From: Candidatus Cloacimonetes bacterium HGW-Cloacimonetes-3
Lineage (GTDB): Bacteria; Cloacimonadota; Cloacimonadia; Cloacimonadales; Cloacimonadaceae
Assembly (NCBI GenBank): GCA_002840645.1
Contig: PHBO01000018.1
Coordinates: 1-42,805, forward strand
Length of the DNA: 42,805 nucleotides
Reading direction: 5' to 3'
Of the stretch, positions 1-42,805 are shown piece by piece. A program made the translations under genes and the position numbers. The first letter of the stretch is position 1; each line of letters begins with the position of its first letter. Below the pieces are notes generated by a model. The model was given only the letters and a program-made list of their open reading frames with translations. It was not told the DNA's origin and searched no databases.

Positions 1-44
1 GCAAAAGCGACGAGCACCTTGATTGTGCACGTCGGAGCTTTTGC
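1..44. repeat. Interrupted inverted repeat at the window edge
   Basis: GCAAAAGC (1-8) pairs with GCTTTTGC (37-44), GACG (9-12) with CGTC (30-33), and GCAC (14-17) with GTGC (25-28). The loop is seven bases (18-24), with an A/A mismatch and a three-base bulge. That makes 16 base pairs. No T-run follows on the plus strand, so it is not an obvious intrinsic terminator. The structure may continue beyond the window, so its identity is open. Confidence 0.55.
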
Positions 45-459
45 GGCAGTAGCGTGACAACTATTTCAGGACTTGACACCAAACTTGTATTCCTGCACAA
101 ATAACTAATACATGGATGGGTTGGTTTCCGAAAGCTGGAAGCTTATAAAACCACAGCGATTAAACCAGCCTTATGCTAAACTATTGTAATATTATCGCTT
201 CCTATGAAAGAGTGGTATTTTTCTGCTTGACACAATTATGCAATACTTGATAGAAGGAAAATAACATAAATAAGTGGGTTGAGTATAAACATGAAACCGG
301 ATAACAGCTTGTTTACACAAGTGGCTTTGGCAACAAGGGAAGCTGTGTTTTTTCCCGGCAGGAGATGTGTGTATGGGGTCAGGAACTCCCGCAGTTATCC
401 CTGCCATAGGTTATATATCTACTTTACAAAATTATAACAGGGTAAAAGGTGCAAGAACT
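1..459. other. Intergenic leader without a recognisable gene
   Basis: No convincing coding sequence is seen here. A hairpin-forming inverted repeat sits at the very edge (1-44, listed separately). CTTGACA, which resembles a -35 box, occurs at 72-78 and again at 226-232, but neither has a clear -10 box at normal spacing, so no promoter is called. An in-frame upstream extension of the following gene from a GTG at 367 was rejected because it would place 31 non-hydrophobic residues in front of a good signal peptide. Confidence 0.5.
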
Positions 460-2472
460 ATGAAACAGATTATCATTTTAATTATTGCAGTTATTGTATT
501 TAGCGTTTCTTACGCGCAAACAGAGGACTGGCTGTGGACAGCCCAAGGCGGTGGAGGCAGCACTGACGAAGGCAAAGCTATCGCTGTTGATAGTAGTGGG
601 AATACCTACGTCACGGGGGCATTTAACAGCACTGCCACATTCGGCGAATTCTCGCTTGTTAGCAGCGGCAGTTCGGACATCTTCATCGCAAAAATAGACC
701 CCAACGGCAACTATCTCTGGGCTACAAGGGCAGGGGGTTCGGGCACCGACAGCGGTTATGGCATAGCCACAGACAGTAGCGGAAATTGTTATGTTACGGG
801 AGCCTTTTCCAGCACTGCCACTTTCGGAGAAACTACGTTAATCAGCAGTGCCGGGTTTGAGATTTTTACAGCCAAGCTCAGTGCGAACGGGAACTTCCTG
901 TGGGCGCAGCGGGGTGGGGGTAACGGCAATGATTATGGCAGAGCCATAGCCACAGACAGCAGCGGGAACTGCTATGTGACAGGATATATCCAATACGGGG
1001 TAACTTTTGGTGCAATCTCGTTTACCGGCCTGGGTGCATTTGAAGTCTTTATCGCCAAACTGGATACAGATGGCAACTATCTTTGGGCAATTCCTGCCGG
1101 TGGTGGAAGCACTGATTATGCATGGGGCATCGCCAGCGACAGCAGTGGAAACATCTATGTTACAGGGTACTTTAACGGTACTGCCACATTTGGCACGACC
1201 TCGCTAACAAGTGTCGGATCATCAGATGTATTTGTCGCAAAGCTGGATACTGACGGGAACTGGCTGTGGGCAAAGAAAGCCGGAGGCTCAAGCCTGGATG
1301 TTTCGATGGCTATAGCCATCGACAGCAGCGGAAACAGCTATATTACGGGATCCTTTTGGAGCGATTTCACTTTTGGTACTACCTCCTTTATCGGTATGGG
1401 AGGTTACAACAGCTTTATTGCCAAGCTGGACCCGGATGGTAATTATCTCTGGGCTAAGCAAGCCGGTGGAGATGATACTGACCGTGGATATGGCATAGCT
1501 ACCAACAGCAACGGGGACTGCTATGTAACCGGAATCTTTGCGTCTATTAGCACTTTTGGCAGCACTATCCTCACCAGTAATGGAAACTCGGACATCTTCA
1601 TCGCCAAGCTGGACACATACGGTAACTGGATATGGGTAAAGCAAATTGGCAGTACAACGTATGACTATGGCAATGGTATAACTACAGACAGCAACGGGAA
1701 CTGCTATGCTACGGGCAGCTTTAAATACACAACCGCCTTTGGCAGTAGCTCACTCGTCAGCAGGGGTGACGCCGACATATATGTTTGCAAGTTAGGTCCC
1801 TCCTATCTCATCCGATCCTCCGTCTCAGCGATAAATTTTGGCACGGTTCACCAAGGTACGCAATGCATTCCGCGTAATGTTTGGTTAAAAAATAATGGTA
1901 CGGGGATGCTAAGTATTACGGCTTACAGTTTTTTTGAGGGTAACAGCTTTTTTTCTATAGAGGGGATTTATCTGCCGATAAACTTAGCCAGTGGCGACAG
2001 CGTGGCAATCCCTGTGAGATTCACTCCTTATTTTATAGGTACTATCAGTGACAGCTTGTTTATCATCAATAGCTCTACCAACCTGCCAAGGCTGGGAATC
2101 AGCTTGCTTGCTATTGGGGCAGAATCTCCACCCCGTCCTCCTGATAATGTGCAGCTCGCTGTTAATGGCAACAATGCTGTATTAACATGGGATGCCGTTA
2201 CCCAGACTTTAATCGATACGCCTGTAGTACCGGATTTTTACCTCTTATTCTTTAATGGATCAACCGATTCTGAGGGCTTGTATTACTTTCTGGGATTGAC
2301 ACCCGGGCTAACATTCACTCATCAGTATGTTCTTCAGTTTTCACCCAATATGTTTTACCGCGTTGTTGCCTACAAGAATTATGCCCGTGGGGATGGTGAC
2401 TACCTTAGCCTTGGTTTGGTGCCAGGCATGCGTGAAGATGAAGTGATGAGGATTTTGGCAGGTAAACAATAA
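460..2472 (+). CDS. Secreted SBBP seven-bladed beta-propeller protein with Ig-like and FN3-like tail
   Basis: This is a 670-residue exported protein of unknown ligand. Residues 1-19 form a signal peptide ending SYA. Residues of about 22-449 hold seven SBBP-type repeats of about 61 residues, each with a GNCYVTG-like turn, a TATFG strand and a DIFIAKLD strand followed by W-W-A; seven repeats suggest one closed propeller. Residues of about 452-545 look like an ASH/choice-of-anchor-D Ig domain (INFGTV at the start), followed by an FN3-like domain (TWDAV). Unlike its paralogue on the minus strand at 30921-33242, it has no C-terminal sorting domain, so how it is held outside the cell is unclear. 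The start at 460 was chosen because it gives the signal peptide directly and follows an AAAAGGTG-like ribosome site. The surface or adhesive role is inferred. Confidence 0.85.
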   Translation: MKQIIILIIAVIVFSVSYAQTEDWLWTAQGGGGSTDEGKAIAVDSSGNTYVTGAFNSTATFGEFSLVSSGSSDIFIAKIDPNGNYLWATRAGGSGTDSGYGIATDSSGNCYVTGAFSSTATFGETTLISSAGFEIFTAKLSANGNFLWAQRGGGNGNDYGRAIATDSSGNCYVTGYIQYGVTFGAISFTGLGAFEVFIAKLDTDGNYLWAIPAGGGSTDYAWGIASDSSGNIYVTGYFNGTATFGTTSLTSVGSSDVFVAKLDTDGNWLWAKKAGGSSLDVSMAIAIDSSGNSYITGSFWSDFTFGTTSFIGMGGYNSFIAKLDPDGNYLWAKQAGGDDTDRGYGIATNSNGDCYVTGIFASISTFGSTILTSNGNSDIFIAKLDTYGNWIWVKQIGSTTYDYGNGITTDSNGNCYATGSFKYTTAFGSSSLVSRGDADIYVCKLGPSYLIRSSVSAINFGTVHQGTQCIPRNVWLKNNGTGMLSITAYSFFEGNSFFSIEGIYLPINLASGDSVAIPVRFTPYFIGTISDSLFIINSSTNLPRLGISLLAIGAESPPRPPDNVQLAVNGNNAVLTWDAVTQTLIDTPVVPDFYLLFFNGSTDSEGLYYFLGLTPGLTFTHQYVLQFSPNMFYRVVAYKNYARGDGDYLSLGLVPGMREDEVMRILAGKQ

Positions 2473-2828
2473 GGGTTTAGCATTTATAGCTCGGAGGGAT
2501 AGTAGATTCCGCAACTAACAGGTATCCCCTAAGATGATTGGTTATTTATTGCACATTTAATGCAGTTTCAACTCCATAATCAATTTTATTTTGTAGCCCT
2601 CCCAAGGATAATACTACTTGCATACGAATAAATGACGTGATCTCTATCCTCAAACAAGACCTCTACATACAACCATGTTAGCTGTGAATAACGCTTTAGG
2701 TGTCCTTTTTCAGTTACAAAGATGTGGTTTTTTGAGATTTAAACAGAAAAAATGCTTGACGAAAATGACTGTCATTTATTTGTTGACCATCGGTTGGAAA
2801 TAAACCGCCGTTAATAAGGAGATGATTC
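2473..2828. other. Intergenic region with operator candidate upstream of tetR
   Basis: No gene is seen. The only clear signals are the palindrome at 2763-2777 (listed separately), a CTTGACG -35-like box directly in front of it (2755-2761), and a strong AAGGAG ribosome site before the tetR start. A weak GGGATA/TATCCC pairing (2496-2501 with 2523-2528) after the propeller gene is too short to call a terminator. Confidence 0.5.
2763..2777. promoter_or_regulatory. Candidate TetR operator palindrome
   Basis: AAATGAC-T-GTCATTT is a perfect 15-bp palindrome lying 52 bases before the tetR start and just after a CTTGACG box, the place expected for autorepression. A second, 12-of-15 identical site is at 33462-33476. 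That the neighbouring TetR protein binds here is inference from position and symmetry. Confidence 0.5.
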
Positions 2829-3527
2829 ATGGGAATACAAGAACGTAAAGAAAGAGAAAAAGAACAGCGCAAAGCTGTTATCATGGCGTGCGCAACGAAG
2901 ATATTCTTAGCAAAGGGATTCGTCAATGCTACCATGGAAGATATCGCTGTATGCTCTGAACTGAGCAAGGCAACACTGTATGTGTATTTCAAGAACAAAG
3001 AAGAAATAATCTTACATGTAATGAATGCCGTGTTATGCAGATTAACCGAGCTTATGGAAACCAGCATGTCCCGTGCGAAATCGGCACCTGATAAGATAAG
3101 CTTGATAGTGGAAGCATACATGGACTTTTACAGTGATTTCAATGCACAATATGAACTGCTAAGCTCTCAGGAATCTACCGCAGGGATGGATTTCGTAAGT
3201 CTTGAATGCTATAAGGATTATGTTGCCCAATACAACAAGTTTTGGGATACACTATGCGCACCTGTTAATGTAGCTTTGGAAGATGGCTATTTCTCAAAGG
3301 AATTCAGTGCAGTTGAGATTGCAGTAACTTTGTGGTCAACAATTAAGGGGTTGATGCAGAACATGGACAAGGTAGTGAAAACTCAGAATTGCCCAGACTA
3401 TCAGAAGATGGTAGCGGAGAACAAGGTGAATTATAATGATTTCCAAACAGAGCTTCTCGCACTGGACTATAAAAAGATGCTGCGACACCTTAGCGATTCT
3501 GTAATTAAAAGCTTTCAACAACAATAA
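2829..3527 (+). CDS. TetR/AcrR-family transcriptional regulator
   Basis: This is a 232-residue one-component repressor-type regulator. The N-terminal helix-turn-helix lies at about residues 15-60, with the family pattern TMEDIA...SKATLYVYF. The rest is an all-helical ligand-binding half with no recognisable specificity. It starts 7 bases after AAGGAG. It is the first gene of a run with the TonB receptor (17-base gap), lipoprotein and outer-membrane barrel, and very likely controls that operon and itself through the palindrome at 2763-2777. The ligand is unknown; by context it could be the substrate taken up by the receptor or a membrane-damaging compound. Confidence 0.9.
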   Translation: MGIQERKEREKEQRKAVIMACATKIFLAKGFVNATMEDIAVCSELSKATLYVYFKNKEEIILHVMNAVLCRLTELMETSMSRAKSAPDKISLIVEAYMDFYSDFNAQYELLSSQESTAGMDFVSLECYKDYVAQYNKFWDTLCAPVNVALEDGYFSKEFSAVEIAVTLWSTIKGLMQNMDKVVKTQNCPDYQKMVAENKVNYNDFQTELLALDYKKMLRHLSDSVIKSFQQQ

Positions 3528-3544
3528 AAGGAACGAGGACGAAC

Positions 3545-5872
3545 ATGTTAAGAACCATCCTAATGTCAATAATCCTGATGATTATTGCAGGAGCAACACT
3601 AAGTGCGGCAACGGTAAGCGGATTTATTACTTGCAAAGACAATGCTGAACCATTACAGTACGTAAATGTCCAAGTCACAGAGACCAAAGCCGGAACTCAA
3701 ACCAATAAAAAAGGATACTATGTTATTACTATCAGTGCACCAGGAACATATACGCTGGTAGCAACTATGATCTCTTATAACAAAGCTTCGCAGCCCTTTA
3801 CAATAAAGTCATCAGGCGATGATGTATCTTTGGACTTAGCTATGGATAACAACACTATCGAGCTTAGCAAGGTGACCGTAATAGGGAAAACTGATGATGA
3901 TGAAGTGAACACTCCTTTCATCAAGGTAAGTACGATAACCCAATCGACAGAAGATATGCAAAATTCTGTAGCTGTTGCAGAGGCAGATGTTTTCCGCAGT
4001 ATTTTAACATTGCCGGGTGTAACGCCAATCTCAGATTTTTCATCCGGTTTGTATGTAAGAGGTGGCAGTCCAGATCAGAATCTCATCCTGTTAGATGATA
4101 TAGACGTTTACAATCCCAATCACTTTGGGGGTATTTTCAGCACCTTCAATACGGATGCAGTGGAAAGCGCAGAACTTATGAAGGGTGGTTATCCGGCACA
4201 GTACGGTGGAAGGCTTTCATCTGTATTGGATGTTACCAACCGCCAGGGTAACCGCAATTATCATCAAGGTGTGGCAAGGCTGTCGCTGATAAGTACCAGC
4301 ACCACCATGGAAGGACCTTGGAAACTGGGTAGCGAAAGCGGCTCTTACATGGGTTCAGTTAGGCGCACTTATCTGGATGTTCTAAGAAAAGCTTTTGATT
4401 TGCCGGATTACTATTTCTATGACGGGCATTTTAAGTTCAATTGGGATGCCGGTGGCAGAGATAAACTGAGCGCAAGTGCGTATTTTGGAAAAGACAACCT
4501 GGATATGGATATCGGAGACAAGATGCATATGGACTGGGGGAACAAGACAGTTTCTACGCAATGGACTCACATATTTAGCCCCACTCTGTTTTCACATTTT
4601 GTATTGGCTGGCAGCAATTTTAGCAGCAATATGGAGATGACTTCCACTAATGGCAAGGTGTTTGACAGAGGCAATTCCATCGATGACATTAGTGCCAAAC
4701 AGATGCTGTCTTGGAAAGCCAACAACAATCACCAGTTGGATTTTGGATATGAAGCCAAGTTTAACGATGTTAGCTATTTGCTGAAAACACGTTTTCAGAT
4801 AGATCCCAATACACTACCGGACATTAAGGTGTCATCATTAACCGGTGCTGTTTATGTACAGGATGTTTGGGATATTGATGCATTTTGGACACTTCAACCC
4901 GGGCTTAGAGTATCCGGTTACAATACTTTAAAGGACAACCTGCCTGCATCTCCTTATGCTTCATATCAGAGGTTGGAGCCAAGGCTTTCTTTGCGTAGAA
5001 AGCTGGATACCGCCGAGAACATCTTCGTTAGCTACGGTCGTTATTATCAATACATGACATGTATGTCTATGAATGTCAGCACTCCCTTTGATTTGTGGTT
5101 TCCCCTGGATGGCAGCCTTAATCCGGGCAGATCAGACCATTTTACCATGGGTTACAAGAATCAGCTTTCACCCTGTTTTAATCTGGACATGGAAGTGTAC
5201 TACAAGACCTACACTGATATTTTGGAGTACAATACTGCTAATGACTATACATGGAACAATCAAACAGGTCAATTGAAGGACACTTTCCATATAGGAAAGG
5301 GCTACACCTATGGCTTTGACACTTTATTAAAAACAGATTGGCAGGGATTAGAAGGTTTCCTGGGATATACTCTTAGTAAAACTCAAAGGAAAATGAACAA
5401 CGTGAACATCAATCCCCAAACTCAGGAACCGGGATATTTCTATCCAAGCTATGACAGAACCCATCAGCTAAATATCGTTGAGACCTTTAATCTCACTGAG
5501 AATACCGGTAAACAATTACTGGGCGGAGACGTTAAATTTGGTATGAACTATTCGTATTCAACAGGGCAGCCCACCCAAAAGCCGGAAGGTATTTTCTTTG
5601 ACGGTGAGCAATTCCAGATAGTTTACAGTTATAAGGATAGAGAAAGGCTGCCGTCATACAACCGTTTGGACTTGAGTGTTAAAAACGAATGGGCGAAATC
5701 ATGGGGGACTATTGAACCCTACTTTGAAGTTATCAATGTTTTAAACCACAAAAATGTGGGTGGGCGAAACTATTACATAATGTATGATGACCAAGGGAAT
5801 GCTACTCTTAAGCATGCTGATAGTGGTCAATTTCCGCTTGTGCCGTTTATCGGCGTTAACATAAAATGGTAA
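3545..5872 (+). CDS. TonB-dependent outer-membrane receptor with CarboxypepD_reg-like domain
   Basis: This is a 775-residue active-transport receptor in the outer membrane, energised through TonB. A signal peptide (1-21) is followed by a carboxypeptidase-regulatory-like Ig domain (about 23-100, GFITCKDNAEPLQYVNV type). A plug domain lies at about 120-230 (LYVRGGSPDQNLILLDDIDV and GGYPAQYGGRLSSVLDV patterns) and a beta-barrel runs to the last residue, an aromatic W as is usual for barrel proteins. It is shorter than SusC proteins and has no SusD partner, so polysaccharide uptake of the Sus type is not indicated. It is second in an operon behind tetR and directly before a DUF4249-like lipoprotein, a pairing common in Bacteroidetes. 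The substrate is unknown. Confidence 0.9.
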   Translation: MLRTILMSIILMIIAGATLSAATVSGFITCKDNAEPLQYVNVQVTETKAGTQTNKKGYYVITISAPGTYTLVATMISYNKASQPFTIKSSGDDVSLDLAMDNNTIELSKVTVIGKTDDDEVNTPFIKVSTITQSTEDMQNSVAVAEADVFRSILTLPGVTPISDFSSGLYVRGGSPDQNLILLDDIDVYNPNHFGGIFSTFNTDAVESAELMKGGYPAQYGGRLSSVLDVTNRQGNRNYHQGVARLSLISTSTTMEGPWKLGSESGSYMGSVRRTYLDVLRKAFDLPDYYFYDGHFKFNWDAGGRDKLSASAYFGKDNLDMDIGDKMHMDWGNKTVSTQWTHIFSPTLFSHFVLAGSNFSSNMEMTSTNGKVFDRGNSIDDISAKQMLSWKANNNHQLDFGYEAKFNDVSYLLKTRFQIDPNTLPDIKVSSLTGAVYVQDVWDIDAFWTLQPGLRVSGYNTLKDNLPASPYASYQRLEPRLSLRRKLDTAENIFVSYGRYYQYMTCMSMNVSTPFDLWFPLDGSLNPGRSDHFTMGYKNQLSPCFNLDMEVYYKTYTDILEYNTANDYTWNNQTGQLKDTFHIGKGYTYGFDTLLKTDWQGLEGFLGYTLSKTQRKMNNVNINPQTQEPGYFYPSYDRTHQLNIVETFNLTENTGKQLLGGDVKFGMNYSYSTGQPTQKPEGIFFDGEQFQIVYSYKDRERLPSYNRLDLSVKNEWAKSWGTIEPYFEVINVLNHKNVGGRNYYIMYDDQGNATLKHADSGQFPLVPFIGVNIKW

Positions 5873-5876
5873 GGTA

Positions 5877-6902
5877 ATGAAAATGAAAAATATAACTAAC
5901 TTATCCCATAGCAACGGCATTAGTAGGGTTACATTCTGTTCAATATTACTACTGATTATGATGACAATGCTGCTTAGCTCTTGCAGTGATTTAGTATCTC
6001 CCGAGAGGTTTACAGAAAATCAATACACGGTAAATGCACTATTGAAATCAGGAACATCAATCTCAGTGGATAATCCGGTTTCCATCTGTAAAGTTCCGGG
6101 GCTAAACCTACCAGATGTGTTTGTTTTAGATGCTGTCGTAACAATTAAGGAATACCAAAAGAATCCGGGAACAGATAGTTACGACATTCTAAACAAGCAA
6201 TTTGCCTTGAGTTTGGGTATGCATTCCCTTAATTCTTTTGGAGTTGTTCCTTGTTACTATGATCCGGCGAATAACCTGATCCAAGCCGATTACAAATACC
6301 ACATAGATGTAACAATCCCCGGATACGATAAGATCATATCTGCAGATACAATCGTACCCCAGGCTGCAGAGCTTGTACCAAATTTCAATTACGACCCACC
6401 CGCAGGACAGGGATTCATCACAGATCCCGCAGACACAGATACGTCCATCCCTTACGGTGAGGTTAACAATAATTTTCCAGTTTCCGTTAAATTGACAGAT
6501 GCTGGCACACAGCAGACAGTTAATTACATAGTGGAAGTCTATTGCAGGGAAGAATTCTCCACAGATTTGGAATACACAACCGTAATAATGGGATTTGAAC
6601 ATCCAACTGAGGCTGATAAAGACAAATATATGTCCTCGGGTGATTCTATCCGCAGATTCATGGTTATGTCAAAATTCATGTCAAAACAACACACTGATGG
6701 AAATTGGTATGTAAGCTGGACAGATTACCGACAAGCTTTTATGTTCTATGGAAGATATAGGATAACAGCCTTGGTTCTTGACGATAACTATTTCAATTAT
6801 AGATCAATGCAAGAAGGCTATTATCATGGCGGAGTGAAAAATGCACTTGGTTGTTTTGGTTCAGCCAGTGGCGGTGTGATGTATACCAAAATTGTGAAGT
6901 AA
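5877..6902 (+). CDS. DUF4249-like lipoprotein
   Basis: This is a 341-residue protein with a lipobox ending in LLSSC, lipidated Cys at residue 36, after an unusually long N-region; a second in-frame Met at residue 3 is an alternative start. After the Cys the chain runs YTVNALLKSG...DAVVTIKE, which resembles the opening of DUF4249 lipoproteins encoded beside TonB receptors. It starts 4 bases after the receptor stop, so the two are almost certainly co-translated. It is likely an outer-membrane-anchored accessory of the receptor, perhaps a substrate-capture lid. The family assignment is by pattern and gene order, not by search. Confidence 0.65.
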   Translation: MKMKNITNLSHSNGISRVTFCSILLLIMMTMLLSSCSDLVSPERFTENQYTVNALLKSGTSISVDNPVSICKVPGLNLPDVFVLDAVVTIKEYQKNPGTDSYDILNKQFALSLGMHSLNSFGVVPCYYDPANNLIQADYKYHIDVTIPGYDKIISADTIVPQAAELVPNFNYDPPAGQGFITDPADTDTSIPYGEVNNNFPVSVKLTDAGTQQTVNYIVEVYCREEFSTDLEYTTVIMGFEHPTEADKDKYMSSGDSIRRFMVMSKFMSKQHTDGNWYVSWTDYRQAFMFYGRYRITALVLDDNYFNYRSMQEGYYHGGVKNALGCFGSASGGVMYTKIVK

Positions 6903-6916
6903 GAGAGGTAGAAAGA

Positions 6917-7534
6917 ATGAAAGTAAATAGCCTGATACTTGCATTAATGATTTGCGTGTGGATAACCGCTGCTTTTAGCACAGATTTGGCGGGAACAGAT
7001 AATACGCCTAACAATGATGTTGCCTACAGGCACGCCATCGGCAGCACCCTTTGCATGTTGAAAAACGTGTTTGAAGACAAACCGGTTTATTATGGACAGT
7101 TGAATTACGGATATCGACTAACACCCAAAGATAACCTTCTGGTGGAAGCTGTAACACATACTTACTATGAGCCTATGGGTAGCAACGGGGACTCAGAAGA
7201 TTTGTATCCCGGCAAGGTTTTAGTGGCAGGGGTTGGCTTGGGTTATCAACGTTTCCTGTGGAAGAATTCTTTTACTTCAGTGGTGGCGACCCCTTACTTC
7301 CAAAGATTCTATGATGCCGATGACAATAAGATACAAGATGGTTTTCAATTGTATATTTATGGAGCTGCAGGCTATCGGTTTGAGTTCTTTAAGCAGCGCT
7401 GGTTCCTAGAGCCCATGGTTGGCGTGGCACTCTGGCCTGTAAATACAAACATGCCTGCTTCCTTTGAGGCTATTGAAAGCGGTCAGCCTAAAAGCAGTGT
7501 TGAGCCCAGAATAAAATTCGGCTATCGGTTCTAA
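6917..7534 (+). CDS. Small outer-membrane beta-barrel protein
   Basis: This is a 205-residue protein with a signal peptide (about 1-21, ending TAAFS) and alternating aromatic/polar strands typical of a small outer-membrane barrel (YGQLNYGYRL, LYIYGAAGYRFEF), ending in an aromatic F. The ATG at 6917 follows GAGAGGTAGAAAGA and gives the signal peptide; an in-frame upstream ATG at 6851 would lie inside the lipoprotein gene. It is the last gene of the tetR operon. The function is not recognised; an OmpW-like or accessory channel role is only a guess from fold and context. Confidence 0.7.
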   Translation: MKVNSLILALMICVWITAAFSTDLAGTDNTPNNDVAYRHAIGSTLCMLKNVFEDKPVYYGQLNYGYRLTPKDNLLVEAVTHTYYEPMGSNGDSEDLYPGKVLVAGVGLGYQRFLWKNSFTSVVATPYFQRFYDADDNKIQDGFQLYIYGAAGYRFEFFKQRWFLEPMVGVALWPVNTNMPASFEAIESGQPKSSVEPRIKFGYRF

Positions 7535-7592
7535 ACATGAAAATGGTGATGCTGAAGTAAGCTAAGAGAATAGAACTTGCTATGAATGACAA

Positions 7593-7625
7593 ACAGGCAG
7601 CAGTCCAATACGGATTGCTGCCTGT
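7593..7625. terminator. Strong hairpin between convergent genes
   Basis: ACAGGCAGCAGTCC (7593-7606) pairs with GGATTGCTGCCTGT (7612-7625) over 14 bp with one G-T wobble and an AATAC loop. It lies between the convergent barrel gene and CotH gene, so it could stop transcription from both sides. There is no clear U-tract on either strand, so intrinsic termination is not certain. Confidence 0.5.
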
Positions 7626-7668
7626 GCTGTAATAGGTAGTATTGTTGCTATCTTAGGATGCCAATAGC

Positions 7669-10600
7669 TCACTCCGCACTATGCGCACTAATCCTGTAGA
7701 AGCACTTTGCTGCAGAGGCTGTGCTCACCGTAATCGCGTTGGAGCTAACATTGCCACTTAGCAACTCCCATTCATCAGGAAACAACGCATAGGGGGTTAC
7801 GGAGCGGTAAACTGAATAATAAGCTGCTCCCGCAACAGATTCCCAGGATAGCTGTATTGTTGTGTCTGATATCCGGGTAACAAGCACTCCCATGGGAGCA
7901 AATAATAAACCGGAACCGGTTAGATTAAGGTTTTGATTTCCACAACCACCACCGCTAAACAGCAGATCCTCATTACATACACCGCCGGCAGAAGGCGCAA
8001 AGGCTACCTGGATTGTGGTTGTAAGCGATCCCCCCACGGGAGAAAGGCTTAGCTGCGTGGTGTAGGCGGAAGCCGCTGATTCCCTTACCCGGAAATGCGC
8101 CGGAGCAGTTACCAATACATCAGACTGGAGGTCTGTTCCGTTTATGCTGATGATCTGGGGTTCAGAAACTTCACCTACATAAGCCTCAAACACTTCCGGA
8201 GCTGCCAATATTTCCATGTAGGCATTGGCTTGATCGCCACCGATGATGATGTTGTCCCAGCGCCATTTACCGGAAGCGGCGTAGGTGCTGGTGGGATTGG
8301 AAGGCATGTATGCCGTTTGGGCAGTATCGTTATAGGCAGAGACAATCTTAAACGCAAGATGGGGGTTGTTGTTCGCTCCGCTGATGGCAGAAGCATCAAA
8401 ACTGAAGTTCATCCATGTGTCCCCCGAAACAGTGCTGTAGGTTCCGGCTTCCACCCAAACGGGAGAGCTTGCGCTACCATCCAGGGTGTAGTATAGCACA
8501 GCCTTGTTAGCAGAGGTATTGCTAAACCGGTGCGACCAGCTAAGACTGATATCCCTGAAACCGGCAGTGGAAACATCCACCCTGATTCCGGCGGTTCGGG
8601 TTCCGGTTCCCTGAGCCGGATAGGATGTAGTGCTCATGGCATAAGTGCTACCATAACCGCTGTTAAAGGAGTCATTAGTTATACCCCCCAGCAGGGATAG
8701 TGTCCCATTGCCCGCTGAAGCAGATGTGCTGGTGTTTTCAAAGCTCCATGCAGTAATTATGTTCTGAGTCTCTGCGGCGGTATTGCTAAAACCGGGAGAT
8801 GGCCAGATGGGGCTTACAGGGCTGAACAAAGTCCAGTTTTCCGACCCGTCGGGATACCTGCCAATGGACACATCCGCATTATCAAGCCCGGCAGTTTGGT
8901 CCCAGGTGTAAGAATCTATCACCGTAGAGCCGTTGGAAGAGATCAGATAAACCGCGTCTCCAGAGCCGCTAAGTTTGTTGTTAATGTGCAAAGGTCCCTG
9001 GGTGGTTTGCTCATCGAACCATAACACCAGATAGTCATGGGGCTGGATAGTTGTAAGCGTGGTATAGTTGATGGGGATTTGCGTCCAGGCGGTAACTCCT
9101 TCTGCATAATGGTTATCGACAAGATACATTCCAGCTACATCCACGGCATAATCGTTGGGGTTGTATAGTTCCACCCAGTCGTCTGCTTCACCAAAGGAAT
9201 CTGTATAAGAGCTGGGATTGGTCATAATCTCGTTTATCAGGATATCACCTGTGCTGGCAGGAAGCTCGATCTGGTAAAACTCATATTCTGCCCGGTCGGG
9301 AGAAAACCTACCCTGAGATGAGTTTTCTGCATAGCCATAGTATTCTATGTTTCCATAGCCCACCGATACGGTTACGCCATATACGCCGTTGTTGGCAGCT
9401 CCATCACCATGCAAGCCGTCATCAAACATTTGCACCCGGGTGAACTTACTAAGCTTGCTTTGGCGGTAGCCCAAATAGGCAGTGGTGGAACCTGTGGCAG
9501 TTAGGGTAAAGGTTACGTTGCTATTTGGCTGTACTACCGTAGGCGAATATGCCATAGCGGAAATCACCGGTCTGGTACCGGAAAAAGCGCTGTTGGTAAG
9601 CAGCCAGGTACCGCGGGTAGTCATCAATTGAGTCAGCCCGACTGTGCTCGTAGGTCCTCCGGGGCCGCCTGATCCTCCGCCGGTAACGCTGCTATTCAGG
9701 TTGGCAGTAAAGTTGGCATAGGTGTAGAATTTATTGGGGTCGCTTTGCACATAACTGGCAATTCCGTTCTGTATCTGCAAGCCCCTGGTGCCGATTAGCC
9801 CGTTGGAAACGTTATCCTCGATCATGGTGCGCATGTGTGCCAGATACATCCGTTTATACATGGAATTAGACAAGATTTTATTCAGGATGGGGTAGGAACT
9901 GTGAGTGCTGTTCAGCAGGGGATTTAGCTGCTGCATGGTAGTGGTAGTAAGATTTGTTCCGGTCATCAGGCGGGTGAACCCCCCGAAGCTCATATTCAGA
10001 TCCCAGGGCACGGAATTATAGCGGTTAGCACTATCTTCGCACACATAAAAGTTATGCCCGAAATTGATGGGTGCATCCAGGCTTACAAAGAGGTTATCAA
10101 AAGCAATCATCCAGAGATGACGATCAACATTGAACACTGTCTCTACGGCAGAATTGTTATTATTCAAGGTATTCAGAAAGCTGATGAAGGTGGACATATC
10201 CGAGCCGGAATCCACTTCGTAATAGTTTGCATACGAGGACTCCGTGGCATTTATATAGCCCCAGATCGTCCACAGGCTCACGGCATCGTTGATTCCCTTG
10301 ATGCGGGTTTTATCAGCTGCATAAAAATGCTCTTCTTGAAACTTGTCTCCCACATCTTCCACATTGGTATATAGCCCTATTTGGGTTCCATTCACGTAAA
10401 CAACAGCATAATTTGCCTTGCTTGCGGGCATGTATTTGCGGGCAATTTCATAGCCCAGAGTTTCGCGGATGAACGAAGGATCGGAAAAGCCATTAGCCAG
10501 TTTGATGGTTGTATAGCCTTCAATGTTCTGGTTGCCATGAACGTAGTCCAACTTGATGTTGAACGGATTTTTTACACGGTTGGCATCATAGGAACTGTTC

Positions 10601-10827
10601 CCCTTGTAACGCACACCCACACTATCATAAGTTACACCATCGATAATAGCAGTCCCAAGCAGCCTGTCCTCGCCTGCAGCATATAGCTGATCAAGCAATG
10701 TATCCCAGTTAGATTGAGTAAATACTAACTGAATGGTGTGCACGGTTCCGATATCGTAGAATCCATCAGCACTTAGCTGAATTGCAAGTGCCATCAAAAC
10801 AATTAGCAGGAGAAGGGCTTTCTTCAT
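7669..10827 (-). CDS. Large secreted CotH-kinase / lamin-tail multidomain protein
   Basis: This is a 1052-residue exported protein. After a signal peptide (about 1-20), a CotH kinase domain spans about 27-345, with VRYKGNSSY near its start and a VPWDLNMSFGG active-site-type motif at about 273-283; spore-coat CotH proteins of this family phosphorylate proteins. A Gly-rich linker (GGGSGGPGG) follows. A lamin-tail domain lies at about 525-650 (INEIMTNP, DDWVELYNPN), then a jelly-roll-like region, an Ig-like region and a C-terminal FN3-like domain. It lacks the sorting domain found in the other CotH protein of the window. The ATG at 10827 has GGAAG at good spacing; a GTG six bases upstream would overlap that site. 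Whether it is an active kinase is not shown by sequence alone. Confidence 0.88.
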   Translation of the reverse strand: MKKALLLLIVLMALAIQLSADGFYDIGTVHTIQLVFTQSNWDTLLDQLYAAGEDRLLGTAIIDGVTYDSVGVRYKGNSSYDANRVKNPFNIKLDYVHGNQNIEGYTTIKLANGFSDPSFIRETLGYEIARKYMPASKANYAVVYVNGTQIGLYTNVEDVGDKFQEEHFYAADKTRIKGINDAVSLWTIWGYINATESSYANYYEVDSGSDMSTFISFLNTLNNNNSAVETVFNVDRHLWMIAFDNLFVSLDAPINFGHNFYVCEDSANRYNSVPWDLNMSFGGFTRLMTGTNLTTTTMQQLNPLLNSTHSSYPILNKILSNSMYKRMYLAHMRTMIEDNVSNGLIGTRGLQIQNGIASYVQSDPNKFYTYANFTANLNSSVTGGGSGGPGGPTSTVGLTQLMTTRGTWLLTNSAFSGTRPVISAMAYSPTVVQPNSNVTFTLTATGSTTAYLGYRQSKLSKFTRVQMFDDGLHGDGAANNGVYGVTVSVGYGNIEYYGYAENSSQGRFSPDRAEYEFYQIELPASTGDILINEIMTNPSSYTDSFGEADDWVELYNPNDYAVDVAGMYLVDNHYAEGVTAWTQIPINYTTLTTIQPHDYLVLWFDEQTTQGPLHINNKLSGSGDAVYLISSNGSTVIDSYTWDQTAGLDNADVSIGRYPDGSENWTLFSPVSPIWPSPGFSNTAAETQNIITAWSFENTSTSASAGNGTLSLLGGITNDSFNSGYGSTYAMSTTSYPAQGTGTRTAGIRVDVSTAGFRDISLSWSHRFSNTSANKAVLYYTLDGSASSPVWVEAGTYSTVSGDTWMNFSFDASAISGANNNPHLAFKIVSAYNDTAQTAYMPSNPTSTYAASGKWRWDNIIIGGDQANAYMEILAAPEVFEAYVGEVSEPQIISINGTDLQSDVLVTAPAHFRVRESAASAYTTQLSLSPVGGSLTTTIQVAFAPSAGGVCNEDLLFSGGGCGNQNLNLTGSGLLFAPMGVLVTRISDTTIQLSWESVAGAAYYSVYRSVTPYALFPDEWELLSGNVSSNAITVSTASAAKCFYRISAHSAE

Positions 10828-11063
10828 AATCACTTCCTATAATTTTGTATTCTGTTGTTTCCATTGTATGTAGTACTGTATTTACTGCATATCCCTGCAC
10901 TTTTTTTGCAACTGTCCACATTTCTAATCTGTCAAAACGACCTTGTGTGGAAGTTCTCAATAAAAATAATGCAGTAATTTGCACACAGCCCTGTATTATG
11001 TGTAGATGATTAAAGTTTAGCGCATTTAGCCTAAGAACAGTGCTTAATGCAAGGAGATACTAA

Positions 11064-12494
11064 ATGATGCGTTATCAAGGTTTAACACTGCTATTCTTGC
11101 TATATGGCATGTTCTGCTTTGCATACACATACCCAATCGTGGATACCGGTGTGCACACCTTTTACAGCAATACCGCCATTATTGCCTCTCCTGTGGAGGG
11201 CAGTGCTTTTTATGGTCAGGATGCCTGCTATCAGGGTAATGAACCCTCTTATACGGATAATGGAAACGGCACCACCACCGATAACGTTACCGGCCTGATG
11301 TGGCAGCAACATATGGGAGAGAAGCTGTCCTTTTATGATGCCTTTGCCAAGGCTGATACCCTAACCCTGGGCGGGTACACAGACTGGAGAATGCCTACCC
11401 TGAAAGAGCTGTATTCTCTGATTAAGTACACCGGGCAATCCAGCGGGGAAAACTCTATCATTATGTACATAGATACCACCTATTTCGAGCAACCCCTTGG
11501 CAGTCCCAGGCCCATAGATGCGCAAATATGGACTACTAACAAGTACCTTGGGCTTACGATGCAAGGCGATTCCACTGTGTTTGGCGTAAACTTTGTGGAT
11601 GGCAGAATTAAAGGCTATCCTCTATACCAGCCCGGAAGCAACGGCACGATTTTCCACACTTTGTATGCCAAAATGGTGAGAGGCAACCCTGCCTATGGCA
11701 TTAACAACTTTGTAGATAACGCGGATGGCACCATTACAGATAGTGCTACCGGTTTGATGTGGCAACGTTCAGATGACGGCACCTCCCGTGATTGGCAAGA
11801 AGCCCTGGCATACGCAGAAAACCTAAACCTGGCAGGATACACGGACTGGCGATTGCCCTGCGTTAAAGAACTGCAAAGCATAGTGGATTACACACGCTGC
11901 CCTGATGTTACCAATTCCGCAGCCATAGATCCCCTCTTCAATACCACTATGATCAACGACCCCAACGGCAACCCAGGTCAGTACCCTTATTTTTGGTCTT
12001 CCACCAGCCACCTGGACGGTCCCAACCCCTATACCAGAGCCTCGTATGTAGCTTTTGGCGAAGCTCAGGGGCAAATGAACGGTATTTTAATGGACGTGCA
12101 TGGAGCCGGTGCCCAACGCAGCGACCCTAAAAGCGGAAATGCGGCCAACTATCCCCAATTTATGGGACCTCAGGGCGATGTGCTGTATGTTTACAATTAC
12201 GTTAGGGCTGTTCGCAATGCAAGTGATCCCTCTGCAAATGATGATCTTATCCAGCCGCTTCGCCTGAATATCTATCCCAATCCCGTAACCGGCGTTTGCA
12301 CCTTAAGCCTGGAAAAAAATTCGGAAAGTGCTGTTGTTGACTTATATAACCTCAGGGGAGCCTTAGTTACCAGGCAAAACTTTTCTAACACCCGTCAATT
12401 CCAACTGGATATGTCCAATCTCCCCAGCGGCATTTACTTTGTGAAAGTGAAAAGCAACACAACTTCATCCACCACAAAATTACTAAAGCTATAA
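11064..12494 (+). CDS. Secreted double-DUF1566 (Lcl C-terminal-like) protein with T9SS-type sorting domain
   Basis: This is a 476-residue protein with a signal peptide (about 1-20) and two tandem DUF1566/Lcl_C-type modules. Both carry the family pattern: DNGNGTTTDNVTGLMWQ at about 65-81 with YTDWRMPTLKEL, and DNADGTITDSATGLMWQ at about 217-234 with YTDWRLPCVKEL. The C-terminus (about 402-476) is a type IX-like sorting domain with IYPNPV, a DLYNLRG strand, LPSGIYFVKV and a final KLLKL. DUF1566 is found in Legionella collagen-like adhesins and other surface proteins, so a surface-binding role is likely but unproven. An AAGGAG ribosome site precedes the start. It lies 11 bases before the second CotH gene and probably forms an operon with it. 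Confidence 0.85.
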   Translation: MMRYQGLTLLFLLYGMFCFAYTYPIVDTGVHTFYSNTAIIASPVEGSAFYGQDACYQGNEPSYTDNGNGTTTDNVTGLMWQQHMGEKLSFYDAFAKADTLTLGGYTDWRMPTLKELYSLIKYTGQSSGENSIIMYIDTTYFEQPLGSPRPIDAQIWTTNKYLGLTMQGDSTVFGVNFVDGRIKGYPLYQPGSNGTIFHTLYAKMVRGNPAYGINNFVDNADGTITDSATGLMWQRSDDGTSRDWQEALAYAENLNLAGYTDWRLPCVKELQSIVDYTRCPDVTNSAAIDPLFNTTMINDPNGNPGQYPYFWSSTSHLDGPNPYTRASYVAFGEAQGQMNGILMDVHGAGAQRSDPKSGNAANYPQFMGPQGDVLYVYNYVRAVRNASDPSANDDLIQPLRLNIYPNPVTGVCTLSLEKNSESAVVDLYNLRGALVTRQNFSNTRQFQLDMSNLPSGIYFVKVKSNTTSSTTKLLKL

Positions 12495-12505
12495 AGGAAA
12501 ACCTC

Positions 12506-14860
12506 ATGAAATTATTGAACTTCGTCCCCCTAGTCTGCATACTTGCGGCACTTTTCTTTGCCCCTATGCAGCTTGCAGCGCAGAACTTTTATGAACCTAC
12601 TCAGGTAAACACAATTCACTTGTATTTCTCTGAGGCAAACTGGGATCAATTGCTGGATAACCTTGCTTCCGCAGGGCAGGAAGAGCGCCTCACCGGCTCT
12701 GCCATCATCAACGGCGTTCCCTATGACAGCGTGGGCGTTCGCTATAAAGGCAATAGTTCCTACAGTGCAAACCGCAATAAAAACCCGTTTAACATCAAGC
12801 TGGATTACGTCCTTGATGATCAGCTTATGGACGGCGTTTACGGCACTATCAAGCTTTCCAACGGGTTCAACGATCCCTCCCTGATAAGAGAAACCCTGGC
12901 CTACGAGATTGCCCGCAAATACATGCCTGCCAGTCTGGCTAACTATGCCAATGTGTATGTAAACGACGTTTTGATTGGCATCTATACCTCTGTTCAGGAT
13001 GTAGATTCTTACTTCATGCGCACCCATCTGGGCTGTAGCGGTAAACCCCGCTTTAAAAGCGAAACCAACCCTACCGGCACCTCGGTTATTTGGGGCTATC
13101 TTGGAGCTGATTCCACTGCCTACGCCGCAAAGTATGAAATTGAATCCGATTACGGCTGGAGCGATATTATCAACTTCACCAACGTGCTGAATAACGACCA
13201 AAACAACGTAGCCAATGTGCTAAATGTAGATCAACATCTCTGGTTTTTAGCCTTCGAGAACCTGCTGGACAACTTCGATTCTCCCATCAACATCTTCCAT
13301 AACTTCTACCTGTTTGGTGATGAAGACGGCAGAATCAATCCCATCGTGTGGGATCTGAACGAGGCTTTTGGCACCTACAACCGTGTAGGCACGTCCAATC
13401 TTTCCATTACCCAATTGCAGAACTACAATCCTTTGGCAAATCTTACCAGTTCTACGCACACTCTCATCAGCAAAGTGCTATCCAATCCCCGGTACAAAAT
13501 GATGTACATCGCCCATATGCGCACCATGCTAACCGAGAACTTCACTAATGGCTGGTATGCCACCAGGGGTGCGGAATTGCAGAGCATCTGCGCACCTTAT
13601 GTGCAGGCTGATCCCAATTTCTTTTACACCTATGCCAATTTCACATCAAACCTGAATACCACTATCACCGGTCCCAGAACTATCCCCGGGATTACTACAT
13701 TAATGAATACGCGATCCACTTATCTGCTGAACAACTCCGCTTTTGCGGGAACTCTGCCTCAGATCTCTGCCCTGGATTACTCACCGGCTAACCCTTTGCC
13801 CAATAGCACGGTCAGTTTTACATTGACTGCAACCGATGCAAACTTTGCCCAGCTTGGCATTCGCCAAAATGCCGCACAGAAGTTTAACTACTACCAGATG
13901 TGGGATGATGGCCAACACGGCGATGGTGCAGCTAACGACGGTGTTTTTGGCGTAAGCGTCCCAATCGGCTATGGTAATCTCCAATATTATGCCTGGGCGG
14001 AAAACAGCACTCAGGGCGCATTCTACCCTGCCCGTGCCGAGCATGAATTCTTCTCCATAGCTGTAGACTCGCCGATGGGAGGCATCCAATTCAACGAAAT
14101 CAACTATAACTCCTCAGATGAGTTCGATCCCGGCGACTGGGTGGAAATTCACAATCCCGGAACCGATGCTGTGGATATCTCCAACTGGGTTTTCAAGGAT
14201 GGCGACAATAGCCATGTATTCACTATACCCCAGGGCACAACGCTTAGTGCCAATGGCTTCCTGGTTCTGTGCCAGTCTCTGGCAGAGTTCACCGCAGTTT
14301 TCCCTGCTGTTACCAACGTCCTGGGAGATTTCGATTTTGGCCTCAGCGGCAGCGGAGAAGCGGTAAGGCTATACACAAGTAACGGCGAGACAGTGGATTC
14401 GGTGTTCTACGGCGTAAACGCTCCCTGGCCTACCGAACCTAACGGCAATGGCAGCACCCTGGCGCTAATCTCCCCGGAACTGGATAATAACCTTCCCGCA
14501 AGCTGGCAAGCATCTTTAGGGCATGGAACTCCGGGAAGCTCCAATAGCAATACAGAAGTAGAAGATAATCTGGTTTCACCTGTGCTTGCAACTATCAGCT
14601 GCTACCCAAATCCTTTTAAGTCCCACACAACTATTGAGTATAAGGTTCCCGATAATATGAAAACCACCCTTAGCATTTATAACATCAGAGGGCAAAAGGT
14701 AAGAACCCTGATCGATAATCAGGATGCAAAAGGGACAAATAAAATTACCTGGAATGGTAGCGATTCCAGACAACAGAAACTGGGTAGCGGGATATACTTT
14801 GTCCTGATGCAGAGTGAGGGCAGAGTCCTAAAGACTCAGAAACTGGTGCTGTTGAATTAG
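12506..14860 (+). CDS. Secreted CotH-kinase / lamin-tail protein with T9SS-type sorting domain
   Basis: This is a 784-residue paralogue of the CotH protein encoded on the other strand at 7669-10827; the first 500 residues align almost without gaps (VRYKGNSSYSANRNKNPFNI, ETLAYEIARKYMPAS). The signal peptide is about 1-25. The CotH domain is about 30-350; its active-site-type motif reads IVWDLNEAFG at about 280, with V where the other copy has P. A lamin-tail domain lies at about 525-660 (FNEINYNSSDEFDPGDWVEI). The end (about 700-784) is a type IX-like sorting domain with CYPNPFKS, IYNIRGQKVRTL and LGSGIYFVLM. It follows the DUF1566 gene by 11 bases with AAAGGAAAA as ribosome site. Kinase activity outside the cell is inferred from the family only. 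Confidence 0.88.
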   Translation: MKLLNFVPLVCILAALFFAPMQLAAQNFYEPTQVNTIHLYFSEANWDQLLDNLASAGQEERLTGSAIINGVPYDSVGVRYKGNSSYSANRNKNPFNIKLDYVLDDQLMDGVYGTIKLSNGFNDPSLIRETLAYEIARKYMPASLANYANVYVNDVLIGIYTSVQDVDSYFMRTHLGCSGKPRFKSETNPTGTSVIWGYLGADSTAYAAKYEIESDYGWSDIINFTNVLNNDQNNVANVLNVDQHLWFLAFENLLDNFDSPINIFHNFYLFGDEDGRINPIVWDLNEAFGTYNRVGTSNLSITQLQNYNPLANLTSSTHTLISKVLSNPRYKMMYIAHMRTMLTENFTNGWYATRGAELQSICAPYVQADPNFFYTYANFTSNLNTTITGPRTIPGITTLMNTRSTYLLNNSAFAGTLPQISALDYSPANPLPNSTVSFTLTATDANFAQLGIRQNAAQKFNYYQMWDDGQHGDGAANDGVFGVSVPIGYGNLQYYAWAENSTQGAFYPARAEHEFFSIAVDSPMGGIQFNEINYNSSDEFDPGDWVEIHNPGTDAVDISNWVFKDGDNSHVFTIPQGTTLSANGFLVLCQSLAEFTAVFPAVTNVLGDFDFGLSGSGEAVRLYTSNGETVDSVFYGVNAPWPTEPNGNGSTLALISPELDNNLPASWQASLGHGTPGSSNSNTEVEDNLVSPVLATISCYPNPFKSHTTIEYKVPDNMKTTLSIYNIRGQKVRTLIDNQDAKGTNKITWNGSDSRQQKLGSGIYFVLMQSEGRVLKTQKLVLLN

Positions 14861-14901
14861 ACATAGCATTTAGTTAAAAAACCCTGTTTGATAGCTTAAA
14901 C

Positions 14902-14968
14902 ACACACCTGAAACTTGTAAAGATTTAGAGTTTGAACACTTTTTTCTTTACAAGTTTCTAAGGTGTGT
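14902..14968 (+). terminator. Long hairpin between CotH gene and sigma-like gene
   Basis: The 21-nt arm at 14902-14922 (ACACACCT then GAAACTTGTAAAG) pairs with 14946-14968, which has a two-base TA bulge. The loop is 23 nt. The right arm runs into GTGTGTTTTGTT, a modest T-tract, so an intrinsic terminator of the CotH transcript is the simplest reading. The hairpin ends only 26 bases before the sigma-like gene, so a role as a leader structure of that gene is possible. Confidence 0.55.
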
Positions 14969-14994
14969 TTTGTTGGGAACCGGGAGAATAATAT

Positions 14995-16092
14995 ATGCTG
15001 CCAGAGCTAAGAAACAGTAAGCAATATCAAACGCACACCTATCGCAATGTGCAAAAGATGGTGTCTGCGGGGGTTAGCACCCGGATTCCCCATACCAGCC
15101 TGGCGAAAGATATTACCAACAGTGTACTGCTTAGCTTCATCAAAGAAGATGCCGAAGTGGCAAATTTGCAATCATGGGTTAGCACCAAGATAGCTCAATG
15201 CACCGAAACTCATATCTCCGAGCTGTGGCAATACTGCTATTCCTATGCGCTGATGCTGCTAAAAAATGAGGATAGTGCGCAGGAAATCAGCCAAACCGTG
15301 ATGATCTCCCTCATCCAATCCCGCCAGCCCGTGGAGTACGTGAAAGCCTGGCTGAAGGGTGCAGTGAACAATCAGGCTATGCTTTTCCTTAAGATGCAAA
15401 AGCGTGATAGTACCCTGTATTCCGCCCTTGCCAACGAAATGAAAGCCGTGCGTGAACCTGTTCCCGCCAATGATAGCGAGCTGGAAAAACAACTGGGCGA
15501 CAAGGCGATAAGAAAATACCTTAGCAAAGAAGAATATCAGATATTCTCAGATATGAAGAAATTCCCCTCAGTTAAGGCGTATGCTGAAGCCAAAGGGATA
15601 AACTACAGCCTGGCGCGTAAGAGTAAACAACAAATATTAACGAACCTGAAAGCTTGCTGTTTAAAAAAGCAAGGCTGGGCAGATACCCCTGATATCCTGG
15701 ATTACCGCCAGATGGTGAACATTAAACGCTTCTTTGATAAATTGTTAGAGCATGCCATTATCGGGGATTTTTCCATGATGTTCCATTATGCGGATAAAGC
15801 TATAATACCAAGCTTGGCAAAATGCTTTTCCGGCTTCAAAGAAGTAAGCGATTGGGGCATTCACATGAACCCTGACGGGAGCTTTGAAGTGTATATTATA
15901 GACATCACAAATGAAGATAATCCTACCACGATAAATATGGCTATCACCCTGAACAAGGCTAATTACATTAAGATTATCAATTGCAGGAATCTGGAGCTGA
16001 TGGCAATCATACCCGAGGATGTGTTGGGTCCCCTACCCCTCGAAAAAGGGCGTTGCACGCTCAGTTTAGACCAAATCAAAGCCTACTTGTAA
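14995..16092 (+). CDS. Sigma-70-like (ECF-type) protein with duplicated region 2 and extra C-terminal domain
   Basis: This is a 365-residue cytoplasmic protein. Residues of about 78-137 look like sigma region 2: SYALMLLKNEDSAQEISQTV, then VKAWLKGAVNNQ and a basic KMQKR end. Residues of about 19-70 repeat the same pattern at a 58-residue offset (LAKDITNSVLLSFI against AQEISQTVMISLI, each followed by V and W at matching places). Residues of about 170-222 resemble region 4 with a helix-turn-helix (LSKEEYQIFSDM, AYAEAKGINYSLARKSKQQI). Residues of about 240-365 form an unassigned alpha/beta domain. It probably directs or modulates transcription; an alternative is a sigma-derived regulator that no longer binds the polymerase. 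Two small genes follow on the same strand. Confidence 0.65.
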   Translation: MLPELRNSKQYQTHTYRNVQKMVSAGVSTRIPHTSLAKDITNSVLLSFIKEDAEVANLQSWVSTKIAQCTETHISELWQYCYSYALMLLKNEDSAQEISQTVMISLIQSRQPVEYVKAWLKGAVNNQAMLFLKMQKRDSTLYSALANEMKAVREPVPANDSELEKQLGDKAIRKYLSKEEYQIFSDMKKFPSVKAYAEAKGINYSLARKSKQQILTNLKACCLKKQGWADTPDILDYRQMVNIKRFFDKLLEHAIIGDFSMMFHYADKAIIPSLAKCFSGFKEVSDWGIHMNPDGSFEVYIIDITNEDNPTTINMAITLNKANYIKIINCRNLELMAIIPEDVLGPLPLEKGRCTLSLDQIKAYL

Positions 16093-16182
16093 AAAAATAT
16101 CCCCCTATTTTACAGTATCTTACAGAGATTCTGGTTCACACTTTTTCAAAAACGGAACTAATCTATAAACAGGAGTTCCGAA

Positions 16183-16389
16183 ATGAAAAAGTTAATTATG
16201 CTCTCTCTGCTTCTGCAGATACTAATCGCACCCATCGCAATTTATGCCACCACGGCAGACACCGCTGAAATCCGCAATTTACCCGAATACACCGGTAGTA
16301 TCGACGATCCTGAACTAACCGTAGTAAACGATTCCACTAACTATATTATCGTATGTGTCAAGGGTAAATACTACGTCATCAAGAAGTAA
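16183..16389 (+). CDS. Small secreted protein, unknown function
   Basis: This is a 68-residue protein with a signal peptide (about 1-22, MKKLIML...IYA) and a mature part of about 45 residues that is acidic in the middle (SIDDPELTVVNDS) and ends in a hydrophobic/basic strand (YIIVCVKGKYYVIKK) with one Cys. AGGAG is placed 6 bases before the ATG. It lies 90 bases after the sigma-like gene and 20 bases before another small gene. No family is recognised. Confidence 0.65.
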   Translation: MKKLIMLSLLLQILIAPIAIYATTADTAEIRNLPEYTGSIDDPELTVVNDSTNYIIVCVKGKYYVIKK

Positions 16390-16409
16390 CAAACACAAGG
16401 GGAAATCAA

Positions 16410-16601
16410 ATGAATCAGCAAACAGCCTGGAAAGATGAATACTCTCTGTCCAATTTGAAAGATGGACAGCTTATCGCCCAGTATATCAATGCAGACATCA
16501 ACAGTGAAAGCTATGCTCAGGTGAAAAACGAACTGGAAAGACGCCGTTATCATCTGGAACAGATAATCCTGAAAATGAACACCAGAAACAAGATGTTATA
16601 A
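16410..16601 (+). CDS. Small cytoplasmic helical protein, unknown function
   Basis: This is a 63-residue charged protein without a signal peptide. The second half (YAQVKNELERRRYHLEQIIL) is predicted by eye as one amphipathic helix. AAGGGG lies 8 bases before the ATG, which supports translation. It follows the small secreted protein by 20 bases and is probably in the same transcript as the sigma-like gene. It could be a small partner of that protein, which is speculation from gene order. Confidence 0.6.
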   Translation: MNQQTAWKDEYSLSNLKDGQLIAQYINADINSESYAQVKNELERRRYHLEQIILKMNTRNKML

Positions 16602-16669
16602 AAATAGAATAGCTCTCTACACACTTAAGTGGCTTTATGATAGCAGATTGCGCTATAGGTATTGGCGCG

Positions 16670-16734
16670 CTTGCTTGAATTACTTATGCATTACGCATGA
16701 ACTACGCATGCGATCCGTGTTTCATGCGTAATGC
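16670..16734. repeat. 47-bp palindromic intergenic repeat, copy A (tail on left)
   Basis: The palindrome is 16688-16734: two 22-nt arms around a 3-nt centre (GCG), the outer 14 bp (GCATTACGCATGAA with TTCATGCGTAATGC) perfect, with a mismatch at arm position 15 and a C-C mismatch at position 20. A conserved tail, CTTGCTTGAATTACTTAT (16670-16687), lies on the left here but on the right, in reverse complement, in the copies at 30648 and 36096. It sits between convergent genes. Confidence 0.9.
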
Positions 16735-16778
16735 TATAGTATTTCTGCTTGGCAGGGTTAAACTGCCGGGCTTAAGCT

Positions 16779-17411
16779 TTAAAATGCCTTTTCCAGCTTG
16801 GCAAGATCAATCTTTTCCACCAGATTTTTCATGATATCCGCGCTGCTGAGTGCACTGCCTTCCACAATTATACTTATCTTTTGCCCCACCTGAACAGTTA
16901 AAGTGCCGTCACCGTCACTGAATTCCTGAGTTCCGCTGTAACCTGCCACACGGATTGTCTTGCTTGCGGTGCCGGAGCCATAGCCGGAAAACATTTGCCC
17001 CAGGGCTGCTAATCCGGAGGCACCGCCCATCACACCGCCAACGCTAATGGTAAGGGTAAGCTCGGGGGTATTGCCGTCGCTGTCTTCTTTGGTGCTGCTG
17101 TATTTGCCTGTGGCAGCCACGGAATTGGCACTGCCAAACATTGCGCCCATATTGCCCAGTCCCGCGGCGTTCTTCTCATCTTGGGTATAGCCTGCGGGCG
17201 CATCGGGAATATAGGTAACCAACATTTCGGAAAGAATCTCGCTTATCTTGCCGGAGGCGTAGTTTATCTCGTCCTGAGCTTTGGAATAGTTATCGGACTG
17301 CAAGTACTTCTTTGCACTATCCAGGCTCTGAATGGCTTCATCCTTAGCGCTTTGAGCGGCTAACACCAAACAAACAGACATTACAAGGACACAGAGGATA
17401 ATCTTTTTCAT
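16779..17411 (-). CDS. Secreted protein of unknown function
   Basis: This is a 210-residue protein with a clear signal peptide (MKKIILCVLVMSVCLVLAAQ). The start of the mature part (about 20-60) is helical and resembles a single TPR-like or coiled segment (SLDSAKKYLQSDNYSKAQDE). The middle (about 80-150) is rich in Gly, Ala and Ser with a GGVMGGASG turn, and the end is a beta-rich segment with VEGSALSSADIMKNL. TAGGAG precedes the ATG. It stands alone between a convergent neighbour and the divergent restriction-modification genes. It probably acts in the periplasm or at the outer membrane; no function is recognised. Confidence 0.75.
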   Translation of the reverse strand: MKKIILCVLVMSVCLVLAAQSAKDEAIQSLDSAKKYLQSDNYSKAQDEINYASGKISEILSEMLVTYIPDAPAGYTQDEKNAAGLGNMGAMFGSANSVAATGKYSSTKEDSDGNTPELTLTISVGGVMGGASGLAALGQMFSGYGSGTASKTIRVAGYSGTQEFSDGDGTLTVQVGQKISIIVEGSALSSADIMKNLVEKIDLAKLEKAF

Positions 17412-17635
17412 TTCTTACTCCTATGGATGTTTTTCTTACTCTCCACAGGGGCTACCTCATGTCAAGTGTTTTGTCGCCGCAATATGGGGGTAACTGTATC
17501 AGGACATGCAGGAAGCTATTACGGGGAAGTAAATAAAGGATGATAACAATTGGACAAGAATGTCCTTGACGAAAACCGGAGCTTATCCAAGGCTGGTATT
17601 AGAAACACAGTGTTATCCGGCAAGGAGATATATGC

Positions 17636-19216
17636 ATGGAAGCTGAATTATTAACAATCAAGGAAGCAAGCCAATGGGCAAGCGAATTCTTGGGCAAAAG
17701 CGTATCTTCTTCGAATATATCTTACCTTGTCCAATATGGAAGAATCAGGAAGTTTGGAGCCAATGGCAGCACGCAAATTGATAAACATGATTTACTTGCA
17801 TATTACAAAAGCTATAATGGCAAACGAGAGAGTGATTGGAAAGATAAGCTGGGTAGCGATTTAAACTGGGCTTTATCCTTTGACCACTTAAGGGAAGTCG
17901 ATACAACGAAGCATGTCCATAGATTACATCCTTATAAGGGCAAGTTTATCCCTCAATTGGTAGAATACTTCTTGGATGGTCACGTGGATGAATACAAGAA
18001 GGAAGTGTTTTTCCATCAGGGTGACATCGTCCTTGATCCTTTCTGTGGGAGTGGGACTACTTTAGTGCAAGCATCCGAACTTGGGATTAATGCCATTGGG
18101 ATTGATGTATCGGCATTCAATGCGTGCATTTCTAATACAAAAGTTATCCGCTACAATCCAGTGGAACTTCTTTCAGAAGTAAAACAAATTAGCAAGGCTT
18201 TAAGGCTATATTTAACAGATAATAACACTCTTGCCTTTGAAGAAAGGGTTCTGGAAGAACTGGGCAAATTCAACAAAGAGTACTTCCCTGTGCCAGAATT
18301 CAAGTATAAAGTTCAGAATAGATTGATTAATGGTGATGAATGGGGAGCGAAAAAGGAAGCTGAATTTCTTCCTGTATTCAACAGACTCGTTGAAGAATAC
18401 GGGATTAAACTACTCCAGTCTAACAACAGTAGCTTCTTGGGCAAATGGTATTCCGAGCATATCAGAGGTGAGATAGATTTTGTTTTTGAGAAGATAAAAG
18501 CAGTTCAAAAGACAGAGCTTAAGATGATCCTAAGCATTATTCTTAGCAGAACAATGCGCTCTTGCCGTGCTACCACTCATGCTGATCTTGCCACTTTGAA
18601 AGAGCCAGTTACTACTACTTACTACTGTGCAAAACATGGTAAGATATGTAAACCGCTGTTCTCTATTTTGAAATGGTGGGATTTCTATGCCAAAGACACA
18701 ATAAACAGACTGCAACAATTTAGTAAACTGAGAACCCTTACAAACCAGATATGCCTTATTGGTGACAGCCGTAGTATTGATATTGAAGAGAAACTGATAA
18801 CCAGAAACCCGCAATTGGCTTCCGAACTAAAGGCTAACAAGATAAAAGGTATCTTTTCATCTCCACCCTATGTAGGCTTGATTGATTACCATGAACAGCA
18901 TGCCTATGCTTATGATCTATTTGGTTTTGAACGCAAAGATGATCTGGAAATTGGTCCGCTATACAAGGGACAAGGCAAAGAAGCCAAGCTTTCATATACA
19001 AAAGGCATTGCAGATGTTCTGATAAACTGTAAAAGATACTTGGCAGACGATTACGATGTGTTTTTAGTAGCTAATGATAAATACAATCTCTATCCAACTA
19101 TAGCGGAATTAGCTGGAATGAGAATTGTAAACCAATACAAACGACCTGTACTGAATAGAACCGAAAAAGATAAAGGGGCGTATTCAGAGATAATATTCCA
19201 CTTGAAGCAGAAATAG
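17636..19216 (+). CDS. DNA methyltransferase (cytosine-N4/adenine-N6 type) with N-terminal helix-turn-helix
   Basis: This is a 526-residue modification enzyme of a type II restriction-modification pair. Residues 5-60 resemble an excisionase/MerR-like winged helix (LLTIKEASQW...GRIRKFGANGSTQIDKHDLL). The SAM-binding motif DPFCGSGT is at 134-141, and the catalytic motif SPPY comes late, at about 409. The order motif I, long middle region, motif IV fits the alpha group, and SPPY is typical of N4-cytosine enzymes. The 260 residues between would carry the target-recognition domain. The gene is AT-richer than its neighbours. The nuclease gene follows 8 bases downstream. The winged helix might autoregulate the pair, which is inference. 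Confidence 0.85.
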   Translation: MEAELLTIKEASQWASEFLGKSVSSSNISYLVQYGRIRKFGANGSTQIDKHDLLAYYKSYNGKRESDWKDKLGSDLNWALSFDHLREVDTTKHVHRLHPYKGKFIPQLVEYFLDGHVDEYKKEVFFHQGDIVLDPFCGSGTTLVQASELGINAIGIDVSAFNACISNTKVIRYNPVELLSEVKQISKALRLYLTDNNTLAFEERVLEELGKFNKEYFPVPEFKYKVQNRLINGDEWGAKKEAEFLPVFNRLVEEYGIKLLQSNNSSFLGKWYSEHIRGEIDFVFEKIKAVQKTELKMILSIILSRTMRSCRATTHADLATLKEPVTTTYYCAKHGKICKPLFSILKWWDFYAKDTINRLQQFSKLRTLTNQICLIGDSRSIDIEEKLITRNPQLASELKANKIKGIFSSPPYVGLIDYHEQHAYAYDLFGFERKDDLEIGPLYKGQGKEAKLSYTKGIADVLINCKRYLADDYDVFLVANDKYNLYPTIAELAGMRIVNQYKRPVLNRTEKDKGAYSEIIFHLKQK

Positions 19217-19224
19217 GAGTAACA

Positions 19225-20004
19225 ATGAGTTTATCGCAAGCAACAAAACTATCATTAACAAGTGTATTGAAAGCAAGCCTGATTAGAAAGATGCAAGGTT
19301 ACCATCCAGAAGCTTCTTACATGCCTTTTCATACGAGACTGCTTGGGAAAGACAGATTAGCCCTATATTCTTTTATCCACTCACTTAACACAAATTTTGG
19401 AACCACTATATTTGAACCCATTGCTAAAGAACTTGGTGATATTAATTTTGTATCTGCAACCTCACAGCAGGTTTCCGGAAAGCATATATCTTCTGAGGCT
19501 CATAAAGCTATTCAAACAATAATGGATAACCTATCAACAGCTAATGCAGAACCAAATAAAACCTTAGAAATTGAAACCATTAGGAAAGTGTGCACGCAGG
19601 GGACTATGGTCGCAGTAAAACCCACAAAAGTAGATGTTAAATTAATCTCTAAAAGTGGTACAATATACCTGATAGACATAAAAACTGCCAAACCTAATGC
19701 TGGTGGGTTCAAGGAGTTTAAAAGAACTTTATTAGAATGGGTAGCAGCTACACTTGCAGATGATCCAAAAGCAGATATACATACCTTGATTGCTATACCA
19801 TACAATCCCTATGAACCTGCTCCATATTCCAGGTGGACTATGAGAGGAATGCTTGACTTGGATCAAGAATTGAAGGTTGCATCTGAGTTTTGGGACTTTC
19901 TGGGTGGTAATGGAACTTACCAAGATTTACTTGATATCTTTGAGAAAGTAGGGATTGAACTGCGTTCTGAGATAGATGCATACTTTTCTAGATTTGTGAG
20001 GTAG
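19225..20004 (+). CDS. TdeIII-family type II restriction endonuclease
   Basis: This is a 259-residue nuclease. Its arrangement matches the TdeIII/MjaII family as I recall it: HTRLLGKDRLALYSFIHSLN near residue 36, IFEPIAKEL at 62, KPTKVDVKL at 132, LIDIKTAKPN at 149 and AIPYNPYEPAPYSRWTM followed by GMLD near 190. The likely PD-(D/E)xK site is D137 with D151-I-K153. Known members cut GGNCC; the same specificity here is inference. The start follows AGGAG by 6 bases and the methylase stop by 8, so modification and restriction genes are co-transcribed. The gene looks intact. Confidence 0.85.
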   Translation: MSLSQATKLSLTSVLKASLIRKMQGYHPEASYMPFHTRLLGKDRLALYSFIHSLNTNFGTTIFEPIAKELGDINFVSATSQQVSGKHISSEAHKAIQTIMDNLSTANAEPNKTLEIETIRKVCTQGTMVAVKPTKVDVKLISKSGTIYLIDIKTAKPNAGGFKEFKRTLLEWVAATLADDPKADIHTLIAIPYNPYEPAPYSRWTMRGMLDLDQELKVASEFWDFLGGNGTYQDLLDIFEKVGIELRSEIDAYFSRFVR

Positions 20005-20460
20005 AACAGAAAATCATGTAGTTCTTTTTAGAGCATGAGAAGCCTACCGCATATTTCTTTTCATACATAACATACTGTTGTATAATGAAATGCCCGTATA
20101 TAGCTTTTTATCCCGAAAAATAATCCCCAATTCTGTCCCCCAAATCGGTTTTTGTCCCCCACACTACTATGAAGAGTAAAAATGCAAACCCTGTTAAGGT
20201 GGAGTCGATTTGACCTTGGTATTCTTTAGCCGTGTTACAGTCTTAGCGGTCAAATGGACTACACCGGTTAGTTAAAGCACATGAATGTCGCAGTAGTCCA
20301 TGTCGCCGCAATGATAGGTAAGCACCCATAGACCGGATAGGCGACATCGACTCCAGACTTGGATTTGGGAGAAAAACTTGCAACAGATTTCGCTTGACAA
20401 TAATTGCCTTCCATCGATAAGGAAAGAAGTGCTAAAAACGCACGCACGAGGAACATATAA
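20005..20460. other. Intergenic region with four-helix junction and tandem TGTCCCCCA
   Basis: No gene is seen between the nuclease and glycogen phosphorylase. It holds two direct copies of TGTCCCCCA (20134-20142 and 20153-20161, 19-bp spacing), then the four-helix sequence at 20200-20355. A CTTGACAA box at 20393-20400 may belong to the glgP promoter. GCACGAGGAAC before the glgP ATG serves as ribosome site. Confidence 0.6.
20200..20355. ncRNA. Perfect four-way-junction sequence, possible structured RNA or DNA cruciform
   Basis: Four perfect helices abut: TGGAGTCGAT (20200-20209) with ATCGACTCCA (20346-20355); ATTTGACC (20208-20215) with GGTCAAAT (20248-20255); ATGGACTAC (20254-20262) with GTAGTCCAT (20293-20301); ATGTCGCC (20300-20307) with GGCGACAT (20340-20347). 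The dinucleotide AT at each junction recurs at exactly 46-nt steps (20208, 20254, 20300, 20346) and can pair in either neighbouring helix. Loops are 32, 30 and 32 nt. No known riboswitch or tRNA was recognised. RNA or DNA function, and strand, are undecided. Confidence 0.6.
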
Positions 20461-22962
20461 ATGAAAGAAGGTTTCATCCCAAAGAACGACTATCACTCCA
20501 TTTTCTTCTCCGATAAGGCGGAAGAATGCAGTAAAGAGATAAAATCCCTGTTTTTGAATCACCTGGAATACTCGCTGATAAAGGATAACACCACCATTCA
20601 GCCCTGGGACGTGTATTACGCCTTGGCGCTAAGCCTGCGGGACAGGCTGATAGAGCGTTGGCTGCGCACCCAATACGAATACCGCAAGCAAGATGTGAAA
20701 AAGGTATATTACCTCTCCATGGAGTTCCTGATAGGCAGGCTTCTGGGCAATAGCCTGATAAATCTGGACCTTTACAACGAAAGCTATGACATGCTGAAAG
20801 AGATGGGCTATGCCATGGAGGATATTGCCGAGCTGGAGCCCGATATGGGGCTGGGCAACGGCGGTTTGGGCAGATTGGCGGCATGCTTCATGGATTCGCT
20901 TGCCACGCAGGCTTATCCTGCCTACGGTTATGGCATCCGCTATGAATTCGGCATCTTTAAGCAGCTTATCGTGCAGGGTTATCAGGTGGAAGAGCCTGAC
21001 CACTGGCGCAAGAACGGCTGCCCCTGGGAGATTAAGCGTCCTGAAATTACTTACCGTGTCCGTTTCGGCGGCAAGGTTATCAGCGAAGAGCAGACGGATG
21101 GAAGATATCTGCACCGATGGGTGGATACCGAGGATGTGATGGCGGTTGCCTGGGATATCCCCGTGCCCGGCTATAAGGTGGATAACGTTAATAACCTGCG
21201 TTTATGGCAGGCTACGGCTACGGACGAATTTGATTTTGATTACTTTAACAGCGGTGACTATGTGAAAGCCGTGGAGAAAAAGAACATCTCCGAGAACATC
21301 AGCAAGGTGCTGTATCCCAACGATAACCTGCATCTGGGACGCGTGCTGCGCCTGAAACAGGAATACTTCTTTGTATCCTCCACGCTGCAGGATATCTTTG
21401 CGCAATGGAAGCGGGATCACGATAACTTCAGCAGCCTGCCGGATAAAATAGCCATTCAGCTTAATGACACGCATCCCGCCATTGCCATCCCGGAAATGAT
21501 GCGCATCCTGATAGATGAGGAACGCCTTAGCTTTGAGACCGCCTGGGAGATTACCCGTAACTGCTTCTCTTACACCAATCACACCGTGCTGCCGGAAGCA
21601 TTGGAAAAATGGAGCATCAGCCTGTTTGAAGAGCTGCTACCGCGCCATCTGATGCTGATATATCAAATCAACAACAGCGTATTGGCAGAGGTTTCCCGCC
21701 TTTACCCCGGAAATATCATTAAGATGCGGAATATCTCCATTATCGAGGAAACCAGAGAGAAAAACCTGCGCATGGCGAGGCTTGCCATTCACGGTTCGCA
21801 CACGGTGAACGGGGTGGCAGAGCTGCATACGCAGATTATTAAAGAACGCATCTTCCCTGATATGCACGAAATGTATCCTGAGAAGTTCCAGAACAAGACC
21901 AACGGCATCACTCCCCGCTTGTGGCTGCATACCTGCAATCCGCTGCTGGCAAGCCTTATCTCGGAGCACATCGGCAATTCCTGGGTGCGTAATCTGGAAT
22001 ATATCAAAGGCATCGAGAAATACATTGACGATGCCGATTTCAGGGCTTCCTTCTTCGAGATAAAAGGGATAAACAAGAAAGCTCTTAGCAAGCAAATATA
22101 CCGCGAGACGGGCATCAGAACCAGCCCCAACAGCCTTTTCGATGTACAGATAAAGCGTCTGCACGAATATAAACGCCAACTGCTGAATGTGCTTGGCACC
22201 ATTGCCCGCTACCACAGGATTAAAGACAATCCCGCAGGTAGCTATGTTCCTCGTACGGTTATCTTTGCGGGTAAGGCTGCACCGGGGTATTTCTTGGCGA
22301 AACGGCTGATAAAGCTGATAAACAACCTTGGTAAAGTGATTAACAAGGATCCCGATATTCACGACCGTCTGAAAGTGGTTTTCCTGCCTAACTACACAGT
22401 GTCTCTGGCGGAGAAGATAATCCCTGCCGCAGACCTATCCGAGCAGATATCCACCGCAGGCTACGAAGCCAGCGGAACGGGAAACATGAAGTTTGCTTTA
22501 AACGGCGCCTTAACCATGGGCACACTGGATGGAGCAAACGTGGAGATGGCGGAAGAGATAGGCGCAGAGAATATGTTCATCTTCGGTTTGAATGCGCAGG
22601 AAGTGCTGGATATTAAGGCTAACGGCTATAACCCACGGCATTATTACGACAGCGATCCCGAACTGAAACGGGTGGTGGATTCCCTTATCGACGGCAGCTT
22701 TGACGATGGCGAAAAGGACGTGTTCCTGCCCATCTGGAATTCCCTGATCGAAGAGGGAGATACCTATTGCCATCTGGCGGATTTCAGGGCTTTCATAGAT
22801 GCCGGCGCGAAAGTGGATGAGCTGTACCTGCAACGCGATGAATGGGTGAAGAAAGCTATTATCAACATAGCGCGCATGGGCAAGTTTTCCAGCGACCGCG
22901 CCATATACGAATACGCCCGCGATATCTGGCATGTGGAACCTCTGCAACTGGATTTCCATTGA
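20461..22962 (+). CDS. glgP: Glycogen/alpha-glucan phosphorylase
   Basis: This is an 833-residue enzyme, the usual length for the family. It releases glucose-1-phosphate from alpha-1,4-glucans with inorganic phosphate and acts in the cytoplasm. Hallmarks are YYLSMEFLIGRLLGNSL at about 82, GLGNGGLGRLAACFMDSLAT at about 131 and the pyridoxal-phosphate site EASGTGNMKFALNGA with Lys677, followed by TLDGANVE. An arginine-rich activator region typical of animal enzymes is not evident. It overlaps no upstream gene; a lamin-tail protein gene starts one base after its stop, so the two are translationally coupled although no functional link is obvious. Confidence 0.97.
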   Translation: MKEGFIPKNDYHSIFFSDKAEECSKEIKSLFLNHLEYSLIKDNTTIQPWDVYYALALSLRDRLIERWLRTQYEYRKQDVKKVYYLSMEFLIGRLLGNSLINLDLYNESYDMLKEMGYAMEDIAELEPDMGLGNGGLGRLAACFMDSLATQAYPAYGYGIRYEFGIFKQLIVQGYQVEEPDHWRKNGCPWEIKRPEITYRVRFGGKVISEEQTDGRYLHRWVDTEDVMAVAWDIPVPGYKVDNVNNLRLWQATATDEFDFDYFNSGDYVKAVEKKNISENISKVLYPNDNLHLGRVLRLKQEYFFVSSTLQDIFAQWKRDHDNFSSLPDKIAIQLNDTHPAIAIPEMMRILIDEERLSFETAWEITRNCFSYTNHTVLPEALEKWSISLFEELLPRHLMLIYQINNSVLAEVSRLYPGNIIKMRNISIIEETREKNLRMARLAIHGSHTVNGVAELHTQIIKERIFPDMHEMYPEKFQNKTNGITPRLWLHTCNPLLASLISEHIGNSWVRNLEYIKGIEKYIDDADFRASFFEIKGINKKALSKQIYRETGIRTSPNSLFDVQIKRLHEYKRQLLNVLGTIARYHRIKDNPAGSYVPRTVIFAGKAAPGYFLAKRLIKLINNLGKVINKDPDIHDRLKVVFLPNYTVSLAEKIIPAADLSEQISTAGYEASGTGNMKFALNGALTMGTLDGANVEMAEEIGAENMFIFGLNAQEVLDIKANGYNPRHYYDSDPELKRVVDSLIDGSFDDGEKDVFLPIWNSLIEEGDTYCHLADFRAFIDAGAKVDELYLQRDEWVKKAIINIARMGKFSSDRAIYEYARDIWHVEPLQLDFH

Positions 22963-22963
22963 T

Positions 22964-24610
22964 ATGAAACTACTGCCGCGCTGCTGCATCCTCCTGTTGA
23001 TAGGCTTGCTTATCCTTGGGATTTTTCAGTTGAGAGCGGAAATAGTAATAAACGAGCTATACTACGACCATCCCGGCACGGACACCGGCTATGAATGGAT
23101 TGAGCTGTATAACAACGGCAGCGAAAATGTGCAGCTTGAAGGAGCACAGATACAGGCAGCCGGTTCGGTGTGGGCGGTTCGGGACACGCTTCCTGCTTTT
23201 GTATTGCGCCCCGGACGCTACCTTCTGATAGGAGAAAGCAATGTCCCCAATGCGCAGCTTACTGCCTCTTTGCGCTTTGAAAACGGCGACACCGGCACCG
23301 ATGGAGTACGCTATGTAAGCCCGGATGGTACTTACACGGATACAGTGCTTTACTGCTCCCCCAACACCCATGCTTTAAGCGGTGATAGCGGTACAATTGG
23401 CAGCAGCTTTGCTCCGGATGTGCCTGCGGGTGCTTCCCTTGCCAGAGCTTTTGAGGGAGTGGATAGCAACGACAGCGCTCTGGATTTTGTGCCGGAAAGC
23501 ATCCCTACTCCCGGCTTGCCAAACCGCTTAAGGTGCGATTACGCTCTGCTTCATCCTGCGCTTAGCTATGAAGACGGCTATGCAGAGATAAGTGTGTGGA
23601 TAAAGAACAAAAGCACTTTCAGCCCGGTAAGCTATGCAGCTTTTAGCATCAAACAAGATGGAAGCGTGCTCTATGATGCAGAGATAGCTCCCATACCTGC
23701 GCTGGATTCTTTGCAGGTGCAGGCAGGGTTCGCTTGCTCTGCATCGCCCTTACTACTTGGTTTGGAGCTGATTGACGACCCAGTTGTCACCAATAACAAT
23801 CTCTGCATAACTCCCACCGGCGTTACCACGCAAAGCATATATATCAGCGAGTTTCTTGCCAATCCGGAGAGCGGTAATCAGGAATGGGTGGAGGTTTATA
23901 GGAGCGTTGGAACCAGTGTATCAAATCCTGCACCCATAGATTACACTATTAAAGATTCTGTGGGAGGAATTATCAGGTTTACGCTTCCGGCAACAGCAGG
24001 CTATTATGCAATCTGCCAAAACCCCGCCACCTTGCTTGCCCGCTATCCTGCCTGCCCTGTAGAGGCTGTGATATCCGCTACAAGCTGGACAAATCTGAAT
24101 AACGACGGTGATTGTCTGGTGCTGCATTCCGGCGATACGGTACTGGATTCTCTGGCTTACATAGAAGATGAGATAATCAGAGGTGTATCAAGGGAGCGTT
24201 ATCAGGATAATGAGGGCAATTCACATTGGCGGAACAGCTACAGCAGCAGCGGTGGAACCCCCGGACAGGTAAACAGCGCAGTCCCTCAGCTTGAACTCCC
24301 AGACCCGGGCAGCATAAGCATAAGCGGCAGCCCATGCAAAGCCTCTGCCGGAGAGAGCATCAGTATTGCCTATAACCTTCAGGCTTCAGCAAACCGCATC
24401 TCCTGCAAAGTGTTCGACCTGCGGGGCAGCAAAATACGCACACTTGCAGACAACAGCCTTTGCACTAACAGTGGCATTCTGTATTGGGACGGACGCACTC
24501 AGGACGGCACATTCGCAGCCCGCGGATTGTATTTTGTGCTGTGGGAAGCTCAGCCAAGCAGCGGGGGCAAGATACTCCGCAAACAGCTTAGTGCCGTGAT
24601 CAGAGATTAG
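22964..24610 (+). CDS. Secreted lamin-tail-domain protein with C-terminal FlgD/Por-like domain
   Basis: This is a 548-residue exported protein. The signal peptide is about 1-25 (ILLLIGLLILGIFQLRA). A first lamin-tail domain starts right after it (IVINELYYDHPGTDTGYEWI) and a second lies at about 300-430 (IYISEFLANPESGNQEWVEV). The end (about 460-548) is a FlgD-like/type IX-like module with CKVFDLRGSKIRTL, ILYWDGRTQDG and ARGLYFVLW. The ATG at 22964 begins one base after the glgP stop and gives the signal peptide; an in-frame ATG at 22931 would start inside glgP. Lamin-tail domains in bacteria occur in surface proteins and extracellular nucleases; no catalytic domain is seen here. Confidence 0.82.
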   Translation: MKLLPRCCILLLIGLLILGIFQLRAEIVINELYYDHPGTDTGYEWIELYNNGSENVQLEGAQIQAAGSVWAVRDTLPAFVLRPGRYLLIGESNVPNAQLTASLRFENGDTGTDGVRYVSPDGTYTDTVLYCSPNTHALSGDSGTIGSSFAPDVPAGASLARAFEGVDSNDSALDFVPESIPTPGLPNRLRCDYALLHPALSYEDGYAEISVWIKNKSTFSPVSYAAFSIKQDGSVLYDAEIAPIPALDSLQVQAGFACSASPLLLGLELIDDPVVTNNNLCITPTGVTTQSIYISEFLANPESGNQEWVEVYRSVGTSVSNPAPIDYTIKDSVGGIIRFTLPATAGYYAICQNPATLLARYPACPVEAVISATSWTNLNNDGDCLVLHSGDTVLDSLAYIEDEIIRGVSRERYQDNEGNSHWRNSYSSSGGTPGQVNSAVPQLELPDPGSISISGSPCKASAGESISIAYNLQASANRISCKVFDLRGSKIRTLADNSLCTNSGILYWDGRTQDGTFAARGLYFVLWEAQPSSGGKILRKQLSAVIRD

Positions 24611-24625
24611 GATTTTAAATGTAAT

Positions 24626-25402
24626 CTATTTACTGGCAAACCAGGGGATAAAGGAACTCGTTTTCTTTATGTAATTCTGATATTCGGGGTTTTCAGAGTA
24701 CTTCTTTTCCAGCAATGGCACCCCGGATACCTTTAACAGCAGGGTAGTTATCACAACAGGACTCATCACTGCAATCCATCCCCAATCGGCACTGATAGCA
24801 ATGAAGAATATGCCCCACCACATCACGGATTCTCCGAAGTAATTTGGATGGCGTGTGTATTTCCATAAGCCCAGATTCATAACCTTCCCTTTATTGGCAG
24901 GATTCTGCTTGAACCTCATCATTTGGAAATCCCCCACAGATTCAAAGGCAAAGCCGGCAATCCACATTATCAGCCCTGCCACATCAGGCAAACCGGGGGC
25001 ATGCTTGCTGAAACCTCCAAACATAAACAGCGGATAAGCAATCAACAGCATAAAGAAGCCCTGGAGTATAAACACCTGAAGGTAACTGCGGATTATCCAG
25101 TGCTTGCCCCAATCACGTCTCCATCTGGCATACCGGAAGTCTTCCTTTTTCCCTTTGTTACGGAGGTATAGATACATCGCCAAACGTAAGCCCCACAATG
25201 CAACAAGACCGCTAACCAGCAATCTGCGCCAATGATAATCCGGCACAAACAACAGAAGCATAACGGAGATAACTATAAAGCCAACACCCCACGCTATATC
25301 TACTATATCGTTTCTTTTCAGCAACAAAGCAAACAGAAACATCAGATTCATATACACAAACACCGATGCTACAGCTATAAATACCTCATGAAGGTATGTC
25401 AT
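24626..25402 (-). CDS. DUF1295 membrane protein (steroid 5-alpha-reductase-like)
   Basis: This is a 258-residue inner-membrane protein with about six hydrophobic segments. Family marks are NDIVDIAWGVGFI near residue 31, ALWGLRLAMYLYLRNKGKKEDFRY near 68-91, and the C-terminal LGLWKYTRHPNYFGE (about 178-192), the signature shared by DUF1295, isoprenylcysteine methyltransferases and 5-alpha-reductase C-terminal domains. The substrate is unknown; a lipid reductase or methyltransferase are the main options. The start overlaps the end of the DhaL-DegV gene by 17 bases with GGGAG as ribosome site, so it is the last gene of a four-gene operon. Confidence 0.85.
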   Translation of the reverse strand: MTYLHEVFIAVASVFVYMNLMFLFALLLKRNDIVDIAWGVGFIVISVMLLLFVPDYHWRRLLVSGLVALWGLRLAMYLYLRNKGKKEDFRYARWRRDWGKHWIIRSYLQVFILQGFFMLLIAYPLFMFGGFSKHAPGLPDVAGLIMWIAGFAFESVGDFQMMRFKQNPANKGKVMNLGLWKYTRHPNYFGESVMWWGIFFIAISADWGWIAVMSPVVITTLLLKVSGVPLLEKKYSENPEYQNYIKKTSSFIPWFASK

Positions 25403-27176
25403 AAGCTACTCCCACGCCTACCGTCCCAAGCCCATTGTGAACGCCTACCACAGGGGAAAGGGAAGTTATATATGCCGGTTTCTTGCCGATAAGTTTGCTT
25501 AGACGCATGGCATATTCTTCAGCCCTGTCCAAAGCATCGGCATGCACAATAGCATATTCCCAAACCTGTTTGTGCTTCAATTCGTTTGCAATCATAGCAA
25601 TAATCCTGTTCATATTACTGCGTCGGGAAAAGCTTTTACCTATCGGTAAGGCATTCCCTTCTTTATCCAGAGACACAATCGGCTTCAAATTCAGCAAGGC
25701 GGCTACCATGCCCGTAAGTGGCTTCACCCTGCCTCCACGCACCATGTATTTTAAAGTATTGATGTCAGTTAATATCCTGGTGTTATCAATCCACTTTTCG
25801 CTATTGGCAACGATATCTTCAAAACTCATCCCTTCGTCCACGGCTCTGGCAATGCGAAGCACCACCAATCCTTCCGTAACCGATAACTGCCGTGAGTTTA
25901 TCACAGCCACTTTATCATTCTTACGCTGCTTTGCCAGTGACAGGGCATTCTGATACACTCCGCTGAGGCGATCGGAGATAAACACCGCAATGCTCTTCTC
26001 GTAATGCGCCGCAGTGAAATCCACAACTTCTTTCAATAACATTGGTGAAGGCTGCGAGCTTACCGGATGTGCTCTGTCTCTTTTCAACAGTTTGTAAAAA
26101 CCCTCTGCCTTCAGGGTAAGCCTATCCAGATAATGCCTTTGTCTAAAAGCAATACCGAAGGGCACCCGGGCAATCTGATATGCGTCCAGCATCTCTTCCG
26201 GCAAATCGCAAGCCGTATCGGTGATAATCCCAATTTGTTTGTTACGGCTGTTACCTATCTGATATTGACGCAACATGTCATCCACTTTCACGTAGCTGAT
26301 CTCACTTAGTTTCAGTAGCGCATCGTAAACCTTATCAGGCTCGCTGGTATGAATATGAAGATGCAGGTTTTCCTTCGCTCCTGCCAGAATAACTGAGTCT
26401 CCATAGCCGCCAATAATCCCTTTCACAGAAGTAAGAGCGCAAGTGCAGTTCTTTAATATCACTTCCATGCAATATCTGTTTTCTCCCGGGGCTTCGGTGT
26501 GCACTTCCGAAAAGCTGAGTGTTTCCGCGGGTTCCGCCCTAAAGCTCTGCTCCCGCAATGAACCTTTATGGATAAAGTTCACCACTCCTTCCAGAAAATA
26601 CACAAAACCACTCGCTCCCGCATCCACTACCCCCGCATCAGCAAGCACTTTCAGCTTTGCAGGTGTTTCCTGAAGTGATTTCTTTGCTGTTGCCAATGAA
26701 TCGGTTAGCAATTGGATAAAGTCTGTTGTTTTCCCGCTTTGCTCCAGCAGATTATCTGCCCACTCACGTATAACGGTTAGCATCGTGCCTTCCACGGGAT
26801 TCATCAGCGAATCGTACATGCCCCTTACCGCTTTATGTGCACTTTCGGCAAAATGCTTTACTGTCAACATCTTGTATTCGGGCAGTTCCCTGCTTAAACC
26901 GTGCAAATACTGTGCAAAGATGATTCCTGAATTACCTCTGGCACCAGTTAGCGCAGAGTCCGCCACCGAATGCAGGGTCTCTTTCAGGGTTTTGCTGATT
27001 ATACATCGTGCCAGTATTGCCTGCATGGTCATGGCGAGGTTCAATCCCGTATCTGCATCAGCCACGGGATAAACGTTTATTTTATTTAGATAATCCTGAT
27101 GGCGGATTACTTCTTTGCCACCCGCAAGCAATCCACGGTAAAAGCGAAAGCCGTCCAGATAGCCTATTTTTGTCAT
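25386..27176 (-). CDS. DhaL (FakA-like) - DegV (FakB-like) fusion protein
   Basis: This is a 596-residue cytoplasmic protein joining two halves that are usually separate. Residues of about 1-200 are a DhaL/Dak2 nucleotide-binding domain with NVYPVADADTGLNL (Asp40 and Asp42 for Mg-ATP) and GARGNSGIIFAQYLHG. Residues of about 225-305 match the FakA C-terminal region (YCMEVIL...GDSVILAG...LHLHIHTSEPDKV). Residues of about 313-596 are a DegV fatty-acid-binding domain (GIITDTACDLP, SQPSP, SDRLSGVYQNA, RGGRVKPLTG). In Firmicutes FakA phosphorylates fatty acids bound to FakB; here kinase and carrier are one chain. It lies 3 bases after the lipocalin stop. Fatty-acid phosphorylation is inferred from the family. 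Confidence 0.9.
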   Translation of the reverse strand: MTKIGYLDGFRFYRGLLAGGKEVIRHQDYLNKINVYPVADADTGLNLAMTMQAILARCIISKTLKETLHSVADSALTGARGNSGIIFAQYLHGLSRELPEYKMLTVKHFAESAHKAVRGMYDSLMNPVEGTMLTVIREWADNLLEQSGKTTDFIQLLTDSLATAKKSLQETPAKLKVLADAGVVDAGASGFVYFLEGVVNFIHKGSLREQSFRAEPAETLSFSEVHTEAPGENRYCMEVILKNCTCALTSVKGIIGGYGDSVILAGAKENLHLHIHTSEPDKVYDALLKLSEISYVKVDDMLRQYQIGNSRNKQIGIITDTACDLPEEMLDAYQIARVPFGIAFRQRHYLDRLTLKAEGFYKLLKRDRAHPVSSQPSPMLLKEVVDFTAAHYEKSIAVFISDRLSGVYQNALSLAKQRKNDKVAVINSRQLSVTEGLVVLRIARAVDEGMSFEDIVANSEKWIDNTRILTDINTLKYMVRGGRVKPLTGMVAALLNLKPIVSLDKEGNALPIGKSFSRRSNMNRIIAMIANELKHKQVWEYAIVHADALDRAEEYAMRLSKLIGKKPAYITSLSPVVGVHNGLGTVGVGVAYDIPS

Positions 27177-27179
27177 ATA

Positions 27180-27689
27180 TTACCACTTCTGAGGCATTTT
27201 TACGATTTTCTGGGTATTATACCCGTCCTCAGCCAATTTCTTTAGTATCTTTGCGTATTCTTCTGCCGGCATTTCCGGGGTTCGGCTCATAATCCACACG
27301 AATTTCCGGCTGGGAATCCCGATTGCAGTGTAGCGATATTCTTCATCCAGATACACGATGAGGTATTTTGACCAAAATGGCTTAAACAATTGAATCCGCC
27401 ATTCCGCGTTGGTAACCTTGTTAAATACTTTTCCCCGGGGGCGCATAATCTTTTCTTTTCCATCGGGTTTGCCTTTGCGAAACTTGTAGATAACATCTAT
27501 GCTTCCATCTTTGTTCAGGGTATAGCTTTCTATCCCATTCACCGCGTTTTTCTCAATAGGGTTAGGCAGAATGGCAATAACATACCAATCCCCCATAAAC
27601 CTCTCCAGTTCAACTCTTGCCACGGTGTTAATATCCTTGCTGCACCCTGCAAGTGCCAGCAGGATTAATAGCAGCATTATCGCCTGCAT
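27180..27689 (-). CDS. blc: Lipocalin lipoprotein (Blc-like)
   Basis: This is a 169-residue outer-membrane lipoprotein with the lipobox LALAGC (Cys16). The lipocalin marker GDWY is at about 33-36 with IAILPNPIEKNAVNGIESY after it, and a conserved second strand LDEEYRYTAIGIPSRKFVWI and MPAEEYAKIL follow, as in bacterial Blc. Family members bind lysophospholipids or fatty acids. The ATG overlaps the stop of the glutathione peroxidase gene (TGATG), a sign of translational coupling. The position beside a fatty-acid kinase fusion and a peroxidase suggests a role in membrane-lipid maintenance. Confidence 0.9.
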   Translation of the reverse strand: MQAIMLLLILLALAGCSKDINTVARVELERFMGDWYVIAILPNPIEKNAVNGIESYTLNKDGSIDVIYKFRKGKPDGKEKIMRPRGKVFNKVTNAEWRIQLFKPFWSKYLIVYLDEEYRYTAIGIPSRKFVWIMSRTPEMPAEEYAKILKKLAEDGYNTQKIVKMPQKW

Positions 27690-28258
27690 CACTTTAGTGC
27701 CTTCTCAATTGCAGCAATCACGTCTTTATCCTGCGGGTTAGTAGCAGAAGAGTATCTATCCAGAATCTCGCCATTTCTGCCGATTAAGAACTTGTTGAAA
27801 TTCCAGCTTATCTTACCGCTGTGCTTCGGGTTGCTGCTCTTTTCCGTTAAGTATTTGTACAGGGGATGGATTTTTTTACCCCGTACCGAGATCTTGGCAA
27901 ACACAGGAAAGCTTACGCCGAAATTAAGCCGGCAGAAGTTCTGAATCTCTTCATCACTGCCAGGTTCCTGATTCATGAAGTTATTCGCAGGAAAGCCCAG
28001 TACCACAAAGCCATCTTTCCCAAAGCGGTCGTATAACGCCTGCAGGTCATCATACTGCTTGGTGAAGCCGCATTTGCTGGCTGTATTTACTATCAGCAGC
28101 ACTTTCCCTTTGTAGCTTTCCAGCTTTATCTCGCTACCATCCGTCTTTTGCACGTTTATATCATATAACTGTGTTGAATAAACCATGTTAATCCCTCCTG
28201 CTAAAAGCATAATAGCCATGATTACAAGTATCTTTTTTATCTCTATGTGTTTCATCAT
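27689..28258 (-). CDS. Glutathione-peroxidase-family thiol peroxidase with signal peptide
   Basis: This is a 189-residue peroxidase of the Cys type, N-terminal signal or anchor at about 1-28. The peroxidatic Cys63 is in NTASKCGFT. The tetrad Trp is present in ISWNFNKFLI, with Asn next to it. The segment usually written FPCNQF...QEPG reads FPANNFMNQEPG, so the second Cys is Ala and the tetrad Gln is Asn. It probably reduces lipid or hydrogen peroxide outside the cytoplasm using a thiol donor. The start at 28258 follows a perfect AGGAGG; an in-frame ATG at 28282 lies upstream of that site and was rejected. It is first in the operon with lipocalin, DhaL-DegV and DUF1295 genes. Confidence 0.9.
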   Translation of the reverse strand: MMKHIEIKKILVIMAIMLLAGGINMVYSTQLYDINVQKTDGSEIKLESYKGKVLLIVNTASKCGFTKQYDDLQALYDRFGKDGFVVLGFPANNFMNQEPGSDEEIQNFCRLNFGVSFPVFAKISVRGKKIHPLYKYLTEKSSNPKHSGKISWNFNKFLIGRNGEILDRYSSATNPQDKDVIAAIEKALK

Positions 28259-28398
28259 CTTAATCCTCCTATGTTTATACATAAACTAAGTGGTTATTCC
28301 TGCTAAGCAAGATAGGATAGAGATATGAAGATTACTGTTGACAAATTAGCTGACGATCCACATTCATAGTACAAACATAAACAACCTTGGAGATAATT

Positions 28399-30507
28399 AT
28401 GCTGAAAGCCGATTGCAAAAAGAAAAACAGCAGTTATGCCTTACTATCTTTTAACCGCAGTTCCATGCGGGACAAACTACCTCAGGATGTATATTTTGCG
28501 TTACTGAAGACGATAGAAAAGAACGAACCCCTAAATCCCAAGCTTGCCAATGCAATTGCCCACGGCATGAAGGAATGGGCTATTGAGCTGGGTGCCACCC
28601 ATTACACGCATTGGTTTCAGCCTTTGACAGGTTTTACCGCCGAGAAGCACGATTCCTTTTTAACCATTGATCTCGATGGTGATGTGTTCGAACGCTTCAG
28701 CGGCAATCAGCTCATCATGAGCGAGCCGGATGCATCTTCCTTCCCCAGCGGCGGGATGCGCTCCACTTTTGAAGCAAGGGGCTACACCGCCTGGGATCCC
28801 TCCAGTCCTGCGTTTATCCTTATTTCCGGTACCGATGCAACACTTTGCATACCATCCCTATTTTTCTCCTATTATGGAGAAGCTCTGGACGAGAAAACAC
28901 CCCTGCTGCGTTCCTGTGAAGCCCTTTCCAAAGCGGCAGTAAACCTGTTGCACCTGCTTGGCAAAACCGAGATTACTCACGTTGATCCCATGGTGGGTGC
29001 CGAACAGGAATTCTTTCTGGTGGATTATGAGCTGTTCAAGCAACGCCCGGACTTATTATTCTGCGGCAGAACGCTCATCGGCATGCAGCCGCCCAAGGGA
29101 CAGCAGCTGGAAGACCATTATTTCGGTGCTATCCCCCAACAGGTGATGGAGTTTCTGGAAACTCTGGAGAATCAGGCAACATTACTGGGCATTCCCATCA
29201 AGACCCGCCACAACGAAGTGGCACCGCAGCAGTTCGAAGTGGCTTGTTTGCACGAGCATGCCAATATCGCCTGCGATCATAACCTGCTGCTGATGGAGCT
29301 GATGCGGAGGAGTGCGGTGGAACACGGGCTGAAGCTATTGTTGCACGAAAAGCCCTTTGCCGGCGTGAACGGCTCCGGTAAGCACAATAACTGGTCTCTG
29401 CGTGATTCTGCGGGTAACAACCTGCTTGATCCCGGCTCGGAACCCAAAGCCAATCTGCAATTCCTGCTCTTTTTGGTTGCAGTGGTTAAAGCGGTTCACG
29501 ACCATGCCGATCTCTTTAAAGCTTCGGTTGCCTCGGCAGGAAATGATCACCGTCTGGGGGCTTGCGAAGCTCCTCCGTCCATCATTTCCGTGTTTTTGGG
29601 TAAGCAACTGGATGAAATCCTCAGCAAAATAGAGCAGGACGAAAAGCACTATCAGAGCGAAGCTAATTTCGTGGACCTGGGCTTAAGCCGCCTGCCGCGC
29701 ATCCTTATTGACAATACTGACCGCAACCGCACTTCTCCCTTTGCCTTCACCGGTAACAAGTTTGAGTTCCGCGCCGTGCCTTCTTCCATACCCCTCGGTT
29801 TCCCCAATACCGTGCTAAACCTGGCAGTGGCGGATTCTATTAACCAGATCTGCACCCTGCTGGAGACCAACTTACAGACTGCGGATAGCGAACAAACTGC
29901 CATCATGCAGACCATTAAGCACTTTATCAGCGAATCCAAGCCCATCCGCTATGAGGGTGATAACTACATCAGTTCCTGGCAGGAGGAAGCATGTGAACGC
30001 AAATTGAATAACTCCAGCAACGCTCCTTCTGCTCTGCTAGCCCTGATATCCGAATCCACCTCGTCGCTGTTTGATAAATACAGCGTGCTGACCCATACAG
30101 AATTGGAAGCACGCTACCGGATTAAACTTGACCAATACATCAAACAGCTTAGCATCGAGGCAAACACCCTGCTGCACCTCATCAGAGGCTATTTGATCCC
30201 CTCAGCACTCAGTTATCTTCATCTGCATGCCGTGCCGGAAACCTGTTCTGACAGTGTGAAAGCATGTTACAAGAGCGTTGACAGTGTATTAGTAAATCTT
30301 ATTGCCCAGACTGAAAAGCTTGAAGACGATTTGGTGCAGATTAGCACTTTTGATAATGATGTTCAGCAAGCGGATTACTTCGCCAGTTCCATTACCAGCC
30401 ACATGCTTTCCTGCCGTACTTTCTGTGATGTACTGGAACTAAAACTGGGAAAGAAACTATATCCCATGCCCAGTTATCATGATTTACTGTTCTCGTTCAT
30501 CAAATGA
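28399..30507 (+). CDS. glnN: Type III glutamine synthetase
   Basis: This is a 702-residue enzyme forming glutamine from glutamate, ammonia and ATP. The size and motifs are those of the type III form: FPSGGMRSTFEARGYTAWDP near 118, VGAEQEFFLVD near 197, NGSGKHNNWSLRD near 318 and NRTSPFAFTGNKFEFRA near 440, with the long C-terminal helical region. Type III enzymes are common in Bacteroidetes and related anaerobes. The ATG at 28399 follows TTGGAG; a TTG at 28387 is a poorer option. It is transcribed away from the peroxidase operon. A TTGACA box at 28338-28343 may be part of its promoter. Confidence 0.95.
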   Translation: MLKADCKKKNSSYALLSFNRSSMRDKLPQDVYFALLKTIEKNEPLNPKLANAIAHGMKEWAIELGATHYTHWFQPLTGFTAEKHDSFLTIDLDGDVFERFSGNQLIMSEPDASSFPSGGMRSTFEARGYTAWDPSSPAFILISGTDATLCIPSLFFSYYGEALDEKTPLLRSCEALSKAAVNLLHLLGKTEITHVDPMVGAEQEFFLVDYELFKQRPDLLFCGRTLIGMQPPKGQQLEDHYFGAIPQQVMEFLETLENQATLLGIPIKTRHNEVAPQQFEVACLHEHANIACDHNLLLMELMRRSAVEHGLKLLLHEKPFAGVNGSGKHNNWSLRDSAGNNLLDPGSEPKANLQFLLFLVAVVKAVHDHADLFKASVASAGNDHRLGACEAPPSIISVFLGKQLDEILSKIEQDEKHYQSEANFVDLGLSRLPRILIDNTDRNRTSPFAFTGNKFEFRAVPSSIPLGFPNTVLNLAVADSINQICTLLETNLQTADSEQTAIMQTIKHFISESKPIRYEGDNYISSWQEEACERKLNNSSNAPSALLALISESTSSLFDKYSVLTHTELEARYRIKLDQYIKQLSIEANTLLHLIRGYLIPSALSYLHLHAVPETCSDSVKACYKSVDSVLVNLIAQTEKLEDDLVQISTFDNDVQQADYFASSITSHMLSCRTFCDVLELKLGKKLYPMPSYHDLLFSFIK

Positions 30508-30647
30508 GGTGTATAGCGCTTGTTAATTGAGGAGATTTAGCCGGATATAGCCTTAAAACACTTATAAATGTATTATAACATGGATGCTGTAACCTGATAC
30601 CTCGAACCCGGCATCTCACTAACATCGTTTCTGCACAAATTGCCATA

Positions 30648-30716
30648 GCATTACGCATGAATTACGCATCTCATCCGTATTTCATGCGTAATGCATCCGT
30701 AATTCAAGCAAGGAAG
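30648..30716. repeat. 47-bp palindromic intergenic repeat, copy B (tail on right)
   Basis: The palindrome is 30648-30694: GCATTACGCATGAA and TTCATGCGTAATGC as perfect outer 14 bp, 22-nt arms in all, centre CTC, and the same mismatches at arm positions 15 and 20 as in the other copies. The tail ATCCGTAATTCAAGCAAGG continues on the right to 30716. It lies between convergent genes. Confidence 0.9.
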
Positions 30717-30878
30717 TTGCAATGCCAAATAATCCTGGACGGTTATGCCGTGCTTTAGCGTTTAGAAATCCATGAATGCCAAGATTAAAAGAGTAATCCA
30801 GTAGCTTGGTTTGCCGCATTGTGGCAGGAATGTCCAGGCACTATGGCAGCAGTAAATGGGGTGGCACAGCTTAAAACG

Positions 30879-30905
30879 CAAAAAGAGGGCGATAATACAT
30901 CGCCC
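30879..30905 (-). terminator. Intrinsic terminator of the minus-strand SBBP gene
   Basis: Read on the minus strand, GGGCGAT, loop GTATT and ATCGCCC form a 7-bp GC-rich stem followed directly by TCTTTTTGC. It begins 15 bases after the stop codon of the gene at 30921-33242. Confidence 0.75.
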
Positions 30906-30920
30906 CCTGTTTGCCTTAGA

Positions 30921-33242
30921 TTATTTAACAAGTGAGAGCTTGCCGGTGGCATTGTAATTGCCGCTATTCATGCGGTATAAATATATTCCGCTTCCCATCT
31001 CAATTCCATTGCTGTCTCTTCCGTCCCAAACGAGATTGTAATAGCCGGGCACACAGTGTTTATTCTGTAAGGTTTTTACCTTTTGACCTTTTAAGTTGTA
31101 AATCTCAATCTTCACATCTGCCTCCACGGCAAGGTCATAACGGATGCTTACCTGGGGATTAAACGGATTGGGATAAGCTTTCAAGAGCTTTGTATGCGAA
31201 GGGATTGGTGGAAGATCGGGATTAGACTCCGGATCGGTCAGGGTTATGCTGAGCGGACCGAAATATTCGCTCTCTCCTGACAGGCTAAGGCTTTCCAGCC
31301 AATAGTAGTAAGTAGTATTAAGTATTGCTTCAGCATCAAGATAGCTGTATCTAATCTGACTGCCAAGGTGTGTTCCCTCGTTAATTGGGCTGGGATTTAT
31401 CAGGACGGCGGAATGAAGATAATTCTCTTCGCTGCGCAGAACATTATAGCCTGCATGATTCGTTTCAGATTCTACCACCCACTGCAGATTTACCTGCATA
31501 TCGGCATTTAAGATTGCGGCAAAGGAGCTAAGCTCAATTGGCAAGGTGGGATCTTCGCCTCCCAGGATAATGGGTATGTTTCCTTTTGCGCCACCGAAAT
31601 CTACTTGATCGAACAGGATCAGACCCGTTACTCCATTCCTTTCATAGGCATGCCATTGCCCACCGAAGTAAGCAGCACCCCAGAGACGCGTTGTTTCTAT
31701 GGTAAAACTGCTGATTCCATAACCGGAGAGCCAATGAGATACATATTCTGCACCGGTGTTATTAATAAAGGGCAGAATGCCTGTCTCGGCGTTGTTTAGC
31801 CCGAATCCTTCAATCACGGTGACTGTAAACGGCTCACCCTCTATTTGCAAAAGGACTGGCAATAACAAGGGGAAAACATACACTGGGGAGAGCTTGGCAA
31901 TGAATGCATCTTCCACTCCGCTGGTGCTTAAGTTATGCACACCAAAATTGATGGGATTGAACCCTCTAAAATAACCCGTGACATAGCAATTAGCGGCACT
32001 ATCGATATCGATACCAAAGCCCCATTCCTCAGATGCTCCGCCTGCTCTTACCGCCCATTGCCAGGTGCCGGAATTGTCGATATACGCCACAAAGATGTCT
32101 TGCAAACCGTCACTGTTTAAGTGATGCTCACCAAAATCCGTGTTGTATGTGAACATACCGGTAACATAACAATTGCCGGCACTATCCGCAACAATATCCT
32201 GGCTTAGCTCCGTGTTTGCGTTGCCACCGCTTTCCACCCATTGCCAGGCACCGTCTGCACTCAATTTAGCTACAAACATGTCCGATGAACCCGCTGAACT
32301 CAAATCGTCACTGCCAAAAGTGGCATCGCCGTTAAAATACCCGGTTACATAGCAGTTATCGATACTATCGATCGAGATGCTTTCTCCACGATCCCGGATG
32401 TCCCCTCCGGCTCTTTGAGCCCATTGCCAGGTGCCGGATGAATTTATTTTGGCGATGAAGATGTCGTCCGATCCACTGCTGGTGAGGTTTGTAACCGTGA
32501 AGCTGGCAGTTCTGCTAAAGTAACCCGTGATGAAGCAAGTCCCGGCAGCATTCACGGCAATGCCATGTCCTCTGTCCTCTCCAGAGCTTCCGGCTTTTCT
32601 TGCCCATAACCAGCTACCGGAAGTACCGAGCTTGGCTACAAAGATGTCGTCGTCACCGCTACTACTGAGATTCGTAACGGTAAAATCTGCAGTTAATACA
32701 AAATATCCTGTTACATAGCAGTTACCGTCGCTATCCAAGTCAATACTCCGCCCTTGGTCTGAGCCGGTACTTCCGGCATGGGTTGCCCATAGCCAATTGC
32801 CGCTTGTACTCAGCTTGGCTACAAGTATATCGCTAGCTCCATTACTGGTGCGGGAGGGTAATCCTGCAAAATCGATTGTTCCGGCAAAAGAGCCGGTAAC
32901 ATAACAAGTTCCGCCTGGTGTAACCGCTATTCCATAGGCATGATCCCCGCTGCTGCCACCCGCTTTGGTAGCCCACTGCCAAGTTCCCGATGCATCCAGC
33001 TTGGCAACAAAGATGTCTGTACTACCGCTACTGATAAGTTCTGTTTCGCCAAAAGTGGCAGTTCCGGTAAAAGAACCGGTTACATAGCTATTGCCATCAC
33101 TATCAACAGCAATGCTATAGCCATAATCTGAGCTAATGCCACCGGCTTTTTCTGCCCAACTGAACGTGTGAGCAGCTGCAAATAAATGAAAACTAAAGTG
33201 ACATAGCGCAAGCAACACTATCGCTAAAATCTTCTTTTTCAT
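30921..33242 (-). CDS. Secreted SBBP seven-bladed propeller protein with T9SS-type sorting domain
   Basis: This is a 773-residue exported protein. The signal peptide is about 1-24. Seven SBBP-type repeats of about 61 residues (about 27-455) carry the same blade pattern as the protein at 460-2472: W-W-A-AGG, GNCYVTGYF, TATFG and DIFVAKL. A middle region (about 455-590) is unassigned, followed by an FN3-like domain (VNLQWVVESETNHAGYNVL). The C-terminus (about 687-773) is a type IX-like sorting domain: AYPNPFNPQVSIRYDL, IYNLKGQKVKTL, WDGRDSNGIEMGSGIYLYRM. It is therefore likely to be displayed on, or released from, the outer membrane. GGAGG precedes the ATG. A candidate TetR operator lies about 220 bases upstream. 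Confidence 0.9.
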   Translation of the reverse strand: MKKKILAIVLLALCHFSFHLFAAAHTFSWAEKAGGISSDYGYSIAVDSDGNSYVTGSFTGTATFGETELISSGSTDIFVAKLDASGTWQWATKAGGSSGDHAYGIAVTPGGTCYVTGSFAGTIDFAGLPSRTSNGASDILVAKLSTSGNWLWATHAGSTGSDQGRSIDLDSDGNCYVTGYFVLTADFTVTNLSSSGDDDIFVAKLGTSGSWLWARKAGSSGEDRGHGIAVNAAGTCFITGYFSRTASFTVTNLTSSGSDDIFIAKINSSGTWQWAQRAGGDIRDRGESISIDSIDNCYVTGYFNGDATFGSDDLSSAGSSDMFVAKLSADGAWQWVESGGNANTELSQDIVADSAGNCYVTGMFTYNTDFGEHHLNSDGLQDIFVAYIDNSGTWQWAVRAGGASEEWGFGIDIDSAANCYVTGYFRGFNPINFGVHNLSTSGVEDAFIAKLSPVYVFPLLLPVLLQIEGEPFTVTVIEGFGLNNAETGILPFINNTGAEYVSHWLSGYGISSFTIETTRLWGAAYFGGQWHAYERNGVTGLILFDQVDFGGAKGNIPIILGGEDPTLPIELSSFAAILNADMQVNLQWVVESETNHAGYNVLRSEENYLHSAVLINPSPINEGTHLGSQIRYSYLDAEAILNTTYYYWLESLSLSGESEYFGPLSITLTDPESNPDLPPIPSHTKLLKAYPNPFNPQVSIRYDLAVEADVKIEIYNLKGQKVKTLQNKHCVPGYYNLVWDGRDSNGIEMGSGIYLYRMNSGNYNATGKLSLVK

Positions 33243-33726
33243 GATTCCTCCATGAATATAGTATGGGGTTGTGGTATATGACCAATCCTGGGTAGCAAGC
33301 TTTCCGCATGGGAAAGATGAGAGATAATTGATGTGGTGCGGACGCAGATTGATTGATCCTGAATAAATACATTTCAGTAAAGCCTGTGAGCTTATTGGGG
33401 CTCAATATCATAAAAAACAACCAGTGGAGCAGAACTGAGACTTCATTGCATTCTCCTTTTGGAATGATTGTCATTCATTTCATCATAGCTTATACATTTC
33501 ATATCAACGAGCTAATGTCATTCTGAACAGAGTATGTTTTGAAGTCAAGAACTATTTTTCCGTATATCGGATTAGTTTCCACTGATTCATTATACTAAAC
33601 AGTTCAGAGAGGAAAGAGATTTAAGAATTTGTTTGACAAATATCAGGATGTAATGCACCATGAAATCAATCAAGTAATTTAGGAAACTGAGGTTATTTAT
33701 ATGGCTTATAGATATATGGTAACATC
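33243..33726. other. Divergent intergenic region between SBBP gene and comM-like gene
   Basis: No gene is seen. It separates two divergently read genes and must hold both promoters. A palindrome resembling the tetR operator is at 33462-33476. TTGACA occurs at 33634-33639, about 88 bases before the comM-like start, without a clear -10 box. The comM-like ATG has no strong ribosome site. Confidence 0.5.
33462..33476. promoter_or_regulatory. Second candidate TetR-type operator
   Basis: GAATGA-TTG-TCATTC is a 15-bp palindrome identical at 12 of 15 positions to the one in front of tetR (2763-2777). It lies about 220 bases upstream of the minus-strand propeller gene. It could link that gene to the same regulator; this rests on sequence similarity only. 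Confidence 0.35.
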
Positions 33727-35268
33727 ATGGTAGGTATTGCACTTACATACACTACGATTGGTATTGATGCGCAGCAGATATCGGTGGAGTGCGATGGCAC
33801 TTCTGCATTGTTTCAGGTGAATATCGTTGGCATGGCATCATCGTCGGTCAAGGAGAGTAAGGACAGGGTGTTTGCCGCTATTAAGAACGCCGGTTATGAC
33901 ACTGCTCCCAAGCGATATACCATCAATCTTGCCCCGGCGGATATCAAGAAGGATAGTGCTGCCCTCGATCTCCCTATTGCCATAGCCGTGCTGCAAAGCA
34001 ATCGCATCCTTAAGATTAATGACTACCGCAAGGTGGGGATCATTGGTGAACTATCTCTGGATGGCAATGTGCGTCCTGTATTGGGAGTGCTGCCTATTGC
34101 CATTGCGGCAAAAAAGGACAATATCGATACTTTGATAGTGCCTTTTGAGAATGCGGAAGAAGCTGCGATTATAGATGGCTTGAATGTTATTCCCGTTACT
34201 TCTTTGCGTGAGTGTGCAGACTGGCTTTCCGGGCAGATAAAGATAGACCCCGCAACTGTGGATAGAGACAAGATATTCCAGGTGTTGAATGATTTCCCCC
34301 TTGATATGCACGATGTTAAGGGACAGTTTCAGGTGAAGCGTGCTCTGGAAGTGGCTGCGGCTGGCGGGCATAACCTGCTGATGATAGGTCCCCCCGGCAG
34401 CGGCAAGACTATGTTAGCACGGCGGGTTCCCACCATTCTGCCGGAGCTAAACCTGGATGAAGCCCTCGAAGCCACTAAGATTCACAGCGTGGCAGGAATG
34501 TCCAAGCACTTTCGCAACGGAATCCTTACTACAAGGCCGTTTAGAAGCCCTCACCACACCATAAGTGATGTAGCATTAATCGGTGGAGGAGCATTCCCAA
34601 AACCCGGAGAAGTTAGCTTGTCGCACCGCGGGGTCTTATTTCTGGATGAACTGCCTGAGTTCAAGCGGGCTGTGCTGGAAGTGTTGCGTCAACCGCTGGA
34701 AGATGGTGTAGTAACCATCTCCCGTGCAGCCACCAGCCTTACCTTTCCCGCGGAATTCATGCTGATTGCCTCCATGAACCCTTGCCCCTGCGGATACCAC
34801 GGTGCAAACATCCCAAATCATCACTGCAACTGCGAGTGGGGTGCAATCAACCGTTACCGCAGCAGGGTTTCCGGTCCGCTGTTAGACAGGATAGACATCC
34901 ATGTGGAAGTTCCCACGGTTACCTATGCAGACCTTGCTTCGCTACCCACGGGAGATAAATCCGCCGATATCCGTGCCCGGGTGAATAAAGCCCGTGCTAT
35001 ACAGCGCGAACGCTTTGCCGAGGCGGGGATATATAACAACGCCCAGATGAATTCCAAACTGCTGCGCAAGTATTGCATTCTGGATAAAGCCAGCCACGCC
35101 CTGTTGCAGAACGCCATCGACAAAATGGGCTACTCAGCCAGGGTGTTCGACCGCATTCTGAAGGTAGCCCGCACCATCGCCGATCTGGAGGGCTTAAAAG
35201 AGATTTGCAGCGAGCATATCAGCGAAGCGATTCAATATAGAACGCTGGACAGAAAGTACTGGAATTAA
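33727..35268 (+). CDS. yifB: ComM/YifB-family Mg-chelatase-like AAA+ ATPase
   Basis: This is a 513-residue protein of the usual length. The N-terminal Lon-like domain shows the family run VNIVGMASSSVKESKDRV and INLAPADIKKDSAALDLPIA. The AAA+ module has Walker A GPPGSGKT at about 222, RSPHHTISDVALIGGG, Walker B LFLDELPEF, and the Cys cluster CPCGYHGANIPNHHCNC near 355. The Haemophilus and Vibrio homologue ComM is a helicase that extends branch migration during natural transformation. It is followed after 4 bases by an AlkD-like gene, so both may serve DNA maintenance. The start matches family N-termini although its ribosome site is weak. Confidence 0.92.
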   Translation: MVGIALTYTTIGIDAQQISVECDGTSALFQVNIVGMASSSVKESKDRVFAAIKNAGYDTAPKRYTINLAPADIKKDSAALDLPIAIAVLQSNRILKINDYRKVGIIGELSLDGNVRPVLGVLPIAIAAKKDNIDTLIVPFENAEEAAIIDGLNVIPVTSLRECADWLSGQIKIDPATVDRDKIFQVLNDFPLDMHDVKGQFQVKRALEVAAAGGHNLLMIGPPGSGKTMLARRVPTILPELNLDEALEATKIHSVAGMSKHFRNGILTTRPFRSPHHTISDVALIGGGAFPKPGEVSLSHRGVLFLDELPEFKRAVLEVLRQPLEDGVVTISRAATSLTFPAEFMLIASMNPCPCGYHGANIPNHHCNCEWGAINRYRSRVSGPLLDRIDIHVEVPTVTYADLASLPTGDKSADIRARVNKARAIQRERFAEAGIYNNAQMNSKLLRKYCILDKASHALLQNAIDKMGYSARVFDRILKVARTIADLEGLKEICSEHISEAIQYRTLDRKYWN

Positions 35269-35272
35269 TGCT

Positions 35273-35986
35273 ATGGATATGAAACATGATTTTATTCACT
35301 CTCTGCAATCCCGCGGCAATTTAGGTTCTGCTGATAGTCACGCTAAATTTTTCAAGTCTTACCCCGGTGGTTACGGCGAGGGTGACAAATTCTGGGGCAT
35401 TAGCGTCCCCACGCAACGCAGCATCGGTAAGCATTATTACAGGCTGCTAAGTCTGGAGGATATGAGCGAACTGATTCACCACGAAGTGCATGAAGTAAGG
35501 CTTACCACGCTGATGATGCTGGTTTCCCGCTTTGAAAAGAGCAAGGACGAGAAAGAGAAAGAGGCAATTGCCAAACTCTATCTGGATAATCTGGAATACG
35601 TTAACAACTGGGACTTGGTGGATAGCAGTGCGCACCACATTTTGGGTGCATGGCTGTTAGATAAGCCCCACACCCTGCTTTTCGAATTGGCGAAAAGTGA
35701 CCACCTGTGGAAGCAGCGGGTAGCGATGATTAGCTGTTACCATTTCATCCGCAAAAACCGCTACGCCACCACGCTGGAGCTGGCGGAATTGCTGTTGCAC
35801 CACAAACATGATCTTATTCATAAAGCCGTGGGCTGGATGTTGCGTGAGATCGGTAACCGCGATTATGCCACCGAGTACACCTTCCTGAAACAGCACTACC
35901 ACACCATGCCCCGCACCATGCTTCGTTATGCCATCGAGAAGTTTGATGAGGATGTGCGGCAGGATTTCCTGAAGGGGAGAGTTTAG
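35273..35986 (+). CDS. alkD: AlkD-like DNA alkylation repair protein
   Basis: This is a 237-residue HEAT-repeat-like all-helical protein of the DNA alkylation repair glycosylase family. Family marks are FKSYPGGYGEGDKFWGISVP near 29-48, NNWDLVDSSAHHILG near 112 and HKAVGWMLREIGNRD near 184. AlkD removes bulky or cationic N3/N7 alkyl purines without base flipping. The gene starts 4 bases after the yifB stop and is likely co-transcribed with it. Some family members lack glycosylase activity, so repair activity is probable, not proven. Confidence 0.88.
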   Translation: MDMKHDFIHSLQSRGNLGSADSHAKFFKSYPGGYGEGDKFWGISVPTQRSIGKHYYRLLSLEDMSELIHHEVHEVRLTTLMMLVSRFEKSKDEKEKEAIAKLYLDNLEYVNNWDLVDSSAHHILGAWLLDKPHTLLFELAKSDHLWKQRVAMISCYHFIRKNRYATTLELAELLLHHKHDLIHKAVGWMLREIGNRDYATEYTFLKQHYHTMPRTMLRYAIEKFDEDVRQDFLKGRV

Positions 35987-36003
35987 GTTTCAGGTGGCAG
36001 GTT

Positions 36004-36023
36004 GCAGGCGGTGCCCTGCTTTT
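36004..36023 (+). terminator. Weak terminator-like hairpin after the AlkD gene
   Basis: GCAGG (36004-36008) pairs with CCTGC (36015-36019) across a six-base loop and is followed by TTTT. The stem is only 5 bp, so this is a tentative call; the palindromic repeat 70 bases further on may matter more for termination. Confidence 0.3.
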
Positions 36024-36095
36024 AGTAACGCGCCTCTTCCCATTCTTTCACGTTGCTCTCTTTCATAATGCCTCTGCCTTGAAGGAATCACGGTA

Positions 36096-36164
36096 GCATT
36101 ACGCATGAAATACGCATCGCATCCGTAATTCATGCGTAATGCATAAGTAGTTCTTGCAAGGAAG
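36096..36164. repeat. 47-bp palindromic intergenic repeat, copy C (tail on right)
   Basis: The palindrome is 36096-36142, identical in outline to the copies at 16688 and 30648: perfect outer 14 bp, 22-nt arms, centre CGC, and mismatches at arm positions 15 and 20. The tail ATAAGTAGTTCTTGCAAGG lies on the right, to 36164. It stops just before the end of the convergent minus-strand gene. Confidence 0.9.
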
Positions 36165-36167
36165 ATG

Positions 36168-37106
36168 TTATACTTTCTTAGCTTTTATCAGGAACCAGGT
36201 GCCGACCAGAGCGGGCAGCACGTCCTGAATAAAGAAAAGGCTTAAGGTAGCTGATACCGCCTGTTCTGCACTGATGCCCGCTGTTTTCAGGAAGTGGATG
36301 GCGAAGCTTTCCCTCAGCCCCAATCCGGCAACAGTGATGGGGATGGAATTGGAGAACTGCGTAAGTGCCATGCGGATAGCGCTTTGCCACCAACCGATGT
36401 TCAGCACACTGCTTAGGATAAGCCAGTATTGCAGATAAGTGATAAGATTGGAGCTTATTTGCATGCCCATCATGCGGGGAGCTTGCTTAGTGTAGGGTGT
36501 TTGCAGATGCCGCCAATTTGCTTTTATGCTAAGCAGCTTGTACAAAATAACAGGCAGAGCAGCGCAAAAGAACACAGCAAGCACGCGTAGCCAGAGAGGG
36601 ATTTGGGGATAGTATATCACCGCTGCCAGGGCAGCAAAAGTCCATGTTCCCCAGGTCATAAAACCGCGCTCCAGCGCAGTACTCCAGAACGAAGCACTGC
36701 GGCTGCTGTTGCTGATAAAGAAGATTTTACCAATGCTGGCATGCCCTCCCGGTACGGCAAAACGAAGCGGTAAACCAATGAGATAGGATTGCAGAACTTC
36801 GCGCTTGTGCTTTGTGAAAGCGGGGTTTATGCTTAGGGCAAAAAGCCAGTTGTGGTATTGGGCAATGTGGCGGACAGCACTGAGGCAGATAAGCAAGATA
36901 ACTAAGCCAAGCGGTAGGCTCAGCATGCCTTGCAGGGCACTGCCAAAATCTATCTTACCCGCTATACGCCAGAGGATGTAGGCACTTAAAGCAAGCTTCA
37001 GAAAGTACAGAACCGCTTTGCTAAACTTGTTGTGCTTTATGCCGAACAGCCTGAACTCCCTGTTATTTGGCAAACTTGGCAAGCGTGAACTGCAGGGCTG
37101 CTTCAA
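36168..37106 (-). CDS. Flippase-like integral membrane protein (LPG synthase TM / UPF0104-like)
   Basis: This is an integral membrane protein of about 300 residues with seven or eight hydrophobic helices. The pattern VLQSYLIGLPLRFAVPGGHA near 104-123 and SIPITVAGLGLRES near 253-266 match the transmembrane domain of lysylphosphatidylglycerol synthase-like proteins, many of which are predicted lipid flippases. The start is uncertain: the longest frame begins at a TTG at 37106, 44 bases inside the malic enzyme gene; other TTG codons at 37082 and 37073 and a GGGAG site near 37060 allow a shorter protein. It is coupled to the malic enzyme gene only by this overlap. Confidence 0.78.
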   Translation of the reverse strand: MKQPCSSRLPSLPNNREFRLFGIKHNKFSKAVLYFLKLALSAYILWRIAGKIDFGSALQGMLSLPLGLVILLICLSAVRHIAQYHNWLFALSINPAFTKHKREVLQSYLIGLPLRFAVPGGHASIGKIFFISNSSRSASFWSTALERGFMTWGTWTFAALAAVIYYPQIPLWLRVLAVFFCAALPVILYKLLSIKANWRHLQTPYTKQAPRMMGMQISSNLITYLQYWLILSSVLNIGWWQSAIRMALTQFSNSIPITVAGLGLRESFAIHFLKTAGISAEQAVSATLSLFFIQDVLPALVGTWFLIKAKKV

Positions 37107-38520
37107 TCAAATCATAGGGAGGCGGGCTGATGTAGCCATCATCCATCATTTTGTGGCACAGGGCACGGGTGGCGTCTATATCCGCTTTGGCAAGGCGGAA
37201 CACTTCTTCGCGGCTGAGGATAATCTTTGCTACGCCGTCGGCTATGGCTTGCATCGCCACATCGGCTGCTTCGTAGGCAAATACATCCGGCTCGTCCATC
37301 TTGGGCAATATGTCCTCAGGGCTTATACCGCGCCGTTCTGCATAGGAAGCCAGCGAATGTGCCGCAGCAATTGCCATGTTATCGGTAATCTTGGCGGCAC
37401 GAACCAGCAAAGCACCCTTCAGGATGCCGGGAAAACCGCAGGAATTGTTTACCTGATTGGGGAAATCGCCGCGTCCGGTGGCTACAATGAAGGCACCGGC
37501 GGCTTTGGCATCGTATGGGTAAATCTCCGGCACGGGATTGGCACAGGTGAACACGATGGATTTGGCAGCCATCCTGCTAATCCACTCCGGCTTAATCGTG
37601 TCGGGACCGGGAGTGGAAAGCGCAATCAGCACGTCCGCATCCTGCATGGCATTCTCCATGCCTTCGATGCGATCGGGGTTGGATACCTTCGCCAAAGCCC
37701 ATTGCTTGTATTTGGTGGGGTTTTGCTCTATATCTGTGCGTCCGGGATGCAGGGCACCCTTGCTGTCGAAAATAATCAACCGGGAGGGATCAAGCCCGCT
37801 TTGCAGCAGGAAACTTGCGATAGTGGTGTTAGATGCGCCTGCTCCAAATAGCACGCAGCGAACATCGCCCATCTTCTTATCGGCAAGCTTCAGGGCGTTT
37901 ATCATACCCGCCAGAGTAACGCAGGCAGTTCCCTGGGCATCGTCGTGCCATACAGGGATGTCGCAGGCTTCACGCAGTTCGTCCAGCACGCGGTAACAAT
38001 TGGGCTGGGAGATATCTTCCAGGTTCACTGCGCCCACGCTTGGCTGCAGCATCTTTACAAAATCTATAATCTTATCTGCCTGTGGCTTGCCTTCCGCATT
38101 ACGGCTGTCCATACAAAGAGCGATGGCATCGCAACCACCCAGATACTTCATGAGCATGGCTTTGCCTTCCATCACGCCCAAACCTCCGGCAACACCGCAA
38201 TCCCCATCGCCCAAAACACGGGTGGAATCGCTAACCACGGCTACTAAATTGCCCCGGTTGGAGAGATCGTAGGAGCTTTGAATGTTGTCCCGAATGGTGG
38301 TGGAGACGGAAGATACGCCGGGAGTGTACCAAACATTGAACCAATTAAAGCCCCAGATACCTGCCTTGGGGAGAGTTTGCATCTTTCCCTTATAATTGGC
38401 ATGCATACTGAGGGAAAGTTGTTTTAAGAAAGTAGTTTGTGCGCTTGCCACGTCCTTTGCAGCAAAGAGGGAGGCAAAAACCTCTGCCAAGTTAGACAGA
38501 TCAGAGATAAGCTGTTTCAT
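37063..38520 (-). CDS. maeB: NAD(P)-dependent malic enzyme
   Basis: This is a 485-residue enzyme that decarboxylates malate to pyruvate, giving NAD(P)H. It carries the short malic enzyme core: GDCGVAGGLGVMEGKAMLMK, NAEGKPQADKIIDFVK, PVWHDDAQGTACV with the metal-binding Asp pair, and the nucleotide-binding CVLFGAGASN at about 218-227; FTCANPVPEIYP follows later. It lacks the phosphotransacetylase-like domain that makes the E. coli MaeB about 760 residues long. The cofactor cannot be told by eye. AAGGTTGG precedes the ATG. The membrane protein gene overlaps its 3' end. Confidence 0.93.
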   Translation of the reverse strand: MKQLISDLSNLAEVFASLFAAKDVASAQTTFLKQLSLSMHANYKGKMQTLPKAGIWGFNWFNVWYTPGVSSVSTTIRDNIQSSYDLSNRGNLVAVVSDSTRVLGDGDCGVAGGLGVMEGKAMLMKYLGGCDAIALCMDSRNAEGKPQADKIIDFVKMLQPSVGAVNLEDISQPNCYRVLDELREACDIPVWHDDAQGTACVTLAGMINALKLADKKMGDVRCVLFGAGASNTTIASFLLQSGLDPSRLIIFDSKGALHPGRTDIEQNPTKYKQWALAKVSNPDRIEGMENAMQDADVLIALSTPGPDTIKPEWISRMAAKSIVFTCANPVPEIYPYDAKAAGAFIVATGRGDFPNQVNNSCGFPGILKGALLVRAAKITDNMAIAAAHSLASYAERRGISPEDILPKMDEPDVFAYEAADVAMQAIADGVAKIILSREEVFRLAKADIDATRALCHKMMDDGYISPPPYDLIEAALQFTLAKFAK

Positions 38521-38610
38521 TATCCAACCTTGTAGTTTTTAGATAGGGTTCAGGCTATAGGAAGGCAGAATTTGTCAAGCAGGGAATGGATGATTGTTTG
38601 GCGGATATAA

Positions 38611-38642
38611 AAAAAACGGGTATCCGAAGACACCCGTTTTTT
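38611..38642. terminator. Bidirectional intrinsic terminator with UUCG-type loop
   Basis: On the minus strand the stem CGGGTGTC and GATACCCG (one G-T pair) closes a TTCG tetraloop and is followed by TTTTTT; on the plus strand the same stem is also followed by TTTTTT. It lies 33 bases after the stop of the small lipoprotein gene on the minus strand. Confidence 0.9.
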
Positions 38643-38674
38643 AAGGACTGCGCTAATTTGTAATCAGCAGTGTG

Positions 38675-38863
38675 TTATTTGCCGGCAGGAGCTACAGGAG
38701 CAGCAGGAGCATCAGCAGCGGGAGCGACCATGGTATCTGCAGGAGCTACTTCTTCTACTGGGGCTACTTCATCGACAGCTTCTTCAACTTTGGGCTTGCA
38801 GGCAGTAAGAACTACACTGATGAGCATCATAGCGAGTAAGGCGATTAAGAGAGCTTTTTTCAT
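38675..38863 (-). CDS. Small Ala/Pro/Glu-rich lipoprotein
   Basis: This is a 62-residue protein. A lipoprotein signal ends in VVLTAC (Cys22), followed by a basic KPKVEE and a low-complexity tail made almost only of Ala, Pro, Val, Glu and Asp, ending APVAPAGK. The start at 38863 follows GGAGGAAACA; four extra residues upstream are possible but would include the ribosome site. The tail resembles flexible spacer peptides. It is a single-gene unit with its own strong terminator. Function is unknown; an abundant envelope lipoprotein is one possibility. Confidence 0.8.
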   Translation of the reverse strand: MKKALLIALLAMMLISVVLTACKPKVEEAVDEVAPVEEVAPADTMVAPAADAPAAPVAPAGK

Positions 38864-39090
38864 TGTTTCCTCCATAAGTAAAATCCCCGTTAAGGGTCAC
38901 TTAGGTTTTTTAGTTTTATTTTGTTTTGGGTCGTTTGGCAAGATATAAAAAACATTTTGCCGGATGTTCTATTTGAAGGCGAAAGGCGCCGAAACCCTTT
39001 CTATCCTTCACACAGTCCTTAGTCACATCTATATACTATGTAAGATTGGAACACTGTTTAGCAAACCGATTTTCTTGGCAAGTTATTTTT

Positions 39091-40749
39091 TTAGAACGCC
39101 AAGTCCAGACCTGCATGAACCATACCCAAACCCAGGCTGCTAAAGCTTTTATCTCTATAGCCCAATCCGTATTCCAAGCCGAGAATTCCCAGACGGGTTT
39201 TAACTTTTATTCCCGCACCGATGCCAAATATGTCAGTTTTCAGCCTTTTATCGGCTTTTGCTAAAAAGCCTTGATCGAAGAAAAGGTAAGCCCGGGAATC
39301 GGTGCTTAAGCGGTAGCGTATTTCATAATTCGTCCAAGCCAGCCGATAGTTACTAAACTCATCCTCGTGATACCCGCGCAAGGTGCCATATCCACCCATC
39401 TTGAAGAGTTCCCAAGCAGCAGCATGTTCATTATCCAGGTTTCTTATCTGCACCCCCACAAACCCTACCAAGCGCAGTCCCAGAGGGAAATACGCTCCGC
39501 TGCCGGCTTCCATGGCTGCGTGAAGCTTGTTGTCTGCTCCATTCTGATAGCGGTAGCGCAGGTTGAACTGCACTCCCTTAACCGGGTTTGATCCGCCTTC
39601 AAGGCGCAAATAATCCCAGAAGGCACCCGCACTGTTGGCGTTACTGGATTCTATAATAGCAGGGCGGCGTGATCCGGGAGTGATGCTTTCCCCCACAAGT
39701 TCCACGCCGAGTTTCTGATTCAGCATTTGATAATAGACTGCCAGAGCAGCACGGCTTTTCACCCAGGTGGAATCCTGCTCACTACGGAACAGCTCGATGT
39801 CTGCCGCCACAGGAATACCCGGAAATCCTGATTCGTGATATGCCAGGCTAAGTTCTTTCTTAGCACTGGGGATTTGCTTCCACCACAGGTTTATAGCGCG
39901 GTCGGTTCCCCACAGGTTAAGGAATTGCAGCCTGATCTGCCCCGAAAGCTGCAATTCTCCCTCTTTGCTGTTCATACCGAAGATCCCTTCCATGTATGTC
40001 ATCCGGTGTTCCTCGATGCGGATCAGCAAGCTGCTCTCGTCAATCGGCTCTATCAGGCAGTCGCGGATGTAGCTCTTGCGCAGGATATTTTCTTCGGCTT
40101 GGGTTAAAATGGCGGGAGTAATGCTTTTCACATGAGCAAGCCCGGTGATGTTTAGCAGAGTGCTTTCGCGGGTAACTTTGTTCCCTCTGAAGATATACTC
40201 TTTTATGCGCAAAGGCTTCCCTTCGTTTATACCTATATACGCCGTTAATTCCGGCTTTAGCACCAGTGAATCAAGCTGCACTTTGGCAAACAGATAGCTG
40301 CGGTTGTGATACAAGGAAATCAGTTGCTGCATGAAGCGGGGAATCTGTTCTAAGCGAATCTCGCTATCTTCCGGTATAAGCAGCAGTTGGCGTATTTTAT
40401 CTTCGCTGAATAGCTGCATGCCCTGAAAGTGCAGATTAACTTGTTCCGAAGGGATAATCTCGCTTAAAGCATAGCTTAGCTCCAGGTTATCGGCATCAAT
40501 GGGGATCAGTTCCGGAGCGGATATATGCACAAAATACTGCCCCCGCCCGGAGAAATAGCTATATAGCCGCAAAGTGGCTGCGGCAGTTTCGCCGGGGTCA
40601 TAAGCCTGTCCGATAACAAGCCCGCTGGCTTTTTGCAGCTTGGCTTCATCCTGATTGTCCATGCCTGTAAAGCTGATTTTGCCGATGTTTGCGCCTGCCA
40701 GAGGAATACAAAGCAACAGCAGCAGAATTACCGGCAGTCGGCAGGACAT
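39091..40749 (-). CDS. Omp85/BamA-TamA-like outer-membrane protein
   Basis: This is a 552-residue protein of the Omp85 superfamily. The signal peptide is about 1-20. Residues of about 21-250 hold POTRA-like modules (IGKISFTGMDNQDEAKLQKA at the start, LRIKEYIFRGNKVTRESTLL near 175). The rest is a 16-strand-type barrel with the superfamily motif GGYGTLRGYHEDEF near 447 and a terminal F. It is too short for BamA with five POTRAs, so TamA-like or a FhaC/ShlB-like transporter are options. The start lies 8 bases after the lepA stop, so they form an operon. A role in outer-membrane or surface-protein assembly is inferred. Confidence 0.88.
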   Translation of the reverse strand: MSCRLPVILLLLLCIPLAGANIGKISFTGMDNQDEAKLQKASGLVIGQAYDPGETAAATLRLYSYFSGRGQYFVHISAPELIPIDADNLELSYALSEIIPSEQVNLHFQGMQLFSEDKIRQLLLIPEDSEIRLEQIPRFMQQLISLYHNRSYLFAKVQLDSLVLKPELTAYIGINEGKPLRIKEYIFRGNKVTRESTLLNITGLAHVKSITPAILTQAEENILRKSYIRDCLIEPIDESSLLIRIEEHRMTYMEGIFGMNSKEGELQLSGQIRLQFLNLWGTDRAINLWWKQIPSAKKELSLAYHESGFPGIPVAADIELFRSEQDSTWVKSRAALAVYYQMLNQKLGVELVGESITPGSRRPAIIESSNANSAGAFWDYLRLEGGSNPVKGVQFNLRYRYQNGADNKLHAAMEAGSGAYFPLGLRLVGFVGVQIRNLDNEHAAAWELFKMGGYGTLRGYHEDEFSNYRLAWTNYEIRYRLSTDSRAYLFFDQGFLAKADKRLKTDIFGIGAGIKVKTRLGILGLEYGLGYRDKSFSSLGLGMVHAGLDLAF

Positions 40750-40756
40750 ATATTTC

Positions 40757-42556
40757 TTACTCGCGATCTGCTTTCAGCACCGCCAGGAAAGCTTCCTGAG
40801 GAACTGTTACGGAGCCTATTTCCTTCATCTTTTTCTTGCCTTCCTTCTGTTTATCCAGCAGCTTGCGTTTACGGGAAACGTCACCGCCATAGCACTTGGC
40901 AAGCACATCCTTACGCATAGGATTTATAGTGCTTCTGGCAATAATCTTCGCACCAATAGAGGCTTGCAGGGCTATCTTGAACAAGTGCCGGGGAATTACC
41001 TCAGAAAGGGTCTGGGTAACGCTTTTGCCCCAACTGAAAGCCTTGTCCTGATGGCAGATGAAGCTCATGGCATCCACCTTCTCGGCATTGATGAGGATAT
41101 CCACTTTCACCACGTGGGAAAGCCGGTAATCCTTAAACGCATAATCCAGCGAGGCATAGCCACGGCTTACCGTTTTCAGCTTGTCATAAAAGTCGAAAAT
41201 TATCTCTATCAATGGCATATCATAGTGTAGTGCCACCCGTTTTTCATCTATGTATTGGATGTTTTTCTGGATGCCGCGGCGTTCCTGCGCCAGTTTCATG
41301 ATATTCCCGATATAATCCGTCGGTACGATTATCTCTGTTTCCATGAATGGTTCCAAGATACTCTCAATGTGGTTAGGATCAGGGAAATCTATGGGATTGT
41401 TTACCACGATGTCATTGCCGTTTTTCAGCTTCATCAGGAAGCGCACGCTGGGCGTGGTGGCAATAATGGGGATATTGTATTCCCGCATCAGGCGTTCTTT
41501 CACAATTTCCAGATGCAACATGCCCAAAAACCCGCAACGGAAGCCATAACCCAAAGCGGCAGAGCTTTCTTTTTCGTAAATCAATGAGGCATCATTCAGC
41601 TTAAGCTTGGCAATGGACTCCACCAAATCCTCATAATCTTCGCCGTTAATCGGGAATATCCCACTATATACCATGGGTTTAGGCTCCATAAAGCCCGGAA
41701 GGGATTCTGTGCATCCACCCTTGGCAAGTGTAATGGTGTCGCCCACGCGGGCATCGGCTACTTCCTTGATATTGGCGATTATATATCCCGCTTCACCGCA
41801 GGTTAACTGTTTCTGGGGCTGGAACTTCATACCAAGATAGCCTATTTCTTCGATATCATACTCTTTGCCGTTGGAGAACAGGCGTATCTTGTCCCCTTTT
41901 TTCAGGCTGCCGTCGAAGAGACGCACCAGCACCACCACGCCACGGTACATATCGAAATAAGAATCGAAAATCAAGGCTTTGGGCGGGGCATCATCCGCAC
42001 CTTTTGGTGCCGGGAGAGAGGTTACCACGGCATCCAGCAGTTCCGATATCCCAATACCTGTTTTTGCGCTTACCCGCTTAATATCTTCGGGCAAACAGCC
42101 AAGTATTTCCATCAAATCATGCTCGGTGCCTTCTACATCCGCTTTAATCAGATCAATCTTGTTAAGGGCGGGAAGCAAATCCAGATTGTTTTCCAATGCC
42201 AGATACAGATTGCTCATGGTCTGGGCTTCGATACCCTGAGAAGCGTCCACCAACAGGATTGCACCTTCGCAGGAAGCCAGAGCGCGGGATACTTCGTAAG
42301 AGAAATCCACATGCCCGGGAGTGTCGATAAGATTCAACACATAATCCTGCCCCAGGTAATTGTGTACCATGCGGATAGCGTGGCTTTTGATAGTTATGCC
42401 CTTTTCTCTTTCCAGGTCCATGCTGTCCAGCACCTGCGCCACTTCCATGCCTTTGCCGATCACGTGGGTAACTTCCAGAAAGCGATCTGCAAGGGTCGAT
42501 TTGCCGTGGTCGATGTGCGCAACTATACAGAAGTTGCGTATAAATTCTTGCTTCAT
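40757..42556 (-). CDS. lepA: Elongation factor 4 (LepA GTPase)
   Basis: This is a 599-residue translational GTPase of standard length. G1 is AHIDHGKST at about 13-21, G3 DTPGHVDF, G4 NKIDL. The diagnostic LepA C-terminal domain is present with IIARSTINPMRKDVLAKCYGGDVSRKRKLL and the end KMKEIGSVTVPQEAFLAVL. LepA acts on ribosomes during stress or in initiation and assembly. AAGGATATATA precedes the ATG at 42556. The gene leads an operon with the Omp85-like protein. Confidence 0.98.
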   Translation of the reverse strand: MKQEFIRNFCIVAHIDHGKSTLADRFLEVTHVIGKGMEVAQVLDSMDLEREKGITIKSHAIRMVHNYLGQDYVLNLIDTPGHVDFSYEVSRALASCEGAILLVDASQGIEAQTMSNLYLALENNLDLLPALNKIDLIKADVEGTEHDLMEILGCLPEDIKRVSAKTGIGISELLDAVVTSLPAPKGADDAPPKALIFDSYFDMYRGVVVLVRLFDGSLKKGDKIRLFSNGKEYDIEEIGYLGMKFQPQKQLTCGEAGYIIANIKEVADARVGDTITLAKGGCTESLPGFMEPKPMVYSGIFPINGEDYEDLVESIAKLKLNDASLIYEKESSAALGYGFRCGFLGMLHLEIVKERLMREYNIPIIATTPSVRFLMKLKNGNDIVVNNPIDFPDPNHIESILEPFMETEIIVPTDYIGNIMKLAQERRGIQKNIQYIDEKRVALHYDMPLIEIIFDFYDKLKTVSRGYASLDYAFKDYRLSHVVKVDILINAEKVDAMSFICHQDKAFSWGKSVTQTLSEVIPRHLFKIALQASIGAKIIARSTINPMRKDVLAKCYGGDVSRKRKLLDKQKEGKKKMKEIGSVTVPQEAFLAVLKADRE

Positions 42557-42746
42557 TATATATCCTTAATTTGCTGTACAATAGCTTCTTCTGCCCATAA
42601 GAGGCAGTGTAAACCATCTTCTGGGTAAAGGAGCTTTTGTCAATCCCGATGTTTTTTGTAAGGGTGTCCGCCTTTCCCATAAACGGTATTTCTCCTTTGC
42701 ATCCACCACCATCCTCCTTGCTGCTATCTTTAATATCGCTATAACG

Positions 42747-42805
42747 ATTCCCTAACAATTCCCTAACGCCGTTAGGGAATTGTTAGGGAATTGTTAGGGA
42801 ATTGT
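42747..42805. repeat. Nested inverted and 11-bp tandem repeats at window edge
   Basis: Bases 42747-42767 and 42771-42791 are perfect 21-bp inverted repeats around a GCC loop. From 42771 the unit GTTAGGGAATT is repeated three times in tandem (42771, 42782, 42793) and runs to the window end, so the array may continue. It lies upstream of lepA. Confidence 0.85.

What the first reader, a model, noticed from the sequence alone, without database searches (positions are those of the whole stretch)
20200..20355. Perfect four-way junction encoded with an exact 46-nt period
Four perfect helices of 8-10 bp abut head to tail and close a four-way junction. The AT at each junction recurs at 20208, 20254, 20300 and 20346, exactly 46 nt apart, and can pair with either neighbour, so the junction is mobile by 2 bp. 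The three arm loops are 32, 30 and 32 nt and share, at the same offset, a weak TTAGCCG / TAAAGCAC / TAAGCAC core while the stems differ in sequence, as expected if structure rather than sequence is kept. No known RNA class was recognised. It lies between an AT-rich restriction-modification pair and glgP, so it could be a leader RNA, an independent RNA, or a DNA site for a recombinase.
Basis: partly seen in the sequence, partly recalled or inferred. Interest (0 to 1): 0.78.

Follow-up and report, generated by a model that had tools for sequence, protein, structure and literature searches.

The report
Mobile palindrome pair of RAYT transposase
The perfect "four-way junction" is one copy of a short mobile repeat (two long-loop hairpins facing each other) that is scattered through these Cloacimonadota genomes and clusters around single-strand-DNA transposase (RAYT) genes; it is not a new RNA, but it is an unusual, long-loop version of the known REP/REPIN repeats.

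Summary
The four helices, the AT junctions 46 nt apart and the loop lengths are all really there and are not chance. The element is not unique. It is an inverted pair of a 78-nt unit that recurs 4-124 times in each of 7 of 9 genomes of this Cloacimonadota genus and more weakly in sister genera.

Each unit is an imperfect hairpin: a stem of about 14-17 bp with two conserved mismatches (G.A and G.G) and a 31-34-nt loop. Its stem covaries almost perfectly inside each unit. Between the two units of a pair, the informative stem position matches no better than random. So the hairpin is the conserved structure, and the four-way junction follows from placing two imperfect palindromes head to head. The 46-nt period is not conserved.

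Units bracket, or lie beside, Y1 HUH transposases homologous to E. coli TnpA-REP (RAYTs) in three genomes, including this one. Long-loop palindromes also flank half of 80 related RAYTs from many phyla. The window copy sits upstream of the glgP promoter and is absent at this site in most relatives.

Best reading: a REPIN-like non-autonomous element spread in trans by a RAYT. Compared with textbook REPs, the long loop and buried GGAG/GTAG are new. Transposition itself is inferred.

The parts
20193..20362 (.). Whole REPIN-like element: inverted pair (doublet) of two 78-nt hairpin units
   Evidence: covariance-model hits 67.7 and 65.4 bits; same +/- arrangement in 47 doublets among the listed hits
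20193..20270 (+). Unit 1 (left half): imperfect hairpin, 5' side AGGTGGAGTCGATTTGACC, 32-nt loop, 3' side GGTCAAATGGACTACACC, with mismatches G.A and G.G
   Evidence: R1 match E=1.1e-13; pairs counted
20285..20362 (-). Unit 2 (right half), on the minus strand: GTCTGGAGTCGATGTCGCC, 32-nt loop, GGCGACATGGACTACTGC
   Evidence: R1 match E=3.8e-13
20200..20209 (+). Outer end TGGAGTCGAT (GGAG core), 5' stem side of unit 1; also complementary to the other outer end
   Evidence: sequence; nearly invariant in 96 distinct units except the A/T at position 16
20346..20355 (-). Outer end TGGAGTCGAT of unit 2 (ATCGACTCCA on +)
   Evidence: sequence
20254..20262 (+). Inner end ATGGACTAC (reverse complement starts GTAG), 3' stem side of unit 1
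   Evidence: sequence
20293..20301 (-). Inner end of unit 2 (GTAGTCCAT on +)
   Evidence: sequence
20202..20261 (.). Conserved mismatch pair G20202.A20261 of unit 1 (unit 2: 20294/20353)
   Evidence: G.A in 87 of 96 distinct units
20207..20256 (.). Conserved mismatch pair G20207.G20256 of unit 1 (unit 2: 20299/20348)
   Evidence: G.G in 92 of 96 distinct units
20394..20399 (+). TTGACA, conserved -35-like box upstream of glgP, downstream of the element (context, not part of it)
   Evidence: present upstream of glgP in 8 genomes with or without the element

Best explanation
The feature is one copy of a REPIN/BIME-like non-autonomous mobile element of Cloacimonadota: two 78-nt imperfect hairpins, inverted towards each other with GGAG at the outer ends. 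Proposed mechanism: when the strand is single (lagging-strand template or extruded), each unit folds into a long-loop hairpin whose two fixed mismatches mark the strand. A Y1 HUH tyrosine transposase of the RAYT/TnpA-REP type, supplied in trans, recognises the hairpin, cuts next to it and moves the doublet to another site. Shown here: the repeat family, hairpin covariation, the conserved mismatches, the doublet orientation, the location around RAYT genes, and presence/absence at the glgP site. Inferred: recognition by the RAYT, the cleavage site, the single-stranded intermediate and actual transposition. The four-way junction is a by-product of having two imperfect palindromes in inverted order.
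For: Copies: a covariance model of one half finds 124, 82, 52, 23, 21, 9 and 4 copies in 7 of 9 genus genomes and weaker ones in sister genera. Hairpin: in the first 22 units 91.7% of cells pair, covariation score 0.376 against 0.102 for shuffles. In 96 distinct units, position 7 pairs in 99% with G-C, C-G, T-A and A-T all present, and positions 16-22 pair in 97-100%; the mismatches at positions 10 and 15 are conserved, with only 7% and 1% paired. Not the junction: between partners, position 7 matches in 41% against 38% for random partners. Orientation: 47 close +/- doublets among the listed hits. RAYT: the G007 RAYT gene (L071:1501-2076) is bracketed by doublets of the same family; in the own genome the RAYT at L075:568-1134 is bracketed by doublets of a sister subfamily (379+/485- and 1187+/1293-), and the RAYT on C12 has units on both sides. 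The proteins match NCBIfam REP_Tyr_transpos and Pfam Y1_Tnp and, by profile, E. coli TnpA-REP 4ER8 at E=1.3e-6. Generality: long-loop hairpins lie in 53 of 150 near flanks of 80 related RAYTs against 7 of 130 far flanks, p=2e-10. Mobility: the element is found upstream of glgP in the own genome and, as a half, in G006, but not in five other relatives with enough upstream sequence.
Against: No excision product or empty site with exact flanks was seen. No target-site duplication was demonstrated. All four RAYTs score below the NCBIfam curated cut-off (36-63 of 80 bits), so they are divergent. The GGAG/GTAG tetranucleotides are inside the stem rather than an unpaired 5' foot, and the loop is longer than any REP loop listed in PMC3733652. 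The RAYT that would serve the GGAGTCG subfamily in this genome was not identified: the two RAYTs found beside units here carry the GGAGTTC subfamily.
Confidence: 0.85

Rival explanations
1. The four-way junction itself is the selected structure: a cruciform or Holliday-like DNA site, or an RNA, recognised as a junction.
For: All four arms are perfect in this copy, and the same closed arrangement appears in many copies and flanks RAYTs in other phyla. Partners of a doublet rarely share the base at arm position 20 (1 of 35 against 9.8 expected), which hinders one long hairpin. The junction and the two hairpins have nearly equal computed energy.
Against: The outer and middle stems are nearly invariant family-wide, so their pairing between halves carries no information. 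At the variable stem position 7 the halves match only at random (41 vs 38%), while pairing inside the half is 99%. Many listed units are not in a close +/- doublet (60 of 154). The spans are not conserved.
Confidence: 0.07
2. Structured non-coding RNA or glgP leader.
For: The covarying structure would suit an RNA equally well.
Against: No Rfam match. Dozens of dispersed copies per genome, tandem clusters, and copies around transposase genes. The element lies upstream of the conserved TTGACA of glgP, and glgP orthologues in most relatives lack it.
Confidence: 0.04
3. Terminal-inverted-repeat MITE of a DDE transposase, with hairpins incidental.
For: Terminal inverted repeats AAGTnTGGAGTCGAT and a short length.
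Against: Pairing inside each half covaries at about 99%, which a double-strand-binding DDE transposase does not need. The genes seen between copies encode Y1 HUH transposases. DDE genes bounded by these ends were not searched for exhaustively.
Confidence: 0.03
4. Integron attC-like sites for a tyrosine recombinase that acts on folded single strands.
For: An imperfect hairpin with fixed unpaired bases resembles attC in principle (own knowledge of integrons, not tested).
Against: Units are inverted doublets, not direct repeats between cassettes. The associated enzyme is Y1 HUH. An IntI gene was not searched for.
Confidence: 0.01

Closest known systems
REPIN / BIME (inverted REP doublets) of Pseudomonas and E. 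coli (PMC3116915, PMC8266576)
   Same: Short inverted doublets, dispersed, tandem clusters, conserved ends with a spacer that varies by compensatory changes, fixed mismatches in the stem (E. coli), clusters around RAYT genes.
   Different: Unit has a 31-34-nt loop; GGAG/GTAG lies inside the stem; sequence unrelated; in the GGAGTCG family the partners differ in their arm sequences; Cloacimonadota host.
TIRYT / TIRtron (PMC3733652), TnpA-Y1 subclass 2.1 (PMC6006769)
   Same: Diverged RAYT flanked by long inverted repeats, some described as double palindromic and repeated as dimers or clusters. Motifs NHYH and YIHLNP in the G007 RAYT agree with the subclass 2.1 signature in Table 1 of PMC6006769.
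   Different: These proteins are about 190 aa (median 238 in subclass 2.1); a C-terminal HTH was not seen; no GGGGWSAS motif was seen in the repeats; PMC6006769 found no REP-like sequence beside subclass 2.1.
IS200/IS605 subterminal hairpins
   Same: Hairpins associated with a Y1 HUH transposase.
   Different: No autonomous element with one left and one right hairpin in direct orientation was seen; here the two hairpins are inverted.

Membership tests
REP/REPIN-RAYT system | Dispersed multicopy palindromes | tested here: met
   4-124 copies per genome in 7 genomes. Strict intergenic location was not tested genome-wide.
REP/REPIN-RAYT system | Stem-loop kept by compensatory change | tested here: met
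REP/REPIN-RAYT system | Copies flank a RAYT (Y1 HUH, class 2 signature Y---NP) | tested here: met
   L071, L075, L072, L081; NHYH and YIHxNP in alignment A3.
REP/REPIN-RAYT system | RAYT identity by curated family | tested here: inconclusive
   NF047646 hit at 36-63 bits, below the 80-bit cut-off; 4ER8 matched at E=1.3e-6.
REP/REPIN-RAYT system | Unpaired 5' GTAG (or GTGG) tetranucleotide at the foot of the hairpin | tested here: not met
   GGAG and GTAG occur but inside the stem, with the stem going on to positions 7-8.
REP/REPIN-RAYT system | Inverted doublets as the unit | tested here: met
   47 +/- doublets among the listed hits.
REP/REPIN-RAYT system | Cutting or movement by the RAYT | not testable with these tools
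   Needs an in vitro cleavage assay.
TIRYT (subclass 2.1) | NH[YF]H and Y[IV]HLNP motifs | tested here: met
   L071 protein: NHYH, YIHLNP; the other two aligned RAYTs have NHYH with YIHQNP and YIHMNP.
TIRYT (subclass 2.1) | C-terminal HTH extension, about 238 aa | tested here: not met
   About 190 aa and Pfam reports Y1_Tnp only.
Known Rfam RNA | Score at or above gathering threshold | tested here: not met
   none in the window.

The most novel reading that the evidence does not exclude
The doublet is recognised as a whole: the RAYT synapses two different hairpins in one folded strand and uses the four-way junction as a Holliday-like intermediate, with partner arms kept different so that the strand cannot collapse into one long hairpin.
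Probability: 0.08. Interest if true: 0.75.

Novelty: new variant of a known kind. Interest (0 to 1): 0.42.

Why it matters
PMC6006769 reports no REP-like sequence beside the large 2.1 subclass of Y1 transposases. Here, RAYTs with a 2.1-like signature are tied to a long-loop palindrome type, and half of 80 relatives (Cloacimonadota, Marinimicrobia, KSB1, Chloroflexi, a planctomycete, cyanobacteria and others) carry long-loop hairpins in their flanks. That gives a testable substrate for an uncharacterised group of transposases. The tendency of the two partners to differ may show how bacteria tolerate such palindromes.

Tried and rejected
RNA class: no Rfam match. Leader RNA of glgP: rejected by orthologue comparison. 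Link to the restriction-modification pair: dozens of copies lie elsewhere, so the neighbour is taken as incidental (the neighbours of all copies were not surveyed). Junction as selected unit: rejected by position 7. Partner-difference rule: significant in the GGAGTCG family (position 20: 1 of 35 vs 9.8 expected) but not in 8 doublets of the own GGAGTTC family (p=0.43), and identical arms are seen in a Leptolyngbya copy, so it is not general. Energies do not separate two hairpins from the junction. The open-frame test was uninformative (19 of 49 doublets have an open frame).

Full report
Observation. The four helices and the AT junctions at 20208, 20254, 20300 and 20346 are as described. The closed four-helix arrangement scores 33 bp; among 60 randomised windows the best was 25 and 59 had none of 24 or more.

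It is a repeat. A nucleotide search found a second copy in the same genome (C26) and many in three sister species. Reading them showed the same four-way arrangement with different arm sequences (TTGACC, TTGG, GTCGCC, CTGGCC, TTCACC, GTTGCC and others, each with its complement) and different spans. Each element is an inverted pair of one unit: GGAGTCGAT - arm - 31-34-nt loop - arm - ATGGACTAC. Units also occur alone and in tandem clusters.

The unit is a hairpin. In one unit GTCTGGAGTCGAT pairs with ATGGACTACAGAC except at two fixed places (G.A and G.G), then the arm follows. On 22 units 91.7% of cells pair, and the covariation score is 0.376 against 0.102 in shuffles and at most 0.07 for slid registers. 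A covariance model found 124, 82, 52, 23, 21, 9 and 4 copies in seven of nine genus genomes and weaker ones in sister genera.

Hairpin or junction. In 49 doublets (96 distinct units), position 7, just outside the invariant core, pairs inside the unit in 99% of cases with all four pair types present. Between the two units of a doublet it matches in 41%, random being 38%. A junction under selection would need the second match; a hairpin under selection needs the first. The outer and middle stems of the junction are nearly invariant across the family, so their perfection here carries no information. The junction is therefore the geometric result of two imperfect palindromes in inverted order. The 46-nt spacing is a property of this copy only.

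Doublets. Among the listed hits 47 close pairs are in the order +,-, with GGAG outward; the few -,+ neighbours lie mostly between tandem doublets. In the GGAGTCG family the two partners avoid having the same arm: position 20 agrees in 1 of 35 non-redundant doublets against 9.8 expected within genomes. This was not confirmed in a sister subfamily with 8 doublets. One possible reason is avoidance of a long perfect palindrome (inference).

Who moves it. Y1 transposase genes are present in eight of nine genus genomes. In G007 (Cloacimonetes bacterium UBA6081) a RAYT gene is bracketed by doublets of this very family, and pieces of the gene start are duplicated with them. In the window's own genome two RAYT genes have units on both sides, of a sister subfamily GGAGTTC..GGACTTC with 26 exact matches and none for the reversed control pattern. 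In G006 (L081) a RAYT lies inside a cluster of weaker units. The proteins match NCBIfam "REP-associated tyrosine transposase" below its cut-off, Pfam Y1_Tnp (three of four above its cut-off), and by profile the solved E. coli TnpA-REP 4ER8. Motifs NHYH and YIHLNP fit subclass 2.1 of PMC6006769 (Table 1).

Generality. Among 80 related RAYTs from many phyla, long-loop hairpins (12 of 13 pairs, loop 20-45) lie in 53 of 150 adjacent flanks and 7 of 130 distant flanks (p=2e-10; 40 loci), and four-way arrangements in 14 of 151 versus 1 of 132. The repeat sequences differ between phyla.

The site. All nine genomes encode glgP homologues; eight have a close orthologue of the window's glgP, and its TTGACA box is conserved. 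The element is upstream of that box in the own genome, a half with tandem remnants is present in G006, and none was found in G005, G007, G008, G001 or G002 (G004 has too little upstream sequence). So the element is an insertion near glgP, not its leader.

Comparison with the known. REPINs are inverted REP doublets with conserved ends and a spacer that changes by compensation, next to RAYTs (PMC3116915). E. coli REPs need a fixed mismatch bulge (PMC8266576). REP loops are 2-20 nt in the survey PMC3733652, and heterodimers and "double palindromic" inverted repeats beside diverged RAYTs (TIRYTs) are described there. The present family works like these. It departs in its 31-34-nt loop, in GGAG/GTAG lying inside the stem, and in the short 2.1-like RAYT. 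It is best filed as a new variant of REP/REPIN-RAYT, with the unpaired-foot criterion not met.

What remains inferred: recognition and cutting by the RAYT, the exact ends, and the single-stranded intermediate. Which RAYT served the window's GGAGTCG subfamily in this genome is unknown.

Noticed in passing
L071:1200-1275 and L142 (right of doublets): Tandem reiteration of the element's end plus a few flanking bases (TAAATTTAAGTGTGGAG several times; ATCGACTCCAGACTTGCC several times), as if ends were repeatedly cut and joined or slipped.
   Followed up: no
L072:2010-2060 (G000:C12): The RAYT gene of the own genome has a short tandem duplication (TTTACATTCACTTGAATCCTG twice) that ends the reading frame early at 148 aa.
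   Followed up: partly
G000, 26 places: A second, more abundant subfamily (GGAGTTC..GGACTTC) in the window's own genome, with the same architecture and located around two RAYT genes.
   Followed up: partly
L207, L218, L219, L221, L157, L176: RAYTs of Leptolyngbya, Chloroflexi and a planctomycete flanked by doublets of long-loop palindromes with unrelated sequences.
   Followed up: partly
window 19225-20004 and 17636-19216: TdeIII-type restriction endonuclease (PF09520, E=1.9e-88) beside an N6/N4 DNA methylase.
   Followed up: no
L071:2381-2428: A duplicated copy of the first codons of the RAYT gene lies between two doublets, suggesting that the doublet and gene start were duplicated together.
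   Followed up: no
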